Positions 1-64,000 of a stretch of 64,000 bases of DNA are shown piece after piece. The notes below the pieces were generated by a model, which saw nothing but the letters and a program-made list of their open reading frames with translations, made no database searches and was not told where the DNA came from. The DNA is from Slackia exigua ATCC 700122 (GTDB lineage Bacteria > Actinomycetota > Coriobacteriia > Coriobacteriales > Eggerthellaceae): contig NZ_GG700631.1 of NCBI RefSeq assembly GCF_000162875.1, positions 529,277 through 593,276 of the forward strand, in the 5' to 3' direction. The translations under genes and the position numbers were made by a program. Each line of letters starts with the position of its first letter. Position 1 is the first letter of the stretch.

Positions 1-29
1 CCTTCCCTTCCGCAGTGTCATAAAATCCA

Positions 30-184
30 AGTTTAGTGGCATTTTGCTTGTCGCATGACTCATCGCATACCATAGAATAAACAACATATAGTATGATTAT
101 ATAATTTATATGCCATATATTGAATTATGAAAGAAGGAACGGCTGCCTTTCATATCGCAAGAAGCGCCTCGATGCCACTAAACT
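30..184. repeat. 13-bp inverted repeat pair enclosing AT-rich DNA
   Basis: AGTTTAGTGGCAT at 30-42 recurs as its exact reverse complement ATGCCACTAAACT at 172-184. The 129 bp between are unusually AT-rich. I see no target-site duplication at the outer edges and no coding capacity inside, so a MITE-like remnant, a distant operator pair or chance are all possible. Confidence 0.55.
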
Positions 185-252
185 CCTTTATTCTGGCACC
201 GAGACCCGAAACGCTTGCGTTTTTTCGCACAACGTCGATTTTTTGGTCGAGT

Positions 253-351
253 GGGCCCCGTCGGGGGATGAACCTCGTCGAGTGGACCTCGTCGGGTGGT
301 GGGCCTCGTCGGAGGATAGGCCCCGTCGAGTGGTGGGCCCCGTCGGGGGAT
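253..351. repeat. degenerate tandem repeat, about 17-bp period, six units
   Basis: Units resemble GGGCCYCGTCGRRKGRT. Units at 253-269 and 335-351 are identical. Those at 301-317 and 318-334 differ at a few positions, and the two units at 270-300 are shortened by one or two bases. The array is a minisatellite-like block downstream of the M16 protease stop codon. Confidence 0.75.
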
Positions 352-400
352 TGCCCGCAAACGGCGTCAGATGCCGCGGGCGGCAAAAACCGCAGAAGGA

Positions 401-508
401 GACAGCGTTCGCGACGACGTTCGAGACGACGAACGCGACAGCGTTCGAGACAGCGAGCGCGACGGTGTTCGAGACGGTGTTCGAGACGGTGTTCGAAACA
501 GCGTTCGA
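401..508. repeat. 12-bp tandem repeat, nine units
   Basis: Nine consecutive 12-bp units follow GACRRYGTTCGM (for example GACGGTGTTCGA, twice in a row at 461-484). The register is kept exactly over 108 bp, with no insertions. Because 12 is a multiple of 3, every frame reads as a four-residue repeat, which creates false ORFs on both strands. Confidence 0.85.
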
Positions 509-648
509 GACTCATCGCGCCGACAGGGGCTAGACCGCCTTCCGCTTTTATCCAACGTCATCCCCGCTTCAGCATAGACAATCCGGAACATCCGCGTCGG
601 ACATGGGAATCAGTCCCAAACCGACACGGATGCCCAGACAGACGGGCT

Positions 649-3642
649 CTATTCGTTGAAGAGGTCGACGACCGCAAGGTCCGTCTTCGCCGCCTTGATG
701 ATGGCTTCGTTGCCGAAGACGCAGACGGCGCCATCACGCGCGATGGCATCGAGGCCCGCGGCGTAGCCGCGCAGCGTCTCGGGCGTCGTGGCCAGGATCT
801 CGTCGCGCCGCCGCGCGCGGGCATCCGGCGCATCGCCGCGGAAATATGCCTGGTCGCTGCGGCGTGCGATCTGCCTCGGCTTGACCGGCGCATCATGGCT
901 CGCCGTCGTGCTGACCACATAGCCTTCCATCTCATCGGCATCGGGCGAGAATTCCGCAAGCCATGCGCCTGCGGCGTCGAACCGCGCGATGGTGCCGTCG
1001 ATGCCGGGGTCGCGGTACGAATGGAAGCGGGCCGAACCGGTCGCCGCGCGACGGAAGCCCGTGCCGTACGCCCCGCCCTTCACGCGCACCTCGTTCCACA
1101 GATAATCGAACGAAAGCGCCGACGAGAGCACCGCCCACGAACCTGAATGCCGCGTGCACCCGGACACGTCCGCGCCCTTGGCGACATAGGCGACATCGGT
1201 CGGAACGATGAAGGCCTCGTTCTTCACGCCCGTGAACGGGATGCGCAGCGGCCGCCCGTCAGCGCCCATGGCAAGCCCCATATTCCCCGCCGCTTTCCAG
1301 AACGCCGCACGATCGGCATCAGGGCCGGTGAAGCTCGACATGAGGCCGCGCATCGTGAAGGCGCGGGCGCGCACGTCGTTCAAGCGTTCGTGCAGCTCAT
1401 CGAACCGTTCGTCGAAATGATCGATCAAATCGCGCAGGAACCGATAGAAATCGACGCCGCCCATAGCTTCCTGCACCGCGCCCGACGGTCCTTGGTACGA
1501 AGCGAGGCGACGGCTCGCCGCGGCATGGCCGTTGGCGGCGAAGTCCTGCTCCATGGAAACACGGCGCTGCACGAGGATGTCGCGGATGCGGCCGGCGTCG
1601 TCGAAGCGCGTGGACGACCAGATGTCCTGCGGAATGGATGCAAGGCTTCCCACTTCCTCGGACAGCGCGCTCGCGGACACGACGAGCTTGAGCTCGATGC
1701 GCGTCGGATCGTCGACATGCTCGACGATATCCGTGAACGCACGCAGCGACCCGAGGCGCGAACGCGTGCGGACGTCGATGTCCGCAGCGGACAGCCCGTC
1801 TGTTCCCAAGCGTCCGAGCAGCGACGTCAGAATAGAAATGTAAGGCAGGTCCTCCCACGTCAAGCGGTTGATATCGAAATAGTGCGAAACGTAGTCGATG
1901 CGACGGGTCGGAAGGTCGTGGTACAGATAGGGCGCGGATGCGTCCATGAGCAGGCGCGGCGCGGGATCGGGCGTCGCGGGACCGATGTCGGAGATGTGCA
2001 GCACGGGCAGGCATGCGAGCTCTTCAGGGGAGTCGGGCCTCTCCTGCAGCTCGCGCAGCATCGCGACATCGGCGCGGATGGAGGCCTTGTCGCCGTCGGA
2101 CAGCGACGCCAGACGCTCGGCCAGCTCGCGCGCCTCGTCCCCCTCCCCTTCCTCTGCCTGGGGACGGATCTCGACCAGCGCCTTGTGAACATTGCCCGGC
2201 ACAAGCGCTTCAAGCACATCTTCGAAATACCCGTCGTCAAGGCCGGCGCGCATGCGTTCGAGCGCCGCTTCGTAGCGCAGGTATGCAAGGGGGTCATCGT
2301 CGTCGTAGAGCCACCCCGCCATGACGTTCATGGCAAGCGGCACGCCGTCGGCCATGCCGCGATCGCGTTCGCGCAGGCTGAACGCCATCTGCGAAAGCGA
2401 GGCCTCGAGCACGTCGCGCGCGATGCCCTCGCGCGCAAGGCGCGCGGATTCCTCCTCGATCACCTCGAGGAAACGGCGCGCCGCACCTTCGTGCGCGCTG
2501 CGCACATAGAACAGCGCGACCGGCTGCGCCTGCGAATCCATGAGATAGGCCGAAACGTCGCCGCCGAGGCCCTCGTCGAGCAGGCGGCGCTTGAGAGGCG
2601 ACTCGTTGCCGCCCATGAGCGCGTCGAGAAGGATGTCGCAGGCGAGCACGCGTTCGAAATCGTGCGCCTGCCCGATCACGTAGCCGGCGCCGACGCAGGC
2701 GTTTTCAGGAGCGGTGTCCATCGGCACGACGGCATCGAGCACGCAGACGGGCGCCTGCGCGCCGATGGCGTTCGGCGCGGCTTGCGTGCGCGGACGCGCG
2801 ATGGACAGATAGCGTTCATCCAGGAAGCCGAGCACCTGGTCGGCATCGATCGCGCCGTACAGGATGATGAACGAATTATCCAGGCGGTAGTGGCGCGCAT
2901 GCGTATCGAGGAAGCCTTCGTAGGTAAGCGTCGGAATGGCGCGCGGATGCCCGCCCGACTCGAACGCGTAGCAGGTGTTCGGGAAGAGCGCATGGTTCAT
3001 CTCGCGCACGAGCACGCTTTCCGGGTCGGACAGCGCGCCTTTCATCTCGTTGAAGACGACGCCGTTGTAGCGCAGCGCCTCGGGAACGTCGGGAGCCGAG
3101 GACGAGGTCGGCGCGATGGGCGCATCGGGACCGTCATCGGCAATCGGCGCATCCTGCGCATCCGACGCAACCGGCTCAGGTGCGCCGTCAAGCTCGTAGT
3201 GCCAGCCCTCCTGCTCGAAGATCGCGCGCTTTTCGTAGATGCGCGGGTTCAGCACGGCGTCCATGTATACGTCGATAAGGTTGAGCAGATCCTTGTCGTT
3301 GGTGGACGCCACGGGATACATCGTCTTGTCGGGGAAGGTCATCGCGTTCAGGAACGTCTGCATGGACGTGCGCAGCAGGTTCACGAACGGCTCTTTGACC
3401 GGATACTTTTCCGATCCGCACAGCACCGAGTGCTCGAGGATGTGGAAGACCCCGGTGTCATCCGCAGGCGGCGTCTTGAACGTGATGGAGAACGACTTGT
3501 TCGCATCGTCGTTTTTCAGGAATGCGAGGCGCGCGCCGCTTGCAGCGTGGCGCATGACGATCGCCTGTCCGTCGATTTCGGCCACGTCTTCGACCGTTTC
3601 GACCGTGAAACCATGAATCTCCTGATAAGGATGGAATTCCAT
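649..3642 (-). CDS. M16C metalloprotease, presequence-protease (PreP/Cym1) type
   Basis: A 997-residue zinc peptidase of the inverzincin family that degrades peptides inside a closed two-half chamber. The inverted zinc motif HILEH is at residues 67-71, and a conserved FEQEGWHYE stretch about 80 residues later carries the third ligand. Length and the early motif fit the large M16C subfamily rather than the two-subunit M16B type. I place the start at ATG 3642 because GAAAGG lies 8 nt upstream; a TTG five codons earlier is less likely. An Ala/Asp/Pro-rich segment at roughly residues 150-188 (near 3080-3190) looks like a disordered insertion. No signal peptide is seen, so it is probably cytoplasmic. 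It stands alone, divergent from the next gene. Confidence 0.95.
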   Translation of the reverse strand: MEFHPYQEIHGFTVETVEDVAEIDGQAIVMRHAASGARLAFLKNDDANKSFSITFKTPPADDTGVFHILEHSVLCGSEKYPVKEPFVNLLRTSMQTFLNAMTFPDKTMYPVASTNDKDLLNLIDVYMDAVLNPRIYEKRAIFEQEGWHYELDGAPEPVASDAQDAPIADDGPDAPIAPTSSSAPDVPEALRYNGVVFNEMKGALSDPESVLVREMNHALFPNTCYAFESGGHPRAIPTLTYEGFLDTHARHYRLDNSFIILYGAIDADQVLGFLDERYLSIARPRTQAAPNAIGAQAPVCVLDAVVPMDTAPENACVGAGYVIGQAHDFERVLACDILLDALMGGNESPLKRRLLDEGLGGDVSAYLMDSQAQPVALFYVRSAHEGAARRFLEVIEEESARLAREGIARDVLEASLSQMAFSLRERDRGMADGVPLAMNVMAGWLYDDDDPLAYLRYEAALERMRAGLDDGYFEDVLEALVPGNVHKALVEIRPQAEEGEGDEARELAERLASLSDGDKASIRADVAMLRELQERPDSPEELACLPVLHISDIGPATPDPAPRLLMDASAPYLYHDLPTRRIDYVSHYFDINRLTWEDLPYISILTSLLGRLGTDGLSAADIDVRTRSRLGSLRAFTDIVEHVDDPTRIELKLVVSASALSEEVGSLASIPQDIWSSTRFDDAGRIRDILVQRRVSMEQDFAANGHAAASRRLASYQGPSGAVQEAMGGVDFYRFLRDLIDHFDERFDELHERLNDVRARAFTMRGLMSSFTGPDADRAAFWKAAGNMGLAMGADGRPLRIPFTGVKNEAFIVPTDVAYVAKGADVSGCTRHSGSWAVLSSALSFDYLWNEVRVKGGAYGTGFRRAATGSARFHSYRDPGIDGTIARFDAAGAWLAEFSPDADEMEGYVVSTTASHDAPVKPRQIARRSDQAYFRGDAPDARARRRDEILATTPETLRGYAAGLDAIARDGAVCVFGNEAIIKAAKTDLAVVDLFNE

Positions 3643-3775
3643 AGGGATGCCTTTCAATCGCAGGTTGCATGTGGACTATAGCACGGCAATCGGCCTCCGC
3701 AGACGCGGCGACGCCGGGCCGCGCCGCTTCATCGCCCGCAGGAGCGCTCTTCGAAACGCATGCGGACGCGCGCCG

Positions 3776-3781
3776 TATAAT
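3776..3781 (+). promoter_or_regulatory. -10 box for the trigger-factor-like gene
   Basis: A perfect TATAAT lies 30 bp before the ATG at 3812. No convincing -35 hexamer is present at 16-18 bp, so only the -10 is called. Confidence 0.4.
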
Positions 3782-3811
3782 GAACCTCGCGACACGATCG
3801 GAAGGACGCGC

Positions 3812-4660
3812 ATGAGGGTCGAATGGATAGATCAGGATGCAGAGGCGTTCCGCATGCTGTATGCGCACATCTTTCTGGATGCCGAGGACGTGGATACGCA
3901 CGTCGGAGCGGCATACGAACGCCTCGCCCGCATCCTGAAATGCGACGCAGAGGCGGCGCGGGAACGAGCCCAGGTCATGCTCACCGATTCCGAGATAGAG
4001 CGGTTCATGGCGGAAAGCGTCATGGCGCGCGTGGCCGACGACCTGGACGCCGATCTGGATGTTCCCACGATGTACGCGCCGGCCTGCGAGCGTCGCGATC
4101 CATGCCGCGAAGGAGAGCTGTTCTCGTTCGCCGTGAAATACCTGCTGGTTCCCGCGATGGAGCTCGATTTCGAGAGGCCCATCGTCCTTGCCGAGGGCGA
4201 CGACGAGAATGCGCGCATCGATGCGGCGCTGTCCGCCCGCATCCATGGCGAAATCCCTCAGGCGCACCTGAAGCTCCAGATCGATGCCGTGCGCACGGAA
4301 TTCCGCGCCGAACTGAAGCATCGCGGCATCACCAGCAAGGAATACCGCATGCAGCGCCGTCTGAAGCCGCAGGAGCTCGTCGATGAGCTGCACGATAAGG
4401 CGTGCGAACGCGTGAAGCGCGACACGGCGCTCGAACTGGCCTTCAAAGCCTCGGAATCGGAGCCGGACGCGCTCGAGGGCCGCATGAACGGCCTGCTCGT
4501 CGCCCAAGCGAAGGGCACGAGCCAGTCAGAAGACCTGCGCCGCGACATGAAGGACGCGGGACGCCTCTACCTTCTTCGACAGCAGGCGCGCCGCGATATC
4601 GGCTTGGATTGGATCAAACGATCGGTCGTGATGAAAGAAGGGGCGGCGCAACCCGAATAG
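3812..4660 (+). CDS. solo protein resembling the trigger factor C-terminal domain
   Basis: A 282-residue soluble protein. Residues from about 165 to the end resemble the helical C-terminal chaperone arm of trigger factor: an RTEFRAELKHRGIT stretch, an EYRMQRRLKPQELVDELHDKA helix pair, and a closing DAGRLYLLRQQARRDIGLDWI pattern. The N-terminal ribosome-docking signature and the FKBP-type PPIase domain of true trigger factor are both absent. The first 120 residues are acidic, with no motif I recognise. The start at 3812 has GGAAGGA 5-6 nt upstream. A chaperone-like role is inferred from resemblance only. The gene is monocistronic, flanked by divergent and convergent neighbours. Confidence 0.8.
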   Translation: MRVEWIDQDAEAFRMLYAHIFLDAEDVDTHVGAAYERLARILKCDAEAARERAQVMLTDSEIERFMAESVMARVADDLDADLDVPTMYAPACERRDPCREGELFSFAVKYLLVPAMELDFERPIVLAEGDDENARIDAALSARIHGEIPQAHLKLQIDAVRTEFRAELKHRGITSKEYRMQRRLKPQELVDELHDKACERVKRDTALELAFKASESEPDALEGRMNGLLVAQAKGTSQSEDLRRDMKDAGRLYLLRQQARRDIGLDWIKRSVVMKEGAAQPE

Positions 4661-4800
4661 CCGCACCACCCTTGAAGATTCGCTCCGTTCCCGCCGGATC
4701 CTTCTCGCACGGATCTTCGCGCGCAAGAATCGAGAAGGCCCCTGCCTGCGGCGGTTCGACCATGCAGGCTTTCATCCAAGGATTCCGCCGGATCGTAGCC

Positions 4801-5427
4801 CTACGAATTCTTGAGCAAGATCGTGCCCATGATGTCGGAGACATGCTCGCAGGCGTCGATCGCGTTCTCGAGGCGCTGGTAGAGCATATCCCCTACATGC
4901 ACCTGGATGGGATTAGTCGAATTGGCGTACAAATCGTGCATCGACCGGAAGAACAGCTCGTCGCCCTCTTCCTCGATGCCGGCGATGTCGTCGATGAGCC
5001 CCATGATCTTCTTGGACTTCTTGAAGTTGCGGAATTCCTTGAGGGCCGCGCAGAGCGCCTTGGTGCTCTTGCGCAGCAGCTTCGCATAATCCTTGAGCTC
5101 TTCGGGCAGCGTTTCCACGTTATGCATGTAGAAGCGCTGGATGGTGCCTTCGAGGTAGTCGATGACGTCGTCGAGGCCCTTCGTGATCGTGATGATGTCG
5201 TCGCGATCGAGCGGCGGCATGAAATCGACGGCAAGGGCGTTGAAGACCTCATGGGCCACGACGTCGCCCTCGTGCTCGATATCATGGGCCTTGTCCACGA
5301 GATCCTTGAGGCCGTCGACCCCGGGATAGTCGTCCACCGCGTCGCAGAGGATCTTGACTTCGCGCGCCGCAAGATCGGCCTGGCGCTCGAACGCATCGAA
5401 ATAGTTGAACCGCTTCTTATGAGCCAT
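4801..5427 (-). CDS. DUF47 family (PhoU-like) phosphate transport regulator
   Basis: A 208-residue all-helical protein of the DUF47/TIGR00153 family, distantly related to PhoU and usually partnered with a Pit-type phosphate permease. The N-terminus (MAHKKRFNYFDAFERQ), the central DDIITITKGLDDVIDYLEGT helix with its acidic metal-binding pattern, and the C-terminal LENAIDACEHVSDIMGTILLKN helix are typical. Two consecutive ATGs (5430 and 5427) are possible; 5427 gives the better spacing to GGAAGGA. No pit gene is adjacent, so its transporter is elsewhere or it acts alone. It lies convergent to the trigger-factor-like gene. Confidence 0.92.
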   Translation of the reverse strand: MAHKKRFNYFDAFERQADLAAREVKILCDAVDDYPGVDGLKDLVDKAHDIEHEGDVVAHEVFNALAVDFMPPLDRDDIITITKGLDDVIDYLEGTIQRFYMHNVETLPEELKDYAKLLRKSTKALCAALKEFRNFKKSKKIMGLIDDIAGIEEEGDELFFRSMHDLYANSTNPIQVHVGDMLYQRLENAIDACEHVSDIMGTILLKNS

Positions 5428-5477
5428 CATGGTCCTTCCGAACACCGTTCACAGGGCGCATGCGCGCGCCAGTCGAG

Positions 5478-5507
5478 AGATTAGCAAAGTTGCACGTCGG
5501 CGCGCAA
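5478..5507 (-). promoter_or_regulatory. candidate promoter of the DUF47 gene
   Basis: Reading the minus strand, TTGCGC (5507-5502), an 18-bp spacer and TAATCT (5483-5478) lie about 50 bp before the start. Both hexamers are imperfect. Apart from a 13-bp direct repeat (CCGCCGGGCAGAC at 5611 and 5671), nothing else is seen in 5508-5731. Confidence 0.4.
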
Positions 5508-5731
5508 TAGCCGGATATGCCCCCTGGGAAGCCGTTGCCGATACGTTTTCTGCATATCGAGCGCGTCGCGCAGGAACGGGCCCTGTCAGAGGTCCGACGC
5601 TCGCCCGCGTCCGCCGGGCAGACGAGCGTCGTCGAGATACGGCACATCGTCAAACCGCGCCCGCACGCGCCCGCCGGGCAGACCTCGCATCCCCCGCAAC
5701 GAACACGCCGCCGGCTCTGCGTTCGACGCCC

Positions 5732-6427
5732 TTAGAACGCCTCGATCGTGCGATGACGCTCCATGCCGATCGTCGTGAGATTCTCATGGCCGGGGAAGAC
5801 GATCGTCGCGTCGGGCAACGGGGCGAGCTTCTCGCGCATGCTGCGACGCATCTCCCGGGCGCTTCCGCCCTCGAAATCCACGCGGCCGGTCGCGCCGCAG
5901 AACAGCGTGTCGCCCGAAAGCAGGATCCCCGGCTTCATGACGCCCGCATCGTCGGATGCCGCGGGAAGGTACAGGCAGATGCCGCCTTTGGTATGACCCG
6001 GCGTATGGATGACCCGGAATTCGAGCGACCCGACCCGAACGACGTCGCCGTCCGCGACCTTTCGGTCCACAGGAACGCCCTCGATGAAGGGATGCTCGGG
6101 ATCGTAGGGATTCTCCTGTCCGCGCTCGATGAGGCCCGCATCCGCCGCATGGCAGATGACCTGGGCGCCCGTACGTTCGACGAGCTCGGGGAGCGCCGCC
6201 ACGTGATCGTGGTGGTTATGCGTCAGGACGATGCGTTCGAGCGTGAACCACCCGAGCGCCGACATAATGGCATCGGGATCGCCCGACGGATCGACGACCA
6301 TGGCGGGCGCGCCTTCCTGCCGGCCGTCCGAAACGATAAGCGTGTTGTTGTCGATCGGCCCGATGACCAGAATGGTCACGGGAACGCAACCTTCTTCGCA
6401 GCGGAGAATGCGCGTACAGGAAACCAT
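5732..6427 (-). CDS. MBL-fold hydrolase, glyoxalase II-like
   Basis: A 231-residue metallo-beta-lactamase-fold hydrolase. The metal signature LTHNHHDHVAAL is followed by a second histidine in HTPGHTKGG, the metal-bridging aspartate in LLSGDTLFCGATGR and the last histidine in FPGHENLTT. This order matches the small glyoxalase II-like subgroup (YcbL-type thioesterases), which often follows rel in bacteria. The start at 6427 is chosen for GAAAGGGG just upstream; the frame stays open further upstream without a better site. It sits 81 bp behind rel on the same strand and is probably the last gene of the long operon. The substrate cannot be read from sequence. Confidence 0.9.
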   Translation of the reverse strand: MVSCTRILRCEEGCVPVTILVIGPIDNNTLIVSDGRQEGAPAMVVDPSGDPDAIMSALGWFTLERIVLTHNHHDHVAALPELVERTGAQVICHAADAGLIERGQENPYDPEHPFIEGVPVDRKVADGDVVRVGSLEFRVIHTPGHTKGGICLYLPAASDDAGVMKPGILLSGDTLFCGATGRVDFEGGSAREMRRSMREKLAPLPDATIVFPGHENLTTIGMERHRTIEAF

Positions 6428-6508
6428 GGATGCCCCTTTCTTGGAATGCGCCGGCACGGCGCGATCGTTCGGAACGCGTCGGGGCCGCGGCATGCGACCC
6501 CGCACGTA

Positions 6509-8851
6509 TCAGTGATGGCGGATCGATTCACCCGGCAGCATGCGGCGCGCCTCGAAGACGCCGTTGATGCCGCGCAGATCGGCAAGCACCTTCTCGATAT
6601 TGGATACCTGGGACACCTGGAAGAGATAGCGCATCTCGACGAGGCCGTCCGTATGGCTCGATGTGCTCGATGCGAGCACGTTGACGCCCGTGTCGGAAAG
6701 GGCGTTGATGATGTCGCGCAGGAGGTTCATGCGATCGATCGCGCCGACGTAGACCTCCACCTGGTACGACGTTTCCTTCGAGGGCGCATCCTCCCATTCC
6801 ACCTGAATGATGCGGCCCGATTCCTGCAGCAGCGCCTTGGCGTTCGGGCAGTCCGCACGGTGCACCGACACGCCGCGGCCGCGCGTCACGAAGCCGATGA
6901 TGTCGTCTCCCGGAACGGGGTTGCAGCATTTGGACAGGCGCACCGGGGCATCGTCGAGGCCGGTGACCACGATGCCGTTGGGCGCATGGGCTTTACGCTT
7001 GCGCGCACGCTTCACCGTCGTGAGCATGGGAACCGACGCGACGCCGGTCACCATCGAAAGCTCGGGGGCCGCATCTTCGTCAGGCGTGGGATCGAGGATC
7101 TCGAGCAGGCGGTTCGAAACGTGCGCCACCTTCTCCTTGCCCGCTCCGATGGCGACGAGCATATCGTCGACGTCTTTGAATCCCATCTGCTCGCAGACCT
7201 CGCGCTGGGCGCGCACCGACGCGGTCGACCCGAGGCCGAATCCATGCTTCTTCAGCTCGTGCGCGAGCTTGTCGCGCCCCGCCAGAAGGTCGTCGTCGCG
7301 ATTCACGCGCGAGAAATAGGCGCGGATCTTGCTGCGTGCCGAAGGCGTCTTCGCAAGCTTGAGCCAATCGCGCGACGGGCTCGCGCTCTTCTGCGTGAGG
7401 ATCTCCACGCGGTCGCCCATCTGCAGCTCGTAGGAAAGAGGCACGATCGAGCCGTCCACCTTCGCGCCGACGCAGTGGTTGCCCACCTCGGTATGCACGG
7501 CGTAGGCGAAATCGATCGGAGTGGCGCCCGAACGCAGGCTTATGACCTTGCCCGCCGGCGTGAAGACGAAGACCTCGGTCGGCGCGAGGTCGACCTTGAG
7601 CTCGCTGAGGTATTCACGCGAATCCTGGGTCTCGTCTTGAAGGTCGACCATCTGGCGCAGCCAGGCGATCTGCTTGTCGAAGGCCGCATCCGCCTTGGCG
7701 CCCTTCTCCTTGTAGCGCCAGTGCGCGGCGATGCCGTATTCGCTCATGCGATGCATGTCCTCGGTGCGGATCTGCACCTCGAGCGGCCGGCCCGACGGAC
7801 CGATGACCGTCGTGTGCAGGCTCTGGTACATGTTTATCTTCGGCATGGCGATGTAGTCTTTGAAACGGCCCGGCATCGGATGCCACCGCGAATGCACCGC
7901 CCCCAACGCCGAATAGCAGTCTTTGAGCGTCTTCACGATGATGCGGACGGCTATCAGGTCGTATATCTCCGAAAAACCCTTGCCGCGCTGGGTCATCTTC
8001 ATATTGATGGACCACAGGTGCTTCGGACGGCCCATGATGCGCGACTCGATGCCGAGCTCGTCCAGATCGCCCGTGAGCGTGTCGATGACGCCGGCCAGGT
8101 AGTCCTCGCGATCGGCGCGCGATTCATCCACCATGCGCGCGATGCGGCGGAAACGCGTCGGCTCTAGATAGTAGAAGGCGAGATCTTCGAGCTCCCACTT
8201 GATGGAGCCGATGCCGAGACGGTGCGCGATGGGCGCGTAGATCTCCATCGTCTCGTGCGCCTTGAAGATGCGGCGGTCCTCTTTAAGCGCCGACAGCGTG
8301 CGCATGTTGTGCAGGCGGTCGGCAAGCTTGATGACGATGACGCGGATGTCCTTGCTCATAGCGACGAACATCTTGCGGATCGTGGCCGCCTGCTCGTCGG
8401 TCAGGCTCTCGACTTCGATCTTCGTGATCTTGGTCACGCCTTCGACCAGCTGCGCAACCTCAGGATTGAAGGTTTCGGCCAATTCCTCGTCGGTGACCTC
8501 GGTGTCTTCGACCGTATCGTGCAGAAGGGCCGCGGACAGCGTGTCCACGTCCATCTTGAGGTCGGTCAGGATGATCGCGACCTCGATCGGATGCTGCACG
8601 AACGGCTCGCCGCTCTTGCGACGCTGGCCCTTATGGGCGGCGGCGGCGAAGCGGTATGCGCGTTCGAGCTGGCCGAGGTCTTCTTCGGGAAGATACGTCC
8701 CGGCGAGTTCGGAAAGCTTCGCGAACCGTTCGTCGGGAGTCGTGTCCGTGTCAGAGGCCGGGGCCGATGCCGCCTCGATGGCTGCGGGAAGCACGGCCGC
8801 CCCCGTCACGATGTCTTTGGATCGCATGGAACCGCTGCTCGCGTCTGTCAT
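6509..8851 (-). CDS. rel: RelA/SpoT-type (p)ppGpp synthetase/hydrolase
   Basis: A 780-residue bifunctional alarmone enzyme of the stringent response. Domains in order: HD hydrolase (QHPIEV near 86-91 and LLHDTVEDT near 110-118, with intact His and HD residues); synthetase region from about 230 to 380 (EIYDLIAVRIIV, MPGRFKDYIAMPK and the YQSLHTTV loop); TGS domain near 430-490 (FTPAGKVISLRSGATP); conserved CCNPVPGDDIIGF linker; and a C-terminal ACT domain. Both catalytic halves look intact, so it should make and hydrolyse (p)ppGpp. The first 40 residues are an unconserved Ala/Ser/Thr-rich lead. ATG 8851 has AGGTGA upstream. It starts 14 bp after the RecJ-RecQ-like stop, so they are co-transcribed. 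Confidence 0.97.
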   Translation of the reverse strand: MTDASSGSMRSKDIVTGAAVLPAAIEAASAPASDTDTTPDERFAKLSELAGTYLPEEDLGQLERAYRFAAAAHKGQRRKSGEPFVQHPIEVAIILTDLKMDVDTLSAALLHDTVEDTEVTDEELAETFNPEVAQLVEGVTKITKIEVESLTDEQAATIRKMFVAMSKDIRVIVIKLADRLHNMRTLSALKEDRRIFKAHETMEIYAPIAHRLGIGSIKWELEDLAFYYLEPTRFRRIARMVDESRADREDYLAGVIDTLTGDLDELGIESRIMGRPKHLWSINMKMTQRGKGFSEIYDLIAVRIIVKTLKDCYSALGAVHSRWHPMPGRFKDYIAMPKINMYQSLHTTVIGPSGRPLEVQIRTEDMHRMSEYGIAAHWRYKEKGAKADAAFDKQIAWLRQMVDLQDETQDSREYLSELKVDLAPTEVFVFTPAGKVISLRSGATPIDFAYAVHTEVGNHCVGAKVDGSIVPLSYELQMGDRVEILTQKSASPSRDWLKLAKTPSARSKIRAYFSRVNRDDDLLAGRDKLAHELKKHGFGLGSTASVRAQREVCEQMGFKDVDDMLVAIGAGKEKVAHVSNRLLEILDPTPDEDAAPELSMVTGVASVPMLTTVKRARKRKAHAPNGIVVTGLDDAPVRLSKCCNPVPGDDIIGFVTRGRGVSVHRADCPNAKALLQESGRIIQVEWEDAPSKETSYQVEVYVGAIDRMNLLRDIINALSDTGVNVLASSTSSHTDGLVEMRYLFQVSQVSNIEKVLADLRGINGVFEARRMLPGESIRHH

Positions 8852-8865
8852 GGAAGCTCACCTGC

Positions 8866-11800
8866 CTAACCCTTCGTGCCTGGGAGGATAGGACGCACGA
8901 TGCGTCCATGGAGATCGTCGGGCGATGCGCCGATCGCCCAATTTCGGAAACGGCCGAACGTCTCCCGCTCCTCCATGCCTTCTCGATAGTACACGCTGTC
9001 GGTCAGCTCGACCTTGCCGGCCCCGTCGTTCATGCGCACGCGCCGCATGCCGTCGTCCGCATCGTCATCCACGCAGATGAGCTCCAGCTCCTCGAACACC
9101 TTCAACGCGCTGCGGCAGGCGTCGGCGCCGAGGGTCGCGCGGCCGCATCGCTCGGCGAGGATCGCGTCCGTCAGCACGGCACCCTCGGGACCTGCATCTT
9201 TCGTTGCGCGTTTGACCTCGCGATACGCCTGCGCCATATCATCATGCGAAGGCGCCGCCGCGGAAAGGATGCGCGCGCACGCGTCGGCGTCGGCACGCCC
9301 GAAGAGCGCATGGACGCAGGCGTTGGCGCCGTCGCGTCCGGCGCGGCCGCTCATCTGGTTGAATTCGATCTCGGAAAACGGCATGCCGTAGAGCGCCACG
9401 TGGCGCACGTCGGGAATGTTGACGCCTTCGCCGAACGCCGACGTGCAGACGAGCACCTTCAACACGTTGTCTCGGAACAGCGATTCGATGCGTTCGCGCT
9501 CGTCGCGCGAAAGCCCCGCGTTGTAGAAGCCGATCTGCATGGCGACATGCGGCGCGAGCTCGCGCAGGCGCCGTGCGAGATCGACGGTGCCGACGCGCGA
9601 GTTCACGTAGACGATGGTCTTCTCACCCGACGAGATGACGCTGGCAAGATAGCTGTCTTTGTCCCTCAGGCCGCGGCGATCGTCGAACAGCAGGTTCGGG
9701 CGCGTCGTGTCGTCGAAGATGGATTCGTCGATGGAGAAGACGTCGTCGGCCGTTTCCGCGACGACGGTGGGCGCCGTGGCCGTAAGCGCGAGGACGACCG
9801 GATTGCCCAAGGCTTCGACCAGCGAGGAAAGCCCCGCATAGGCGATGCGCCTGCGCGCGCTGCGTTCGGCCATGTGATGGGCCTCATCCACGGCGATGAA
9901 GCCGAAATCGCCGCTTGAAGCGAGCCTTTTCGCATGGCATTGCGCGAATTCAGGCGTCGTCAGCACGATGTCGACGCTGCCGTCGGCGATACCCGCGTAG
10001 ATGCGCTCGCGCTCGGCCAGGTCCGTCTCGCCCGTCAGGGCCGCCACGCCGATGCCGAAAGGCTGAAGCGTCTCGGCCATATGGAAGCGCTGGTCGGCGA
10101 TAAGCGCACGCAGCGGGTAGACGAACAGGCTCGCCCTGCCGTCGCGCAGCGCGATGCGCGCGGCATGCGTCTGGAAGATGAGCGACTTGCCGCGTCCCGT
10201 TCCCATGACGGCGAAGGTGTTCTTCCCCGCCTCGAGGGACGCAAGCGCGCGGATCTGCGACTCATGCAGGGATTTCGACCCGATGAGGGTATCCACGATG
10301 CCGTCCACGAGCACGTCGGGGTTGTCTGCGGCGACGCGGCTCCAGTACGCGCGCGCCTGGACGGCCTCGGCGTCGGGAGAGAAATCGACCTCGACGTCAT
10401 GGGCCGGGCGATCGCCGTTGAATTCGTCGTACATCTCGCCGACGAATTCGATGTCGTCCGCAGGCAGGCAGGCGCGCATGGCCGGGCAGAGCGCGAGAGG
10501 TTCGATGGACTGGAGCATGGCCTTGACCTTGCGGCGGCCGCGCCACTCGTCCACCTGCGCTTCGAAGACCGCGTCGACGACGCATCCGCAGGAGATCAGA
10601 TCCTCGATGCCCGCAGGATGGAACATGATGCCGTCCACATGGTGGATGCCGTCGGTCAGCGTGCAGGACAGATGGTTCTTCGCGGCGCCGACGGCACGGC
10701 AATTCGATATGCGGACGTTGCGCGCGATCAGGCGCGGAGTGGGGTTTTCCTGCCCGAACGGCGCCAGGCGCTCCAACGCCTCGACGGCATCGATGGTAAG
10801 CTCGCCCAGACGGACGTCGGCATCGATGGACAGCAGCGGATGGAAGCTGCTTTCCGGCAGCGCATCCATATAGGCGCACAACCGCTCGGTGAATTCAGGG
10901 AGCTTGTCGGCCGGAAGCGTGACGCCCACGGCGGCTTCATGGCCGCCGAAACGCGTAAGGATGTCGGAGGTCTGCGCGACGGCTTTGAACAGATTGACCT
11001 GACCGACGCTGCGGCCTGAGCCGCGCGCTTCATCACCTTCGATGGAGAAGAGGATGGTCGGCACGCCGTATTTACTGACCAGGCGCGATGCGACGATGCC
11101 CTTGACGCCTTCGTGCCAGCCTTCGCCCGAGACGACGAGGGCATGCTGCCCATGGTAGATGTCCTCGGCCTGCGCGAGGGCGACTTTTGCGAGGTCGGCT
11201 TCGATAGCGCGGCGCTGGTCGTTGACGGCATCGAGCCGAGCGGCCTTCTCGGCCGCGGCATCGAAGCCGTCTTCCATCAGAAGCTCGGCCGCCAAATCGG
11301 CGTTGCCCATGCGCCCTGCAGCGTTCAAGCGCGGGATGAGGGAAAACGAGAGATTCGTGGCCGTGAGCGGCTTGCCGGACACGTTGCAGACGCCGACGAG
11401 CGCCGCGATGGACGGACGGGGATGTTCGTTCATGCGCGCCAGACCGTCGGACACGAGGGCGCGGTTCTCCCCGACGAGAGGCATGAGATCGGCCACGGTG
11501 CCGAGCGCGGCGAAGTCGGTGAACGAGCGCCAGAGGTTCGGCTTGCCGAAGCGCGCCCCCAATGCCTGGACCAGCTTCAGCGCAACGCCGACGCCGGCGA
11601 GGATCGAGCTTTTGCAGCCCGGATCGGTCTTGGGGTCGCAGACGATGCATTCGGGCATGCTCTCGCCCGGCTCATGATGATCGGTGATGACGACGTCCAC
11701 CCCGAGCTCGTTGAAACGCCGGGCCTCCTTGCCGTTCGAAATGCCGCAGTCGACCGAGACGACCAGGTCGGGTTTCGATTCGAGCGCACGGGCGATGGAT

Positions 11801-12189
11801 GCCTCGCTCATGCCGTAGCCTTCTTCGAACCGGCGCGGGATGAGCCAGCACGCATCGCCGTCGAGGGCCCGCAGACCGCGCGTGAGCACCGTGGTCGCGG
11901 ATATGCCGTCCAGGTCGAAATCGCCGAAGACGAGGATGCGCTCATGCGCGCGCAGGGCCGCCTCCACACGATCGGCCGCTTCCTGCATGCCGGGGATCGT
12001 ATAGGGGTTCAGCCAATCGCGCTCCAGGTCGGGAGAAAGGAACAGGCGCGCGTCCTCGATCGTCTTCACGCCGTGGGACACCATCGTGGCGGCCACGAAT
12101 CGAGGGAGGCGGAACTCGGACATAAGCACTGACACCGCGATGGGACAGGCGTCTTTGATTTCGAACTGCGCTGACATAATGCTCGCCAT
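8866..12189 (-). CDS. recJ: RecJ-like exonuclease fused to a RecQ-like helicase
   Basis: A 1107-residue fusion. The N-terminal half is RecJ, the 5'-3' single-strand DNA exonuclease: DHH motifs VFGDFDLDG (88-95), DCGIS (148-152) and DHHEP (170-174), the DHHA1 motif GGHEAAVG (415-422) and the OB-region GQENP (479-483). After a linker of about 60 residues comes an SF2 helicase: Walker A GTGRGKS (663-669), DEAH box (VDEAHHM), motif III LALTATAP, motif V SAFGEGVNIPD and motif VI QMSGRAGRDG, closest to RecQ. RecQ-type zinc-binding and HRDC domains are not evident. RecJ and RecQ cooperate in strand resection, so one polypeptide could couple unwinding to digestion. The start may be 12189 or 12177; neither has a strong Shine-Dalgarno. 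Confidence 0.93.
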   Translation of the reverse strand: MASIMSAQFEIKDACPIAVSVLMSEFRLPRFVAATMVSHGVKTIEDARLFLSPDLERDWLNPYTIPGMQEAADRVEAALRAHERILVFGDFDLDGISATTVLTRGLRALDGDACWLIPRRFEEGYGMSEASIARALESKPDLVVSVDCGISNGKEARRFNELGVDVVITDHHEPGESMPECIVCDPKTDPGCKSSILAGVGVALKLVQALGARFGKPNLWRSFTDFAALGTVADLMPLVGENRALVSDGLARMNEHPRPSIAALVGVCNVSGKPLTATNLSFSLIPRLNAAGRMGNADLAAELLMEDGFDAAAEKAARLDAVNDQRRAIEADLAKVALAQAEDIYHGQHALVVSGEGWHEGVKGIVASRLVSKYGVPTILFSIEGDEARGSGRSVGQVNLFKAVAQTSDILTRFGGHEAAVGVTLPADKLPEFTERLCAYMDALPESSFHPLLSIDADVRLGELTIDAVEALERLAPFGQENPTPRLIARNVRISNCRAVGAAKNHLSCTLTDGIHHVDGIMFHPAGIEDLISCGCVVDAVFEAQVDEWRGRRKVKAMLQSIEPLALCPAMRACLPADDIEFVGEMYDEFNGDRPAHDVEVDFSPDAEAVQARAYWSRVAADNPDVLVDGIVDTLIGSKSLHESQIRALASLEAGKNTFAVMGTGRGKSLIFQTHAARIALRDGRASLFVYPLRALIADQRFHMAETLQPFGIGVAALTGETDLAERERIYAGIADGSVDIVLTTPEFAQCHAKRLASSGDFGFIAVDEAHHMAERSARRRIAYAGLSSLVEALGNPVVLALTATAPTVVAETADDVFSIDESIFDDTTRPNLLFDDRRGLRDKDSYLASVISSGEKTIVYVNSRVGTVDLARRLRELAPHVAMQIGFYNAGLSRDERERIESLFRDNVLKVLVCTSAFGEGVNIPDVRHVALYGMPFSEIEFNQMSGRAGRDGANACVHALFGRADADACARILSAAAPSHDDMAQAYREVKRATKDAGPEGAVLTDAILAERCGRATLGADACRSALKVFEELELICVDDDADDGMRRVRMNDGAGKVELTDSVYYREGMEERETFGRFRNWAIGASPDDLHGRIVRPILPGTKG

Positions 12190-12263
12190 CTTCAATCATG
12201 CGTCGTGTATTGCCCCTCATTGTCGCATATTTGGAAGACGGCGCGGCCAGCGCCATGCAAAGC

Positions 12264-12821
12264 CTAATTGTATTCTTGCTGGGTCTTAGCCAGTCCATGC
12301 TCGAGAAAATAGAGAACGGCCTGGGATCCCAGATGGGCCGCTTGCTGGAAATCGTCCCAGGCTTCCTTCCTCGGCGTGCCGAGCACCCAGTCGACCACCG
12401 GCATGCGCCCGGGAGGACGTCCGATGCCGATGCGCACGCGCGCCCAGTCCTTCGTCTGAAGCTTCTCGGCGATGGACTTCAGACCGTTATGCCCCGCAAG
12501 CCCGCCGCCGAACTTCACGCGGATGGTGCCGGGATCGATGTCGAGCTCGTCATGGATCACGACGATGTCGTCGGGCGTCGCCCCGTAGGCGGCGGCAAGC
12601 TGCTTGACCGGGCCGCCGGATGCGTTCATGTAGCTCTGCGGCTTGGCAAGCACGATGTCTTCGCCCCGATAGGCCGTTTTGCCCGTCAGCGCGCCGCATT
12701 CGGACTTCCAGTAGCTGACGCGCAGCTCGCCGGCTAGAAGGTCGATGACTTCGAATCCGGCGTTATGCCTGGTATGGGCGTATTCTTCCCCGGGATTGCC
12801 CAGGCCCACGATCAGATGCAT
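12264..12821 (-). CDS. pth: peptidyl-tRNA hydrolase
   Basis: A 185-residue cytoplasmic enzyme that cleaves peptidyl-tRNA dropped from ribosomes, freeing tRNA. Family signatures are intact: [12 protein letters not shown] at the N-terminus, catalytic histidine in HTRHNAGF (His20), KPQSYMN, the aspartate in VIHDELD and [11 protein letters not shown]. Length matches the bacterial Pth family. It begins 8 bp after the prs stop codon, the classic prs-pth pair, and is followed by the RecJ-RecQ-like gene about 75 bp on. Confidence 0.97.
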
Positions 12822-12829
12822 GCGCGCAC

Positions 12830-13786
12830 CTAGGCGAACAGCCCCGAGACGCTGCCGTTCTCGTAGACGTTCTTGATGGTCTTGGCCAGAAGCGGCGCGA
12901 CAGAGATGACCTTGATCTTGCCGGTCTGGCGATCGAGGGGCACGGGAATCGTATTGGTGACGACGACTTCCTCGATGCAGGAGTTTTCGATGCGGTCGAA
13001 GGCGGGACCGCTCAGGATGCCGTGCGTGGCGCAGGCATAGATGCAGTCGGCGCCCTTGGCCTTCAATGTGTCGGCGGCCGCGACGAGCGAGCCGCCCGTG
13101 TCGATCATGTCGTCGTTGATGATGCAGATCTTGCCGGTGACATCGCCGATCAGGGCCGTGATCTCAGCCTGGTTATGGCGCGGACGATCCTTGTGCATGA
13201 TGGCGATGTCGGAATCCAGCAGCAGCTGCATCTTCTTGGCTTCCTTCGCGCGGCCCACGTCAGGCGAGACGATGCAGAGATCCGCCGGGTCGAAGCCCTT
13301 CTTCTCGAAGTAGTCCACGAAGATCGGCATGGCCGTCATGTGGTTCACGGGCACGTCGAAGAAGCCCTGGGTGGCGGATGCATGCAGATCGATGCAGATA
13401 GCGTTGTCGATGCCGGCGACGGAAAGCAGGTCGGCGACGAGCTTTGCCGTGATAGGTTCGCGCGGAGCGGCCTTGCGCTCCTGGCGCGAATAGCCGTAAT
13501 GCGTGATGACGGCCGTGATCGAGCGGGCGGATGCGCGCTTGGCGGCGTCGATCATGATAAGAAGCTCCATGAGGGCGTCGTTGATGTGCTCGCCCGCGAC
13601 GGACTGGATCAGGAACACGTCGGAACCGCGCACGCTCTGCAGGTAGCGGACGTAGATCTCTCCGTTGGCGAAGGTCTCGCGCTTGATGTTGCCGAGCGCC
13701 ACGCCCAGCTCGCTCGCGATTTCCTCGGCCAGTTGAGGGTTCACCGAACCTGAGAAGAGGGAGAGGTTCTTTACCATGTCGGTCAT
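12830..13786 (-). CDS. prs: ribose-phosphate pyrophosphokinase
   Basis: Makes PRPP from ribose 5-phosphate and ATP, feeding purine, pyrimidine, His, Trp and NAD synthesis. The 318-residue protein shows [14 protein letters not shown] at the N-terminus, the flexible loop [32 protein letters not shown] and the PRPP-binding loop [13 protein letters not shown] 13786 has AAAGGAG 9 nt upstream; a TTG two codons earlier is too close to that site, and ATG 13777 is a possible alternative. It lies between glmU and pth on the same strand. Confidence 0.97.
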
Positions 13787-13850
13787 GTCCAAGCGCTCCT
13801 TTACGCGATTCCCGTATGCCGTATCAGCGGATTCCAGAGTACCTTACTTT

Positions 13851-15275
13851 CTACCGAGACGCAGGCGTGCCATGAGGCTTCGCGCGAGACTTCAATTTCT
13901 CCATGTGGCGCGATGCCCAGCCTTCGATCTGACGCTGCTCGGCGCGCTCGAGCGCAAGGGCGTCGGGCGCGACGTCGCGCGTGATGCAGGACGACGCGCC
14001 GATGACGGCACCGTCGCCGATGGTCACGGGCGCGACGAGCATCGTGTCGGAGCCGATGAAGACGCCGTCGCCGATCGCGGTCCTATGCTTATGCACGCCG
14101 TCGTAGTTGCAGGTGATCGTGCCGGCACCGATGTTGACGCCCTCGCCCATCGTCGTATCGCCGATATAGGAAAGGTGCGGCACCTTGCTGCCCGCGCCGA
14201 TCGTGGACTTCTTGATCTCCACATGCGTGCCGACCTTGGCCCCTTCGCAGACATGCGCCTCGGGACGCAGGTACGCGCGCGGACCGCAGGAGGCGCCGTC
14301 ATCGACGACGGCGGAGACGGCCACCGTCTCGTCCACGGTGCAGCCCTCCCCCACGACCGTATCGGTCAGGCGCGTATGGGGGCCGATCACGCTGCCGCTC
14401 TCGATGGAAGTGCTTCCCAGAAGCATGACCGAGGGAAGGAGCTCGACGTCGGCGGCGATCGTGACGTCGGGTCCAATGAACGTGGAGGCCGGATCCCACA
14501 TCGTGACGCCGGCGGCCATATGGCGCGCATTGATGCGTTCGCGCATCGCGGCGGTCGCCTGCGCGAGCTGGACGCGGGAATTCACGCCCAATGCCTCGGA
14601 TGCGTCGTCGGCAGGAAGCGCGATCACGGCCCGACCGGCATCGCGGCAGATCTCCAGAACGTCGGTCAGATAGTATTCCCCCTGGGCGTTGTCGTCGCCC
14701 ACCTGCTCGAGGGCGTCGAAGAGCATCGGGGCGTCGAAGCAGTAGAAGCCGGAGTTGCATTCGGTGATGGCGGCTTGATCGGGCGTGCAATCCTTCTGCT
14801 CCACGATACGCATCACGTCATCCGAGCCGGCGGCGCGCACGATGCGTCCGTAGCCGGTCGGATCGGGCATGTCCATGGTGAGCACGACCACGGCAGCGCC
14901 CGCCTCTTCGCGGCGCGCGATAAGCGCGCGGATGGTTTCGGGCTTGATGAGGGGGCAGTCTCCTGACAAGACGACGAGCGATCCCCCGCGCACCCGGCCG
15001 TTTTCGGAAAACGCTTCACGCGCGGCATTGACGGCATCGCCGGTGCCCAGCTGGCGCTCCTGCATGACGATGCGAACGTCGCCTTCCACGAGGGGCCGCA
15101 CTTGATCGGCGCCATGCCCGAGCACCGCGACCACGTCGTGGATGCCGGCGGCGCGGGCGGCATCCACGACCCAGCGAACCAGAGGCACGCCGAGAATCTC
15201 GTGCGCGACCTTGGGCTTTGCGGATTTCATGCGAGTGCCGGCCCCTGCAGCGAGAATGAGCGCCTGAGCTTCCAT
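13851..15275 (-). CDS. glmU: bifunctional UDP-GlcNAc pyrophosphorylase / glucosamine-1-P acetyltransferase
   Basis: Performs the last two steps of UDP-GlcNAc synthesis. The N-terminal uridylyltransferase half has LILAAGAGTRMKS (residues 6-18), QLGTGDAV and the YGRIVR stretch. The C-terminal half is a left-handed beta-helix of hexapeptide repeats (for example IGAGSKVPHLSYIGD and GAGTITCNYDG), with the acetyl-CoA-binding NYDG region intact. At 474 residues it is the normal length, with a basic C-terminal tail. The start at 15275 has AAGAAGG upstream. It follows glmM by 66 bp, putting both enzymes of the pathway in one transcript. Confidence 0.97.
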   Translation of the reverse strand: MEAQALILAAGAGTRMKSAKPKVAHEILGVPLVRWVVDAARAAGIHDVVAVLGHGADQVRPLVEGDVRIVMQERQLGTGDAVNAAREAFSENGRVRGGSLVVLSGDCPLIKPETIRALIARREEAGAAVVVLTMDMPDPTGYGRIVRAAGSDDVMRIVEQKDCTPDQAAITECNSGFYCFDAPMLFDALEQVGDDNAQGEYYLTDVLEICRDAGRAVIALPADDASEALGVNSRVQLAQATAAMRERINARHMAAGVTMWDPASTFIGPDVTIAADVELLPSVMLLGSTSIESGSVIGPHTRLTDTVVGEGCTVDETVAVSAVVDDGASCGPRAYLRPEAHVCEGAKVGTHVEIKKSTIGAGSKVPHLSYIGDTTMGEGVNIGAGTITCNYDGVHKHRTAIGDGVFIGSDTMLVAPVTIGDGAVIGASSCITRDVAPDALALERAEQRQIEGWASRHMEKLKSRAKPHGTPASR

Positions 15276-15341
15276 GGAATACCTTCTTACTGTACGGGCC
15301 TTCGAAGACGCCTGTCCGAAAGCCGGATGACGTTTCTGGAG

Positions 15342-16688
15342 TTACGCGAGCTCGCGCTCGACGACGGCGGCGATGGATTCGGCGCAGCTTCGAGCGATCT
15401 CTGCGCGCGAAGCCTCCACCATGACGCGCACGACAGGCTCGGTGCCGCTCGTGCGCACGAGCACGCGGCCATCCGAACCCATCCGAACTTCCGCGGCGGC
15501 GACGGCATCGCGCACGGGAACGCAGCCTTCGAGCGCGTGCTTGTCGCGCACGCGCACGTTGACGAGCATCTGGGGAAAGCGCTTCATGATCGCGATGGCG
15601 TCTTCGACCGTGCGGCCGCTGCGGCGCACGGCGCAGAGGAACTGGCAGGCGGTCATGAGACCGTCGCCCGTGGAATTGTAGTCGAGCAGGATCATATGCC
15701 CCGACTGCTCGCCGCCGAGAGCGAACCCGCCGGCGAGCATCTCCTCGAGCACGTACCGGTCGCCCACCTTGGTCTGCTTCACGGCGATACCCAGATCCTC
15801 CATGGCGCGCACGAAGCCGAGGTTCGCCATGACCGTGGAAACCACCGTGTCGTGCGGAAGACAGCCGCGCATCTTCATATCGCGAGCGATGACGGCTTCG
15901 ACGATATCGCCGTCGATTTCCACCCCGTCCTTCGACAGGAGCATCACGCGATCGGCGTCTCCGTCGTGCGCGATGCCGACATCGGCGCCCGAGGCCGCCA
16001 TGACCTCGCGCAGCGGGTCAAGGCAAGTGGAGCCGCATCCGACGTTGATATCCATGCCGTCGAAATCGTCGTGCACGACCGTGACTTCGGCGCCCAGGCG
16101 ACGCAGGGCCTCGGCGCTCGTCAGGGACGAGGCGCCATGGCCGCAGTCGAGGGCGACATGCAGGCCCGAGAAATCGATGCCCTGGGATGCGACGGAATCC
16201 ACCGCATGGAGGATGTAGGTTTCCGCCGCGTCTTCCAGCTCTATCGCGACGCCCACGCCCGCGCCGACGGGCAACGCGTCGCCGTCGAGGGCATCGAGGC
16301 CTCCGGCCTCGACGAACGCTTGGATATCGTCCTCGACGGCATCGGGCAGCTTGAAGCCCTGCGCATCGAAGCACTTGATGCCGTTGTATTCGGGCGGATT
16401 GTGCGATGCGGAGATGACGATGCCGCCCGCCGCGCGCATCTCGCGCACGAGCAGGGCGACGGCGGGCGTCGGCACGATGCCCGCGATCAGGGCGTCTCCG
16501 CCGGCGGACGCGATCCCGGCCACGAGCGCGGCCTGCAGCATATCGCCCGAAAGGCGCGTATCGCGTCCGACGACGATGGGAGATCCCATGAACCTGACGG
16601 CCGCTTGGCCGAGACGCATCGCGAGCTCGCAGGTGAGCTCGGCGTTCGCAACGCCTCGGACGCCGTCCGTCCCGAAGAGTCGTGCCAT
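15342..16688 (-). CDS. glmM: phosphoglucosamine mutase
   Basis: Interconverts glucosamine 6-phosphate and glucosamine 1-phosphate ahead of GlmU. The 448-residue protein begins MARLFGTDGVRG, carries the phosphoserine loop GIVISASHNPPEYNG (active Ser in SASHNP), the magnesium loop DGDADR, the sugar-binding GGEQSGH and the C-terminal phosphate-binding RTSGTEP. All are intact. It is the first gene of the minus-strand run extending to 5732; the 241 bp between it and luxS must hold two divergent promoters, but I find no clean -35/-10 pair for either. Confidence 0.97.
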   Translation of the reverse strand: MARLFGTDGVRGVANAELTCELAMRLGQAAVRFMGSPIVVGRDTRLSGDMLQAALVAGIASAGGDALIAGIVPTPAVALLVREMRAAGGIVISASHNPPEYNGIKCFDAQGFKLPDAVEDDIQAFVEAGGLDALDGDALPVGAGVGVAIELEDAAETYILHAVDSVASQGIDFSGLHVALDCGHGASSLTSAEALRRLGAEVTVVHDDFDGMDINVGCGSTCLDPLREVMAASGADVGIAHDGDADRVMLLSKDGVEIDGDIVEAVIARDMKMRGCLPHDTVVSTVMANLGFVRAMEDLGIAVKQTKVGDRYVLEEMLAGGFALGGEQSGHMILLDYNSTGDGLMTACQFLCAVRRSGRTVEDAIAIMKRFPQMLVNVRVRDKHALEGCVPVRDAVAAAEVRMGSDGRVLVRTSGTEPVVRVMVEASRAEIARSCAESIAAVVERELA

Positions 16689-16929
16689 GAAAGGGTTCCT
16701 TCCCCCGAACGCCCCTTTCGAATGCGCGGCGACGAGACGCGCTGCGCAAGAGGCTGCCGATGAAGCCGCCGGAAGCGGCCGGAATATCCGATAAGCGCAG
16801 CCATTTTAGCATCACCGCACGCACGCGGCGAATCCCTTGGAATCCGCGCATTTCATGCGCGCGGCGCGCAAGGAGGGGTCAGGCGCGTATCATGCGGTTC
16901 AACGATAGATTCCCGTCAGGAGGCACGCC

Positions 16930-17388
16930 ATGGAACTCAAGAAGATCGCAAGCTTCCAGGTCGACCATACGACGCTCGAGCGCGGCATGTACACGTCGCG
17001 CGTCGATGGCGACGTCGTCACCTATGACATCCGCTTCAAGCGTCCGAACAAGGGCGATTACTTCACGACGGGCGCCGCCCACACGCTCGAGCACCTCTTC
17101 GCGACGTTCGCCCGCAGCGGAGAAGACTCCGACCGGGTGATCTACGTCGGCCCGATGGGCTGCCGCACCGGCTTCTACCTGCTGTGCCGGGATATGAAGC
17201 CCGCACGCGCCATCGCGCTCACGCAGGAGGCGTTGGCCTTCATCGCGGACTACGACGGCCCCATCCCCGGCGCGACGGAAGTCGAATGCGGCAACTACCT
17301 TGACCAGGATCTGCCCGGCGCACGGGTGGAAGCCGCCGAGATGGCGTGCGTGCTTGACGGCTGGACGCCGGAAAAGCTGGCGTACTAG
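16930..17388 (+). CDS. luxS: S-ribosylhomocysteine lyase
   Basis: Splits S-ribosylhomocysteine into homocysteine and DPD, the precursor of autoinducer-2, as part of the activated methyl cycle. The 152-residue protein has the metal-binding HTLEH (with FATFAR after it), the catalytic cysteine in PMGCRTGFYL and the third metal ligand in ECGNYLDQDL. Length and order match the family. A strong AGGAGG precedes ATG 16930. No pfs gene is adjacent. The gene is monocistronic and converges on the flavoprotein gene. Confidence 0.97.
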   Translation: MELKKIASFQVDHTTLERGMYTSRVDGDVVTYDIRFKRPNKGDYFTTGAAHTLEHLFATFARSGEDSDRVIYVGPMGCRTGFYLLCRDMKPARAIALTQEALAFIADYDGPIPGATEVECGNYLDQDLPGARVEAAEMACVLDGWTPEKLAY

Positions 17389-17457
17389 CGACATGCGGCA
17401 CAACCGCATGCGATGAGGATAGGATCTGCGAAGCTCGCTCCTCAAGATTAGAACGAA

Positions 17458-17501
17458 GAGGCGCGCTCGATCGGATGCCCTAACCGAACGGCGCGCCCCT
17501 C
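17458..17501. terminator. weak GC-rich stem-loop between luxS and the flavoprotein gene
   Basis: GAGGCGCGC at 17458-17466 can pair, with a bulge, to GCGCGCCCCTC at 17491-17501, and CGG/CCG pairs inside. It sits between convergent genes but lacks a clean U-tract, so it may only partly terminate. Confidence 0.3.
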
Positions 17502-17531
17502 GCTCGATTCGCTACTTTTCGCCCCGCTCCT

Positions 17532-19295
17532 CTATTTCCCGCCCAATACGTGGCCGATGGTGTAGCCCATCAGGCAGTTGCGGGTATGGCTTAAACAGTT
17601 CAGGTTATGCGGGTAGGTGTTGTAGAACATGCCGCCCGATGTGAGTCCGGCAGCATACAGACCCGGTATGGGACGATGCTCGCGATCGAGCACCTGGCAG
17701 TCCGTGTTCACCAGCAATCCGCCCGCCGTGCACAGGCCATCGGCATATTCCTTGGTCGCATAGAAGGGCGGGGTGTCTATGCTCGCCATCATATGGCCGG
17801 GGAAATTGAAGTCCTCGTCCTTGCCTGCGGAAGCCATTTCATTCCAGCGGGCGATGGTGGCCACGAACGCGTCCCGCGGCACGCCCATCATGTCCGCCAG
17901 CTCCTCGAGCGTATCGGCCTTCATATCGGTCTTCGTCGCCGCGCCCACCCATACGTCCTTAGGACCGTAGCACGAGCTTGAAGGCGTCCAGATCTTGTCG
18001 ATCTTCTCTGCGATGGCACCGTCGACGATATAGAAGTCATACGTTCCGGGCTGCGCTTGGATGGCCATAGCCAAATGGCCGTACGGTTCGTATTCGGCCG
18101 TGAAGCGACGGCCCAGCTTATTCACGCGCAGATACGGCATGAGCTGCTCGGGATCGAGCATGATGGCTTGCGGGAAATCGTCCTCGGCAGCGCCTACGGC
18201 AAGCCCCATCCGATGCCCGTCTCCCGTATTCCCCATGGCTGCCGTCAGCCAATGCCCGGGAATGCCGCGCGGACGGCAGCGCTCGCGCAGCATCTGCTCA
18301 TTATATTCATAGCCGCCAGTCGCAAGCACCACGCCCTTCGCGCAGTTGTACTGTTCGTACGCCTCGCCGCTCTTCACGATCACGCCCGTCACGGCGCCCG
18401 CATCGTCGGTCACCAGCTGCACCGCCGGCGTCTCGTACCGAATCTCCGCACCGGCATCGGTGATGAAGCCTGCGAGGATCTTCGCCAGATCGGCAGGAGC
18501 ATACGGAAGATTCAACGACGTATTCCACGACCGGCCGTATGCGGTCTTGTCGTATTCGTCGCGGAAATCAGGAAAATCCCCCGCAGCGAACGTAAGCGGG
18601 TAGTCATCGAGGTTCTGATTGTCGAAATGACCGACATACCAATCGACAGCCTCGCCGTTGGTGTCCAGGAAGTGCTTGTAGAGCGCTATGTCTCCTTGGA
18701 AAGCCGAATCGATGACGGCGTCGGAAAGCCAGGCCTCTTTATCGAAGCTCATACCCCAATGCTTATGCAGCATCGAATCGGTGCCGCCGATGGTGGCGGA
18801 GTTGTAATTACCGAACGGGTTCTTCTCCACGGCGACGGTATTCAGCCCCGCTTCGGCGCAGGCAAGCGCCGCTGCATCCCCGGCGGGACCGAGTCCGCAG
18901 ACCACCACGTCCACGTCATGCGTGGCAACGATCCGCGAGGGGTCTACCGGTTCGGACTCGAAGGCGACTTTACCCTCACCGGCGGCATTGATCGAAACCT
19001 CCTCAACCACCGGCCATACCGCCTGGCTCGGATCAAGCGTCTGCATGCTTCCCATGCCGGCGGAATCCGCAGCCCCGGTTGAAGAAGCCGACATGGCAGA
19101 AGCGCCGCTTCCCGACGCCGGCGCGTCTTTCGCGCAACCCACGATGCCGAGCGCGGCGGCCGTCGCACCGGTGGTGAGCGCCGCTTTCAAGAAATTCCTA
19201 CGGCTCAGCTCCGACCCGCGAACGGCACCATCGCTGCCGACCGATTCCTGATCGGACACCGATTCCCAACCGTGCATCGAATCTTGTCCATTCAT
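17532..19295 (-). CDS. Tat-exported FAD-dependent reductase of the fumarate/urocanate reductase family
   Basis: A 587-residue secreted flavoprotein. A twin-arginine signal (SRRNFLKAALTTG) is followed by a lipobox-like IVGC, so it may be anchored as a Tat lipoprotein outside the membrane. The FAD-binding fold starts at DVDVVVCGLGPAGDAAA, and the C-terminal TAGGLLVNTDCQVLD region is typical of FRD/SDH-like flavoproteins. No FMN-binding domain is fused, unlike soluble fumarate reductases. Relatives are abundant in Eggerthellaceae, where they reduce small organic acceptors or drugs in anaerobic respiration; the acceptor cannot be read here. ATG 19295 is preceded by GGGAGG. Divergent from a solo LuxR HTH gene that may regulate it. 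Confidence 0.9.
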   Translation of the reverse strand: MNGQDSMHGWESVSDQESVGSDGAVRGSELSRRNFLKAALTTGATAAALGIVGCAKDAPASGSGASAMSASSTGAADSAGMGSMQTLDPSQAVWPVVEEVSINAAGEGKVAFESEPVDPSRIVATHDVDVVVCGLGPAGDAAALACAEAGLNTVAVEKNPFGNYNSATIGGTDSMLHKHWGMSFDKEAWLSDAVIDSAFQGDIALYKHFLDTNGEAVDWYVGHFDNQNLDDYPLTFAAGDFPDFRDEYDKTAYGRSWNTSLNLPYAPADLAKILAGFITDAGAEIRYETPAVQLVTDDAGAVTGVIVKSGEAYEQYNCAKGVVLATGGYEYNEQMLRERCRPRGIPGHWLTAAMGNTGDGHRMGLAVGAAEDDFPQAIMLDPEQLMPYLRVNKLGRRFTAEYEPYGHLAMAIQAQPGTYDFYIVDGAIAEKIDKIWTPSSSCYGPKDVWVGAATKTDMKADTLEELADMMGVPRDAFVATIARWNEMASAGKDEDFNFPGHMMASIDTPPFYATKEYADGLCTAGGLLVNTDCQVLDREHRPIPGLYAAGLTSGGMFYNTYPHNLNCLSHTRNCLMGYTIGHVLGGK

Positions 19296-19461
19296 GACAT
19301 GCCTCCCTCTGACAGTTCGAGCGACTCCCTTACGTTCGCCCGCCATGCCGCCATCATGCCCGAGCCGCACGCTGAGCATATCCACCGAAAAGGTAGATAT
19401 TTCCATGAACGCTGTTCGAATGGGTAGAATGAGCCTTCCATACGAAGGACGGAGGCGTTTG

Positions 19462-19731
19462 ATGGAAGAATCCATCGGTTTCGTCGAACAATCTGACCGC
19501 CTATCCGCCGCATTCGCGCGCACCATAGGTCTGACCCCGAGGGAGGCCGAGATCTTCCTCTTGCTTGCACGCGGGCGAAGCATGCCGCGCATCGCCCATG
19601 AACTCGTTCTTGCCGAAGGCACCGTGAAGACCCATGTGCGCCATATCTATCAGAAAGCAGACGTTTCCCACCGGCAGGAGCTTATCGATAGATACTCGAC
19701 ATTCCTCAACGAAGCGAGGCAGACGCATTGA
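19462..19731 (+). CDS. solo LuxR-type HTH transcriptional regulator
   Basis: An 89-residue protein that is almost only a GerE/LuxR DNA-binding domain: LTPREAEIFLLLARGRSMPRIAHELVLAEG leading into VKTHVRHIYQKADV. It closely parallels the C-terminal domain of the membrane regulator at 57717-59243 but lacks the membrane sensor. ATG 19462 has GGACGGAGG upstream; ATG 19431 is an alternative without a good site. It is divergent from the flavoprotein gene across 166 bp that contain AGGTAGAT and GGGTAGAAT, and is followed 69 bp later by a Crp/Fnr-type gene. Confidence 0.85.
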   Translation: MEESIGFVEQSDRLSAAFARTIGLTPREAEIFLLLARGRSMPRIAHELVLAEGTVKTHVRHIYQKADVSHRQELIDRYSTFLNEARQTH

Positions 19732-19800
19732 TCCGATCGACTGCGCATGGCGACGAATGGATGCCATGGCTGTTCAAAACGACATCGCAAGGAGGATTCC

Positions 19801-20478
19801 ATGCGTTCGGACATCGAGACCGACTTGAGCGGATCGCTTCCGGTCTGGAACGCGCTTGACGAGCTTGATCGCCGCTTGCTCGTCGAGCATGCGCATGCGC
19901 TGCATTTCAGCGCCGGCGCGCATGTCCACGGCATCGGAGACGAATGCATCGGCGTGCTGCTGGTGAAGACGGGTTCTCTGCGCGCGTACATGCTTTCGCC
20001 GAAATCCGGCAAGGAAATCACGCTCTTTCGGGTCGCAAGTCCCGACACCTGCGTGCTTTCCGCCGCATGCATCCTGCGCATGATCACGTTCGACATCTTC
20101 GTCGACGCCGTCGAAGACAGCGACGTCCTCGCCATAGATTCGGAGGCCTACCTGAGGCTGATGGAGCATTCGAGCGAAGTCGAGGCATACACGTACCGCC
20201 AGGCGGCCGAACGCTTCAGCGACGTGATGTGGATCATGCACCAGATCGTCTTCATGAGCTTCGACGAGCGCCTCGCCGTATTCCTGCTGGACGAGACGGC
20301 GCGCTCGGGCTCGCAGGCGCTGCATATGACGCACGATGAGATCGCACGCCATATGGGAAGCGCCCGCGAAGTCGTCTCGCGCATGCTCAAGTATTTCCAG
20401 CAAGAAGGGCTCGTCGACCTTTCTCGCGGATGCATCACGCTGCTCGATCGGCAGCGGCTTCACACGATCGCGTCGTGA
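19801..20478 (+). CDS. Crp/Fnr family transcriptional regulator
   Basis: A 225-residue regulator: a cyclic-nucleotide-binding-like beta barrel at residues 15-130, a long dimer helix around 140-170, and a C-terminal winged helix with THDEIARHMGSAREVVSRMLKYFQQEGLV. The CNMP-binding pocket signature of cAMP-type Crp is not obvious. A cysteine pair in DTCVLSAAC resembles clostridial-type family members, but I do not see the N-terminal FeS cysteines of E. coli Fnr. A strong AAGGAGG precedes ATG 19801. Position among redox genes suggests respiratory control. Its last 44 bp overlap the 3' end of the convergent oxidoreductase gene. Confidence 0.93.
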   Translation: MRSDIETDLSGSLPVWNALDELDRRLLVEHAHALHFSAGAHVHGIGDECIGVLLVKTGSLRAYMLSPKSGKEITLFRVASPDTCVLSAACILRMITFDIFVDAVEDSDVLAIDSEAYLRLMEHSSEVEAYTYRQAAERFSDVMWIMHQIVFMSFDERLAVFLLDETARSGSQALHMTHDEIARHMGSAREVVSRMLKYFQQEGLVDLSRGCITLLDRQRLHTIAS

Positions 20479-23400
20479 CGACGGCATCGCGGGTCAGATC
20501 GACATGTCCCGTCTTCAGATACTCGATGAACAGAGGGACGAGGTAGGGAACCAGTTCGGGAATATAGGTCGGCATGAGCGAGCCCATCGTCTTGGGAAGC
20601 AGCTCGGGCATGAGTTCGGCCATATCGGGTGGCATCTCGCCCATGAACGCTTCGACGAGCTCGATCATCTGCGGCATGACCTTGCCCATGATGGCAGGTG
20701 CCATCCTCGGGAACAGGACAGGCATCATCTTCGCCATGAGCGCAGGCCCTCCGGGAAGCTGCGCCATGGCGCGCATCATCGGCCCCATGCCCGCCGGCAT
20801 GGCATCAACCATGGCTCCGAACAGCGGCACCATGAACTCCGCCATGGCCTTGCGATCCATAAGACGGATGAACTTGTCGAAATACCCCCACATATAGCTT
20901 GTGTATACGTCCGATTTGGGAATATCATGCCCGGCAGCGACGGCGGTGACGCGAGCGAGGTCGTCGATCTCGAGCGGCAGGCCGAGCTTGTCGGCAGAAT
21001 CTCGCAGCTGCACCTGGCAGCAGGGGCATGCGGCGACCACCGTATGCGCGCAGGCGCTGCACGCTTCGCCGAGGCGCATGCCGCCCAGCACCGGCCCCGT
21101 CTCGATGTCGCTCACGAGCGTGATGACCGAGCCGCAGCATATACCCTGTTCGCGGTTGTGTTCCATCTCCACGTAATCGATGCCGGGAATAGCCTTGATC
21201 ATATCGCGCGGCGGTTCGTAGATGCCCTGCGCGCGACCCATGTGGCATGAGTCGTGGAACGTCACCGTCTTGCCGTCGAAGGGGTTTTCCGTAAGCTTGA
21301 GATCGCCGCGTCGGATTGCAGGCGCGATGAGCTCGGAATAGTGCATGGCCTCGATCTCGTAGGGTTCGCCCAGGCGTTCCGCCTCCTCGCGATAGAGATC
21401 TTTCCATACCAGCGCGCAGGCGGGGCACGAGGTGACCACCGTCGTGGCGCCGTGCGCGCGTGCCGCCGCCACGTTCTCGCGGTACATCTTCTCGAAAAGG
21501 TCCCATTTGCCGGCCATCTTCATCGGGATGCCGCAGCACTGCTCATCGGTCCCTAGATACGTCACCCGATAGCCGGCGTCCTGGAGCAGGCGGATCGTCG
21601 CCTCGGCGATGTCGTTTTCCACGTAGCTCGCCGTGCATCCGGCGAAGTACAGGATGTCGGCCTGCGGTTCGATCTTCGCGGCCACATCCGCGGGAACCCA
21701 ATCGGCGCGGCGATCGCGCTTGCCTGCCCAGATATCGCCCTCGCCCTCGAGCGCGGCGGCCATCATCTCGAAAGGCGGGAACGTTCCCTTCTTCTGCTCA
21801 TGGACGAGCTTCCCGCGCAGGACCATGCTGTCAGGTTCGATAGGCAGCTGCAGCTGGCAGCGCGTATCGCAGCGTTCGCAGGTCGTGCACCGCATGACGG
21901 CGTCGATGGCGTTGCGATCCCAGCTATCGCGCCCCCGGTAGATGTCGTCGATAACCGCATAGCGGCCGCGCGGCGACTGGCTCTCCCAGCCACGTCCGGC
22001 ATACTGCTCGCACGTGCGCACGCAGTACCCGCACCGGGCGCACGCATGCGCCGTGTAGGCGACCTCTCCCGGTATGCCGTGCCGTTCAGGCCCCAGGGCG
22101 CTCGCGTCGTAGGGCTTGGGCTTCGCCGCATTGGCGATCGGCCGTATGGCAGGTTCGAGAACCGAGGCGATTCCCATGAGTCGATCGAGCGTGCGACCGC
22201 CCTCCCCGCGCAATGCGAGCACTTTGCCGGGATTCATGATGCGTTGGGGATCGACGCGTTCCTTGAATCGTTCGAGCGAACGTAGCCGCTCGCCGCCGAG
22301 CACGGCGGTCGCCTGGCTGCGGAAGTACAGGCCGGTGGAATACGCGCTGCCCCCATGCCGTCGGGCGATCCTGATGGCGGAAAGCGCGAGCGCGAAGGCG
22401 AGGTTGAACGAGAACCTGCGATCATCGTGGGGGATATAGCCCAGCAAGACCACGTCGCCGCTTTTCGTGTACATGCCCTCCATGACGAAAGGCTGGCGGA
22501 TGTTCCTCTCGATATCGCCAAGCGTGGCCGCCAGCCCTTCGCGCGGCACGATGACCTCGGTCGGAACGATGGAGGGACCGATGCGCTTGAGCTTCATGGT
22601 ATTGGCCCGATCGGCCCATTCGTGCACCGCAGCCTCATCGTCCAGACGCTCGGCGCCGCACGCGGCGACGATCTCCGCAAGCGCAGGATCGATCGCCTCT
22701 GCACGGGAGCAGGGGAAGGCGATCATCACGAGATAGGATTCTGGCAGGCCGCGCTCGATCGCCGCAAGCCGCTCCTGTTCCGCCTTCTCGTATTCGTGGC
22801 AGCGGCGCCCCGGCAACGCACGCTTGAGCCTGACCGATGTCGGATTAAGAAAAGAAACCGACCACATCGGCAGCTCCCGTTCGCGAATGAGCGTCAAGCC
22901 CTTGTCGAGCGCTTCGATGGAAGGAAAGGACATGAGGCGCACCTCGGTCTCCTCGAGCGGGCGCGCTTTGAACGTGACCTGCGTGATGACGCCCGTGATG
23001 CCCTCGGCGTCGGCTATGCCGTCGCGCAGCTCTTCATCCGCGCATTCCCGAACGCTGCCATCCGGCAGGACGACGCGGGCGCGCAGGACGTTCTCCTTGA
23101 AAAGGCCGTATTCGTACGACCCGAACCCGCTGCCACCCTGAGCAAGCCATCCCCCAACGGTCGAACTGGGAAAGCTCGAAGGATACATGCAGAGATCGAG
23201 CCCTTGCGCTCGTATCTCATAGGCAATGTCTTCCCAGACTGCGCCTGCCTCGCAGGTGACTTCGAGCGTTTCGGCATCGACGGACAGGATCCTGTCGAGC
23301 CCCGACACATCCATGACAAGCGCGCCTTCGCGAGGCTGGACGCCGCCGTAGCCGCTCGTGGATGCCGCACGAGGAACGACCGGCACAGCGTGCTCGCCGG

Positions 23401-23608
23401 CCTTTCGCAGGATCGCGACGATATCGTCTTCGGTGCGCGGCCGCACGACCGCCCCTGCCGTGCCTGTATTGACGAAAGGCCCTATCAGAGACGGCATCAC
23501 ACCTATGTCGCGAGAATAGAGCCTGCATTCGCGCGGGTCGGCGCTCACGCGTCCTTCCCCTACGATATCGACGAGCTGCTGTACGAAATCCTGGCTTACC
23601 CGGCCCAT
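20435..23608 (-). CDS. FAD-linked oxidase fused to a CCG-domain Fe-S protein with a Met/Pro-rich tail
   Basis: A 1057-residue single-chain relative of glycolate/D-lactate oxidase (GlcD + GlcF). Domains: PCMH FAD-binding domain (about 45-220, with STVGGWLAQGGSGFGS), FAD-linked oxidase C-terminal domain to about 470 (ERVDPQRIMNPGKVLAL), a dicluster ferredoxin domain (CARCGYCVRTC and CTTCERCDTRC) and two cysteine-rich CCG domains (CCGIPMK and CCGSVITL) that usually pass electrons to quinone or a membrane partner. The last 110 or so residues form an unusual Met/Pro-rich repetitive tail. ATG 23608 is preceded by GAAGGGGG. Oxidation of a 2-hydroxy acid is the family guess; substrate unknown. Its 3' end overlaps the convergent Crp gene by 44 bp. 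Confidence 0.9.
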   Translation of the reverse strand: MGRVSQDFVQQLVDIVGEGRVSADPRECRLYSRDIGVMPSLIGPFVNTGTAGAVVRPRTEDDIVAILRKAGEHAVPVVPRAASTSGYGGVQPREGALVMDVSGLDRILSVDAETLEVTCEAGAVWEDIAYEIRAQGLDLCMYPSSFPSSTVGGWLAQGGSGFGSYEYGLFKENVLRARVVLPDGSVRECADEELRDGIADAEGITGVITQVTFKARPLEETEVRLMSFPSIEALDKGLTLIRERELPMWSVSFLNPTSVRLKRALPGRRCHEYEKAEQERLAAIERGLPESYLVMIAFPCSRAEAIDPALAEIVAACGAERLDDEAAVHEWADRANTMKLKRIGPSIVPTEVIVPREGLAATLGDIERNIRQPFVMEGMYTKSGDVVLLGYIPHDDRRFSFNLAFALALSAIRIARRHGGSAYSTGLYFRSQATAVLGGERLRSLERFKERVDPQRIMNPGKVLALRGEGGRTLDRLMGIASVLEPAIRPIANAAKPKPYDASALGPERHGIPGEVAYTAHACARCGYCVRTCEQYAGRGWESQSPRGRYAVIDDIYRGRDSWDRNAIDAVMRCTTCERCDTRCQLQLPIEPDSMVLRGKLVHEQKKGTFPPFEMMAAALEGEGDIWAGKRDRRADWVPADVAAKIEPQADILYFAGCTASYVENDIAEATIRLLQDAGYRVTYLGTDEQCCGIPMKMAGKWDLFEKMYRENVAAARAHGATTVVTSCPACALVWKDLYREEAERLGEPYEIEAMHYSELIAPAIRRGDLKLTENPFDGKTVTFHDSCHMGRAQGIYEPPRDMIKAIPGIDYVEMEHNREQGICCGSVITLVSDIETGPVLGGMRLGEACSACAHTVVAACPCCQVQLRDSADKLGLPLEIDDLARVTAVAAGHDIPKSDVYTSYMWGYFDKFIRLMDRKAMAEFMVPLFGAMVDAMPAGMGPMMRAMAQLPGGPALMAKMMPVLFPRMAPAIMGKVMPQMIELVEAFMGEMPPDMAELMPELLPKTMGSLMPTYIPELVPYLVPLFIEYLKTGHVDLTRDAVVTTRSCEAAADRAA

Positions 23609-23701
23609 TGCCGTCCCCCTTCCCCTGCGCATCCAGCGCGGTTCGACGCGTGGCGCGGTATTTCCGACGCATCCAACTGTGCGCCTGGAAAGGGAACGCT
23701 G

Positions 23702-23720
23702 TCGGTGACTTCGTCACTGA
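23702..23720. promoter_or_regulatory. inverted repeat upstream of the FAD/Fe-S oxidase gene
   Basis: GTGAC-TTC-GTCAC (23705-23717) is a perfect 5+5 palindrome, extended by TC/GA on the outside after one mismatch. It lies about 95 bp upstream of the gene starting at 23608. A regulator site is possible; no clear promoter hexamers were found nearby. The rest of 23609-23895 shows nothing else. Confidence 0.35.
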
Positions 23721-23895
23721 GCCGATACGCACGCGACTGGCATGGAAGCCGAATCGACGGCGGGCGAATCGCCGAGATCAACGCCATCGAGGCTGAACGC
23801 CGGTTTCTCCGGCAAGGTTGCTGCGAAAAAAGCGGGGCTCGAGCTTGAGCCGGAGCCCGTATCGTTCTTGCCTGTGCTTTTCTCTCCCGCATACG

Positions 23896-23921
23896 AAAAG
23901 AGCCCTCCCGAAGGAGGGCTC
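23896..23921 (-). terminator. rho-independent terminator of rplM-rpsI
   Basis: On the minus strand a perfect 9-bp stem GAGCCCTCC / GGAGGGCTC with a TTCG tetraloop is followed by TTTT. It lies about 30 bp past the rpsI stop codon. Confidence 0.92.
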
Positions 23922-23952
23922 TCGATACTGCAAGGGCAGCGATCGATGCGCG

Positions 23953-24345
23953 TTAGCGCTTGCTGAACTGCGGGCGCTTGCGGGCTTTCTTCAGGCCGTA
24001 CTTCTTGCGCTCGACCATACGGGGGTCGCGCGTGAGGAAACCGGCCTTCTTGAGCTCGGCACGATAATCGCCGGCATTCAGGAGGGCGCGGCTGATGCCG
24101 TGGCGCAGAGCGCCGGCCTGGCCGGAGATCCCGCCGCCGTTGCAGCGGGCGATGACATCGAAATGACCCACGGTGTCGGTCACCTTGAAGGGGGTCGACG
24201 CGAAGCTGACGAGGGCTTCGCGGCCGAAGTACATGGCGGCGTCGCGGCCGTTAACCGTGATCTTGCCGGTACCGGGAACCAGACGAACGCGTGCGACGGC
24301 GTTCTTGCGACGGCCGGTGCCGTAATACATTGCTTCACCTGCCAT
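23953..24345 (-). CDS. rpsI: 30S ribosomal protein S9
   Basis: A 130-residue ribosomal protein of the small-subunit head, whose C-terminal tail reaches the P-site tRNA. Family signatures are [16 protein letters not shown] near the start, [19 protein letters not shown] in the middle and the basic end RKRPQFSKR. It starts 2 bp after the rplM stop codon, the conserved rplM-rpsI pair, and ends at a strong terminator. Confidence 0.98.
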
Positions 24346-24347
24346 GA

Positions 24348-24785
24348 TTAGTTCTCCTCAATCTTGATCTCGCGGGGCTTCTGAGCAGCATGCGGATGCT
24401 CGGCACCGGCGTACACCTTCAGCTTCATGCCCATGGCACGACCAAGCGTGTTCTTCGGGAGCATGCCCTTGACCGCGTGCTCGATGACGCGCTCAGGATG
24501 CTTTTCCATAGCCTCCTGGAAGGTTTCCTTCTTCAGTCCGCCCGGATGGCCGGAATGGCGATAGTATTCCTTGCTGGTGACCTTGGTGCCGGTGACGCGG
24601 ATCTTGTCGGCGTTGATGATGATGACGAAGTCACCGGTGTCGACATGAGGCGTGTACTGCGGCTTGTTCTTGCCCTTGAGGATGGTGGCAGCCTTGGTGG
24701 CGACGCGGCCAAGAACCTGGTCGGTCGCATCGATAAGGACCCACTCGCGCTCAACCTCTTGCGGCTTTGCGTAATACGTCTTCAC
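24348..24785 (-). CDS. rplM: 50S ribosomal protein L13
   Basis: A 145-residue early-assembly protein of the large subunit. [47 protein letters not shown] and [10 protein letters not shown] are all typical. I choose GTG 24785 as start because GGAGGA lies just upstream and the protein then begins MKTYYAK as expected; the TTG twelve nt earlier overlaps the ribosome binding site. A promoter is visible about 150 nt upstream, leaving a long leader. Confidence 0.97.
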
Positions 24786-24935
24786 TATGTCCTCCAATAG
24801 GTGCGTTCATAATCAAAAGTGCCGCGTCCGAACCGCCCGGGTCCCACCCCGATGCCGATGGTCGAAGGCCTGGACTCCTTCTCGCATCGCGTCCTGTACG
24901 CAGCGTGTACGGGGCTTTTGAAAGCGAACTTCAGC

Positions 24936-24964
24936 ATTGTATGAATTCGCTGCGCGAGCGTCAA
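24936..24964 (-). promoter_or_regulatory. promoter of rplM-rpsI with a long leader
   Basis: Minus strand TTGACG (24964-24959), a 17-bp spacer and TACAAT (24941-24936). Transcription should start near 24929, giving an untranslated leader of about 145 nt (24929-24786), long enough for a ribosomal-protein leader RNA. The remaining intergenic DNA to 25130 is unremarkable. Confidence 0.75.
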
Positions 24965-25156
24965 TGAAAAGCGCCGTGAATCGCATCGGGCCGCGATGCT
25001 TTCCCACATGAAATCCATGAGCCTTGAAGATCGATGGGCGGCGAAAGAAACGAAGCTCTTCTCGGCTTCCGGACGAACGCCTTCCTTGAAAAAACCGATC
25101 GAATATGCCGTTCCCCGTTCGATTCATACCGAATTTGTGTGTATATATGCATTATT

Positions 25157-25184
25157 ACTGAATATTATTACATTTTTATTCATT
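25157..25184. promoter_or_regulatory. candidate ArgR (ARG box) region upstream of argC
   Basis: Two overlapping 18-bp windows (25157-25174 and 25167-25184) each match the E. coli consensus WNTGAATWWWWATTCANW with two mismatches. They lie in a conspicuous AT-rich block at 25131-25205. AT-richness alone inflates such matches and the boxes overlap, so only one could be used. Arginine repression of argCJBD is expected from family knowledge. Confidence 0.3.
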
Positions 25185-25209
25185 TTTATTATTATTTAAA
25201 CATAAAACT

Positions 25210-25239
25210 TTTATGCACTTGATCAAAAAATGATATGAT
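25210..25239 (+). promoter_or_regulatory. probable argC promoter
   Basis: TATGAT at 25234-25239 is a good -10. TTTATG at 25210-25215 is a weak -35 at 18 bp. Transcription would start near 25247, giving a leader of about 140 nt before the argC ATG; I see no T-box or attenuator in it. Confidence 0.5.
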
Positions 25240-25387
25240 CCATGTGCATGGAAGGCATCCCTGGAAGAGACGTTCGAGCGGCGTGGTCGCAGAACCGACA
25301 GGCGATGGTCTTTCGCGGGGAAAGAACTCCCGGCTTGAGGCCGACCGCCTCTCGTCGATGCGACGCTGAAAAGAAGGAAGAAGGGCC

Positions 25388-26527
25388 ATGGCTACGGCAG
25401 CGATCATAGGCGGAGCCGGATACGCAGGAGCGGAACTCATAAGGCTTCTCGATCGACATCCCTCGTTCGACCTGCGCGTCGTTACATCAGACGCCGACGC
25501 AGGCATGCCTGTCGCCGACGTCTACCCCGCGCTTGAAGGCATCGTGCCCGACACCTTCTCTCCGCACGATGACCCTGCGGCCCTCGAATGCGATGCGGCC
25601 TTCCTCGCCGTCCCCCATACCGCGGGCATGAAGCATGCGCGCCGCCTCGTCGAAGCGGGCGTCGCCGTGATCGACCTGTCTGCGGACTTCCGCCTGCCGC
25701 TTGAAACCTACGAAGCCGCCTATCGAACCGCGCACGCCTGTCCCGATCTGCTCGCACAGGCGGCGTTCGGCCAGCCGGAACTCAACCGCGATGCGCTTGA
25801 TGAGATGCACGACCGCCGTATCGCGGGATTTCCCGTCATCGTCGGGTGCGCAGGTTGCTTCCCCACCGCCGTCGCGCTTGCGGCCGCCCCCGCCTTGCGC
25901 GCAGGGCTCATCGATCTCGCCTTCCCCGTGATCGCCGACTGCCTGTCGGGCGTGTCGGGCGCCGGCAGGAAACCGACCGCGCGCACGAGCTTCTGCACGG
26001 CGAACGAAAGCATGGAGGCTTACGGGCTGCCGCGCCACCGTCACGAGCCCGAGATGGAGATGGAGCTTTCCCTGGCGCTGCCTCGCGATCCGGGCGACGA
26101 CCGTCCGGGATGCCCGCCTTCCCGCGTGGACGCGCCGGGCCTTTCGGCGTCCGCGCCGAAAACGCCGCAGGTCATGTTCACACCGCATCTCGTTCCTGTA
26201 TCGCGCGGCATGATCGCGACCGTGCACCTGCGCCTCGGCTCCCATGCCGACCCGGCGCGATTCCGACGAGCCTACGAAGACGCCTACGCCTCAAGCCCGT
26301 TCGTCCGCGTGCTGAAGGAAGGCGCGTCGCCGAGAAGCTCCTCGGTCATGGGCACCAACGATGCCCGGATCGGGCTGTTCCCCGATCGGAAGGACGGCTG
26401 GGCGACGGCGGTCTGCGCCATCGACAACCTCGGCAAAGGCGCCGCCGGCCAGGCGGTTCAAGTCGCCAACATCGTATTCGGCTTCGACGAGAGCGAAGGA
26501 CTGCTCGGATTGGCAAGGGCGCTATGA
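25388..26527 (+). CDS. argC: N-acetyl-gamma-glutamyl-phosphate reductase
   Basis: Third step of arginine synthesis: NADPH-dependent reduction of N-acetylglutamyl phosphate. The Rossmann start IIGGAGYAGAELIRLL, the ligand loop DLSADFRL and the catalytic cysteine in CAGCFPT (Cys157) are intact, as are the HRHEPEME stretch and FTPHLVPVSRGM. At 379 residues it is about 30 longer than usual; the extra lies near residues 230-258 as a Pro/Asp/Arg-rich loop. AAGGAAGAAGGG precedes ATG 25388. It overlaps argJ by ATGA, indicating translational coupling. Confidence 0.97.
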   Translation: MATAAIIGGAGYAGAELIRLLDRHPSFDLRVVTSDADAGMPVADVYPALEGIVPDTFSPHDDPAALECDAAFLAVPHTAGMKHARRLVEAGVAVIDLSADFRLPLETYEAAYRTAHACPDLLAQAAFGQPELNRDALDEMHDRRIAGFPVIVGCAGCFPTAVALAAAPALRAGLIDLAFPVIADCLSGVSGAGRKPTARTSFCTANESMEAYGLPRHRHEPEMEMELSLALPRDPGDDRPGCPPSRVDAPGLSASAPKTPQVMFTPHLVPVSRGMIATVHLRLGSHADPARFRRAYEDAYASSPFVRVLKEGASPRSSSVMGTNDARIGLFPDRKDGWATAVCAIDNLGKGAAGQAVQVANIVFGFDESEGLLGLARAL

Positions 26528-27837
26528 GTTTCACCACGGACTTCTACGATATCTCCGATCTGATGCTTGAGACGCAGGTCGAAGCAGAGGGCGTCGCGTT
26601 CGAGCCGCTCGCGCGCGGCGGCGTGACGAGCGCGCGGGGATTTAGCGCGGCCGGCGTCGCCGGAGGCTTCCGCGAAAACGAACCCGAACGGCTCGACCTG
26701 GCGCTCATCAGGAGCGAAACGGTCGCGCGCTGCGCCGGCATGTTCACGCGCAACGAATTCTTCGCAGCACCCGTCGCCGTCTGCCGCGCGCATGCAGCGG
26801 CGGGAAGCGCCCGCGGCGTGATCGTCAATTCAGGTCGCGCCAACGCCGCGACCGGCACCGTCGGGCTCGGCAACGCCGAGGAGATGGCCCGCATGGGCGC
26901 CGAGGCCATCGGCTGCCTTCCCGAAGAGGTGCTCATCGCCTCGACCGGAGTCATCGGGCAGCAGCTGCGCATGGACAAGCTGAGCGATGCCGTCGACGAG
27001 GCCGGACGTAAAGCATCCCCCGACGGAGGCCACGATGCGGCCTGCGCGATCATGACCACGGATACGCATCCGAAGGAATTCGCCGTGAGCTGGCAATCCA
27101 AAGACCCCTCCTTCGCCGGCACGACGTTCACCGTCGGCGGCATGGCGAAAGGGTCGGGCATGATCATGCCGAACATGGCCACGATGATCGCCGTGATCGC
27201 GACCGATGCGCCGCTGGGCCAGACGGCCTGCCGGCAGGCGCTGCATCCGGCGGTCGATACGTCGTTCAACCGCGTGACCGTCGACGGGGATTCCTCCACC
27301 AACGACACCTGCCTGCTGCTCGCGAACGGTGCGGCCGTCGAAGGAACCGGCGCGGGATGGATCGAGCCGGGCAGCCAGGCCTACGCCGAGGCCGCCGCAG
27401 CGATCAAGCTCGTCTGCACCACCCTCGCGCGCGCGATGGCGGCCGACGGCGAAGGAGCCACGAAGCTCGTCACCATACACGTGAAGGGCGCTGAAAACGA
27501 CGGGCAGGCCGAAGCCGCCGCGCGTACCGTCGCGAATTCCGAGCTAGTCAAGACGGCTATCTTCGGACATGACGCCAACTGGGGCCGCGTCGCCGCCGCG
27601 ATCGGGCGCAGCGGCGCGCATATGGACCAAACGCGTATTTCAATCGACTTCCTAGGCATCCGCGTGTTCGATCGGGGGCTTCCAGCCCCCTTCGACGAGG
27701 AACGCATGCTCGGGCTCTTCGAAGACGACGAGATCCTCATTTCCGTCGACCTGGCGCTCGGCAATGGAGAGGCCACGATTTGGACCTGCGATTTAAGCCA
27801 CGAATACATCACGATCAACGGTTCGTACCGCAGCTAA
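26524..27837 (+). CDS. argJ: bifunctional ornithine acetyltransferase / N-acetylglutamate synthase
   Basis: Recycles the acetyl group from N-acetylornithine to glutamate. The 437-residue precursor contains the self-cleavage and nucleophile motif KGSGMIMPNMATM, with Thr220 as the expected new N-terminus of the beta chain. The oxyanion-hole TG pair in IASTGVIGQQL and the C-terminal ISVDLALGNGEATIWTCDLS are present. The true start is ATG 26524 inside the argC stop (ATGA overlap); the frame stays open upstream only as an argC shadow. Having argJ in a cyclic pathway fits the absence of argE here. Confidence 0.97.
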   Translation: MSFTTDFYDISDLMLETQVEAEGVAFEPLARGGVTSARGFSAAGVAGGFRENEPERLDLALIRSETVARCAGMFTRNEFFAAPVAVCRAHAAAGSARGVIVNSGRANAATGTVGLGNAEEMARMGAEAIGCLPEEVLIASTGVIGQQLRMDKLSDAVDEAGRKASPDGGHDAACAIMTTDTHPKEFAVSWQSKDPSFAGTTFTVGGMAKGSGMIMPNMATMIAVIATDAPLGQTACRQALHPAVDTSFNRVTVDGDSSTNDTCLLLANGAAVEGTGAGWIEPGSQAYAEAAAAIKLVCTTLARAMAADGEGATKLVTIHVKGAENDGQAEAAARTVANSELVKTAIFGHDANWGRVAAAIGRSGAHMDQTRISIDFLGIRVFDRGLPAPFDEERMLGLFEDDEILISVDLALGNGEATIWTCDLSHEYITINGSYRS

Positions 27838-27855
27838 CGGATCCAAGGGGGCACC

Positions 27856-28824
27856 ATGCAATACGCTAAGGATATCGATCGCGCAGGCGGCGAAGAACGA
27901 GCGCACACGCTGATCCAGGGCCTGCCGTGGATCAAGAGCGCCACCGGCAAGACCATCGTCATCAAGTACGGCGGCGCCGCGATGGAGAATGCCGAGCTCA
28001 TGACCAGCGTCATGACCGATATCCTGCTGCTGAAGCTCATCGGGGTCAATCCGGTCATCGTGCATGGAGGCGGCAAGGCCATCAACCGGATGCTCGCCGC
28101 TCTCGGCATAGAATCCGTCTTCGAAGGCGGTCTGCGCGTGACCGACGACGCCACGATGGATATCGTGCAGATGGTACTGAAAGGCCAGGTGAATTCCCAG
28201 CTCGTCAACGAGCTCAATCTGCATGGCAACATCGCCGTCGGCATGTGCGGAAACGATGCCGGAACGCTGAAAGCCGTACCCATATCGCCCGAACTCGGCC
28301 GCGTGGGACACATCGTCGAGGTCGATACGCGCCATGTCGAGGACCTGATCGAGGGAAACTACATTCCCATCATCGCGAGTCTCGCTGCGGCGGCCGATCC
28401 GCATGACGAGGGCGTGTTCAACATCAACGCCGACGTTGCAGCTGGAGAGATAGCCGCGGCCATCCACGCCCATAAGATCATCTTCCTCACCGACGTGGAC
28501 GGCCTCTATGAAAACTATCCCGATCCGGGTTCCTTGATCGCAAGCATGACGCAGGAAGATGTCGAGGGCCTCATCGATTCCGGGAAACTCGCGAGCGGCA
28601 TGATCCCGAAGATCCGAGCCTGCACGCACGCGCTTGGGGAAGGAATCCCGCGCGCGCATATCATCAACGGCACCATCCCCCATGCGCTTCTGCTCGAACT
28701 GTTGACCGACCAAGGCATCGGCACGATGATCGCCCGATCGGACAACGCGGACGACGCGAAACTGAAGCGCCACGCGCTCGCCGGCATCGCGACGCGCCTG
28801 ATCGAAAACCTTCCCAAGGAATAG
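27856..28824 (+). CDS. argB: acetylglutamate kinase
   Basis: Phosphorylates N-acetylglutamate, usually the feedback-controlled step. The 322-residue amino-acid-kinase fold shows VIKYGGAAM, IVHGGGKAINRML, NINADVAAGEIA and FLTDVDGLYENYPD. An N-terminal helix of about 25 residues precedes the kinase core, as in arginine-sensitive hexameric enzymes, which suggests arginine feedback. AAGGGGGCACC precedes ATG 27856, 18 bp after argJ. Confidence 0.97.
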   Translation: MQYAKDIDRAGGEERAHTLIQGLPWIKSATGKTIVIKYGGAAMENAELMTSVMTDILLLKLIGVNPVIVHGGGKAINRMLAALGIESVFEGGLRVTDDATMDIVQMVLKGQVNSQLVNELNLHGNIAVGMCGNDAGTLKAVPISPELGRVGHIVEVDTRHVEDLIEGNYIPIIASLAAAADPHDEGVFNINADVAAGEIAAAIHAHKIIFLTDVDGLYENYPDPGSLIASMTQEDVEGLIDSGKLASGMIPKIRACTHALGEGIPRAHIINGTIPHALLLELLTDQGIGTMIARSDNADDAKLKRHALAGIATRLIENLPKE

Positions 28825-28833
28825 GAGCCTCTC

Positions 28834-30126
28834 ATGAGCCTCTCTGAGCAGCAATCCCTCGAATCCGTCTACCTCATGCCGACATTCGCCCGCAAGCCGG
28901 TCGAGTTCGTCGGCGGATCGGGCATGACGCTGACCGACGACGAGGGAAAGACATACCTGGACTTCGTCGGCGGCATCGGCGTCATAAGCATCGGACACTG
29001 CAATCCCGTGCTGGCCGATGCGATAGCCGACCAGGCGCGCACGCTCATGCACGTGAGCAACTACTACTACATCGAAGGGCGCGGACAGCTCGCGCGCACG
29101 CTTTCCGACATGGCGAACGCAGGCTGCAAGTCCATAGGCGATGCTTCCATGAATGACGCGCCCGAATTCTCCATGACCGAGTCCAGAGCGTCATCAGAAA
29201 GCGCCTCCGCCGGGAATTGGCGCGTCTTCTTCTCCAATTCAGGAGCCGAGTCCAACGAATGCGCGATCAAGCTGGCGCGCCTGCATGCGAAGAGGGTCGG
29301 ACTCGGCCCGCTCGTGGTCACGCTCGGCAACGGCTTCCACGGACGCACGCTCGCGACCCTCGCGGCCACGGCGCAGCCCGCCAAGCAGGAAGCTTTCCAG
29401 CCGTTGCCCGTAGGATTCATCGACACGCCCCTCAACGACGTCGGCGCGCTGCGAAAGCTTTTCGCCGCGCATGAAGGCGATATCTGCGCCGTCATTCTCG
29501 AGCCCATCCAGGGAGAATCGGGCGTACACCCCTGCACGGCCGCATTCATGCAGGAGGTCCGTGCGCTCACGAAGACTTCAAGCGCGCTCATGATCTGCGA
29601 CGAGGTGCAATGCGGCATCTATCGCACGGGCCTACCGTTCGCGTTCCAGAATTTCGGCGTGATCCCCGACGTCATCACCATGGCGAAGGGGATCGGAGGC
29701 GGCATGCCCATGGGAGCCGTCGCTGCACGCGGCGATCTGGGGCTCACCTTCGCCCCGGGCGACCACGGAACGACCTTCGGCGGAAGCTGCCTGGCCGTGG
29801 CCGCGGCGAACGCGACGCTCGACTACATCCGGACGCAGAACGTGGGCGAGAACGCCGAAAAGGTCGGTGCCTATCTGCGTGAGCGGCTGGAAACGCTTCC
29901 CCACGTCAACGAGGTGCGCGGCATGGGGCTCATGAATGCCGTCGAATTCGACGGCGCGATCGATGCCCCGAAGCTCGCGCTCGCGGCGCTCAAGGGCGAG
30001 CCGGGACTCGTACTGAACTGCACCGATTCGCATACGCTGCGCTTCCTTCCGCCCCTGACCTGCACGCGCGAGAATGTCGATGCGCTCATCGACGGGCTGG
30101 CGAGGCTTCTGGAAAACCGTGCTTGA
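28834..30126 (+). CDS. argD: acetylornithine aminotransferase
   Basis: PLP enzyme converting N-acetylglutamate semialdehyde to N-acetylornithine. FFSNSGAESNECAIKLAR, the GNGFHGRTLATL loop, ICDEVQCGIYRTG and the PLP lysine in ITMAKGIGGGMP are intact. At 430 residues it is about 30 longer than typical; the extra is a Ser/Ala/Glu-rich insertion near residues 95-125. It starts 9 bp after argB and ends at a strong terminator. argF, argG and argH are not in the window. Confidence 0.96.
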   Translation: MSLSEQQSLESVYLMPTFARKPVEFVGGSGMTLTDDEGKTYLDFVGGIGVISIGHCNPVLADAIADQARTLMHVSNYYYIEGRGQLARTLSDMANAGCKSIGDASMNDAPEFSMTESRASSESASAGNWRVFFSNSGAESNECAIKLARLHAKRVGLGPLVVTLGNGFHGRTLATLAATAQPAKQEAFQPLPVGFIDTPLNDVGALRKLFAAHEGDICAVILEPIQGESGVHPCTAAFMQEVRALTKTSSALMICDEVQCGIYRTGLPFAFQNFGVIPDVITMAKGIGGGMPMGAVAARGDLGLTFAPGDHGTTFGGSCLAVAAANATLDYIRTQNVGENAEKVGAYLRERLETLPHVNEVRGMGLMNAVEFDGAIDAPKLALAALKGEPGLVLNCTDSHTLRFLPPLTCTRENVDALIDGLARLLENRA

Positions 30127-30197
30127 ACAGGCGGTGCCCCAAGGTGTTGCGGCGCGTGCGCCGCGATGGCAGCCTATGGACCGGTCAGGCATGGCAA

Positions 30198-30235
30198 GGG
30201 GCGGCGGCTCGCAAGAACCGCCGCCCCTCATCTCT
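30198..30235 (+). terminator. rho-independent terminator of argCJBD
   Basis: Perfect 10-bp stem GGGGCGGCGG (30198-30207) / CCGCCGCCCC (30218-30227) with a 10-nt loop, followed by a pyrimidine-rich tail TCATCTCTTCC. Confidence 0.8.
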
Positions 30236-30288
30236 TCCCTAAGCATGTTATGCCGATTTCAGGCTTTGCACCCAGCTAGCTCCACGCT

Positions 30289-31635
30289 TTACGCCAGCGC
30301 GCCCAGCGGATCCCAAGGCGCGAGCACGATGGGTTCGGTCGACTCATAGGCCGTCCGGGCCTCGTCGGACAGGTACTTCTTGTCGACGACCACCTGGTAG
30401 ACGTATTCGTCGAACCAGCTGTCGGCCAATGTGTCGAAGCCGTCCTTGCCGTGGTCCTTGCCCCAGCTGTTCTCGACCTTCCACAGCGACGGCGTGCCGT
30501 CGGCGTCCAGGTTCACGCCCTCGATCGTCATCGCGTGCGTCATGACCGACTCTCCGAAGTCCAGGCGGTCGGCCTTAGAGAAGCCGGCATCCACGTCGAA
30601 GCCGAACAGGCTGTCCGCATCCACGGACGTCAGGTCCATGATACCGTCGGCCTGCAGGAACGACTGGTCGACGTCGCATCCGAACCACACCGGAAGCCCG
30701 TCCTTGAGCTGTTTGATGGCGGCTTCCTTCAGCGCGGCGGGCTCCAGATTGACGTAGCGGACGCCGCCCGCCTCGACCACGTTGCCCAAACGATCGACCG
30801 TATAGGTGCGCCCGTAGGGCTTGTCCGCCGTCGGCGCGGAAATGACCGAGATGTAGTCGTCGAGGTTCATCTCGACGGTCTCGGCGAAGAATTCCTGGGG
30901 CGTGAACGATCCGGCGAGCACGAGCTTGTCGTCTTTGTCGCGCAGACGGACGCTGAAACGCGCGGGAGGCTCGCCCAGGCAGATGGTCAGCATGTCCTGG
31001 ATATGCGCGAGCATCTCTTCCTTTTGGGCGCGCAGGGCATCCGTATCCGCGCCTCCGTCGTGGGCGCGACGCAGAACCGAAGCGCATTTCCTCAGATAGC
31101 GCGTCAGATACGCATCCATCTCATGCGTGTTTTTCGAGCAGGCGGTCTCGGGCATGGCTTCTTTGGGCACCGCGCCGTACTTCTTGACGAGCGCACGGAA
31201 CATATCCCATTGCCCGCCGTCGCCGACAGGATCGGTCAGCAGGAAGGCCACCAGGCGGCCGTCGCGCGGCTCGTCGGCGGTATCGATGATGTTTTCCAGG
31301 AACCAGTTGCTCTTCTCGAGCTTGTCCCAGAACAGCGGGTAGGCCTGCGAGAATTCGAAGGTCTTCAGGCCGTATTTCCCGATGACGCGCGCACGCATCG
31401 TGTTGAGCGATGCGAACATCCAGCATCGGCCCGAGCGCTGCTGGTCGGTGCGATCGCCCTGCTTGACCTCGATGTCGAAGGTCGTGGTGTTTCGGGCGAC
31501 GGCCTCGGGCACGCGCGCGGCCGCGCGGATGCCTTTGCTCGTGACGGCGTTCTTGGCGACGATATTCGCACGGTCGGCGGGAAACGCCTCTTTCGCGCGA
31601 TCGATCAGTTCGAATGAAATAGCGGCATTCGGCAT
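30289..31635 (-). CDS. pepC: aminopeptidase C, C1B cysteine peptidase
   Basis: A 448-residue cytoplasmic papain-family aminopeptidase of the bleomycin-hydrolase group, usually a hexamer trimming peptides from the N-terminus. The catalytic triad is complete: Cys71 in QQRSGRCWMFASLN, histidine in SVMTHAMTI and asparagine in KVENSWGKDHG. ATG 31635 has AAAGGAG upstream, and the frame beyond it lacks signatures. It stands alone, converging on argD. The 31636-31832 gap holds no gene. Confidence 0.96.
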   Translation of the reverse strand: MPNAAISFELIDRAKEAFPADRANIVAKNAVTSKGIRAAARVPEAVARNTTTFDIEVKQGDRTDQQRSGRCWMFASLNTMRARVIGKYGLKTFEFSQAYPLFWDKLEKSNWFLENIIDTADEPRDGRLVAFLLTDPVGDGGQWDMFRALVKKYGAVPKEAMPETACSKNTHEMDAYLTRYLRKCASVLRRAHDGGADTDALRAQKEEMLAHIQDMLTICLGEPPARFSVRLRDKDDKLVLAGSFTPQEFFAETVEMNLDDYISVISAPTADKPYGRTYTVDRLGNVVEAGGVRYVNLEPAALKEAAIKQLKDGLPVWFGCDVDQSFLQADGIMDLTSVDADSLFGFDVDAGFSKADRLDFGESVMTHAMTIEGVNLDADGTPSLWKVENSWGKDHGKDGFDTLADSWFDEYVYQVVVDKKYLSDEARTAYESTEPIVLAPWDPLGALA

Positions 31636-31832
31636 GAGCCGGCTCCTTTCTCGCATCGCGCCGACAGTGATGATGCGTCGGCGCTTCCCTTGACGCCCTG
31701 CACCATACCACGCGCGCAAGATTCCGCGCCGCCGACGCCTGCCCGACGCCGCGCTGCCGCCGGCGACGGCGCGGCGCGCGATCGTGCGACGAGGCATCGG
31801 GAGACGCGTGTGCGCATCGGCCGCAAGAACCG

Positions 31833-32426
31833 TCAGGCCAGGTAGCCGAGCACCGTTTCCGTCGAGACCACACGGCTGTCATAGCAGCGCGTGAAGTACT
31901 CGAGCCCCGCCTCCTGCGTGCCGATGAGGAACGTCGCGCAGGCATCCCCCGCGACGATCGTCTTGTACGTGCGGAAATACGCGCCTGCAAGCGTGTGCTG
32001 CACGCAGATGTTGGTATCCATGCCGAACACGATGAGCGTGTCCACGCCGAGCTCGCGCAGCGTCAGATCGAGATCGGTCTGGAAGAATCCGTCGTAGCGG
32101 CGCTTGGGCACGATGATGTCGGACGGCTGCAGGTCGAAATCCGCGAGCGGCTGGGCGGATTCGCTGCCTGCGACACCGTGGTCGCCCCAGAGCTCGAGTT
32201 CCGCATCGAAGCGGGAATCATGCGCATCGTCGGAGAAGATAACGGAAACGCCCTTCGCGCGCGCCGCCTTCACGATGCGCACAGCATTCGCCGCCGCCGC
32301 TTCCGTGCCGGGCGTCGGCCCTTCGCACCCACCGAGGATATCCACCACGACCACGGCGCAACGAGCCAGGTCGACCTTGTCGGACTGCTGCCATGGCGTC
32401 TCTTGCGCCACCGGTACGTATGCCAT
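31833..32426 (-). CDS. isochorismatase-family cysteine hydrolase
   Basis: A 197-residue alpha/beta hydrolase of the isochorismatase/nicotinamidase superfamily. The expected triad is visible: Asp in AVVVVDILGG, Lys in VPKRRYDGFF and the nucleophile Cys in MDTNICVQHTL. The nicotinamidase metal-site pattern DxHxxH is not clear (only DDAHDS is seen), so it is more likely an amidohydrolase of unknown substrate than PncA. AAGGAGA precedes ATG 32426. No cofactor or siderophore genes are nearby. Confidence 0.9.
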   Translation of the reverse strand: MAYVPVAQETPWQQSDKVDLARCAVVVVDILGGCEGPTPGTEAAAANAVRIVKAARAKGVSVIFSDDAHDSRFDAELELWGDHGVAGSESAQPLADFDLQPSDIIVPKRRYDGFFQTDLDLTLRELGVDTLIVFGMDTNICVQHTLAGAYFRTYKTIVAGDACATFLIGTQEAGLEYFTRCYDSRVVSTETVLGYLA

Positions 32427-32577
32427 TGCTCTTTCTCCTTATCGAACTATTCGAACCATTCGGACATCCAGGAACCGGCAAAGAAGCCGGAACTGCCGGG
32501 CCGAAACCGCCGGAAGGCCGCCGATCGGTCGCCGTCCGGGCCTTTCCCTCAACCCGCACGACACCGCACCGGCGCCG

Positions 32578-33552
32578 TCACGAGGCCGATCCCCCGAGCG
32601 GATGGCCGCTCACGGCCTGCCAGGCGTCTTCGACCGAAGACCCGAGATCGCATCCGAGCACGCGTGCGAACAGCCCGCTTCCGATGCCTTCGTCGGTGGC
32701 CGCCATGCAATAGGCCGTTCCATCGGATATCCTGCATGTGACCAGGAATTTCTTACCCGAGCTCGCCTCTGCGACGGCGACGACGGAATCATCGTCGGGA
32801 CGGATGGAATCGACGATCGCGAGCGGACACAGCCCCCGAAGCGCATCCGATGCCGTCCCGTATCCGGGGCTCGTCAGCACGAATGCGGCATTCAAGCCGG
32901 TCATCGGGACGCCGGAGGCGAGAGCGCCCTTCGGCGCGGGCGAGAAGCCGCGGCCATGATCGTTCGCCGGCACGACGAGGCCGAAATTCGCGCCGTCGCT
33001 GCGCGCCCACCCCGCAAGCGCATCGTCGTACGCATACCCCTGCGCATCGAGCAGCGCAGCGAAATCCGTTCCCGTCATGCGGGCGACGGCGGAAAGCGTG
33101 ACGTGCCCCGATGCGTTCACGTCGGCAGCAGGATCCTCGGGAGACGGCGCAGATGCGGCATCGCCGCGGGATACGCCGGCCGATGCGTCGTCCGTCTTCC
33201 GCGGTTTGCCCGCCGCGTCAGGCGACGACAGCCCGCCTTCCTCTGCAGAATCGGGCTTGGACATGGAATCCGCCGGCGCCGGCAACCCCGAGAGCGCCGA
33301 GTCCGTGCCGGACGGACCGGGATCGCCCTCGCCCGCATCGTGGCGAGCCCCCAGCACCATGAACGCCACGGCCAGCATCAGCACGACCGCGGAGGCCGCG
33401 ATGAGAACCGCGCGGCGGCGGCGATGGTCGGCAGGAAGCATGCGCGAGAGCATGGTCTGCCGCGCATGGGCGGGACGCTCGAACGTATGGCCGCAGTTGT
33501 AGCAGCCTCGAGCCCCCTCTTCCGCCTCGACCCCGCATTCGGGACATTTCAT
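32578..33552 (-). CDS. zinc-ribbon, single-pass membrane protein of unknown function
   Basis: A 324-residue protein starting with a zinc ribbon (CPEC at residues 3-6 and CYNC near 17-20), then a basic stretch and one membrane segment at about 48-68 (AVLIAASAVVLMLAVAFMV). An Asp/Pro/Ser-rich, probably disordered, linker of about 85 residues follows, then a globular extracellular domain of about 170 residues that I do not recognise. Zinc-ribbon/TM proteins of this layout are common in Actinobacteria and often have unknown envelope roles. It appears monocistronic. Confidence 0.8.
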   Translation of the reverse strand: MKCPECGVEAEEGARGCYNCGHTFERPAHARQTMLSRMLPADHRRRRAVLIAASAVVLMLAVAFMVLGARHDAGEGDPGPSGTDSALSGLPAPADSMSKPDSAEEGGLSSPDAAGKPRKTDDASAGVSRGDAASAPSPEDPAADVNASGHVTLSAVARMTGTDFAALLDAQGYAYDDALAGWARSDGANFGLVVPANDHGRGFSPAPKGALASGVPMTGLNAAFVLTSPGYGTASDALRGLCPLAIVDSIRPDDDSVVAVAEASSGKKFLVTCRISDGTAYCMAATDEGIGSGLFARVLGCDLGSSVEDAWQAVSGHPLGGSAS

Positions 33553-33759
33553 CGCGCATCAGCCCTTCTGCCGAACGTTCTCGTCCTGTGCCGAATATAG
33601 CATACGCGCCTGACGGCCACGGCCGGCCCGCGGCGGGCGCGCCCCATGCGCCACATAACGTCGACATACGCATAATGCCTGGTGAATTTCCTATCTGCAC
33701 GTCGGCGCCCCCTGCCGTCCCGCACATCAGGCGAAATCTTTCGGCATTCCGACGATTCG

Positions 33760-33789
33760 TTCGACCGGGCAGCCCCGCCCCTCTATAAT
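33760..33789 (+). promoter_or_regulatory. candidate promoter of the DUF1846 gene
   Basis: A perfect TATAAT at 33784-33789; TTCGAC at 33760-33765 is a poor -35 at 18 bp. Transcription would start about 120 nt before the ATG. The rest of 33553-33917 shows nothing else. Confidence 0.45.
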
Positions 33790-33917
33790 CGGCATGTCGC
33801 GCTCGCGCCCCCGGCGCCGGGCCGCACCGCGAGACGCGACCGAAAAGCCTTCGGGGCCGCCGCCCCTCGGGAAGAAGCCTCGGCGCCGGATGGCGCCCGG
33901 AAAGGGGAACGCACGCC

Positions 33918-35399
33918 ATGCAGATCGGATTCGACAACGACCGCTATATCGATATCCAAGCGAAGCGCATCCGCGAACGCATCGGGGAATTCGGCGGCAA
34001 GCTCTATCTTGAATTCGGCGGCAAGCTTTTCGACGACTACCATGCCTCACGCGTGCTGCCCGGCTTCGAGCCCGACAGCAAGCTGCGCATGCTCAAGGCG
34101 CTCGTCGACGACGTGGAGATCATCCTCGCCATCAATGCGAACGACATCGAGCGCGACAAGGTGCGCGGCGATCTGGGCATCACCTACGACGAAGACCTGC
34201 TCCGTCTCGTGGACATCTTCCGCGACATGGGCTTTTTCGTGGGCAGCGTCTGCATCACGCGCTATACCGGCCAGCCGAACGCCGCCGCGTTCCGCGCACG
34301 CCTTTCGACGCTCGGCATCAAGTGCTACGTGCACGGACCCATCGCCGGCTACCCGCACGCCATCGACCATATCGTGAGCGACGAGGGATACGGCACGAAC
34401 GACTACATCGAGACCCAGCGCCCGCTGGTCGTCGTCACCGCCCCCGGTCCCGGCAGCGGCAAGATGGCGACCTGCCTCTCCCAGCTCTACCACGAGTATC
34501 GCCGCGGCGTGAAGGCGGGATACGCCAAGTTCGAGACCTTCCCCGTCTGGAACCTCTCGCTCGACCATCCCGTGAACATCGCCTATGAGGCTGCGACGGT
34601 CGATCTGGGCGACGTCAACGCGATCGACCCCTTCCATCTGGAATCCTACGGGGTCTCGGCGGTCAACTACAATCGCGACATCGAGGTCTTCCCCGTGCTC
34701 AAGGCCGTCATGGAGAAGATCATGGGCACCTGCCCGTACAAATCGCCCACCGACATGGGCGTGAACACGATCGCTTCGGCCATCATCGACGACGATGCCG
34801 TGCGCTCCGCCTCTGAGAAGGAGATCGTGCGCCGCTACTTCAAGGCCGCGGCGGCCATGCGCCGCACCGGATCGGGCGAAGAGGAGACCGCGAAGCTCGA
34901 CTTCCTCATGCGCAAGGCCGGCATCGACACGAACCTCTCCCCCGCCCACAGCGCCGCCCTGCTCAAGGCGGAGACGAGCAGCGGACAGGCGGGCGCCATC
35001 GAGCTGCCCGACGGGCGCGTCGTGACCGGCAAGACCTCCGCGCTGCTCAACGCGCCGTCGTCGGTGCTGCTCAATGCCCTGAAAGCGCAGGCGGACATCG
35101 CCGATGACATCTACGTGATCAGCAACGACGCACTCAAGCCCATCTGCTACCTGCGCACCGAGCGCCTCGGCCACAAGAACCCGCATCTGCACCCGAACGA
35201 GACCCTCATCGCGCTTTCGGTGAGCTCGCTCACCAATCCCCTGGCCGCCACCTGCATCGAAGCGGCGGAGGGCCTGCGCGGGTGCGACGCGTACTTCTCG
35301 TCCATCATCACCGACGAGGACGAGCGCCTCTACCGCTCGCTCGGCATCAACGTCTGCTGCGAGCCTCGCTACGAGACCAAGCGCTCCGACTTGGATTAG
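33918..35399 (+). CDS. DUF1846 domain-containing protein
   Basis: A 493-residue cytoplasmic protein of the DUF1846 family, widespread in Firmicutes and Actinobacteria. The N-terminus (FDNDRYIDIQAKRIRERIGE, then KLYLEFGGKLFDDYHASRV) and internal APGPGSGKMATCLSQLYHE match the family closely and at full length. The GPGSGK loop resembles a phosphate-binding loop; the biochemical role is not established to my knowledge. GGAAAGGGG lies upstream of ATG 33918. It is a single-gene unit converging on the peptidase gene. Confidence 0.93.
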   Translation: MQIGFDNDRYIDIQAKRIRERIGEFGGKLYLEFGGKLFDDYHASRVLPGFEPDSKLRMLKALVDDVEIILAINANDIERDKVRGDLGITYDEDLLRLVDIFRDMGFFVGSVCITRYTGQPNAAAFRARLSTLGIKCYVHGPIAGYPHAIDHIVSDEGYGTNDYIETQRPLVVVTAPGPGSGKMATCLSQLYHEYRRGVKAGYAKFETFPVWNLSLDHPVNIAYEAATVDLGDVNAIDPFHLESYGVSAVNYNRDIEVFPVLKAVMEKIMGTCPYKSPTDMGVNTIASAIIDDDAVRSASEKEIVRRYFKAAAAMRRTGSGEEETAKLDFLMRKAGIDTNLSPAHSAALLKAETSSGQAGAIELPDGRVVTGKTSALLNAPSSVLLNALKAQADIADDIYVISNDALKPICYLRTERLGHKNPHLHPNETLIALSVSSLTNPLAATCIEAAEGLRGCDAYFSSIITDEDERLYRSLGINVCCEPRYETKRSDLD

Positions 35400-35405
35400 A
35401 GCCGA

Positions 35406-35426
35406 AAGGCGCGCCTTATGCGCCTT
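35406..35426. terminator. small bidirectional stem-loop between convergent genes
   Basis: AAGGCGC (35406-35412) pairs perfectly with GCGCCTT (35420-35426) across a 7-nt loop. It overlaps the last bases of the minus-strand peptidase stop codon. Flanking A and T runs are short. Confidence 0.45.
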
Positions 35427-36312
35427 ATTCGTGACGGCTGATGAACTCCTCGACGGCGGCCATGTATTCCTTGCCGTGCGTCGCATTGCCGACATGCGCC
35501 GCACCCTGGATGAGCGTCCATTCGCAGTTCGGAATGAGGTCGTAGCCTTCCTTGACGACCAACGGCGACGCCTCGTCGTTGGTGCCAGACAGCATCATGG
35601 TCGGCACCTTGATGTTCTTGACGTCCTCGCGGATATCGAAATCGCGCATCTTGCCGGTGACGACGAATTCGCTCGCGCCCTGCATGACCATGTAGCATTC
35701 GCCGACGTTCTCTTCGCTGAATGCTTCTTGGACGTAATCGGGCCAGGGTTCGACGCCGACGACATGGCGTCGGTAGTATTCCATGTACGCGGCCTTCGCG
35801 GCAGGCGTGTCGTAATCGCCCGTGCGCTCGGCTTCGGCAATGGCTTCCTGCATGTCCTTCGGCATGTATTCGATCAGGCGATTCGCTTCGGAAAGCCAGG
35901 TTGCGATATTGACCGGCGATCCATTGATGACCATGGAGCGAATTCCTGCATCGTCCTTGCAGGCGCACATCATCGCGAGCATGCCGCCCCAGGAATTGCC
36001 GAACAGGTGGAAATCGTCGAGCCCGAGCGCATCGCGCATCGTATAGAACTCGTCGATCCACAGATCGTAGCCGTAGAAGTCGTCGTCCTGGTGCGGGATG
36101 TTCGACTTGCCGCACCCGATCTGGTCGTAGAAGATGATCTGACGGCCGTAGAGGTCGGCCATGTCGCGGTAGTTCAGCAGATAGAGATGCGTATCGCCCG
36201 GACCTCCGTGGAGGATGAGCAGAGGCTTCTTCCCCGACCGGCATTCGCCGTAGATCTCGTAGTACGTCTTGAAGCCCCGATAATCGACGTAACCGCTGCG
36301 CATTTCCGCCAT
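35425..36312 (-). CDS. S33 family proline iminopeptidase / alpha-beta hydrolase
   Basis: A 295-residue hydrolase of the prolyl aminopeptidase group. The oxyanion motif LILHGGPGDTH, IIFYDQIGCGKS and the nucleophile elbow LFGNSWGG (Ser in GNSWGG) are typical; the catalytic Asp should lie in MLSGTNDEAS and the His in IQGAAHVGN. AAGGAG precedes ATG 36312. No signal peptide is seen, so it likely releases N-terminal proline or similar residues in the cytoplasm. The exact peptide preference is not readable. Confidence 0.92.
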   Translation of the reverse strand: MAEMRSGYVDYRGFKTYYEIYGECRSGKKPLLILHGGPGDTHLYLLNYRDMADLYGRQIIFYDQIGCGKSNIPHQDDDFYGYDLWIDEFYTMRDALGLDDFHLFGNSWGGMLAMMCACKDDAGIRSMVINGSPVNIATWLSEANRLIEYMPKDMQEAIAEAERTGDYDTPAAKAAYMEYYRRHVVGVEPWPDYVQEAFSEENVGECYMVMQGASEFVVTGKMRDFDIREDVKNIKVPTMMLSGTNDEASPLVVKEGYDLIPNCEWTLIQGAAHVGNATHGKEYMAAVEEFISRHE

Positions 36313-36415
36313 GGCGCGCTCCTTCGACATGCGGCCGCGCGGTGCCGGGAATTCCCCGAAACCGCCTCGTCCGCGGCTGATGAGAATCGCCCTTGATTAT
36401 ACGATGCCGTACAGC

Positions 36416-36877
36416 CTACTCGGATGCACGCACGTTTTCGATGACCTTCTCGAGCAGTTTGTGCAGCTGAACGGCGTCTTCGGTATCCAAACCGACGCAT
36501 CGGCCCATCTCGGGAGGCACGTTCATGGCCGTGGCGCGCAGATCCCGGCCTTCCTGCGTGATGGTCACGACCACCTTGCGCTCATCCTTATCGGAACGTT
36601 CGCGCTCTATCAGGCCCTTGGCCTCCATCTTCTTGAGCAGCGGCGTCAACGTGCCCGAATCGAGGAAGAGCCGCTCGCCGAGCTCCTTCACCGTGATCGT
36701 TTCCTCTTCCCACATCACCATCATGGCGATGTACTGGGTATACGTCAGGTCGAGGTCCTTGAGCATGGGCGTGTAGCGACGCACGACCTCCTTCGAGGCG
36801 GCGTACAGGGGAAAGCACAGCTGATTGCTCAAAAGCAGGGGGTCGAAACGACGATCGGTTTTGGAATCGCAGGTCAT
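36416..36877 (-). CDS. MarR/OhrR-type peroxide-sensing repressor
   Basis: A 153-residue winged-helix repressor. LLLSNQLCFPLYAASKEVVRR followed by LDLTYTQYIAMMVMWEEE matches the OhrR subgroup; Cys21 corresponds to the reactive sensing cysteine. The recognition helix region VKELGERLFLDSGTLTPLLKKM and the wing around ERSDKDERKVVVTIT are intact. It starts 109 bp behind the glutathione peroxidase stop, with no terminator seen between, so the two are probably one transcript under autoregulation. ATG 36877 has AGAAAGG upstream. Confidence 0.93.
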   Translation of the reverse strand: MTCDSKTDRRFDPLLLSNQLCFPLYAASKEVVRRYTPMLKDLDLTYTQYIAMMVMWEEETITVKELGERLFLDSGTLTPLLKKMEAKGLIERERSDKDERKVVVTITQEGRDLRATAMNVPPEMGRCVGLDTEDAVQLHKLLEKVIENVRASE

Positions 36878-36986
36878 GACGGGCCTTTCTCGTAGGTGCC
36901 CACATACGCGGAAGGCGAGCCTTCCCGGCCGAGGCCGTTCGGATCCGCTTCGCATATGGTCCCGGCGCCGGGATGCGGAAAACGGG

Positions 36987-37526
36987 TTAGAGAATCGCGG
37001 CGACGGCGGATGCGACGTCGTCCATCTTGGCGGTGGGCTCGAAGCGGGCGATAACCTCTCCTTTGCGGTTGATCAGGAACTTCGTGAAATTCCACTTGAT
37101 GTAGGCCTTGTCGCCGAATTCCTTGTCGACCGACTTGGAGACCCTGTTCATCACGACCGCCTTCAGGCCGTTGAATCCCTCGAACGGCTTCTCGGCGGCG
37201 AGGGCGACAAAGAGCGGATTGGCGTTCTCGCCATTGACCTCGGTTTTCTTGAACTGCGGGAATTCGGTGCCGAATTTCATCGTGCAGAACCGATGGATCT
37301 CGTCGTCGGATTCGGGCGCCTGGTTGGCGAACTGGTTGCAGGGGAAATCGAGTATTTCGAACCCTTTGTCGCGATACTTCGCATAGAGGGCCTCGAGATC
37401 TTCGTACTGAGGGGTGAAGCCGCAGCCCGTGGCCGTGTTCACGATGAGCAGGACCTTGCCCTCGTAATCCTTCAGAGAGACCTCTGATCCGTCTTGGGCG
37501 GTGACCGTGTAATCGTAGCAGCTCAT
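36987..37526 (-). CDS. glutathione peroxidase family thiol peroxidase
   Basis: A 179-residue thioredoxin-fold peroxidase. Peroxidatic Cys35 in VNTATGCGFTPQYEDLEALY, Gln65 in FPCNQFANQAP and Trp145-Asn146 in KWNFTKFLINR complete the catalytic tetrad. Cys81 in the HRFCTMKFGTEFP region matches the resolving cysteine of thioredoxin-dependent members, so it probably works with thioredoxin, not glutathione. AAGGAG precedes ATG 37526. It is paired with the OhrR-like regulator and has a readable promoter/operator. Confidence 0.95.
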   Translation of the reverse strand: MSCYDYTVTAQDGSEVSLKDYEGKVLLIVNTATGCGFTPQYEDLEALYAKYRDKGFEILDFPCNQFANQAPESDDEIHRFCTMKFGTEFPQFKKTEVNGENANPLFVALAAEKPFEGFNGLKAVVMNRVSKSVDKEFGDKAYIKWNFTKFLINRKGEVIARFEPTAKMDDVASAVAAIL

Positions 37527-37578
37527 CGTGGCTCCTTCTTTCATATGCGCCGAGCGATATTTGAATTTGAAACGATTC

Positions 37579-37592
37579 AATTGTATGCAATT
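37579..37592. promoter_or_regulatory. OhrR-like operator
   Basis: AATTG-TATG-CAATT is a perfect 5+5 inverted repeat, close to known OhrR/MarR operators rich in CAATT/AATTG. It covers the -10 box of the peroxidase promoter, so bound repressor would block polymerase. Confidence 0.75.
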
Positions 37593-37607
37593 ATTCTAAA
37601 GCGTCAA
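37580..37607 (-). promoter_or_regulatory. promoter of the peroxidase-ohrR operon
   Basis: Minus strand TTGACG (37607-37602), a 16-bp spacer and TACAAT (37585-37580). Transcription would start near 37573, about 50 nt before the peroxidase ATG. On the plus strand an isolated TATAAT at 37702-37707 may serve the next gene. Confidence 0.8.
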
Positions 37608-37840
37608 GCGGTTCTTGGAAATTATTCTCGCGCGCCCGCACTCGTCGTCCGCCCTTCGCCGGGCATCGGCGCATCGGAAACGGGAGCGTTCATGACCTGT
37701 GTATAATCGGGAGCATCCGGGGCGTCCGGATGCAGATCGCCGCCGAACGCGCCGCAGGGTCGCGCTGCACGCGCGAGCCCGAGGCATCGCCGCACCGTGC
37801 GCAACCCGCTTCGCCATCGCATCGTCCGAAGGAGAGCCCC

Positions 37841-38992
37841 ATGGCAGACGCACCGAACCAGGGAACGCCTTTCGATCAAGGCCAAAACGTCCCTCCGGCA
37901 CCTGACGCGGTTCCCTATCCTCCTGCCGGAGCCTATGCGGCCCCTCAGCCGCAGCAGCCCTATGGGGCGGCGCCCGCCGATCCGGCATCCGCCGGATACC
38001 ATGCCGCAGGCCCGGCATCGCCTTACGCGCAGGCGTACCAGCAGCCCTATGGGCAAGGCTTCAACCAGCAGCCCTGCAGCCAGGGTTTCGGTCCGCAGCC
38101 GTACGGCCAGCCGACCCCGCCGAGCGCCGGCCCTGCCCAGGAAACCGGCACCGGGCTGTTCGTCCTCAGCATCGTCGGTTTGATCCTTTCGCTCATCGCC
38201 CTCAGCATCCCGGGGCTCATCTGCGACATCGTCGCGCTCGCGAAGGCCTCGGCGGCGGAAAGGGCCGGACGCGCCACATCCAAGACGAAGCCCACCAAGA
38301 TCATCGGCATCATCGGCATCGTCGTCGGCTCTGTCGTCACCGTTTTCGCGCTCGTCATGGCGCTTATCTTCGGCGCGCTCGGGGCGGCCCTCATCTCGGC
38401 CGAGCAGAGCGGCGCGCTCGACGATGCGCTCGATGAGATAACAAGCGACCTCGACGCGGATCTGAACGGCGGCGTATACGGCTCCCATTCGCCCATCCCC
38501 GCCAACGTCGATCTTCAGTGGATCGGCGGGGACGGCGTCGGATACCTCGACATCCCCGAATCCTGGATGCCCTTCCAAGACGTCACCCTGGATGAAGAGG
38601 CGGCGAGCGGCGTCATCGCCTACTGCGATCCCGACACCTCCTACGTCTCCCCTCGGTACGGCGGCGTCGAATACTCGACCATCGTGAGCATGTCCGGTTT
38701 CTACTCGAGCAAAGAGGATATGGCCGCGCAAGTCGTGTCGTACAACGAAACCCAGGGCATGTATACCGGCGTCAAGCAGAGCGCGACGGTCGTCGGCGGA
38801 CGTGACGCCATCATGGTCGCGTCCTCGTATATCGGAGACGATCCCGCTGACGACAAAGCCTATCGCGAGTACTTCATCGACTATGCCCGGGGCGAATGCA
38901 CCTATATCTGCTTCGAGGCGTCGCCCGACGATATCGACGAGGTGTCGAGCTACGTGCAGACCTACGTTCCCTCCAAGCCCGCGAACGCGTAA
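37841..38992 (+). CDS. DUF4190-like membrane protein with a Gln/Pro/Tyr-rich N-terminus
   Basis: A 383-residue protein. Residues 1-100 are low-complexity Pro/Gln/Tyr/Ala with repeated QPYG and QGF units. Two membrane segments follow at about 105-140 (GLFVLSIVGLILSLIALSIPG) and 160-190, as in DUF4190 proteins, then an extracellular domain of about 180 residues that I do not recognise. CCGAAGGAG precedes ATG 37841. The function is unknown; disordered N-termini with paired TMs are common in actinobacterial envelope proteins. It lies 9 bp before the phosphoesterase gene. Confidence 0.85.
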   Translation: MADAPNQGTPFDQGQNVPPAPDAVPYPPAGAYAAPQPQQPYGAAPADPASAGYHAAGPASPYAQAYQQPYGQGFNQQPCSQGFGPQPYGQPTPPSAGPAQETGTGLFVLSIVGLILSLIALSIPGLICDIVALAKASAAERAGRATSKTKPTKIIGIIGIVVGSVVTVFALVMALIFGALGAALISAEQSGALDDALDEITSDLDADLNGGVYGSHSPIPANVDLQWIGGDGVGYLDIPESWMPFQDVTLDEEAASGVIAYCDPDTSYVSPRYGGVEYSTIVSMSGFYSSKEDMAAQVVSYNETQGMYTGVKQSATVVGGRDAIMVASSYIGDDPADDKAYREYFIDYARGECTYICFEASPDDIDEVSSYVQTYVPSKPANA

Positions 38993-39001
38993 GACCGCCG
39001 C

Positions 39002-40078
39002 ATGACCGTCTATCTGACCGGGGACACCCACGGGCATTTCGAGCGCGTCGCGCGCTTCTGCGAAGCCTACGGGCTCACGTCCGACGATGTCGTGATCATC
39101 CTCGGCGATGCCGGCGTCAACTATTTCGGCGAAGGCTCGGCCCGCGACCGTGCGTCGCGCGCGCTGCTCGGCGGACTCGCCCCGACGTTCTTCTGCATCC
39201 ACGGCAACCATGAGATGCGCCCGCAAAGCCTTTCCTGCTATCGCGAGGCTTCATGGCGCGGCGGCACGGTGTTCGTCGAAGACGCCTGGCCGAACCTCCT
39301 CTTCGCGAAAGACGGCGAACTGTTCGATTTCGACGGCGTGCGCGCCTTCGTCGTCGGCGGCGCCTACAGCATCGACAAGCGCACGCGTCTGAAGGCGGGT
39401 CTGCGCTGGTTTTCCGACGAGCAGCCCGACGAAGCCACGAAGCGCCTGGTCGAGGAGCGGCTTGAAGAGATCGGATGGGATGTGGACGTGATGATCACCC
39501 ATACCTGCCCGTTCCATCTGGAACCGCGCGAGGTCTTCGTCGCCGGCGTCGATCAGTCGATGGTGGACACGTCGACCGAAAAATGGCTCGACGATATCGA
39601 GCGCCGCCTTTCCTATCGACAATGGTATTGTGGGCATTTCCATACATCGAAGCAGGTCGGATCGTTTCGCATCATGTTCGAGGACTGGGATGTCCTCTGG
39701 CCGCACGGCGGCATCTCGTTCGATCCGGCGCGCTACGGGGCCGCGACCGAACCGGACCGCCGCACGCCCGCCCAGCTGGCACGCGACCTGGATATAGACG
39801 TCGATATCGTGCGCAAGGCGCTGGCCGAGGCCGACGGGCTGCATAAGGATGCCCGGGGCGTCGAAGTCTGTCGGGAAACGCGCGTCGGCACGTTCATCGG
39901 ACGTCGTTTCTGGGAAAGGACCCATCCTGAAGACTTCCCCTACGGGCAGTGCGAGTCCTGCCGCCGCTGGTTCATGAAGCGCAGGCTCCGCATCGCCGAT
40001 ATCGAAGGCACGCCCGAGGAAGACCAGCCCCTCGTCTGCCCCGACTGCCACTTCGGCATCGGGAGGCATGCGGGCTAG
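39002..40078 (+). CDS. calcineurin-like metallophosphoesterase with a C-terminal zinc-knuckle
   Basis: A 358-residue phosphoesterase. Metal-site motifs: GDTHGHF at the N-terminus, ILGDAGVNY, GNHEMRP, ITHTCPFHLEP and CGHFHTSKQ, all intact. The C-terminal 60 residues carry CESCRRWF and CPDCHFGIG, a four-cysteine pattern that may bind zinc. The gene follows the membrane protein by 9 bp with no good Shine-Dalgarno, suggesting translational coupling. Its substrate (nucleotide, nucleic acid or phosphoprotein) is not readable. It converges with only 9 bp on the TPR gene. Confidence 0.9.
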   Translation: MTVYLTGDTHGHFERVARFCEAYGLTSDDVVIILGDAGVNYFGEGSARDRASRALLGGLAPTFFCIHGNHEMRPQSLSCYREASWRGGTVFVEDAWPNLLFAKDGELFDFDGVRAFVVGGAYSIDKRTRLKAGLRWFSDEQPDEATKRLVEERLEEIGWDVDVMITHTCPFHLEPREVFVAGVDQSMVDTSTEKWLDDIERRLSYRQWYCGHFHTSKQVGSFRIMFEDWDVLWPHGGISFDPARYGAATEPDRRTPAQLARDLDIDVDIVRKALAEADGLHKDARGVEVCRETRVGTFIGRRFWERTHPEDFPYGQCESCRRWFMKRRLRIADIEGTPEEDQPLVCPDCHFGIGRHAG

Positions 40079-40087
40079 CGGCCCGCT

Positions 40088-42664
40088 CTACCCTCCGGCG
40101 ACGGAATCGTCCCGGTCGCCGAGCCCTTCGCCGACCGCGTCCGCCACGGGCGCGTCGGCCGCCGCGGTATCGGAATCCCCCTGCCCATGCGCGCGTTCGA
40201 ACGTCGATACGAGCGATCGCGCCACGGAGAAGATCACGTCGCTACCCGAGAATTCCGCCAATACCGAAACCAGCGCATGCGCCGGCAAGATCAGATTCGC
40301 GTCGAGCAGCGCGATGGCTGCGCCCACGATGCGGGATACCGCCTCCTGCGGCGGAATGTCGCGCAAGCCCGCACGCCGCAGGACGGCGTCGCGCTCGCGT
40401 TCGGGGAAAACCTCTTCTCGGCCCATCTCGCCCATGAGCTCGCGCATCTCTTCGCGCGCAGTGCCCGCGACCGGCCCTTGGGATCCTACGGTCTGATACA
40501 GCGCCAACGCGTGATCGAGCTTGCCGTTCTGCCAGAGCGCGAATGCGAGACGGTACTTCACGACCTGACGCTCCTCGGCGCTCACGCACACGGCGATCGC
40601 CTTGCGCAGAATCTCCTCGGACCTCTGGAAATCCCCCGCCTCGACGACGGCGTTGACGAGCTCGAGATACGATCGGACCGTAGAGGGCGACATGCTGACC
40701 AGCGCTTCCGCTCGCCCAATCGACCCCTCGGCATCGCCCATCGACCGATAGATCCGCGAGAGGTGCAGCGTGGCATCGTACACGGAATCGGGCACGTTGA
40801 CGAAGCGTTCGCCGTCGTTCGACGTCATCAGCCCGACGATCTCGCGCCCGGCAAGATCCTGGCAGTACAGAGGCGTGCGTCCGTCTTCGAGATCGACCGG
40901 TGCCTGGTCGAGAATCTCTTCGAGAAGCGCGCTCGCCACGAGCGGGGAATCCTCCGCATCCTGCACGGCTTCCCAGACGCGCGCCTTCGCCAGCCGCTCC
41001 CCATCGGTTTCGAGGAATATATCCAGGTCGCGGACCTTGTCGGCATGCAGGAGGCTTTTCGCCTCTTCGGGAATGGGACGATCGTCGACGGCTATGTCGA
41101 CACGACGGGCGCCGAGATCGACGTCGACGGGATCGACGAGGCGCAGCGCTCCGGACGCATCGAAGGCGACATGGCATTCAACCGGGCGCACGAGGTTGAT
41201 GAGGCTCGGAGCGTCCCAGGTCAGCTCTTCGGATGCGATCTCGTCGAGGCGAGGCCCCGTCGTGCAGACCGGCATGAACGACAGGCGGTCGAACGACATC
41301 GAGAGCTCGACCTCGTCGGTTTCGCGCGCTGCGGGCCCGCTCGCGCTCACCACCGCTTTCATGATGCCGACGCTCGATGTGAAGGCGCAGGCGGCGAGCA
41401 GCGCCGAGAGACGGACCGCATAGGCCGATCGAGCCCAGTTTCGGTTCTCGGACACGTCGGTCCAGGTTCCGCGCGCCCCATCGCCCCGTGCGCCGGATGC
41501 GCCGTGCGACGACCGCACGAACCAGCGGTCGGGAAACGCCTCGGCATCGGGAAGCGAGCACCGTATGGCGAAGATACCGGAGGCGGCATCGCAGTCGAAT
41601 GAATATCCCATGCGAAACGGCAGCGCCAGCCTCTCGACGGCGCTCGCGAACCGCATGCGCACGTCCCATTCCCCGCCCTTCGCGCAGGAATGCCCGTACA
41701 GCTCGGAAAGCCCGTAGCCCTCATCGCCCTTGCGGGCGACCTCGAGGATGCTCTGGCAGATGCTGCGGATGCAGCGCCAGTCTTCGATGCAGCACGCGCC
41801 CTCGTCGAAAAGCGATGCCATGCCCGCCCCGTCGATCGCGCGCGCCGCAAGCCCGATGAGGCGCAGGCGATTCAGCGCCCCTTCGACCGCCAGGACGGTC
41901 GCCATCTCCTGATCATCCAGCTCGTCGTAGACATGGATCCAGGAAAGCCCGGTGAGCCAGATGAGCCCGAGACGAAGATCGTGCCGAGCGGCGATGGGCC
42001 TGATGCGCCGAGCGCCGGCGGCGAGAAGCGCCTCGGAGGCGTAGCGTTCGAAACCGCTGACCGAAGCGGAATCGTAGGGACGCAGCGCGAAGGCGTCAAG
42101 AACGTCGGGCAGGGGCAGCGCCGGCGGCAGGGCATCCTCGAGGATGCCGGCGATCGTGGCCGCATCGCCCGCCTGGGACGCGCGTTCGCGCGGAAGATGC
42201 ACATATGCGAGGAACGACACGCCCAGAAACGTGCGTACGTCATAGAACCCTTGGTCGTAGGGACCGATTTCCATATAGGAATCCCGGAAGCGCAGCAGCG
42301 TGCCCGTGGCGCCGGCGCTCACTTCGTAGCCGCCGACCGGCAGCATGTCGGACCCGGCCGTCGAGCGGATGAGCACGCTGCCGTCGCCGCGGCCGACGAG
42401 TCCGGACAGCACCAGGTCGGGCGTGCGCGCAGGCCGCGCAGCCAGGGGCTCGTCGCACGCGTAGGCGCAGTTGCCCGCATCGAGCCAGGCCAGAAGCATG
42501 CCCTCGCGCTTGCCCGTCATCTCCATCAGATAGCCCCATCCCCCTTCGGGCTGGCGGCACCCATTCCAGACGACGGCATAGGACTTCGCCGGATCCTGAC
42601 CGGGAACCGGCAGGATGCTCTGGTATTTTCCCAGCACGGATAGCTTGATCGCGCGTTTGGGCAT
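40088..42664 (-). CDS. large TPR-containing protein of unknown function
   Basis: An 858-residue protein without signal peptide or membrane segments. The first 550 residues form domains I do not recognise. Residues about 600-760 look like tetratricopeptide repeats (for example YDATLHLSRIYRSMGDAEGSI, VRSYLELVNAVVEAGDFQRSEE and QVVKYRLAFALWQNGKLDHA), suggesting a protein-binding scaffold. The tail is acidic. GAAGGTG precedes ATG 42664. Size and the conserved WNGCRQPEGGWGYLMEM start suggest a real family rather than an orphan, but I cannot name it. Confidence 0.8.
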   Translation of the reverse strand: MPKRAIKLSVLGKYQSILPVPGQDPAKSYAVVWNGCRQPEGGWGYLMEMTGKREGMLLAWLDAGNCAYACDEPLAARPARTPDLVLSGLVGRGDGSVLIRSTAGSDMLPVGGYEVSAGATGTLLRFRDSYMEIGPYDQGFYDVRTFLGVSFLAYVHLPRERASQAGDAATIAGILEDALPPALPLPDVLDAFALRPYDSASVSGFERYASEALLAAGARRIRPIAARHDLRLGLIWLTGLSWIHVYDELDDQEMATVLAVEGALNRLRLIGLAARAIDGAGMASLFDEGACCIEDWRCIRSICQSILEVARKGDEGYGLSELYGHSCAKGGEWDVRMRFASAVERLALPFRMGYSFDCDAASGIFAIRCSLPDAEAFPDRWFVRSSHGASGARGDGARGTWTDVSENRNWARSAYAVRLSALLAACAFTSSVGIMKAVVSASGPAARETDEVELSMSFDRLSFMPVCTTGPRLDEIASEELTWDAPSLINLVRPVECHVAFDASGALRLVDPVDVDLGARRVDIAVDDRPIPEEAKSLLHADKVRDLDIFLETDGERLAKARVWEAVQDAEDSPLVASALLEEILDQAPVDLEDGRTPLYCQDLAGREIVGLMTSNDGERFVNVPDSVYDATLHLSRIYRSMGDAEGSIGRAEALVSMSPSTVRSYLELVNAVVEAGDFQRSEEILRKAIAVCVSAEERQVVKYRLAFALWQNGKLDHALALYQTVGSQGPVAGTAREEMRELMGEMGREEVFPERERDAVLRRAGLRDIPPQEAVSRIVGAAIALLDANLILPAHALVSVLAEFSGSDVIFSVARSLVSTFERAHGQGDSDTAAADAPVADAVGEGLGDRDDSVAGG

Positions 42665-42908
42665 GAAGGCACCTTCTCTATGCGTCTTGGAATGCACGGA
42701 TTCCCATTGTGGCAGAAATCAACCGACGATGGAAACCGGCGGCCGCGGCCGTCTGCGCCTCGCCGCACGGCTATACTGGTTCACCACCTGCACGGAGTCG
42801 CCGCGCGGCTCAGGGGATGGCGAAGCCGGCCGCAGGGAAGGCGGCTCGCGCCGAGCCCGAGCGCGCCGACACGGCAGGCAGCGCCGACGTCTAGAATCGA
42901 GAAGACCT

Positions 42909-44552
42909 ATGCCCATCACCGATTTCCTCACGAAGAACGCCGCCTTCTATCCGGACGACGTCGCGCTCGTCGAGGTGAATCCCCGGATTCGCGAGGGACG
43001 CGGAACGTCGTGGCTGGAATACGACCTGGTCGAAACCAGCCCGGCCAAGCGATATCGCCGTGAAATGACCTGGCGCGTCTTCAACGAGCATGCGAACCGC
43101 TTCTCGCATCTGCTCCTCGATGCCGGCGTCACGCGCGACAGCAAGGTGGCCATCCTGCTCATGAACAGCCTGGAGTGGCTTCCCGTCTACATGGGGACGC
43201 TCAAGAGCGGCGCCATCGCGGTCCCGCTCAACTACCGCTATGCCGCAGACGAGATCAAGTACTGCCTGGAGCTCGCCGAGGTGGACACGCTTGTGTTCGG
43301 CGAGGAATTCATCGGGCGCATCGAAGACATCGTCGACGATATCCCGCAGGTCAAGCGTCTCTATTACGTCGGCGAGCGCTGCCCTGGCTTCGCCGAGAGC
43401 TACGATGCGCGCATCGGCCACTTCACGCCCGAGGAGCCGCGCGTGCGCATCGAGGACGCCGATTTGGGCGCGATCTATTTCTCGAGCGGCACGACGGGCT
43501 TCCCGAAGGCCATCCTCCATCGGCATGCGAGCCTCATGCGCGCCGCCGTCACCGAGCAGAAGCACCATGGCCAGACCCATGACGACAATTTCCTCTGCAT
43601 CCCGCCGCTCTATCACGTCGGTGCCAAGATGCATTGGATGGGAGGGCTGGTCAAAGGTGCGAAGGCCGTCATTCTGCGCGGCGTGCGCCCCGATTGGATC
43701 CTGCGGACCGTGTCCGAGGAGCAGTGCACGATCGTCTGGCTGCTGGTGCCGTGGGCGCAGGACATCCTGGACGCGATCGATGCCGGCGAGGTCGACCTCG
43801 CCGATTACCGCCTCGACCAGTGGCGCCTCATGCATATCGGCGCGCAGCCCGTTCCACCGAGCCTCATCAGGCGTTGGAAGTCGGTCTTCCCCCATCATCA
43901 GTACGACACCAACTACGGCCTGTCCGAAGGCATCGGACCCGGCAGCGTGCACCTCGGCATCGAGAACATCGACCACGTGGGCGCGATCGGCAAGGCCGGA
44001 TACGGCTGGCAGGCGGAAGTGCGCGCGGACGACGGCAGCGTCGTCGAAGCCGGATCGGGCGACGTGGGCGAGCTCTGCCTCAAAGGAGACGGCGTGATGG
44101 TCTGCTATTACAACGATCCGCAGGCGACCGCGGAAGCGCTGCGCGACGGCTGGCTCTACACCGGAGACATGGCCGAGGTGGACGCCGACGGATTCATCTG
44201 GCTCGTCGACCGCCGCAAAGACGTCATCATCACCGGCGGCGAGAACATCTATCCGGTGCAGATCGAGAACTACCTGCGCACCAACGACGCCGTCAAGGAC
44301 GTCGCGGTCATCGGCCTGCCCGACCCGCGCCTCGGGGAAATCGCCGCCGCCGTGGTCGAGGTCAGGCCCGGCCATGCGCTTTCCGAGGACGACCTGGCGG
44401 AGTTCTGCGCCGCGCTGCCGCGCTACAAGCGTCCGCGCCGCTACATCTTCGCCGACGTGCCGCGCAACCCCACCGGCAAGATAGAGAAACCGCTGCTCCG
44501 CAAGACCTACGGCGGCTTCGATCGCCTGGTGGAGCTCGAGAACAACGAATAG
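42909..44552 (+). CDS. AMP-dependent acyl-CoA synthetase / ligase
   Basis: A 547-residue adenylate-forming enzyme that activates a carboxylic acid with ATP and CoA. P-loop YFSSGTTGFPKA, the A5 motif NYGLSEG, YTGDMAEVDADG, the hinge VDRRKDVIITGGENIYP and the catalytic lysine in NPTGKIEKPLL are all present. Overall layout resembles FadD-like or medium-chain ligases; the substrate is unknown. GAGAAG precedes ATG 42909. It sits 13 bp before purL, an unusual pairing that implies co-transcription. Confidence 0.94.
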   Translation: MPITDFLTKNAAFYPDDVALVEVNPRIREGRGTSWLEYDLVETSPAKRYRREMTWRVFNEHANRFSHLLLDAGVTRDSKVAILLMNSLEWLPVYMGTLKSGAIAVPLNYRYAADEIKYCLELAEVDTLVFGEEFIGRIEDIVDDIPQVKRLYYVGERCPGFAESYDARIGHFTPEEPRVRIEDADLGAIYFSSGTTGFPKAILHRHASLMRAAVTEQKHHGQTHDDNFLCIPPLYHVGAKMHWMGGLVKGAKAVILRGVRPDWILRTVSEEQCTIVWLLVPWAQDILDAIDAGEVDLADYRLDQWRLMHIGAQPVPPSLIRRWKSVFPHHQYDTNYGLSEGIGPGSVHLGIENIDHVGAIGKAGYGWQAEVRADDGSVVEAGSGDVGELCLKGDGVMVCYYNDPQATAEALRDGWLYTGDMAEVDADGFIWLVDRRKDVIITGGENIYPVQIENYLRTNDAVKDVAVIGLPDPRLGEIAAAVVEVRPGHALSEDDLAEFCAALPRYKRPRRYIFADVPRNPTGKIEKPLLRKTYGGFDRLVELENNE

Positions 44553-44565
44553 GAAGGCAGATTCC

Positions 44566-47500
44566 ATGGTCTCTCGCGTCTACGTGGAGAAGAAGCCCGG
44601 GTTCGATGTCGAGGCGCGCCGGCTCGCACGCGAGCTGCGCGACATCCTCGGCATCGCACGCCTCGAATCCGTGAGGCTCGTCAACCGCTACGATGTGGAG
44701 GGCATCGACGAGGACCTGTTCGCCCGCTGCGTGCCGACGGTCTTCAGCGAGCCCCCCTCCGACGACGTCACCTTCGATCTGCCTGCCCGGGAAGGCGAGA
44801 CGATCTTCGCGATCGAGCCGCTGCCGGGCCAGTTCGATCAGCGCTCCGATTCCGCGAGCGAATGCATCCAGCTCATCAGCCAAGGCGCGCGTCCCGACGT
44901 GCATGCCGCCAAAGTGCTGCTGCTCTCGGGCGCGCTGACGGACGAGGACATCGCCGCCATCAAGCATTACGCCATCAATCCCGTCGAGTCGCGCGAGGCT
45001 TCGCTCGATGAGGTCGACACGCTGAAGACGGCCTACCCCGAACCCGGGCCCGTGGAGGTCGTCGAGGGTTTCACCGCGTATTCCGACGAGGAGCTTTCCG
45101 CGTTCATAGCCGAGCGCGGCCTTGCGATGGACGCGGCCGACATCGCGTTCTGCCGCGCGTACTTCCGCGACGAGGAGCGCCGCGACCCCACGATCGCCGA
45201 GATCCGTATGATAGACACCTACTGGTCCGACCATTGCCGCCACACCACGTTCTCCACGATGCTCGACGAGATCGCGATCGACGATGCCGCCGTGCAGAAG
45301 GCCTTCGATACGTACCTGGCTCTGCGCGCCGAACTCGGCCGCGAGGAAAAACCCCTGTGCCTGATGGACATCGGCACGATCGGCGCGCGGCACCTGAAAC
45401 GCACCGGGCAGCTGACGGGACTCGACGAGTCCGAGGAGATCAACGCCTGCACCGTGCGCGTCACCGTGGACGTGGACGGCGTCGACGAGGACTGGCTGTT
45501 CCTCTTCAAGAACGAAACGCACAACCATCCCACCGAGGTCGAACCGTTCGGCGGCGCGGCGACCTGCATAGGCGGCTGCATCCGCGACCCCTTGTCGGGA
45601 CGTTCGTACGTCTACCAGGCCATGCGCGTGACCGGCGCAGCGAATCCGCTGGCTCCCGTGTCCGATACGCTGCCGGGCAAGCTGCCCCAACGCACGATCG
45701 TCACTGCGGCGGCGGCGGGCTATTCGTCCTACGGAAACCAGATCGGCCTCGCAACGGGCCAGGTCAACGAGATCTATCATCCGGGATATGCCGCCAAGCG
45801 CATGGAAATCGGCGCCGTCGTGGGAGCCACCCCGGCCGACCACGTGCGCCGCGAGACCCCGCTTCCGGGAGATGCGATCATCCTGCTCGGAGGCCGCACC
45901 GGCCGCGACGGCATCGGCGGCGCGACGGGCTCTTCCAAGGCGCACACCGAGGAAAGCATCGAGACCTGCGGCGCCGAAGTGCAGAAAGGCAACGCGCCCG
46001 TCGAGCGCAAGATCCAGCGCCTCTTCCGCCGCGGCGACGCCTGCCGCCTGATCAAGCGCTGCAACGACTTCGGCGCGGGCGGCGTTTCGGTCGCCGTAGG
46101 AGAGCTTGCGGACGGGCTGGACATCGATCTGGACCGCATTCCGAAGAAGTACGACGGCCTCGACGGCACCGAGCTTGCCATCTCCGAAAGCCAGGAGCGC
46201 ATGGCCTGCGCCGTCGCGCCGGAAGACGTGGACGAGTTCTTGGGCTATGCGGCCGAGGAGAATCTCGAGGCCACGGTCATCGCCACCGTCACCGAAGCGC
46301 CACGCGTCCGTATGACCTGGCGCGGAGATGTCATCGTCGACGTGAGCCGCGCATTTTTGAATTCCAACGGCGTTCCCAAGCACGCACGCGTCCACGTGAG
46401 CGCGCAGGGTTCCTATGCCCCCGCATGGCCGGGCGCCACCTTCGCCGAACGCATGGGATCGGTCGTGCGCGATTTGAACGTCTGCTCGAACAAGGGGCTT
46501 TCCGAACGCTTCGACTCCACGATCGGCGCAGCCACGGTGCTCATGCCCTTCGGCGGCATCCGTCAGCTCACGCCCGCGAACGCCATGGTCGCGAAGCTGC
46601 CCGTCGACGGAGAGACGACCACCTGCTCGGGCATGGCCTGGGGCTACAACCCCTATCTATCCGAAGCGAACCAGTTCGCGGGTGCGTATCTGGCCGTCGT
46701 CGAAAGCGTGAGCAAGCTCGTCTCGGCCGGCTTCTCGCGCGCACGCACGTACCTGACCTTCCAGGAATACTTCGGCAGCCTGCGCGACGTGCCCGAGCGC
46801 TGGGGCAAGCCCGTCGCTTCGCTTCTTGGCGCGCTCATGGCCCAGATCGATCTGGGCGTCGGCTCCATCGGCGGCAAGGACTCCATGTCCGGCAGCTTCG
46901 AGGCGCTCGACGTCCCGCCGACGCTCGTGAGCTTCGCCACCGCATGCGGGAAGATCGGCACGGTCACGTCGCCTGAGTTCAAGGGCGCAGGGCACCGCGT
47001 CGTGCGTATCGCGCCCGCATACCGTGCAGACGGCCTGACGCCCGAGACGGACAGCCTGATCGCCGCCCTCGACGCCGTCGAAGCCCTGATCGCGAATGGC
47101 GGCGCGCTCGCCGTCGGCACGGCGGGATACGGATGCGGCGCGGAAGCCCTCTTCAAGATGACGCTCGGCAACGCGATCGGCCTCAAGGCCGCAGAGGGAT
47201 TCGATGCGGGCAGCCTGTTCGTTCCCGCGTACGGCACCTTCTACGTCGAGCTCGCCGAAGGCGCCGATGCGCCCGAGAACGGAGGATTCATGGTCGCCGA
47301 GGTCGGCACGACGACCGCAGCGTACGAGATCGCCACGAACGAAGGCGTCGTCGATCTCGCCGATCTGCAGGAAGCCTGGGAACGTCCGCTGGAGAGCGTC
47401 TTCCCCTACCGCGGCGCAGGAGACGCGGTCGAGGCCGTGAGCTTCCGGCCTGCAGCGCCCCGTGCACGCACGACGACCGGCACGATCGCGAAGCCGCGCG

Positions 47501-48291
47501 TCGTCATCCCCGTGTTTCCCGGCAACAACTGCGAGTTCGACACCGCTCGCGCATTCGAGCGCGCCGGAGCCGAGGCGCACACGCTCATCATCAACAACCT
47601 CACGCCCGAACGCGTCGCCGAGAGCACGCGCGCGCTCGTCGAGGAGATTTCCACAAGCCAGATCGTCATGATCCCCGGCGGATTCTCAGGCGGCGATGAG
47701 CCCGACGGATCGGCGAAATTCATCACCGCGTTCTTCCGCGCGCCGGAAGTGACCGAAGCGGTGCGGGACCTGCTGCAGAGGCGCGACGGCCTGATGCTCG
47801 GCATCTGCAACGGCTTCCAGGCCCTCGTGAAGCTCGGGCTCGTGCCCTTCGGCGACATCCGCGCCATGGACGCCGCATGCCCGACCCTCACGTTCAACGA
47901 GATCGGCCGCCACCAGTCGCGCATCGCGCGCACCCGCATCGCGTCGACCTTGAGCCCCTGGCTTTCCCGATGCCAGGTGGGCGACGTGCACACGGTGGCC
48001 GTCAGCCACGGCGAGGGACGCTTCACGGCGCCCGCGCACGTGATCGAGAACCTTGTCGCAGCAGGACAGGTCGCAACGCAGTACGTCGGCCTCGACGGGG
48101 TGCCTTCCATGGATCTGGACACGAACCCCAACGGCTCGCTCATGGCGATCGAGGGGATCACGAGTCCCGACGGACGCGTGTTCGGCAAGATGGGCCATTC
48201 GGAGCGGTTCGGCACAGGCACGTACCTGAACATTCCCGATCGCACCTTCCAGCCTGTCATCGAGGGAGGCGTGCGCTACTTCACCGACTAG
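44566..48291 (+). CDS. purL: single-chain phosphoribosylformylglycinamidine synthase
   Basis: Fourth step of purine synthesis, FGAR to FGAM. The 1241-residue protein joins a PurS-like N-terminal segment (RVYVEKKPGFDVEARRLAREL), the PurL core (YWSDHCRHTTF, FKNETHNHPTEVEPFGGAAT, GGRTGRDGIGGATGSS and SIGGKDSMSG) and a C-terminal glutamine amidotransferase (VIPVFPGNNCEFDTARAF and the nucleophile Cys1081 in GICNGFQALV, with a late His-Glu around AVSHGEGRF). This is the fused type of some Clostridia, Bacteroidetes and Coriobacteriia. AGGAAGG precedes ATG 44566. No other pur gene is in the window. Confidence 0.97.
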   Translation: MVSRVYVEKKPGFDVEARRLARELRDILGIARLESVRLVNRYDVEGIDEDLFARCVPTVFSEPPSDDVTFDLPAREGETIFAIEPLPGQFDQRSDSASECIQLISQGARPDVHAAKVLLLSGALTDEDIAAIKHYAINPVESREASLDEVDTLKTAYPEPGPVEVVEGFTAYSDEELSAFIAERGLAMDAADIAFCRAYFRDEERRDPTIAEIRMIDTYWSDHCRHTTFSTMLDEIAIDDAAVQKAFDTYLALRAELGREEKPLCLMDIGTIGARHLKRTGQLTGLDESEEINACTVRVTVDVDGVDEDWLFLFKNETHNHPTEVEPFGGAATCIGGCIRDPLSGRSYVYQAMRVTGAANPLAPVSDTLPGKLPQRTIVTAAAAGYSSYGNQIGLATGQVNEIYHPGYAAKRMEIGAVVGATPADHVRRETPLPGDAIILLGGRTGRDGIGGATGSSKAHTEESIETCGAEVQKGNAPVERKIQRLFRRGDACRLIKRCNDFGAGGVSVAVGELADGLDIDLDRIPKKYDGLDGTELAISESQERMACAVAPEDVDEFLGYAAEENLEATVIATVTEAPRVRMTWRGDVIVDVSRAFLNSNGVPKHARVHVSAQGSYAPAWPGATFAERMGSVVRDLNVCSNKGLSERFDSTIGAATVLMPFGGIRQLTPANAMVAKLPVDGETTTCSGMAWGYNPYLSEANQFAGAYLAVVESVSKLVSAGFSRARTYLTFQEYFGSLRDVPERWGKPVASLLGALMAQIDLGVGSIGGKDSMSGSFEALDVPPTLVSFATACGKIGTVTSPEFKGAGHRVVRIAPAYRADGLTPETDSLIAALDAVEALIANGGALAVGTAGYGCGAEALFKMTLGNAIGLKAAEGFDAGSLFVPAYGTFYVELAEGADAPENGGFMVAEVGTTTAAYEIATNEGVVDLADLQEAWERPLESVFPYRGAGDAVEAVSFRPAAPRARTTTGTIAKPRVVIPVFPGNNCEFDTARAFERAGAEAHTLIINNLTPERVAESTRALVEEISTSQIVMIPGGFSGGDEPDGSAKFITAFFRAPEVTEAVRDLLQRRDGLMLGICNGFQALVKLGLVPFGDIRAMDAACPTLTFNEIGRHQSRIARTRIASTLSPWLSRCQVGDVHTVAVSHGEGRFTAPAHVIENLVAAGQVATQYVGLDGVPSMDLDTNPNGSLMAIEGITSPDGRVFGKMGHSERFGTGTYLNIPDRTFQPVIEGGVRYFTD

Positions 48292-48354
48292 ATCCGGGCG
48301 ATGCCGCATCGCGTTTTCTCGCGATGCGCTCCAGAACCCGTCGACCGATCGAAT

Positions 48355-48400
48355 GCGGCTTCGATGCTCGAGAGATCGAGCGTCGAAGCCGCGTCCTTTT
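48355..48400 (+). terminator. rho-independent terminator of purL
   Basis: A 17-bp stem (48355-48371 with 48376-48392, one mismatch) with a GAGA tetraloop, followed by GTCCTTTT. It ends the acyl-CoA synthetase-purL transcript. Confidence 0.85.
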
Positions 48401-48496
48401 GAAGCATGACGTTTCATTTTTTCCTGTTCCGCCCTTGCGATGCCTCATGCGATTCCCGTACCGAGCGCTCGGTCGATTCCAATGGCCCATACACTT

Positions 48497-48540
48497 CCTA
48501 GCAATCATTCATCAGGTAAAACGTAGAACCTAGCAATTAT
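48497..48540. promoter_or_regulatory. tandem direct repeats upstream of the nrfA promoter
   Basis: CCTAGCAATCAT at 48497-48508 and CCTAGCAATTAT at 48529-48540 match at 11 of 12 positions. They start 32 bp apart (three helical turns), and the second ends 14 bp before the -35 box. This placement suits a pair of activator sites. Confidence 0.5.
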
Positions 48541-48554
48541 GTACAGCCCGTGTG

Positions 48555-48583
48555 TTCACAGAACCTTCATACATTGCTATAAT
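48555..48583 (+). promoter_or_regulatory. strong nrfA promoter
   Basis: TTCACA (48555-48560), exactly 17 bp, TATAAT (48578-48583). Transcription should start near 48590, about 40 nt before the ATG. Confidence 0.85.
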
Positions 48584-48632
48584 CGCTGCGATGCGATGCA
48601 GGTAAGCAGGAATCAAGGGGAGAGGATTCAAG

Positions 48633-50072
48633 ATGTTTCGCACGCAAAGGGGAAAGAAGACGGCCATCGTCGTCTCCGTCACCGCGGCTCTGTGCCTCGT
48701 CGTCGGCATCGTAGGATGTGCGCCCAAGGACGACGCACCTGAGGCAGCAGAACCCGCCGCCACCGGCGGCACCACGATGGAGCGGCCGGTCGCCGCTGCG
48801 CCTACGACCGTTCCCGAAGCCGACGAGTTCGGCATCATCGAGTCCGAGTCTTGGGCCGACCAGTATCCCAACCAGTACAACACGTTTGTCGGCAACGAGG
48901 CGAACAAGTGGCCCGAGGGCAAGCACAACTACAACGACAACGAGCACTATCCCGAGATGGTCACGCTCGGCAAGGGCTATGGCTACGCCAACTTCTTCAC
49001 CGAGGCCGGCGGCCATACGTATTCCCTGTACACCGTCGCCAACAACGGCCGCGTGAGCGTGGACAAGACGAAGGCCCAGTGCCTCGCCTGCAAGACGCCG
49101 CTCATCCACGCCGAAGTGCAGAAGATGGGCGACTCGGCCTGGACGCGCCCGATGTACGACGTGCTGGACACCTACACCGAAGGCATCTCGTGCGCGAACT
49201 GCCACGTGAACGATGATCCGACGCAGTTCAACGTTCTTCGCGCCGACTGGGTCCGCGCTATGGGGCCGGACTACACGGACAAGAACAAGCGCAGCGCCGT
49301 GTGCGGCCAGTGCCACTGCGACTACTCCATGGATGCGAAGACCGGCACCCCGACGAGCCCGTATGACGGCGGTCTTGCAACCATGACGCCCGACCAGGCG
49401 CTCAAATGGTACGACGACAACGGATACGCCGACTGGACGTATGAATCCACCGGCGCGAAGATGATCGCCGTGCGTCACTCCGAATACGAATACAACTTCG
49501 GCGGAAGCCAAAGCCCGATGGTCAAGATGGGCTACGAATGCGCCGATTGCCACATGCCTATCCAGACCGCCGACGACGGCACCGCCTACACGAGCCACTA
49601 CTGGCAGAGCCCCCTCGACAACGAGGAGACGCTCGCCAAGTGCAACACCTGCCACAAGGATCTGAAGAGCGAGATCAAGGGCATTCAGGACGATATCGAC
49701 GGCCGTACGCACCAGATCGGCATGCGCTGCGCCAACTTCGTCAAGAACTTCGAGGCCGCCATCGATGAAGGCACCCTCAGCGACGACGACCTCGCCCGCC
49801 TGCAGCAGATTCAGCGTGAAGCGACGTTCTACTGGAACTCCGCATTCGCCGAGAACAGCGAAGGCGCGCATAATCCCGAGCTGTACACGAGCGTGCTCGA
49901 CAGCGCCGACAAGCTCCTCGACGAGGGCGACCAGATCCTGGGCGTCGCCTCGAGCGCCGATAAGTTCGTAAGCGAGTACAACCCGGACAATCCCAAAGAT
50001 GCGGCGAACTATCCGTTCCCGGCATTCGAAGGCGTCTACGTGTACTACACCGCCGAGCAGGCAGCGAAGTAA
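48633..50072 (+). CDS. nrfA: ammonia-forming cytochrome c nitrite reductase, lipoprotein type
   Basis: Pentaheme enzyme reducing nitrite to ammonium with six electrons outside the membrane. The 479-residue protein has the special catalytic heme site CLACK (150-154) and four CXXCH sites (187-191, 224-228, 303-307 and 337-341), the exact NrfA pattern. The N-terminus is a hydrophobic signal ending in the lipobox IVGC (Cys29), so the mature protein is probably lipid-anchored. The late GRTHQIGMRCANF region supplies the distal histidines. A GGGGAGAGG precedes ATG 48633. No nrfH quinol dehydrogenase or maturation gene is adjacent; the electron donor must be encoded elsewhere. Confidence 0.97.
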   Translation: MFRTQRGKKTAIVVSVTAALCLVVGIVGCAPKDDAPEAAEPAATGGTTMERPVAAAPTTVPEADEFGIIESESWADQYPNQYNTFVGNEANKWPEGKHNYNDNEHYPEMVTLGKGYGYANFFTEAGGHTYSLYTVANNGRVSVDKTKAQCLACKTPLIHAEVQKMGDSAWTRPMYDVLDTYTEGISCANCHVNDDPTQFNVLRADWVRAMGPDYTDKNKRSAVCGQCHCDYSMDAKTGTPTSPYDGGLATMTPDQALKWYDDNGYADWTYESTGAKMIAVRHSEYEYNFGGSQSPMVKMGYECADCHMPIQTADDGTAYTSHYWQSPLDNEETLAKCNTCHKDLKSEIKGIQDDIDGRTHQIGMRCANFVKNFEAAIDEGTLSDDDLARLQQIQREATFYWNSAFAENSEGAHNPELYTSVLDSADKLLDEGDQILGVASSADKFVSEYNPDNPKDAANYPFPAFEGVYVYYTAEQAAK

Positions 50073-50102
50073 CGCGAACCGAGATCCGATTCTCGATGAC
50101 GC

Positions 50103-50131
50103 GGGAAGGGGGCTTCGGCCCCCTTCCCTTT
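50103..50131 (+). terminator. rho-independent terminator of nrfA
   Basis: Perfect 11-bp stem GGGAAGGGGGC / GCCCCCTTCCC with a TTCG tetraloop, then TTT. It lies 30 bp past the nrfA stop codon. Confidence 0.93.
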
Positions 50132-50274
50132 CACAGGCGCCCGACGGATGCGGAAGGCATCCGATGCGAGGCGAACCGCGGCCTGTCGGCGTGCGTTAGG
50201 CGAAGCGAACGAAGATCGCTCGCTAGAATGGATCCCGAAGGAACTCATCCGCAAAGAGCTTCCTTCCTTACCGG

Positions 50275-50313
50275 CCCTGGCATCCGATGCCCATCGGATG
50301 CCAGGGCTTTCTT
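50275..50313 (+). terminator. second strong stem-loop downstream of nrfA
   Basis: Perfect 15-bp inverted repeat (50275-50289 with 50292-50306) followed by CTTTCTT, reading as a plus-strand terminator. No gene lies between it and the nrfA terminator. GGCATCCGATG, part of its arm, also occurs at 50156-50166. Confidence 0.65.
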
Positions 50314-50335
50314 CGCCGGAACGTTTCGGAGAAGC

Positions 50336-51409
50336 TTATGCGGGAACGTAACGGCGGATGCCTTCGGAATCGAAGTCGAAGCGCACAAGGCCTTCGCCGA
50401 CCAGATGGTCGAGGACGGCGAACCCCTCGGCTGCGACGCAGACCCGGATGCTGAACGGCACGCGCGCCCAATCGAGCGATCCGACGCTCCATACCATATC
50501 GAAGATGATGCTGCGCGCCGTTGATCCAGGGTGGCTCCGCACGACCTCGAGAGCGTTTTCCGCACGCTGCATATGATGGTCGATCAAAAACCGGATGCGC
50601 TCGTCGATGCCCTGCGGGTCGGCATCCTGGAAACGCCCTTCGCTCCCCTTCGGCAGATCGAGCGCCTCGAGAGGCGTGATCGGCCCGTGCGCATAGAGAA
50701 GCCGATGGAGCCCCAGTCCCAGCATGCGTCGCAGCCCCGTGATATAGCTCGTAAGCGCGGAGGCATCGGCGAAATCGATGCCGATGACCGGATTCAGCAC
50801 GAACAGCACCGTGTCTCCGCCGATCATGCACCGGCTTTCGAATTCGAAAAGCGATGTATGCCCCGTCGTATGACCGGGCGTCTCCACCGCATCGAACGTG
50901 TAGCGCCCGACCGTCAGCGCATCGCCGCCCCGCACGCGGCGCACAGGCCGTGCCGCGTCGATTTCATAGCCCGCGTAGGGAAAGGTCCGTTCGATCCCGC
51001 TGCGAAACGTCTCGGAGAACCCTCCCTCGAAGAACCTCCTGCGAAGGCCTTGGGAATAATCCTTCGATGCCTGCATGCGCGCGATATCGATGTTCAGGCC
51101 GCTCACATGCACGGGAACGCCCTTCGGGACCACGTCCTCGAGAAGACCGGCATGGTCGAGGTGCAGATGCGTGAGAAACACTTTGGTGCGCGCCCAGTCG
51201 ACGCCTAGTTCCCGGAGCGCCGAGCGCATCGCCTCCTGCGCCCCGTCCGCATCCCTCGACCCACGAGGGATGCCGCCGACGTCGACGATGAGGAACTCGC
51301 CGGAGTCCCGCACGACGAAGCAGTTCGTGAACCCGGTGACCACCCGGGAAAACGGGACGCGGACCAGAAAGATATCGGGGTTCGCATGGACCTGCGTCGA
51401 ATGGTTCAT
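50336..51409 (-). CDS. MBL-fold metallohydrolase with C-terminal winged-helix-like domain
   Basis: A 357-residue hydrolase. Metal motif FLTHLHLDHAGLL, then TPGHTTGH, GGDTVLF and the terminal His in YAHGPITP. The last 100 residues (IDERIRFLIDHHMQRAENALEVV onwards) resemble the helical C-terminal domain of LACTB2-like MBL proteins. The start at 51409 overlaps the preceding stop by ATGA, and GAAGGA lies upstream, so it is translationally coupled to the LOG gene. Hydrolysis of thioesters or RNA are both known in this subgroup; the substrate here is unknown. Confidence 0.9.
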   Translation of the reverse strand: MNHSTQVHANPDIFLVRVPFSRVVTGFTNCFVVRDSGEFLIVDVGGIPRGSRDADGAQEAMRSALRELGVDWARTKVFLTHLHLDHAGLLEDVVPKGVPVHVSGLNIDIARMQASKDYSQGLRRRFFEGGFSETFRSGIERTFPYAGYEIDAARPVRRVRGGDALTVGRYTFDAVETPGHTTGHTSLFEFESRCMIGGDTVLFVLNPVIGIDFADASALTSYITGLRRMLGLGLHRLLYAHGPITPLEALDLPKGSEGRFQDADPQGIDERIRFLIDHHMQRAENALEVVRSHPGSTARSIIFDMVWSVGSLDWARVPFSIRVCVAAEGFAVLDHLVGEGLVRFDFDSEGIRRYVPA

Positions 51410-51948
51410 CGACGTCCTTCGAGAAGGTCGAGCAAGATGTCGGGATCCTGCGCGAACATGGCGAGGCGACCGTCCGATTCGGTCATGAATCCCTCGCGCA
51501 CGATCGTCGCATGCAGCGTCTCGAGCGTATCGTAGAATCCACCGACATTCAGCACGCCGACAGGCTTCTTCTCCGTCGCGATCTTCTGGGTGGCAAGCTC
51601 GCTGTACAGCTCGTCGAGCGTGCCATAGGATCCGGGCAACGCCGCGAACGCGTCCGCGCGCTGCGACATGAACGCCTTGCGTTCGGAAAGGTCGGCCGCA
51701 TCGATCAGGTCGTCGCAAGGAAACGCGGGGCGCCCCCGAAATGCGTCGAGCCCCGACGGCACGACGCCGACGACGCGGCCGCCCGCATCATGAACCGCGC
51801 GGGCGACGACGCCCATGAGCCCGGTATCGTATCCGCCGAACACGAGCGCATGGCCCCGAGCGGCCATGGCCTGCCCGAATGAGCATGCGGCCGAACTATA
51901 CGGCTCGCCGATGGATGAGCCGGAGCCGCAGAAGACGCAGATGTTCAC
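51406..51948 (-). CDS. LOG family (TIGR00730) nucleotide phosphoribohydrolase
   Basis: A 180-residue Rossmann-fold protein. VFCGSGSS at the start, FGGYDTGLMG and the signature PGSYGTLDELYSELA define the LOG/TIGR00730 family, whose studied members release ribose 5-phosphate from cytokinin ribotides or AMP-like nucleotides. The first motif normally reads GGGxxGLMG; here Tyr-Asp replaces part of it, but the catalytic Arg and Glu regions remain. I choose GTG 51948 because CGAGG precedes it and the protein then starts at the fold. It overlaps the downstream MBL gene by 4 bp. Confidence 0.9.
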   Translation of the reverse strand: MNICVFCGSGSSIGEPYSSAACSFGQAMAARGHALVFGGYDTGLMGVVARAVHDAGGRVVGVVPSGLDAFRGRPAFPCDDLIDAADLSERKAFMSQRADAFAALPGSYGTLDELYSELATQKIATEKKPVGVLNVGGFYDTLETLHATIVREGFMTESDGRLAMFAQDPDILLDLLEGRR

Positions 51949-52147
51949 AATGCCTCGTTTCACTCGTCGCGCACGACCCGCATTGTAGCCAATGAGAACC
52001 GCGCACGCCCCCGACGCCATCGCGAATACACCGGCGGCTTCCCCAAGAAGAACGATGGTGGATTGCAGGCCGAGCCGAACGCTTCGGGGTTTTGCCAGAT
52101 TCGGCCGAACGCGTCCGCTCCGTGCGCCGCATGCGCCGCGTCTGCCG

Positions 52148-52708
52148 TCAGTTGATGCAGAATCGGGCCGGACCCTGCTCGTAGATGTCGTTCCCGGCCG
52201 AATCGATCGCGACGATGCAAGGATAGTCCTCCACGACCAGCCGGCGAACCGCCTCCGGACCGAGCTCGTCGTAGGCCACGACCTCGCATTCCCGCACCGA
52301 AGACGCTATGACAGCCGCAGCGCCTCCAATCGAGGCGAAATAGACGACGTTGTTCTTCACCATGCAATCGACGACCTCGCGCGAGCGAGGACCCTTCCCC
52401 ACCATGCCCTTGAGGCCGGCCTGCTCGATCATCGTCGGCGTGAAGGCGTCCATGCGTCCCGATGTCGTCGGGCCGCATGACCCGATCACATGGCCCGGCT
52501 TGGTCGGCGTAGGCCCTGCGTAATAGATCACCTGGCCATGGAAGTCGACAGGCAGGCTTTCGCCGCGCGCAATGCGCTCGCACATGATCTTATGCGCGGC
52601 GTCGCGGCCGGTATAGATGACGCCCGAAATGCTGACCATGTCGCCGCAATGCAGGCTGCGCACGACGTCGTCGGTCAGCGGGGTTTCGATATGTCGCACA
52701 TCGGTCAT
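52148..52708 (-). CDS. fumB: class I fumarate hydratase, beta subunit
   Basis: A 186-residue subunit of the two-chain Fe-S hydro-lyase, which may be a fumarase or L-tartrate dehydratase. ITHEFAMILY-type markers seen are IYTGRDAAHKIM, the GPTTSGRMDAFTP loop and the KNNVVYFASIGGAAA stretch, all typical of the beta (C-terminal) half. GGAGG precedes ATG 52708, 28 bp after the alpha subunit stop. It should form a heterodimer or tetramer with the product of the gene at 52737-53582. The symbol follows the subunit convention and not E. coli FumB. Confidence 0.9.
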   Translation of the reverse strand: MTDVRHIETPLTDDVVRSLHCGDMVSISGVIYTGRDAAHKIMCERIARGESLPVDFHGQVIYYAGPTPTKPGHVIGSCGPTTSGRMDAFTPTMIEQAGLKGMVGKGPRSREVVDCMVKNNVVYFASIGGAAAVIASSVRECEVVAYDELGPEAVRRLVVEDYPCIVAIDSAGNDIYEQGPARFCIN

Positions 52709-52736
52709 CGCCGAGCCTCCATCGATCGCGTCCCTC

Positions 52737-53582
52737 CTACAGCACGACCTGCCGATGACGGGCCGCATGGCAGTTCAGCGTCACGCCTACCGGCAGCGTC
52801 GCGATATGCGTCGGGTAGGTTTCGATATGCACGGCCAGGGCGGTGGTGCGGCCTCCGAAGCCCTGCGGGCCGATGCCGGTCCGATTGATGGCATCGAGCA
52901 ATTCCTGCTCAAGCCGCGCATACGCCGGATTCGGGTTCGGCGCGCCCACCTCGCGGCGAAGCGCCTGCTTGGAAAGCATCAGCGCCTTGTCGGCGTTTCC
53001 GCCGATGCCGACGCCGACGATGGTCGGGGGGCACGGGTTTCCCCCTGCCTCGACGACGGCCTGCAACACGAAGTCCTTGACGCCCGCAAGCCCCTCCGCC
53101 GGCTTGAGCATCTTCAGGCGCGACATATTTTCGGAACCGGCGCCCTTCGGCATGAGCGTAAGCGTGAGGGAATCTCCAGGGACGAGCCGCGTGTAGATGA
53201 TGGCGGGCGTGTTGTCGCCGGCGTTGCGCCGATCGAACAACGGGTCGATCACGGTTGATTTCCGCAGGTACCCGTCCGCATAGCCTTGGGCGATCCCTGC
53301 GTTCACCGCATCCTCGAACGAGCCGCCTACGATATGGACGTCCTGTCCGACCTCGGCGAATACGATGGCCATACCCGTATCCTGGCACATAGGCACGCCC
53401 TGCTCGCGCGCGATTTCGAAATTGCGGCAGACCTTGTCCATCGCATATTTCCCGAACGCAGATTCCTCCCGCTCGGCGGCGGCGCGCAGCGCGGCCTCGA
53501 CGTCCTTCGGAAGGTCGCATGCGGCTTCGACCGACATGCGCGCGATTTCCCGAGCGATGGTATCGACCGAAACCTCTTTCAT
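52737..53582 (-). CDS. fumA: class I fumarate hydratase, alpha subunit
   Basis: A 281-residue subunit carrying the [4Fe-4S] cluster. The three cluster cysteines are expected in MCQDTGMAIVF, GGNPCPP and the late VTLNCHAARH, all visible. GAGSENMSRLKML and IGIGGNADKALMLSKQAL-type sequences also match. It interconverts fumarate and malate (or the tartrate equivalent). AGGGGGG precedes ATG 53582. Unusually it starts only 11 bp after the metal-efflux ATPase, so it should be co-transcribed with the metal-resistance genes. Confidence 0.93.
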   Translation of the reverse strand: MKEVSVDTIAREIARMSVEAACDLPKDVEAALRAAAEREESAFGKYAMDKVCRNFEIAREQGVPMCQDTGMAIVFAEVGQDVHIVGGSFEDAVNAGIAQGYADGYLRKSTVIDPLFDRRNAGDNTPAIIYTRLVPGDSLTLTLMPKGAGSENMSRLKMLKPAEGLAGVKDFVLQAVVEAGGNPCPPTIVGVGIGGNADKALMLSKQALRREVGAPNPNPAYARLEQELLDAINRTGIGPQGFGGRTTALAVHIETYPTHIATLPVGVTLNCHAARHRQVVL

Positions 53583-53593
53583 GACACCCCCCT

Positions 53594-55564
53594 CTATCTG
53601 CCGAGACGAAGGGCCCTCATCGAGTTGAGAATGGCCAGGCAGGCCACGCCCACATCGCCGAAGACCGCGAGCCACATCGTCGCGATGCCGATGAACGGCA
53701 GCGCAAGGATCATGATAACCACCTTGACGCCTATGGCGAAGATGATGTTCTGCCAAACGATGGCCATGGTCTTGCGAGCGATCGTGACCGTGCGCGCGAT
53801 GTTCGACGGCTTGTCGTCCATGAGCACAATGTCGGCCGCCTCGATGGCGGCGTCGGAGCCCATGGCGCCCATCGCGATGCCGACGTCGGAACGCATGAGC
53901 ACCGGCGCGTCGTTGATGCCGTCGCCGACGAAGGCGAGCGTTCCCTCACGATGCCCGAAGCGCGCGCTGAAACGTTTGGAAGAGGCCTTGCCGGAAGCAG
54001 GGCCCGAAGCGTTCGCCGCATCGTTGCGCACCATCAGACGCTCGACCCGCGAGACTTTGTCACCCGGCATGAGCTGCGCATGGAATTCATCGATGCCGAG
54101 ACGATCAGCAACCGCGGCGGCGACTTCCTCGCGATCGCCCGTCAGCATGACGATGCGTTTCACGCCCACCGCATGCAGATCGCGCACGGCGGCATCGGCG
54201 TCGTCTTTCAGCACGTCGGCGATGACGATGTGCCCGATGTGACGTCCGTCGAGCGCGACGTAGAGGATGGTCCCGACGAGCTCGCAATTCTTGAAGTCGA
54301 TGCCTTCCGCCTCCATGAGCTTATCGTTGCCGACGAGCACCGCGTGAGAATCGATATCGGCCGCGATGCCCATGCCGCTGCGTTCCTCGACGCGCGCGAT
54401 CTGGTCGCGATCTATCACGCCGCTATAGCTCGCCTTGACGGACAGCGCGATCGGATGGTCGGAATACGCCTCGGCATGCGCCGCATAGGACAGCACCAGA
54501 TCGGGTGCAACGCCTTCGGCCGTATGCACGGCAACCACATTGAACGTGCCGTTCGTGAGCGTGCCGGTCTTGTCGAAGACGACCGTCTCCGCCGCCGCGA
54601 GCGCTTCCAGATAGACCGAGCCCTTCACCATGATGCCGGCGCGCGATGCGGCGCCGATGCCGCTGAAGAACGAGAGAGGCACGCTGATGACCAGGGCGCA
54701 GGGACAGCTGACGACGAGAAAGATGAGCGCGCCCTTGATGCTGTCGGTCCATGACTGCCCGAAGAGCACCGGGGATACGAACGCGATGATGGCCGCCAAC
54801 CCCACGACGATGGGCGTGTAGTAGCGGGCGAAGCGCGTGATGAAGGCCTCGGTGCGGCCTTTCTTCTCGCTCGCCTCCTCGACGAGCTCGAGGATGCGCG
54901 AAACCGTGGACTGGCCGAACGGCTTGGTTGCCCGTACGGTGAGGACCCCCGTCATATTGACGCAGCCGCTCACGACCGCGACGCCCGACTCGACGACGCG
55001 CGGCACCGATTCCCCCGTCAGCGCCGACGTATCCAGCTGGGACGCCCCGTCGACGACGATGCCGTCCAAGGGGATGCGCTCGCCCGGCTTCACGACGATC
55101 TCGTCGCCGACGGCGACCTCGTACGGATCTACCCGCACGAGGTCGCCGTCGCGCATGATGTTCGCGTAATCAGGGGCGATATCCATCATCTCGGTGATGG
55201 ACCTACGCGTGCGGCCGACCGCGTATTCCTCGAAGAACTCGCCTACCTGATAGAACAGCATGACCGCAGCGCCTTCAGCCATATGCGGCTCGGCCTCGGG
55301 AAAGAAGACGAGGGCGAACGCGCCGATCGTGGCGATGGACATGAGCAGGTTCTCATCGAACGGCTGACCGTGCGTGATGCCGTGAACCGCCCGTCCCAGC
55401 ACGTCATAGCCGGCGATGAGGTACGGCACGAGGAAGAGGCCGAATTGGATCCAAAGGCCATGTTCGCCTTCGACCAGGCCGGTGTGCGCGATGATCTCCA
55501 CCACGATGAATATCGCGAGGGCCGCGCCCACACGTGCGAGCATCTTCTTCTGCTTATGCGTCAT
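53594..55564 (-). CDS. heavy-metal P1B-type ATPase, Zn/Cd/Pb exporter type
   Basis: A 656-residue membrane pump. It has several membrane helices; the actuator TGES loop is at 183-186, the ion-binding CPC at 287-289 (SCPCALV), the phosphorylated Asp331 in DKTGTLTNG, the HMA nucleotide motif HP in SDHPIAL, and GDGINDAP. The usual N-terminal HMA domain is absent; a separate 72-residue HMA protein sits upstream. An unusual Ala/Ser/Lys/Arg stretch (ASGPASGKASSKRFSARFGH) is inserted before GDGINDAP. With an SmtB-type regulator upstream, Zn or Cd export is likely. ACGAGG precedes ATG 55564. Confidence 0.95.
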   Translation of the reverse strand: MTHKQKKMLARVGAALAIFIVVEIIAHTGLVEGEHGLWIQFGLFLVPYLIAGYDVLGRAVHGITHGQPFDENLLMSIATIGAFALVFFPEAEPHMAEGAAVMLFYQVGEFFEEYAVGRTRRSITEMMDIAPDYANIMRDGDLVRVDPYEVAVGDEIVVKPGERIPLDGIVVDGASQLDTSALTGESVPRVVESGVAVVSGCVNMTGVLTVRATKPFGQSTVSRILELVEEASEKKGRTEAFITRFARYYTPIVVGLAAIIAFVSPVLFGQSWTDSIKGALIFLVVSCPCALVISVPLSFFSGIGAASRAGIMVKGSVYLEALAAAETVVFDKTGTLTNGTFNVVAVHTAEGVAPDLVLSYAAHAEAYSDHPIALSVKASYSGVIDRDQIARVEERSGMGIAADIDSHAVLVGNDKLMEAEGIDFKNCELVGTILYVALDGRHIGHIVIADVLKDDADAAVRDLHAVGVKRIVMLTGDREEVAAAVADRLGIDEFHAQLMPGDKVSRVERLMVRNDAANASGPASGKASSKRFSARFGHREGTLAFVGDGINDAPVLMRSDVGIAMGAMGSDAAIEAADIVLMDDKPSNIARTVTIARKTMAIVWQNIIFAIGVKVVIMILALPFIGIATMWLAVFGDVGVACLAILNSMRALRLGR

Positions 55565-55729
55565 GCGTCGTACCTCGTTTGAATATCATGTTCGGACAAG
55601 CGCCCGAAGCGGTCGCCTTGGCAGCGACGAACCCAGGGAGCCGACGACGCCGGCTCCTTCATGCATGCCGTCAGCCTGAAGCGACCAGGCATCTTCATAC
55701 CGACAGCCACCGAATGCCGAAACTCTGCG

Positions 55730-55948
55730 TTAGACGAGAACCGTGCAGTCGGGCTCGATATCGCCGAAGATCTTGACGGACTTGTCCAAGATGTCATCGA
55801 ATCGATCGTCGGCCGCGTCCAGCGTGAATTTCTGGAACATGAAATTGACCTTCGCGTCGTTCACGCCTTCGAGCTGATTGATCTTGTCCTGGATCTTGGC
55901 GGCGCAGTTCGCGCAGATTTCGCCTTCGAGCTTCATGATCTTACGCAT
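55730..55948 (-). CDS. small HMA-domain metallochaperone
   Basis: A 72-residue stand-alone heavy-metal-associated domain with the beta-alpha-beta-beta-alpha-beta pattern. The metal loop reads GEICANCAAKIQDKI (CXXC cysteines at about 12 and 15). The acidic Glu before the CXXC resembles zinc/cadmium HMA domains. It likely hands metal to the adjacent ATPase, which lacks its own HMA domain: the fused domain appears to have been separated into its own gene. GGAAGGA precedes ATG 55948. It lies 165 bp ahead of the ATPase. Confidence 0.92.
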   Translation of the reverse strand: MRKIMKLEGEICANCAAKIQDKINQLEGVNDAKVNFMFQKFTLDAADDRFDDILDKSVKIFGDIEPDCTVLV

Positions 55949-56022
55949 ATGGATCTTCCTTCCCCGTACGAACGCCCCTGCGGACATCCGTCTCGAACTT
56001 CGTACGCTCCGAGCGAGAGCGG

Positions 56023-56343
56023 CTATTCGCAGATATGCGTCAAGCCCTGCGAAAGCATCGTGTAGACATGGTCGTCCGACAGCGAGTAGATGATCTGCTT
56101 GCCGTCGCGCTGGAACTTCACCAGATGCGCCTGCTTGAGCAACCGCAGCTGATGCGACGCGGCGCTTTGCGAAACGCCCACGACCGATGCCAGATCGGCA
56201 ACGCAAAGATCGGCCTCCATCAGCGCATATAGAATCTTGATGCGCGTGGTGTCGGCGAATACCTTGAACAGGTCCGCAAGGTCGTAGAGCATCTCTTCGT
56301 CAAGCGTCTCGCCCGCTTCGATGCCTTCAAGCCCTTCGCTCAT
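56023..56343 (-). CDS. ArsR/SmtB family metal-sensing repressor
   Basis: A 106-residue winged-helix repressor. The recognition helix is VSQSAASHQLRLLK. The C-terminal alpha5 zinc site is complete: in DDHVYTMLSQGLTHICE the residues Asp, His(+2), His(+13) and Glu(+16) match the SmtB/CzrA pattern exactly. The alpha3N region DLCVADL keeps one cysteine. So it should release DNA on binding Zn(II) (or Cd). GGAGGGG precedes ATG 56343. It is first in the operon, with its operator directly upstream. Confidence 0.95.
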   Translation of the reverse strand: MSEGLEGIEAGETLDEEMLYDLADLFKVFADTTRIKILYALMEADLCVADLASVVGVSQSAASHQLRLLKQAHLVKFQRDGKQIIYSLSDDHVYTMLSQGLTHICE

Positions 56344-56367
56344 GTCCCCTCCGCATTCTCGTAACTA

Positions 56368-56389
56368 CATATGAGCATTTGTTCATATG
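56368..56389. promoter_or_regulatory. ArsR/SmtB-type operator
   Basis: CATATGA (56368-56374), 8 bp, TCATATG (56383-56389): a perfect 7+7 inverted repeat of the type bound by zinc-sensing ArsR proteins. It lies just downstream of the -10 box, over the transcription start. Confidence 0.85.
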
Positions 56390-56397
56390 ATGATCTC

Positions 56398-56425
56398 AGT
56401 ATACGAGCGCGGCGATCCATGTCAA
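56398..56425 (-). promoter_or_regulatory. promoter of the metal-efflux operon
   Basis: Minus strand TTGACA (56425-56420), 16 bp, TATACT (56403-56398): a near-consensus promoter. Transcription should start near 56391, inside the operator. Confidence 0.88.
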
Positions 56426-56691
56426 TGGAAAATTCTCGACGCATCGAATATTCGCCATGATGGCGAAGAGCAGCGGTCGGCACGCAGGAACGAGGGCGTT
56501 GTCGTCGTCGACCAGGCGCACCGGACGGTCGACCGTCTTGAAAAGGGTTCAACGCGGATACGGCTCTCCACGCCACGCATCCGACGCGCAGGGACCAAGC
56601 GAGCCGACCGAAATGCGAAGAATCCAAGAAACGGCAGGATGGCCAGCCGAGCGCGGCCCGAGCCGATACGCTACCCTGAATGCGCGAAGAC

Positions 56692-56718
56692 GTGTGCGGC
56701 GTGCAGCACGCCGCACAC
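56692..56718. promoter_or_regulatory. perfect 12-bp palindrome ahead of the LysR gene
   Basis: GTGTGCGGCGTG-CAG-CACGCCGCACAC, perfect over 12 bp, ends 30 bp before the LysR ATG. It could be an autoregulatory operator or an RNA hairpin in the leader. Without a T-run it is not a typical terminator. The rest of 56426-56691 shows nothing else. Confidence 0.6.
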
Positions 56719-56748
56719 GCCCGGACCGAACGACCATGAAGGAACGGA

Positions 56749-57669
56749 ATGAAGCTCAACCAGCTTAGATACCTCATCCAGATCGTCCGCAGCGGATCGA
56801 TCAATCGTGCGGCGCAAGCCCTCTATATAAGCCAGCCCACCCTCTCGAAGACGGTCGAGGATCTGGAAGCCGAAATGGGCATCGTCATCTTCATCCGCAC
56901 GAGCCGCGGCGTCACGCTCACCGAGGACGGCATGCGGTTCCTGTCCTACGCTCGCCAGGTGGTCGAGCAGGCCGACGTGCTCGAAAGCCTGTACAAGGGC
57001 GGAACGTCCCAGCGGCGCGTGTTCGCCATATCGTCGCAGCACTACGCCTTCGTCGTGAACGCCTTCGTCAACCTGGTCAGGGAATACGGCGAGGAACGCT
57101 ACGAGTTCTCACTGCGCGAGGGGCGCACGCACGATATCGTCGAAGATGTGCGGCTCGCCCGCAGCGAGCTGGGCGTCATCTATCTGAGCTCATTCAACGC
57201 CGATGTGATCACGCGCATCCTCGGCAATGCCGACCTCGCCTTCACCGAACTCTTCACAGCGCATCCGCACGTCTTCGTCAGCAGGCGCAATCCGCTTTCG
57301 AAGCGCGCTTCCATCACGCTCGACGAGCTGCGTGCCTATCCGCGCCTGAGCTACGAGCAGGGCGTCGAGAATTCGTTCTACTTCGCCGAAGAGATGCACA
57401 TCACCGAAGACAGCCCGAAGGCCATCGTCGTTTCGGATCGCGCAACGCTGTTCAACCTGCTTATCGGGCTGGACGGCTACACGATTTCGAGCGGCATCCT
57501 CTCGAGCGACCTGAACGGCACCGACATCGTGGCCGTGCCGCTCGAATCCGACGAGATCATGCGCATCGGCTACATCTCGCCCGAGGGACGCCCCCTCAGC
57601 CCGATGGCGAAGCGCTACCTCGAGCATCTGGACGCCTATATGCGCGCCTACGATCCGAAGAATGCTTGA
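56749..57669 (+). CDS. LysR family transcriptional regulator
   Basis: A 306-residue regulator. The N-terminal HTH (MKLNQLRYLIQIVRSGSINR, then AALYISQPTLSKTVEDLE-type sequence) is typical of LysR proteins, followed by the linker helix and a two-lobe effector domain (about 90-300). AAGGAACGGA precedes ATG 56749. Neighbours are a divergent metal operon and a convergent membrane regulator, so its target is unclear; divergent control of the ArsR operon cannot be excluded, but that promoter already has its own operator. Confidence 0.94.
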   Translation: MKLNQLRYLIQIVRSGSINRAAQALYISQPTLSKTVEDLEAEMGIVIFIRTSRGVTLTEDGMRFLSYARQVVEQADVLESLYKGGTSQRRVFAISSQHYAFVVNAFVNLVREYGEERYEFSLREGRTHDIVEDVRLARSELGVIYLSSFNADVITRILGNADLAFTELFTAHPHVFVSRRNPLSKRASITLDELRAYPRLSYEQGVENSFYFAEEMHITEDSPKAIVVSDRATLFNLLIGLDGYTISSGILSSDLNGTDIVAVPLESDEIMRIGYISPEGRPLSPMAKRYLEHLDAYMRAYDPKNA

Positions 57670-57716
57670 GGGGAGGGGTAGCGCGATTTAATAAAAGGAT
57701 GACGCAGCAAAACCGA

Positions 57717-59243
57717 TCAATCCGCGTATTGCTCGATGTAGTCGAGGATCGCCTGGCGGGAATGCAGATCGGTCTTCGAATAGATGCGCTTCACATGCGT
57801 ATGCGCCGTTCCGGGCGCGATGCGCAGCTCCTCGGCGATCTTCGCCTGCGTGAGCCCCATGGCGTAGAGCGTCAGCACTTCGGTTTCGCGGTTGGAGAGC
57901 ATGAATTGCTCCTGCATGGCCTTGGCGCTCTCGCGCACGATGGCCTTTCTCATTTCGGTGCCGGGCGCGGCCTCTTCCCTGATGCCCAGCAATCGCTGCA
58001 CGTTTTTGGCCGCCGCCCTGCTCTCCTTGGTTTCATCGCGCTCGATCCCAAGGAACTGCACGAACACGAACTGCGCCGAAAGCAGCAGCAGGCTGCCCGC
58101 GATGGCGGTAGGCAGGACGGTCGAAGGAAGATCGCTGAATGTGAGGATGCTCGCAACACGCATGAGCGAGCGCGGCAGCAAGAACACGGCCCAGGCGCCG
58201 AACGCATAGTAATAGAAGTCGCGATGCCCATGGCTTGAAAACGCGATGATGAGATACGACATGAAGCACGACATGAGAATGTTCATGGCATTCACGAAAA
58301 TGGCGCCGATGTCGAGCGATTCGGGAAACACCGCGAACGCGATGAGCGCCAATGAGCCCAGCACCTGCATCGCGATCCACATGTACACGGTCATCATATT
58401 CTTGCCGCGCATCATGCCCACGATGAAACTTGCGAGCAAGGAAATCGTGATCAGGGTGTATGCCAGACGCGTGAAAGCGCCGAAGCGAATGGGCTCGCCG
58501 GAAGGAAAGCCTTTCAGGATGCCGATGACGATGGAGATCATGAAGGTGCCCAGCGCGATGACGGCAAGGAAGCTCACGCTGTCGGCCTTCTTTTCGGCGA
58601 AATGGAAGTAGCCGCGCGCCTTCGACACGATGGACGACGTCTCGGGCAGCGGACGTTTGCGCGCCATGCGCACGAGCGCGTACTGCACGAGGCATAGCGC
58701 GCCGAACATGCCGCACTGCAGTTCGCGTGGGAGAAAACACGCCGCGTACAGCAACGCCTCGCTGATGGCGAAGGCGGAGAACACCACGATGATGGCCACG
58801 GCGCAGGTGGTATTGCGGCAGCGACGCAGCCAATAGAACATGCACAGCCACGCGCTGAGCGTCGACACGGAGCTCAGCACGAGGTACTCGATCCCCTGCG
58901 AGCCGGGAATGCATTCCAGAAACGCGATGCCGAACAGGGCAAGGCTCTCGCAGGCGATGCAGACGAGCGTGATGGTGATCGTCACCGTCTTCGAAACGAT
59001 CGCGTTCGTGATTCCCAAGCACAGAAGCGCGATCAGAAGCGGCATCATGACGATGAGGGTGCTTCCATCGGTGAACAGGCCGTTATCGGTGCTTGCATAG
59101 CTGTTGTACGACGACACGATCACGCCTGAACGCGAAATCATGAATCCCAGGATGGTGGGCACGAGCGCAGCTATCTGCTCGCGGCTCACGCGTAAATGAT
59201 CCGGACGTTCGCCAGGAACGGCCTTCGGTGCGGTTGCGTTCAT
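57717..59243 (-). CDS. polytopic membrane LuxR-type regulator
   Basis: A 508-residue protein: residues 25-430 hold about ten to twelve membrane helices, residues 440-508 a LuxR HTH (LSNRETEVLTLYAMGLTQAKI then APGTAHTHVKRIYSKTDLHSRQ). This architecture is characteristic of Eggerthellaceae, where many such genes sit beside redox enzyme genes and probably sense a substrate at the membrane. GGGGGAG precedes ATG 59243. It is divergent from the acidic protein/nifU/nifS cluster across 212 bp containing repeated TACCC motifs. Confidence 0.93.
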   Translation of the reverse strand: MNATAPKAVPGERPDHLRVSREQIAALVPTILGFMISRSGVIVSSYNSYASTDNGLFTDGSTLIVMMPLLIALLCLGITNAIVSKTVTITITLVCIACESLALFGIAFLECIPGSQGIEYLVLSSVSTLSAWLCMFYWLRRCRNTTCAVAIIVVFSAFAISEALLYAACFLPRELQCGMFGALCLVQYALVRMARKRPLPETSSIVSKARGYFHFAEKKADSVSFLAVIALGTFMISIVIGILKGFPSGEPIRFGAFTRLAYTLITISLLASFIVGMMRGKNMMTVYMWIAMQVLGSLALIAFAVFPESLDIGAIFVNAMNILMSCFMSYLIIAFSSHGHRDFYYYAFGAWAVFLLPRSLMRVASILTFSDLPSTVLPTAIAGSLLLLSAQFVFVQFLGIERDETKESRAAAKNVQRLLGIREEAAPGTEMRKAIVRESAKAMQEQFMLSNRETEVLTLYAMGLTQAKIAEELRIAPGTAHTHVKRIYSKTDLHSRQAILDYIEQYAD

Positions 59244-59282
59244 GGTGACTCCCCCAAGTCCCCTTTTCGGCAGTTTGCCGTA

Positions 59283-59353
59283 TACCCTGCAAGCTACCCT
59301 GTTGAAGAATGCCTTGCCGGCATATGTCCCCCAAATACCCCTTAAAGAGGGTA
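59283..59353. promoter_or_regulatory. cluster of TACCC/GGGTA motifs in a divergent control region
   Basis: TACCCTG at 59283-59289 and 59295-59301 (12 bp apart), then TACCC-N8-GGGTA at 59336-59353. NarL-type LuxR proteins bind heptamers of the TACYYMT type, so these are plausible sites for the adjacent membrane LuxR regulator. No consensus promoter was found. Confidence 0.5.
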
Positions 59354-59455
59354 CAGATGCAGTGTAGCGACAGGCACGATGGAAAACATCGAAGAATGCT
59401 CCGTTTTCAAACGTTTTGACAGGATGGAAGCACGAATGCGGAAGGAGGAACGCTC

Positions 59456-60448
59456 GTGATCGAATCGCATGAGACCGTCCAAGATTCTGAAAAGGCCGAG
59501 TTCGATACGGATGTTGCCGAAGAGTCGCCGCAGAGCACCGAGGCATCGCCCCTCGAACGCACGCCCGAAGAAGAGTTCCTCGCACGCATGCTCGCCGCAA
59601 CGGGTGCGACGAGCTTGGAAGAGGCGGGGCTGCGCGATCCCGAGCGGGAGGCGGAGCTGGCAAATCGGCTCGAAGAGGAGCTTTCGCCGGAAGAGCGGCA
59701 GGCGAAAGCCGAGCACGATGCCTTTGCGGCGGCGTTCGACATGATTCGCACACGCTCGAATACAGGAAAGCTCACCACGCCCGGCACGTGGGCCGCCGAG
59801 GGCATCGTGCCCGTGCATCTGACGCCCGTGGAATTTTCAGACCTGGTCTTCGATGAAATCATCGCCGCCCAGGCCGCGATGAGCGAGGAGGCTTCGTCTG
59901 CGGGCGCGGCAGACGAGAGCATCGAAACCGGAGACAGGCAAGAAGGCACGCGAGCATCGGAAGACGACCGAACCACGGAAACCTCCGACACGCTTATCGA
60001 TGATGGAGAGAATGCCGATATCAACGACAACCGCAGCGCATCCGAATCCGAGACGCCCGCATGGCAGCTCGACGACATCAAGGTGCTCGAAGGCGCGCAA
60101 ACCTATCTGTATTCGTCCGATTTCATGACCGATGCCTACGCCCACTGGGCCTTCCTCGCCGAAGAAGGCGACGATGCGCTCACGTTGGCCGACAATGCGC
60201 GCGCCGAATCGCGCATGTATCCGCGCCCGATGCTCGCGACGTCGCTTTCGAGCAAGCCGTATCGCTGGAATGCCGAGCGCATCGCGCAGGCGTGGCAGGC
60301 CGTGCAGGAATCGGATGCCTACTCCGACATCCGAACGTGCACGGCAAGCAATGGGGAGCGGTATTTCTATTCGTCCGACCACCTTTCCGACGCGCAGGCG
60401 AAGGCCTTGGCGGAATGGTATTCGGTCGAACGGTACATGAACGTATAA
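59456..60448 (+). CDS. acidic protein of unknown function, possibly YdhW-like
   Basis: A 330-residue, strongly acidic protein. The N-terminal 140 residues are charged and helical, ending in IVPVHLTPVEFSDLVFDEIIAAQ. A Ser/Asp/Glu-rich linker (about 145-205) follows. The C-terminal 125 residues form a compact domain with repeated aromatic pairs (TYLYSSDFMTDAYAHWAFLA and RYFYSSDHLSDAQAKALAEWY). GTG 59456 is the start, with GGAAGGAGG upstream. In E. coli the AOR-family ydhV is accompanied by the small accessory ydhW; the local AOR gene makes a YdhW-like role attractive, but I cannot confirm homology. It leads a three-gene operon. Confidence 0.82.
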   Translation: MIESHETVQDSEKAEFDTDVAEESPQSTEASPLERTPEEEFLARMLAATGATSLEEAGLRDPEREAELANRLEEELSPEERQAKAEHDAFAAAFDMIRTRSNTGKLTTPGTWAAEGIVPVHLTPVEFSDLVFDEIIAAQAAMSEEASSAGAADESIETGDRQEGTRASEDDRTTETSDTLIDDGENADINDNRSASESETPAWQLDDIKVLEGAQTYLYSSDFMTDAYAHWAFLAEEGDDALTLADNARAESRMYPRPMLATSLSSKPYRWNAERIAQAWQAVQESDAYSDIRTCTASNGERYFYSSDHLSDAQAKALAEWYSVERYMNV

Positions 60449-60543
60449 GGAAACGACGCGATGCATCGCTTCGGATCCGCACGCAGGCAGAGCCGAAGGA
60501 CGAGAGAAGTCGGCGCATGCGAAGCGTCGCAAAGGGGGAATCG

Positions 60544-61158
60544 ATGAAACCGGAAGACATGCTCGGAGGCGCGCCCGTCGGCAAACCGTACATTCGCACG
60601 CGCGACGTGTTCCAGACCGACAACGACCGCGACACCGAGGGCTATTCCGATGAGGCGCTCGCGCTTGTGGCCGACGTCGCGAAAACAGGCGTGCCCGAAG
60701 ATACGAACGCCATCGGCATGGCGGGCTCGGCCAAGCACGGGGTAATCGCCGTGCAGCTGTTCGCGCATGTGAATCCTGCAACGCACGTGATCGAGCGGGC
60801 GGGCTACCGCGCGCACGGCTGCTTGGCGATGATCGCCTCGGGCTGCGCCGCCGCATATTGGATGGAAGGCAAGACGGTGGAAGAGGCTGCCGCCATCTCC
60901 GCCGAAACGCTGGCCGAAGCCCGCGGTGCCGTGCCGCGCGACAAGTCGTACACCGCGCGCTATGGAGCCTGCGCCGTGCGCGGCATGTGCGGCGATTTCC
61001 TCATACGCCAGGGCGCTTCCTATGAAGACATGGGTGCGCGTCCGCATGCCTGCGACGATGCATCGCTCGATTGCGTGATGTGCGAGAACTGCTCGTTGCG
61101 CGACGCCATGGTCGACCTGCAGATCGCCTACCGCCATCGTGCGGCAGCGGATGCATAG
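60544..61158 (+). CDS. IscU/NifU-like Fe-S scaffold variant
   Basis: A 204-residue protein with NifU N-terminal (IscU) similarity: GYRAHGCLAMIASGC matches the second-ligand motif and ENCSLRDAMVDLQIAYRHR matches the third. The first ligand, normally in a CGD motif, is replaced by Lys-His-Gly (residues 64-66). Extra cysteines occur at 143, 149, 170, 177 and 180, giving a CDDASLDCVMCENC cluster not found in ordinary IscU. AAAGGGGG precedes ATG 60544. It is followed 5 bp later by a cysteine desulfurase. A scaffold or metal-site maturation role is inferred. Confidence 0.85.
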   Translation: MKPEDMLGGAPVGKPYIRTRDVFQTDNDRDTEGYSDEALALVADVAKTGVPEDTNAIGMAGSAKHGVIAVQLFAHVNPATHVIERAGYRAHGCLAMIASGCAAAYWMEGKTVEEAAAISAETLAEARGAVPRDKSYTARYGACAVRGMCGDFLIRQGASYEDMGARPHACDDASLDCVMCENCSLRDAMVDLQIAYRHRAAADA

Positions 61159-61163
61159 ACGCC

Positions 61164-62363
61164 ATGGGCGATCGGGCCGACGCGCAACGACGCGTCTATT
61201 TGGATAACGCCGCCACCACGCGCATATCGAATGCCGCATTCGCGGCCATGGAACCGTATCTGCGCGGCGGATTCGGCAACCCTTCGTCCCTGTATGCCGA
61301 GGCGCGCATGGCACGGGCCGCCGTCGAGCAAGCTCGCGCCGGCATCGCCGCGCTCATAGGCGCTGATCCGCATGAGGTGTACTTCACCTCATGCGGAACG
61401 GAATCGAACAACTGGGCCATCAAGGGCTGCATGCATGCGCAGGCTCGGACGAAGGGCCGCAAAGGCCGTTTCGTCACCACCGCATTCGAACACCCCGCCG
61501 TGCTCAACAGCGCGCGAACCCTGCACGAAGACGGCTTCGACGTTGCCTACGTGCCGGTCGGCGAAACGGGATTCGTCGACGAACGCGCCTTCGCCGAAGC
61601 GCTCGGACACGGTGCCGACTTGGCTTCGGCGATGCTCGCGAACAACGAGGTGGGCACTATCCAGCCCGTCGCGCGCCTCGCACGCGCGGCGCATGCGGCA
61701 GACGCACGCTTCCATTGCGACGCCGTGCAGGCGTTCGGCCATATTCCCGTGGATGTGCGCGATTTGGACGTCGACTACCTCAGCGTCTCGGGCCATAAAT
61801 TCCATGGACCCAAAGGCGTGGGGTTCCTCTATGCGCGCGACGGGGCGCCTCTGGAGCCCCTCATGGACGGCGGGCGCCAAGAGCGCGGCCTGCGCGGCGG
61901 CACCGAAAACGTAGCGGGCATCGTCGGTATGGCGGCGGCGGCCGAGGAAGCCTGCACGAACATGGCGGAGGATGCCCGGCGTATCGCTCGTCTGCGAAAC
62001 GAGCTGCAGCGGCGTATTCTCGAAGAGATCTCCGGCACCTGCATAAACGGTGCCGAACCACGTGTGCCGGGCACGCTCGATATATCGTTCGAGGGCGTTG
62101 ACTCCGCCTCGCTCGTGGAGCTGCTCGACGAGCGAGGCGTATGCGCATCGGGCGGAAGCGCCTGTGCAAGCCGCGAGGGCGAACCCTCGCATGTGCTTAC
62201 AGCGCTCGGGCTTTCTACCGAACGTGCCCAAGGCGCCCTGCGGTTCTCGCTTTCCGACGAAACCAGCGAGGCCGATATCGACCAGACCTTACGGATCCTG
62301 AAAAGCTGCATTGATCAGCTGCGGAACTTCGGCCTTATCGACATCGCGCGTTTCCGGTCGTAA
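61164..62363 (+). CDS. cysteine desulfurase, NifS/IscS type
   Basis: A 399-residue PLP enzyme that moves sulfur from cysteine to a protein persulfide. The Schiff-base lysine is Lys212 (VSGHKFHGPKG) and the catalytic cysteine Cys334 lies on the loop CASGGSACAS; the histidine in AFEHPAV is also present. The extended active-site loop marks a group I (NifS/IscS) enzyme, able to serve as a sulfur donor for Fe-S assembly. It starts 5 bp after the IscU-like stop without a clear Shine-Dalgarno, implying coupling, and ends at a strong terminator. Confidence 0.95.
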   Translation: MGDRADAQRRVYLDNAATTRISNAAFAAMEPYLRGGFGNPSSLYAEARMARAAVEQARAGIAALIGADPHEVYFTSCGTESNNWAIKGCMHAQARTKGRKGRFVTTAFEHPAVLNSARTLHEDGFDVAYVPVGETGFVDERAFAEALGHGADLASAMLANNEVGTIQPVARLARAAHAADARFHCDAVQAFGHIPVDVRDLDVDYLSVSGHKFHGPKGVGFLYARDGAPLEPLMDGGRQERGLRGGTENVAGIVGMAAAAEEACTNMAEDARRIARLRNELQRRILEEISGTCINGAEPRVPGTLDISFEGVDSASLVELLDERGVCASGGSACASREGEPSHVLTALGLSTERAQGALRFSLSDETSEADIDQTLRILKSCIDQLRNFGLIDIARFRS

Positions 62364-62408
62364 GGGGCTGCGTCCGACCCCCCTGCCCGCCACACGTCTC
62401 TATCACGC

Positions 62409-62443
62409 AAAGAGCCTGCCGCATTGCACGGCAGGCTCTTTCT
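62409..62443. terminator. bidirectional rho-independent terminator
   Basis: Perfect 13-bp stem AAAGAGCCTGCCG / CGGCAGGCTCTTT (62409-62421 and 62429-62441) with a 7-nt loop; A-run on one side and T-run on the other. It separates the convergent nifS-like and AOR genes. Confidence 0.92.
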
Positions 62444-62530
62444 GCACCCTGATGGCTTTCTGCCGCGCTTAAAGGCGCGGCGCCCCCGGATGCGGACGGC
62501 ATGGGGGGCGTGCCGTCCGCAGGAGGTTCG

Positions 62531-64000
62531 CTAGAGCAGATTCTTGGACCGAAGGTCTTCCTTCACATCGGTCAGGTTGTACCCATCGAGGCATTCCGCA
62601 GTGGGAGCGCCGGTCTTCTCGTCCCAGCCGAATTCCTTGTACACCATGGTAAGAGCGGTCTGGAAATCTTCCTTCTCCATTTTGTCGGTGCCGGCCGTGA
62701 AGGGCTCGATATCGGGATCTTTCGTGAACGGCCACTCGGTGTAGACGTCGTGAACGTTGCGGAAGTCGCTCGTGCCCATGCCGCGCATCGTGTTGGCGCG
62801 CTGCAGGGTCATGATGGCCGCACCGCGCTTGTAGAGCTCTTCGGTCGTAATGTCCTCGCCGGTCACGGCCTTGTAGAACTTCGCTTCCAAGTCCAGGTCG
62901 CCGCGGTAGTCGCGGGACTTCGACGGGCTCATGGCCATCGGCCACACCCAGTTGCACAGCGTGAGCGAATCGTGCAGCACGTCGGTCACGATAGACCACC
63001 AGCAGAACCTCGCCTTGGACTCGTTCATGGGCGAGTAGTTCTTCGTCTCGTCGATGGCGTCTTCGCCGCCCCAGAGCTCGGCTGCGATTTCGCGCTTCTT
63101 CTCGATAGGCAGGCCGCAGCCTTGGAAGTTCACGGCGGAATGGATCATGTCGTCACGGTTGAACATCATGTTGTACACGGCGCCCACCTGGCCGAAGCAT
63201 TCGTGCGCATGGTGCACGGGCCAGCCGCGGTAGTTGATGAGGCAGCTCGCGGTTGTGTCGAACCATTCCATATCGTCCCAGCGTTCGCACCACACGATGT
63301 CGCCGTGCGCGATATAGCTCATCTCGTTGTCGTTCTGCGCGATGTGACGCAGGATCTTCACCATGATGGACGGATCGTTGTTCTTGAAGGCGTCCCAATC
63401 GAACAGGTCGTACTCCTCTTCGGGCAGCACGCGCTTGAAGATGCCCTTGGAAATGCAGTGCGCGATGTCGCGGTAGAGCTGCGCGTAGTTGCACCACAGG
63501 CCCAGATCGTCAACCGTGGAGCCGATGACCTGGTTCCAGATGACGCAGTCCTCGGAGTTGTCTTCGACCTGGGTGTTCTCGCCGAGGATCTTGATCATGT
63601 ACTTGAACGGGAAATTCGGCACGCAGGTGTTGCCCGTGATCTCGTAGCCGCCATGCTCGGCCGAACCGGGAATGCGCATGTCGGAATAGCAGTGGATCGG
63701 GCAGCTGTGGCAACCGTTCATCTTGATGGTGTACTTCTCGGCTTCGGGGCCGTCGTCCTTGGTCGTCTTCATGCAGCGATAGCCCACGGTGTTGAGCTCG
63801 CCGGGCTTCGGCTCGCCGGTCTCGATCGGATCGCCTTCGGCTTGCGCCCAGTACAGACCCTTGCGCGCGGTCCAACGGCTGCCCTTGTCGTAGAATTCCG
63901 CCCACTCCTGCTGGGTGGAAGGCACCACATGGTTGTTGTTCGAACCCACGATGCCGGAAATCATGTAGTCGGAAAGCGCGGCGACGACCTTCGGATGGGC
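62531..64000 (-). CDS. aldehyde:ferredoxin oxidoreductase family protein, N-terminus outside the window
   Basis: The C-terminal 490 or so residues of an AOR-family tungsten/molybdenum (bis-pyranopterin) enzyme; the frame is open to the window edge and the N-terminal cofactor domain is missing. The Fe-S cluster cysteines appear as CHSCPIHC with a distal Cys in TLCNWVWPM. GNTCVPNFPFKYM, FQGCGLPIEKKR and the closing MGTSDFRNVHDVY match the family; a Met-Arg-Gly-Met-Gly stretch precedes it. AOR enzymes oxidise aldehydes to acids with ferredoxin; YdhV-type members have unknown substrates. It converges on the nifS-like gene. Confidence 0.9.
   Translation of the reverse strand, partial: AHPKVVAALSDYMISGIVGSNNNHVVPSTQQEWAEFYDKGSRWTARKGLYWAQAEGDPIETGEPKPGELNTVGYRCMKTTKDDGPEAEKYTIKMNGCHSCPIHCYSDMRIPGSAEHGGYEITGNTCVPNFPFKYMIKILGENTQVEDNSEDCVIWNQVIGSTVDDLGLWCNYAQLYRDIAHCISKGIFKRVLPEEEYDLFDWDAFKNNDPSIMVKILRHIAQNDNEMSYIAHGDIVWCERWDDMEWFDTTASCLINYRGWPVHHAHECFGQVGAVYNMMFNRDDMIHSAVNFQGCGLPIEKKREIAAELWGGEDAIDETKNYSPMNESKARFCWWSIVTDVLHDSLTLCNWVWPMAMSPSKSRDYRGDLDLEAKFYKAVTGEDITTEELYKRGAAIMTLQRANTMRGMGTSDFRNVHDVYTEWPFTKDPDIEPFTAGTDKMEKEDFQTALTMVYKEFGWDEKTGAPTAECLDGYNLTDVKEDLRSKNLL

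Follow-up and report, generated by a model that had tools for sequence, protein, structure and literature searches.

Past the last recognizable electron-transfer domain of an oxidoreductase encoded by Slackia exigua ATCC 700122, the reading frame continues into a stretch dominated by methionine and proline. What this end of the protein is, and what it may do for the enzyme, is the question raised by this locus, analysed here in a window of 64,000 nucleotides (NZ_GG700631.1, positions 529,277 to 593,276 of the forward strand). An initial annotation had described it as a loosely repeated tail on a FAD/Fe-S oxidase and had proposed that it could pack against the membrane, bind a partner or coordinate copper or heme. 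The features of the locus, in window coordinates, are the following.

20435..23632, minus strand: whole gene, single-chain oxidoreductase of 1065 aa with FAD, two 4Fe-4S and two CCG modules and a Met/Pro C-terminal domain (ORF and Pfam)
22199..23599, minus strand: FAD half, residues 12-478, FAD_binding_4 and FAD-oxidase_C (Pfam, fold alignment)
21851..22051, minus strand: two 4Fe-4S motifs, residues 528-594 (Pfam, alignment)
20918..21661, minus strand: two CCG (cysteine-rich) domains, residues 658-905 (Pfam, alignment)
20507..20893, minus strand: conserved Met/Pro domain, residues 914-1042 (homology, alignments, profile searches)
20747..20893, minus strand: predicted collar of short helices, residues 914-962 (AlphaFold2, alignment)
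20642..20749, minus strand: predicted hairpin arm 1, residues 962-997, with a P-x-hydrophobic-hydrophobic register (AlphaFold2, alignment)
20510..20629, minus strand: predicted hairpin arm 2, residues 1002-1041, with the same P-x-hydrophobic-hydrophobic register (AlphaFold2, alignment)
19747..20478, plus strand: Crp/Fnr-type regulator gene, convergent with the enzyme gene and sharing 44 bases with its 3' end (ORF and Pfam)

The modules of the enzyme body are preserved throughout its relatives. Alignment A2 comprises the window protein and the products of 39 of the 54 loci described below, with nine cut, interrupted or masked frames, and six others by choice, left out. Pfam matched FAD_binding_4, FAD-oxidase_C, Fer4_17, Fer4_8 and CCG in all 40 chains, and all 19 cluster positions are fixed, the cubane residues 531, 534, 537, 541 and 582, 585, 588, 592 and the CCG residues 666, 699, 700, 736, 739 and 796, 832, 833, 869, 871, 872 each being Cys in 40 of 40 sequences. 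Since both CCG domains retain full Cys sets, they are likely to hold two noncubane 4Fe-4S clusters.

The FAD half has a fold in common with FAD-linked D-lactate dehydrogenases of the mLDHD, LctD and GlcD type (mLDHD 8jdy: Z 32.2, rmsd 2.4, 426 aligned; LctD 7qh2_C: Z 29.6), and the label of oxidase should read FAD-linked dehydrogenase-type oxidoreductase. In mLDHD-type dehydrogenases the His pair of the GHxGDGNxH motif and the His of the EHG motif have functional roles; comparison of two PDB sequences identified the second His of the former as the residue changed in the H405A entries. Both motifs are missing from the window protein, in which the EHG His aligns, within a weakly aligned region, with Tyr431, a position occupied by Tyr in all 40 sequences. 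A separate GlcD-like protein, introduced below, keeps both motifs. It is therefore uncertain that the substrate is a simple 2-hydroxy acid. The single-chain order FAD, 4Fe-4S, CCG is also that of E. coli YdiJ and of the Pseudomonas-type D-lactate dehydrogenase, and no Met/Pro tail is known in YdiJ-type single-chain dehydrogenases. The model for the YdiJ D-2-hydroxyglutarate dehydrogenase (NF049975) covered residues 60-218 of the window protein with 62.5 bits, far below its equivalog cut-off of 1350. Single-chain paralogues in the same bacterial family (L008 and L009; 31-32% identity), the former with Pfam matches to FAD_binding_4, Fer4_8 and CCG, stop after the second CCG domain and are devoid of the Met/Pro domain.

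Residues 508-903 of the model superimpose on M. smegmatis EtfD (9ojn) with Z 31.1 (rmsd 2.9, 376 aligned). This HdrD-like mycobacterial protein (rv0338c / MSMEG_0690) likewise has two 4Fe-4S sites and two CCG domains. In the available portions of PMC13083937, EtfD takes electrons from a separate ETF and is proposed to pass them via the Fe-S chain and heme to menaquinone, its five-helix membrane region carrying heme b; the cluster next to the heme and menaquinone is a cubane (D4) and not one of the CCG clusters, four Cys of one CCG domain bind a linear 3Fe-4S cluster, and the C-terminal region, of about 30 kDa, is disordered. The present enzyme differs by its N-terminal FAD half, its conserved and predicted helical Met/Pro tail, and the lack of the five-helix region. 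No transmembrane heme domain of the EtfD/HdrDE type was detected in the window protein, whose highest 19-residue Kyte-Doolittle mean, a crude measure, is 1.38, and no membrane partner gene was recognized by eye beside the enzyme gene in 15000-27000.

Several known lactate dehydrogenases were also considered. One of the tail genes (L177, 5443811-5446861) lies in a genome that we take to be that of M. acetivorans. The same genome contains a stand-alone GlcD-like gene (L194, about 5.713-5.716 Mb) with GHIGDGNLH and EHGVG, a CCG-type gene behind it and a transglycosylase-like gene, identified by eye, directly adjacent; unlike L194, the tail enzyme of this genome is without the GHxGDGNxH and EHG motifs. 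The known lactate dehydrogenase MA4631 is encoded beside the transglycosylase MA4632 (PMC11619418, in excerpt). The stand-alone gene fits this arrangement, and the tail enzyme is very likely not MA4631; the tail gene has a second transglycosylase-like gene some 8 kb away, so this argument turns on direct adjacency. HVO_1697 of Haloferax (PMC8305020 and PMC7714728, both in excerpt) was a further lactate dehydrogenase considered for comparison, and a link to the lactate-induced AF0506/AF0507 of Archaeoglobus (PMC3949148, in excerpt) was dropped, the tail profile matching 2 of 55 genomes in the family around G641, a set that may or may not include A. fulgidus.

The compositional bias of the C-terminal end is real. 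The richest 129-residue segment of the protein holds 41 Met and Pro residues, against a maximum of 31 and a mean of 21.6 in 5000 whole-protein shuffles, and residues 914-1042 contain 18% Met and 13% Pro, compared with 2.7% and 5.5% in the preceding part of the protein. The location assigned to the tail, after the second CCG domain, agrees with the Pfam layout and with the model; its placement at the C-terminal end stands, but the boundaries set by homology, 914-1042, begin ahead of the interval originally given. That interval, 20500-20850, corresponds to residues 928-1044, with 21 Met and 17 Pro among 117 residues: the tail is indeed Met-rich with regular Pro, one Met in five being a slight overestimate (18% Met, 15% Pro), and the two strings cited as examples do occur, MAKMMPVLFPRM from residue 966 and MAPAIMGKVMPQM from residue 977. 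The literal last 110 residues contain 14 Met and 14 Pro and extend into a low-confidence end (1049-1065, pLDDT <50).

The tail is also hydrophobic, with a FILMVWY share of 47% against 32% in the body. A 19-residue Kyte-Doolittle mean above 1.6, a crude test, is reached by the body in 18 of 40 sequences and by the tail in three. Net charge of the tail is negative in 28, zero in five and positive in seven of the 40 sequences. Inspection by eye revealed no export signal in the window protein, which is hence presumably cytoplasmic. Considering that the tail is hydrophobic, sits after the CCG electron-transfer domains and belongs to a protein whose Kyte-Doolittle maximum is 1.38, membrane packing or partner binding would appear to be the better half of the functions initially proposed.

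The tail has homologs. Among 196 other genomes of the order, six encode a 59-62% identical protein including the tail and two a 31-32% identical protein ending before it (E 1e-100); the seven tails from the window and these six relatives show 80% mean column identity with one single-residue gap. A scan of the genome collection, seeded by two short tail peptide patterns and thus restricted to tails keeping one of them, identified 54 loci in bacteria and archaea. These belong to Actinomycetota (Coriobacteriia and others), Bacillota (Desulfosporosinus, Neobacillus and others), Dehalococcoidia (Chloroflexota), delta-proteobacteria, a Phycisphaerales bin (two places) and Methanoperedens. The match ends at most 24 residues from the end of the frame in 51 of the 54 loci, the exceptions being L053, which continues for 54 residues, and the two Phycisphaerales places, where the sequence is masked; 45 frames measure 998-1207 aa and the nine shorter ones are cut, interrupted or masked. 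The idea that the tail might be missing from close relatives, or be disordered and unconserved, is contradicted by its presence in all six order relatives of 59-62% identity and by its conservation and predicted helicity.

Of 396 genomes sampled from the phylum, 33 matched the tail profile and 34 the whole protein (E 1e-80), with 32 in common. The body search alone returned G037, a 32% identical paralogue stopping at residue 904, and G419, aligned at 40% identity to residue 1024 and unreported by the tail profile; G309 was found by the tail search only. The other whole-protein matches of at least 38% identity reach into the tail, are truncated where a contig stops or lie in pieces. The phylum of the Methanoperedens genome has the tail in 21 of 148 genomes (in G691 only as broken pieces), and the genus around G705, presumably Methanosarcina, has it in 23 of 30 (G691 and G732 in pieces). 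The broken frames of G691 (L192, C6:17000-25000) could be what remains of a decayed enzyme gene. No full-length match was obtained in five congeners of the window genome, two of which encode a distant GlcD-like protein. Occurrence across the phylum, genus, family and congener samples is thus patchy, and here the gene is an accessory one. Alignment A3, comprising the window tail, those of 32 of the 54 loci and three others (L068, L088 and L092), has 11 invariant columns across its 36 sequences. The tail is thus, practically beyond doubt, a conserved C-terminal domain common to bacteria and archaea and borne by the same FAD/4Fe-4S/CCG body.

This domain is under no name in the libraries searched, and the original statement that no standard domain explains it held for Pfam, NCBIfam, PDB sequence and Foldseek searches. 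The window tail had no Pfam match up to E 1, and 33 tails gave only sub-threshold matches to DUF6918 (3 of 33, best E 0.036) and HEAT_EZ (11 of 33, best E 0.31). NCBIfam had no match within the tail and PDB sequences none up to E 10. With the isolated tail model (mean pLDDT 73), the best Foldseek match had an E of 4.3 and VIA-align against nine chains gave no Z of 2 or above, an empty search that does not prove a new fold. The open-licence literature, in the portions of text available, yielded no paper naming such a tail.

AlphaFold2 modelled the full protein, with 40 sequences, at a mean pLDDT of 85 and a pTM of 0.80. The tail is predicted to fold as a helical collar followed by a long two-helix hairpin (helices 908-924, 927-933, 935-944 and 949-958; hairpin 962-997 / 1002-1041), with ten-residue pLDDT means of 81-92 over residues 901-1040. 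Similar helices were predicted for the isolated tail (33 sequences; mean pLDDT 73, pTM 0.58). The conserved residues of the collar are W915, F918, I922, L924, M934, M945, M949, M952 and M953. In the hairpin, the pattern initially termed loosely repeated turned out to be a four-residue register running through both arms. Pro is present in 65-100% of 34 sequences at columns 971, 975, 979, 983 and 987 of arm 1 and 1009, 1013, 1021, 1025, 1029 and 1033 of arm 2, each Pro often followed by a polar, charged or small residue and then by two mostly hydrophobic ones. Hydrophobicity peaks at 90 and 92 degrees in the two arms, a turn of roughly four residues, with only a weak signal at 100 degrees. This was computed on 34 of the 36 A3 rows, the two most diverged being left out, and periodicities as strong arose in 10 of 2000 and 0 of 2000 shuffles, which were scanned in 4-degree steps against 2 for the data, a slight bias favouring the data. 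The diverged tails L088 and L191 likewise have four as their commonest Pro-Pro distance. Helix in so Pro-rich a stretch is a prediction, and the regular Pro tetrads are well suited for testing structure-prediction methods. At least 95% of 40 sequences have Met at each of eleven positions, other Met columns accept Leu, Ile or Phe, and the tail alignments contain no conserved His or Cys.

Sequence divergence indicates that tail and body have a common history. Pairwise identities of the tail correlate with those of the Fe-S half (r 0.87) and of the FAD half (r 0.83), values inflated by related sequences but reached in 0 of 2000 permutations in either case, which agrees with tail and body being one inherited unit. 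A 42-row tree, subject to the cautions that attach to its method, puts the window protein at the tip of a long branch, together with Eggerthellaceae and further Coriobacteriia bins. Two archaeal rows, one of them Methanoperedens, fall among bacterial rows within one clade, a nesting that suggests gene transfer between domains of life. In archaeal G576 (L191:3977-7050) the enzyme is split, between its 4Fe-4S and CCG parts, into two overlapping genes, FAD and 4Fe-4S coming first and CCG-CCG with a diverged tail second; in this split version the tail goes with the CCG module.

The genes surrounding the enzyme were surveyed in the window and the 54 loci. The 20 neighbours scanned with Pfam have no shared theme beyond one Crp-type gene. 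Crp-type genes of cluster c3 (one member Pfam-confirmed) occur at 14 loci, in 13 of them directly downstream of the enzyme gene, and those of cluster c19 (window member Pfam-confirmed) in the window and at L010-L012, lying upstream of the enzyme gene there. The recurrence of Crp-type genes while other neighbours differ suggests that a sensor of redox state or of a metabolite controls the gene, rather than a fixed operon partner. In the putative M. acetivorans genome (L177:6560-10862), a DnaD_N/HTH gene and a gene for a Fer4_5 4Fe-4S protein whose N-terminus is hydrophobic precede the tail enzyme on one strand. Genes resembling those of NiFe hydrogenase subunits (c7, c12 and c13; by eye) lie a few kb from the tail enzyme in several Coriobacteriia-type bins, among them L014, L018, L031, L047, L048 and L050. 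Among archaeal genomes with the tail, 10 of 21 have an HdrE/NarI-type cytochrome (PF02665), and among those without it 33 of 127, a comparison confounded by kinship and made with a profile that is weak for this group.

Tentatively, we favour a role for the tail as a peripheral docking domain that would give the Fe-S chain access to a lipid-soluble membrane carrier, such as menaquinone in bacteria and methanophenazine in Methanosarcina. Substrate electrons would pass from FAD through the two cubane clusters to the CCG clusters and leave beside the tail, whose Met-rich hydrophobic stripes might rest against the membrane or accommodate the carrier's isoprenoid chain; the tail would then do without transmembrane helices the job of the five-helix heme domain of EtfD. 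The conservation of the tail in register across bacteria and archaea, its co-variation with the body, its confidently predicted helices, the period near 90 degrees in both arms, its enrichment in hydrophobic residues, its retention on the CCG chain of the split archaeal enzyme and the Fer4_5 protein encoded ahead of the putative M. acetivorans gene are all consistent with docking. So is the fold of the Fe-S/CCG half, which is that of a proposed menaquinone donor (PMC13083937, in part), and a precedent is provided by class E complex II, whose amphipathic anchors may attach to the membrane at its periphery (PMC10238741, in part). The mostly negative or neutral charge of the tail is, however, atypical for a domain lying in the plane of an anionic membrane, a quinone site cannot be recognized in the tail enzyme, three of 40 tails exceed a 19-residue Kyte-Doolittle mean of 1.6, which makes the hydropathy test a crude one, and the membrane cofactors of EtfD adjoin a cubane cluster, so that its geometry may not transfer (PMC13083937, in part). 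The lower confidence of the isolated tail also counts against docking. Nearly as likely, and a distinct possibility, is a scaffold or oligomerization role for a structural hairpin, with arms that pack against one another, against the CCG domains or against the corresponding arms of a second subunit and make no lipid contact. Arm-arm packing can satisfy the single hydrophobic stripe of each arm, and the neutral to acidic charge suits it. Docking on the body would also account for the higher pLDDT of the tail in the whole protein (81-92) than alone (73), although the two predictions used different alignments. Such packing would leave the 11 near-fixed Met unexplained, since Leu or Ile should pack equally well.

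A protein partner, be it ferredoxin-like, a membrane 4Fe-4S protein or ETF, seems rather improbable as the docking target: the Fer4_5 gene of L177 and the transfer of electrons from ETF to EtfD, which has the same Fe-S fold (PMC13083937, in part), speak for it, but the recurrent adjacent gene at bacterial loci encodes a Crp-type regulator, which is no evident redox partner, and the 19 other Pfam-scanned neighbours are mostly unrelated to each other. Coordination of copper or heme has little support and is most improbable; near-invariant Met at 11 positions is what it would draw on, against the lack of conserved His or Cys, the exchange of other Met columns with Leu, Ile or Phe and a presumably cytoplasmic location. 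Equally hard to credit is a low-complexity, disordered extension without specific function: for all its biased composition, and the disordered C-terminal region of EtfD (PMC13083937, in part), the tail has a strict register with invariant columns, helices predicted at pLDDT 81-92, and a presence in those body homologues of at least 38% identity in the phylum sample that reach that far. The bolder proposal that the tail represents a new class of domain, a helical hairpin whose turn of about four residues is dictated by Pro in nearly every tetrad and whose fixed Met form stripes gripping the isoprenoid chain of menaquinone or methanophenazine, is in our view unlikely. The methionine bristles of SRP54 are flexible and greasy in this manner. 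If true, it would amount to a transmembrane-free coupling of FAD/Fe-S/CCG enzymes to the carrier pool in bacteria and methanogens.

Whatever its function, the tail marks an enzyme family across bacteria and archaea that has no specific name in the libraries searched. Should it couple the enzyme to membrane carriers, it would be a simple, genetically removable part for HdrD/EtfD-like Fe-S chains, and bear on the question of how such soluble chains reach the membrane.

Elsewhere in the window, a 152-aa ORF (16930-17388) resembles LuxS (S-ribosylhomocysteine lyase), with an HTLEH motif recognized by eye, and 17532-19622 encodes a FAD_binding_2 flavoprotein, flavocytochrome c / fumarate-reductase-like, with a TAT_signal match just below the Pfam cut-off; a LuxR-type regulator ORF (19294-19731) adjoins it on the opposite strand. 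Rfam had no match in 14000-28000. The window copy of the tail deviates at nearly fixed Pro positions (Arg927 and Gly939) and carries Gly983 in a mostly-Pro column; given these replacements and the long branch, this copy (20642-20893) may be under altered constraint.

Follow-up and report, generated by a model that had tools for sequence, protein, structure and literature searches.

The right-hand end of the window, the 64,000-nucleotide stretch of the Slackia exigua ATCC 700122 genome analysed here (NZ_GG700631.1:529277-593276), appears to carry one half of a YdhV-type (Class V) tungsten/molybdenum oxidoreductase system, namely its regulatory and helper genes. The helper genes encode a YdhW-like acidic protein and an altered IscU-fold protein, here called NifUv. 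The co-inheritance of NifUv with YdhV, the fusion of NifUv to YdhW and the operator shared by their promoters are solid observations. The favoured reading, given a probability of about 0.5, is that NifUv and YdhW together are dedicated to the assembly of YdhV prior to its export by the Tat system.

Gene layout and identity of the enzyme

The features of the locus are listed in Table 1. All five genes were found where the initial annotation had placed them, as judged from Pfam, NCBIfam and the sequence itself. Where the NifS and YdhV genes converge, a hairpin lies between them and is a possible two-way terminator; a scan for consensus promoters and terminators returned no promoter and did not call this hairpin, and Rfam and ARAGORN gave no matches over the whole window. 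To the left of the module (window 53594-57669) are a heavy-metal P-type ATPase, a short ORF, an ArsR-like ORF recognized by eye and a LysR regulator.

Table 1. Features of the YdhW-NifUv locus, in window coordinates.
Feature	Position	Strand	Basis
TM-LuxR regulator gene	57717-59243	-	Pfam GerE and hydrophobic segments
Operator dyad TACCCCTTAAAGAGGGTA	59336-59353	+	between LuxR and YdhW genes
YdhW-like acidic protein, 330 aa	59456-60448	+	NCBIfam NF007411
NifUv (NifU_N protein)	60544-61158	+	Pfam NifU_N
NifS-type class-V aminotransferase / cysteine desulfurase	61164-62363	+	TIGR03402
Hairpin, perfect 13-bp stem, 7-nt loop	62409-62441		seen directly in the sequence
YdhV (AOR family, Class V WOR large subunit), 3' part, cut by window edge	62531-64000	-	NF007354

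The AOR-family enzyme is YdhV, a Class V tungsten oxidoreductase. The part inside the window scored 701 bits against NF007354, the E. coli YdhV equivalog model, and the full-length protein (gene L002:6808-8934, extending to window-equivalent 64657) scored 1038 bits, above the cut-off of 868. The metal ligand Cys336 of E. coli YdhV is conserved, with GNTC aligned among the E. coli, C. somerae, S. exigua and Collinsella-like sequences. Beyond the window and divergent from ydhV lies an operon that encodes a YdhY-like ferredoxin, a Tat-tagged molybdopterin oxidoreductase whose nearest relative is the thiosulfate reductase PhsA, a second ferredoxin and an NrfD membrane protein. The RR Tat-like motif is present in 67 of 68 YdhY sequences; YdhY of this genome has this motif together with a hydrophobic segment, and with the three genes downstream it matches the subunit set of Class V. 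YdhV would pair with the ferredoxin subunit YdhY and its Tat-like signal, and here also with the other three products of the operon.

In a related family (L177:10291-10938 and L178:14091-14771), a gene for a Cgr1-like multihaem cytochrome follows ydhY-ydhV and replaces those for the molybdopterin oxidoreductase, second ferredoxin and NrfD; the electron-transfer partner is therefore exchangeable. NifUv and YdhW are kept with either set of partners, and therefore track YdhV/YdhY. The idea that NifUv serves the molybdopterin oxidoreductase was rejected because NifUv is retained where this subunit is missing. In some relatives ydhY and the molybdopterin gene are separated by a gene for a TorD/NarJ-like (Nitrate_red_del) chaperone (L073:4386-5066, L084:12892-13587), and none was seen at the corresponding place in the S. 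exigua genome.

Co-inheritance of NifUv, YdhW and YdhV

Among 138 genomes of the family, 67 carried NifUv, 70 a full-score YdhV and 68 YdhW. NifUv and YdhV occurred together in 66 genomes, NifUv alone in 1 and YdhV alone in 4 (Fisher p 3e-33, a value that ignores the relatedness of the genomes), and several of these one-only exceptions are fragmented assemblies. In a set of 398 genomes of the class, 34 outside the family carried NifUv and the identical 34 carried YdhV, two of them only as fragments. More distant YdhV-like proteins in G232, G254, G212 and G189, which scored below the cut-off (412-769 bits), were without NifUv. NifUv and YdhV are encoded on separate contigs in G238, G295, G314 and G338 (the gene pair was read in three of these genomes), and chance co-location was rejected because the two genes sit on different contigs yet in the same genomes.

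YdhW was found adjacent to NifUv, within 4 kb, at 76 of the 77 distinct NifUv loci and fused to it in one open frame at 16 of them, and a divergent TM-LuxR gene was present at 65 of the 75 loci with enough sequence; since the loci share ancestry, these counts do not represent independent events. YdhW and NifUv make up a single unit, in some cases one polypeptide, and presumably touch each other where they are unfused. The initial annotation had proposed a module of the acidic protein, the IscU variant, NifS and the AOR enzyme, with the membrane LuxR as a further part, and had suggested co-occurrence in related genomes as a check. The acidic protein, IscU variant and AOR enzyme do co-occur almost always and share a common operator, and the LuxR has proved to be a conserved neighbour. 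NifS, on the other hand, is near the module at 3 of 77 loci; it is accessory and does not belong to the core.

The suggested comparison of the acidic protein with E. coli YdhW was borne out, as the NCBIfam YdhW model NF007411 aligned with residues 193-329 at E 1.7e-29. The score of 103 bits is below the curated threshold of 203 and the homology concerns the C-terminal domain; the protein is a distant YdhW. Residues 1-205 contain 52 D+E versus 15 K+R. The AlphaFold model of the window protein (pLDDT 83) begins with a helical N-terminal region, which an acidic linker joins to a C-terminal region; the winged-helix-like structural matches of the latter (Z at most 6.8) are too weak for class assignment. 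Searches of YdhW against PDB profiles at E 1 and with Foldseek at E 0.001 returned nothing.

NifUv, an IscU fold without the canonical ligands

NifUv is a distinct Coriobacteriia family with the IscU fold, minus two of the three cluster cysteines and the aspartate, plus an invariant Cys-rich tail. The window protein matches Pfam NifU_N at E 4.2e-11, and a PDB search with the NifUv profile retrieves chains of IscU/NifU (4eb5_C, E 3e-21). The structural evidence comes from one predictor and from a fused homologue (L095) in place of the window protein; the model of this homologue (pLDDT 86) superposes on A. fulgidus IscU (4eb5_C) with Z 20.0 and an rmsd of 1.9 A over 138 residues. The profile separates NifUv cleanly from ordinary NifU/SufU in the 398 genomes of the class (at least 190 bits versus at most 87). 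A scan of genome contigs with conserved peptide patterns, which distant relatives could escape, found NifUv in Coriobacteriia only.

Alignment of 85 distinct NifUv sequences showed that the canonical first Cys is never Cys (mostly R, H or K), the Asp is never Asp (mostly Glu) and the third Cys is present in one sequence (mostly Thr), while the second Cys is kept in 79. The window protein retains the second Cys only. The C-terminal cysteines C170, C177 and C183, in the motif CDxxSxxCxxCEHCSLR, are invariant in all 85. Because the fold is kept and the canonical ligands are lost, NifUv has the shape of a scaffold without the cluster site. Compared with the IscU/NifU cluster scaffolds, it has the fold and lacks the set of three Cys and Asp. 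The zinc site of SufU consists of Cys, Asp, Cys and Cys; these residues of the zinc-dependent sulfurtransferases occupy the same alignment columns as the IscU ligands and are likewise missing in NifUv. The loss of the ligands argues against ordinary scaffold chemistry, and the tail could be zinc-binding and structural. It is proposed, tentatively and at somewhat less than even odds, that NifUv represents a new class of cofactor-handling protein which, joined to YdhW, supplies a single family of tungsten/molybdenum enzymes with sulfur, a cluster or the metal.

The desulfurase of the locus carries the catalytic motifs of its family, with the PLP lysine in SGHKF at 209 and the catalytic-Cys loop GSACAS at 331. 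It scored 454 bits against TIGR03402, below the equivalog threshold of 530.75, and is therefore classed only as NifS-type. The gene begins 5 nt after NifUv and adjoins NifUv only in this genome and in Slackia isoflavoniconvertens. The third NifS-type case is in one MAG (L140/L179), downstream of NrfD. A desulfurase of a different kind, EF2568-type, lies upstream of ydhY in L191, where a row of genes (L191:1056-8043) encodes a MOSC-domain protein, this desulfurase, YdhY, a distant YdhV (35% identity) and YdhW, without NifUv. Desulfurases have therefore joined YdhV/YdhW loci repeatedly, at three separate places, but rarely.

These arrangements are what speaks for the model of the initial annotation, in which the AOR enzyme obtains its Fe-S clusters from a private NifS-IscU pair. 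The rarity of NifS at the module and the near-complete loss of the first Cys, Asp and third Cys in NifUv count against it, as does the presence in the same genome of two SufB/D-type proteins beside a SufS-like protein, and a private supply of this kind is not what the module conserves and is improbable. Since the SufB/D-type and SufS-like proteins are present, housekeeping cluster assembly is covered, and NifUv/NifS as the housekeeping Fe-S system was rejected.

Regulation by TM-LuxR and a private operator

The TM-LuxR protein has a C-terminal GerE domain (Pfam E 1.2e-12) and an N-terminal multi-helix membrane part with at least 9 hydrophobic segments by simple hydropathy (10-12 helices in the known group). 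Its recognition helix, T-x-H-x-H-x-K-R, is near-invariant in 66 module LuxRs (H481 and H483 100%, K485 97%, R486 89%) and varies in 19 other LuxRs. In the 212-bp divergent promoter, the TACCC motifs pointed out earlier are indeed present at 59283, 59295 and 59336, with GGGTA at 59349, against 0.12 expected from the window average, and they have turned out to be half-sites of a longer dyad. TACCC alone was seen 74 times in the promoters versus 28 expected. The k-mer AAAGAGG was seen 61 times versus 4.9 expected in 67 LuxR/operon promoters, and it sits within the conserved dyad TAYCCBN(1-2)AAAGAGGKKA. With up to two mismatches, the dyad was found in 55 of 67 LuxR/YdhW-NifUv promoters (0.3 in shuffles) and in 61 of 74 YdhV/YdhY promoters (0.25 in shuffles). 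The pattern was derived from these same promoters, and its independent test is the absence elsewhere in the genomes: across 137 genomes the 17-bp main form was matched exactly at 72 sites, all of them within the two promoters, with 37 preceding YdhV and 35 preceding YdhW/NifUv. The dyad of the window is the longer form, with one extra spacer base, and the second copy in this genome (L002:9071-9087, window-equivalent 64794) lies in the ydhV/ydhY promoter with two mismatches.

As the same dyad recurs in both divergent promoters, LuxR, YdhW, NifUv and YdhV/YdhY look like one regulon. TM-LuxR presumably binds the dyad and is predicted to be the activator of both operons. Known TM-LuxRs of this group activate neighbouring enzyme genes upon substrate sensing (PMC9734109). 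An external compound, when present, would lead TM-LuxR to activate both operons through the private operator.

The regulatory link also bears on the idea that NifUv-YdhW is a cytoplasmic metal or redox sensor that controls the ydh genes together with TM-LuxR. The LuxR-YdhW-NifUv set remains intact in L176 and L193 though YdhV lies elsewhere, and the winged-helix-like matches of YdhW point in the same direction. These matches are, however, below Z 8 and may reflect a chance arrangement, YdhW is strongly acidic in its N-terminal half, and the ydhV operons of E. coli and Cetobacterium have YdhW without LuxR. A sensor function is improbable, if less so than the private NifS-IscU pair.

A proposed role in the assembly of YdhV

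In the favoured scheme, the NifUv-YdhW unit would act in the cytoplasm on YdhV. NifUv, through its IscU fold, would accept the cargo, which may be sulfur, a cluster or a metal, on the Cys-rich tail. The sulfur donor would probably be whichever desulfurase is present, SufS in most genomes and the extra NifS in two Slackia species. YdhW may then pass the cargo to apo-YdhV, or hold apo-YdhV until it has acquired the cofactor, after which the loaded YdhV complex would be exported with YdhY. We infer this assembly role, and the nature of the delivered cargo, from several lines of evidence. In addition to the co-occurrence of YdhV and NifUv, the adjacency and fusion of NifUv and YdhW and the shared operator, YdhY carries the Tat-like motif and NifUv and YdhW of this genome have no hydrophobic segment. 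In Cetobacterium, the genes fdhD, tatA/tatC and moeA lie downstream of ydhV-ydhW, and the desulfurase genes next to YdhV/YdhW loci at three separate places also fit.

Against the assembly role, the YdhV and YdhW genes of E. coli and Cetobacterium are not accompanied by NifUv, which is therefore not required by every YdhV. The YdhV paralogues in L102 and L104 likewise have YdhW and no neighbouring NifUv; they form a second YdhV clade with 58-64% identity to the window YdhV.

A rival reading makes NifUv and YdhW genuine subunits of the YdhV/YdhY enzyme, with the Cys tail as an electron-transfer or structural metal centre. NifUv co-occurs tightly with YdhV, its tail cysteines are invariant, and ydhW is inside the ydhV operon of E. 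coli and Cetobacterium. In Coriobacteriales, however, the genes form a separate operon, which in four genomes is on contigs apart from ydhV; no export signal was seen on NifUv or YdhW, whereas YdhY carries one, and the E. coli and Cetobacterium operons are without NifUv. A subunit role is unlikely, at perhaps one chance in five. Overall, an assembly role is favoured over a subunit role, followed by a sensor and then by a classical NifS-IscU supply.

Comparison with known systems

The YdhV/YdhY and partner genes of Coriobacteria have been described as Class V WORs in a 2026 survey, according to which none of the Class V enzymes has an established activity (PMC13328260). The claim of an undescribed module holds in part, as these genes are described and the survey makes no mention of a NifU-type protein. 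The YdhV cluster was already known; NifUv, the NifUv-YdhW fusion and the operator appear to lack a description in searchable papers, and no report of YdhV with NifU, or of NifU with tungsten, AOR and desulfurase, was found in the open-access literature. The same survey expressed the C. somerae Class V large subunit, which was recovered without the small subunit and had no detectable aldehyde activity; a cysteine desulfurase co-purified with it and was deemed unrelated by the authors, and the third gene of the operon was omitted from the test and its function left open (PMC13328260). This third gene is YdhW-like. The outcome is compatible with a missing assembly factor and is not proof of one.

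The module is carried by anaerobic gut and oral Coriobacteriia. The IscU fold of NifUv, with its co-inheritance and fusion to YdhW, gives a first clue and a testable proposal for the function of YdhW. Co-expression of YdhW and NifUv is suggested as a practical route to active enzyme, and the private operator with TM-LuxR offers a reporter for the natural inducer and thereby perhaps the substrate.

The system shares with the Class V WORs (WOR clade 41, including E. coli YdhV/YdhY and C. somerae CsWOR41) the Cys336 ligand in YdhV and the Tat-like YdhY, and with those of Coriobacteria, among which the survey names Slackia, the membrane and pterin subunits; it differs in the NifU-type protein and in the operator, which the survey does not describe (PMC13328260). 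The E. coli operon ydhYVWXUT has homologues of YdhY, YdhV and YdhW, a ferredoxin (YdhX) and a membrane subunit, but is without NifUv, TM-LuxR or NifS. In both E. coli and C. somerae YdhW directly follows YdhV, whereas in Slackia it is in a separate LuxR-linked operon. NifUv resembles the IscU/NifU/SufU family in its fold, NifU_N match and mostly retained second Cys, and departs from it in the missing first and third Cys and Asp, the Cys-rich tail and the YdhW fusion. TM-LuxR is similar to the 10-12-TM LuxR activators of Coriobacteriia (DadR, HcdR and CadR) in that a membrane N-terminal part is joined to GerE and the gene adjoins metabolic genes thought to be under its control (PMC9734109), and differs from them in its module-specific recognition helix and operator.
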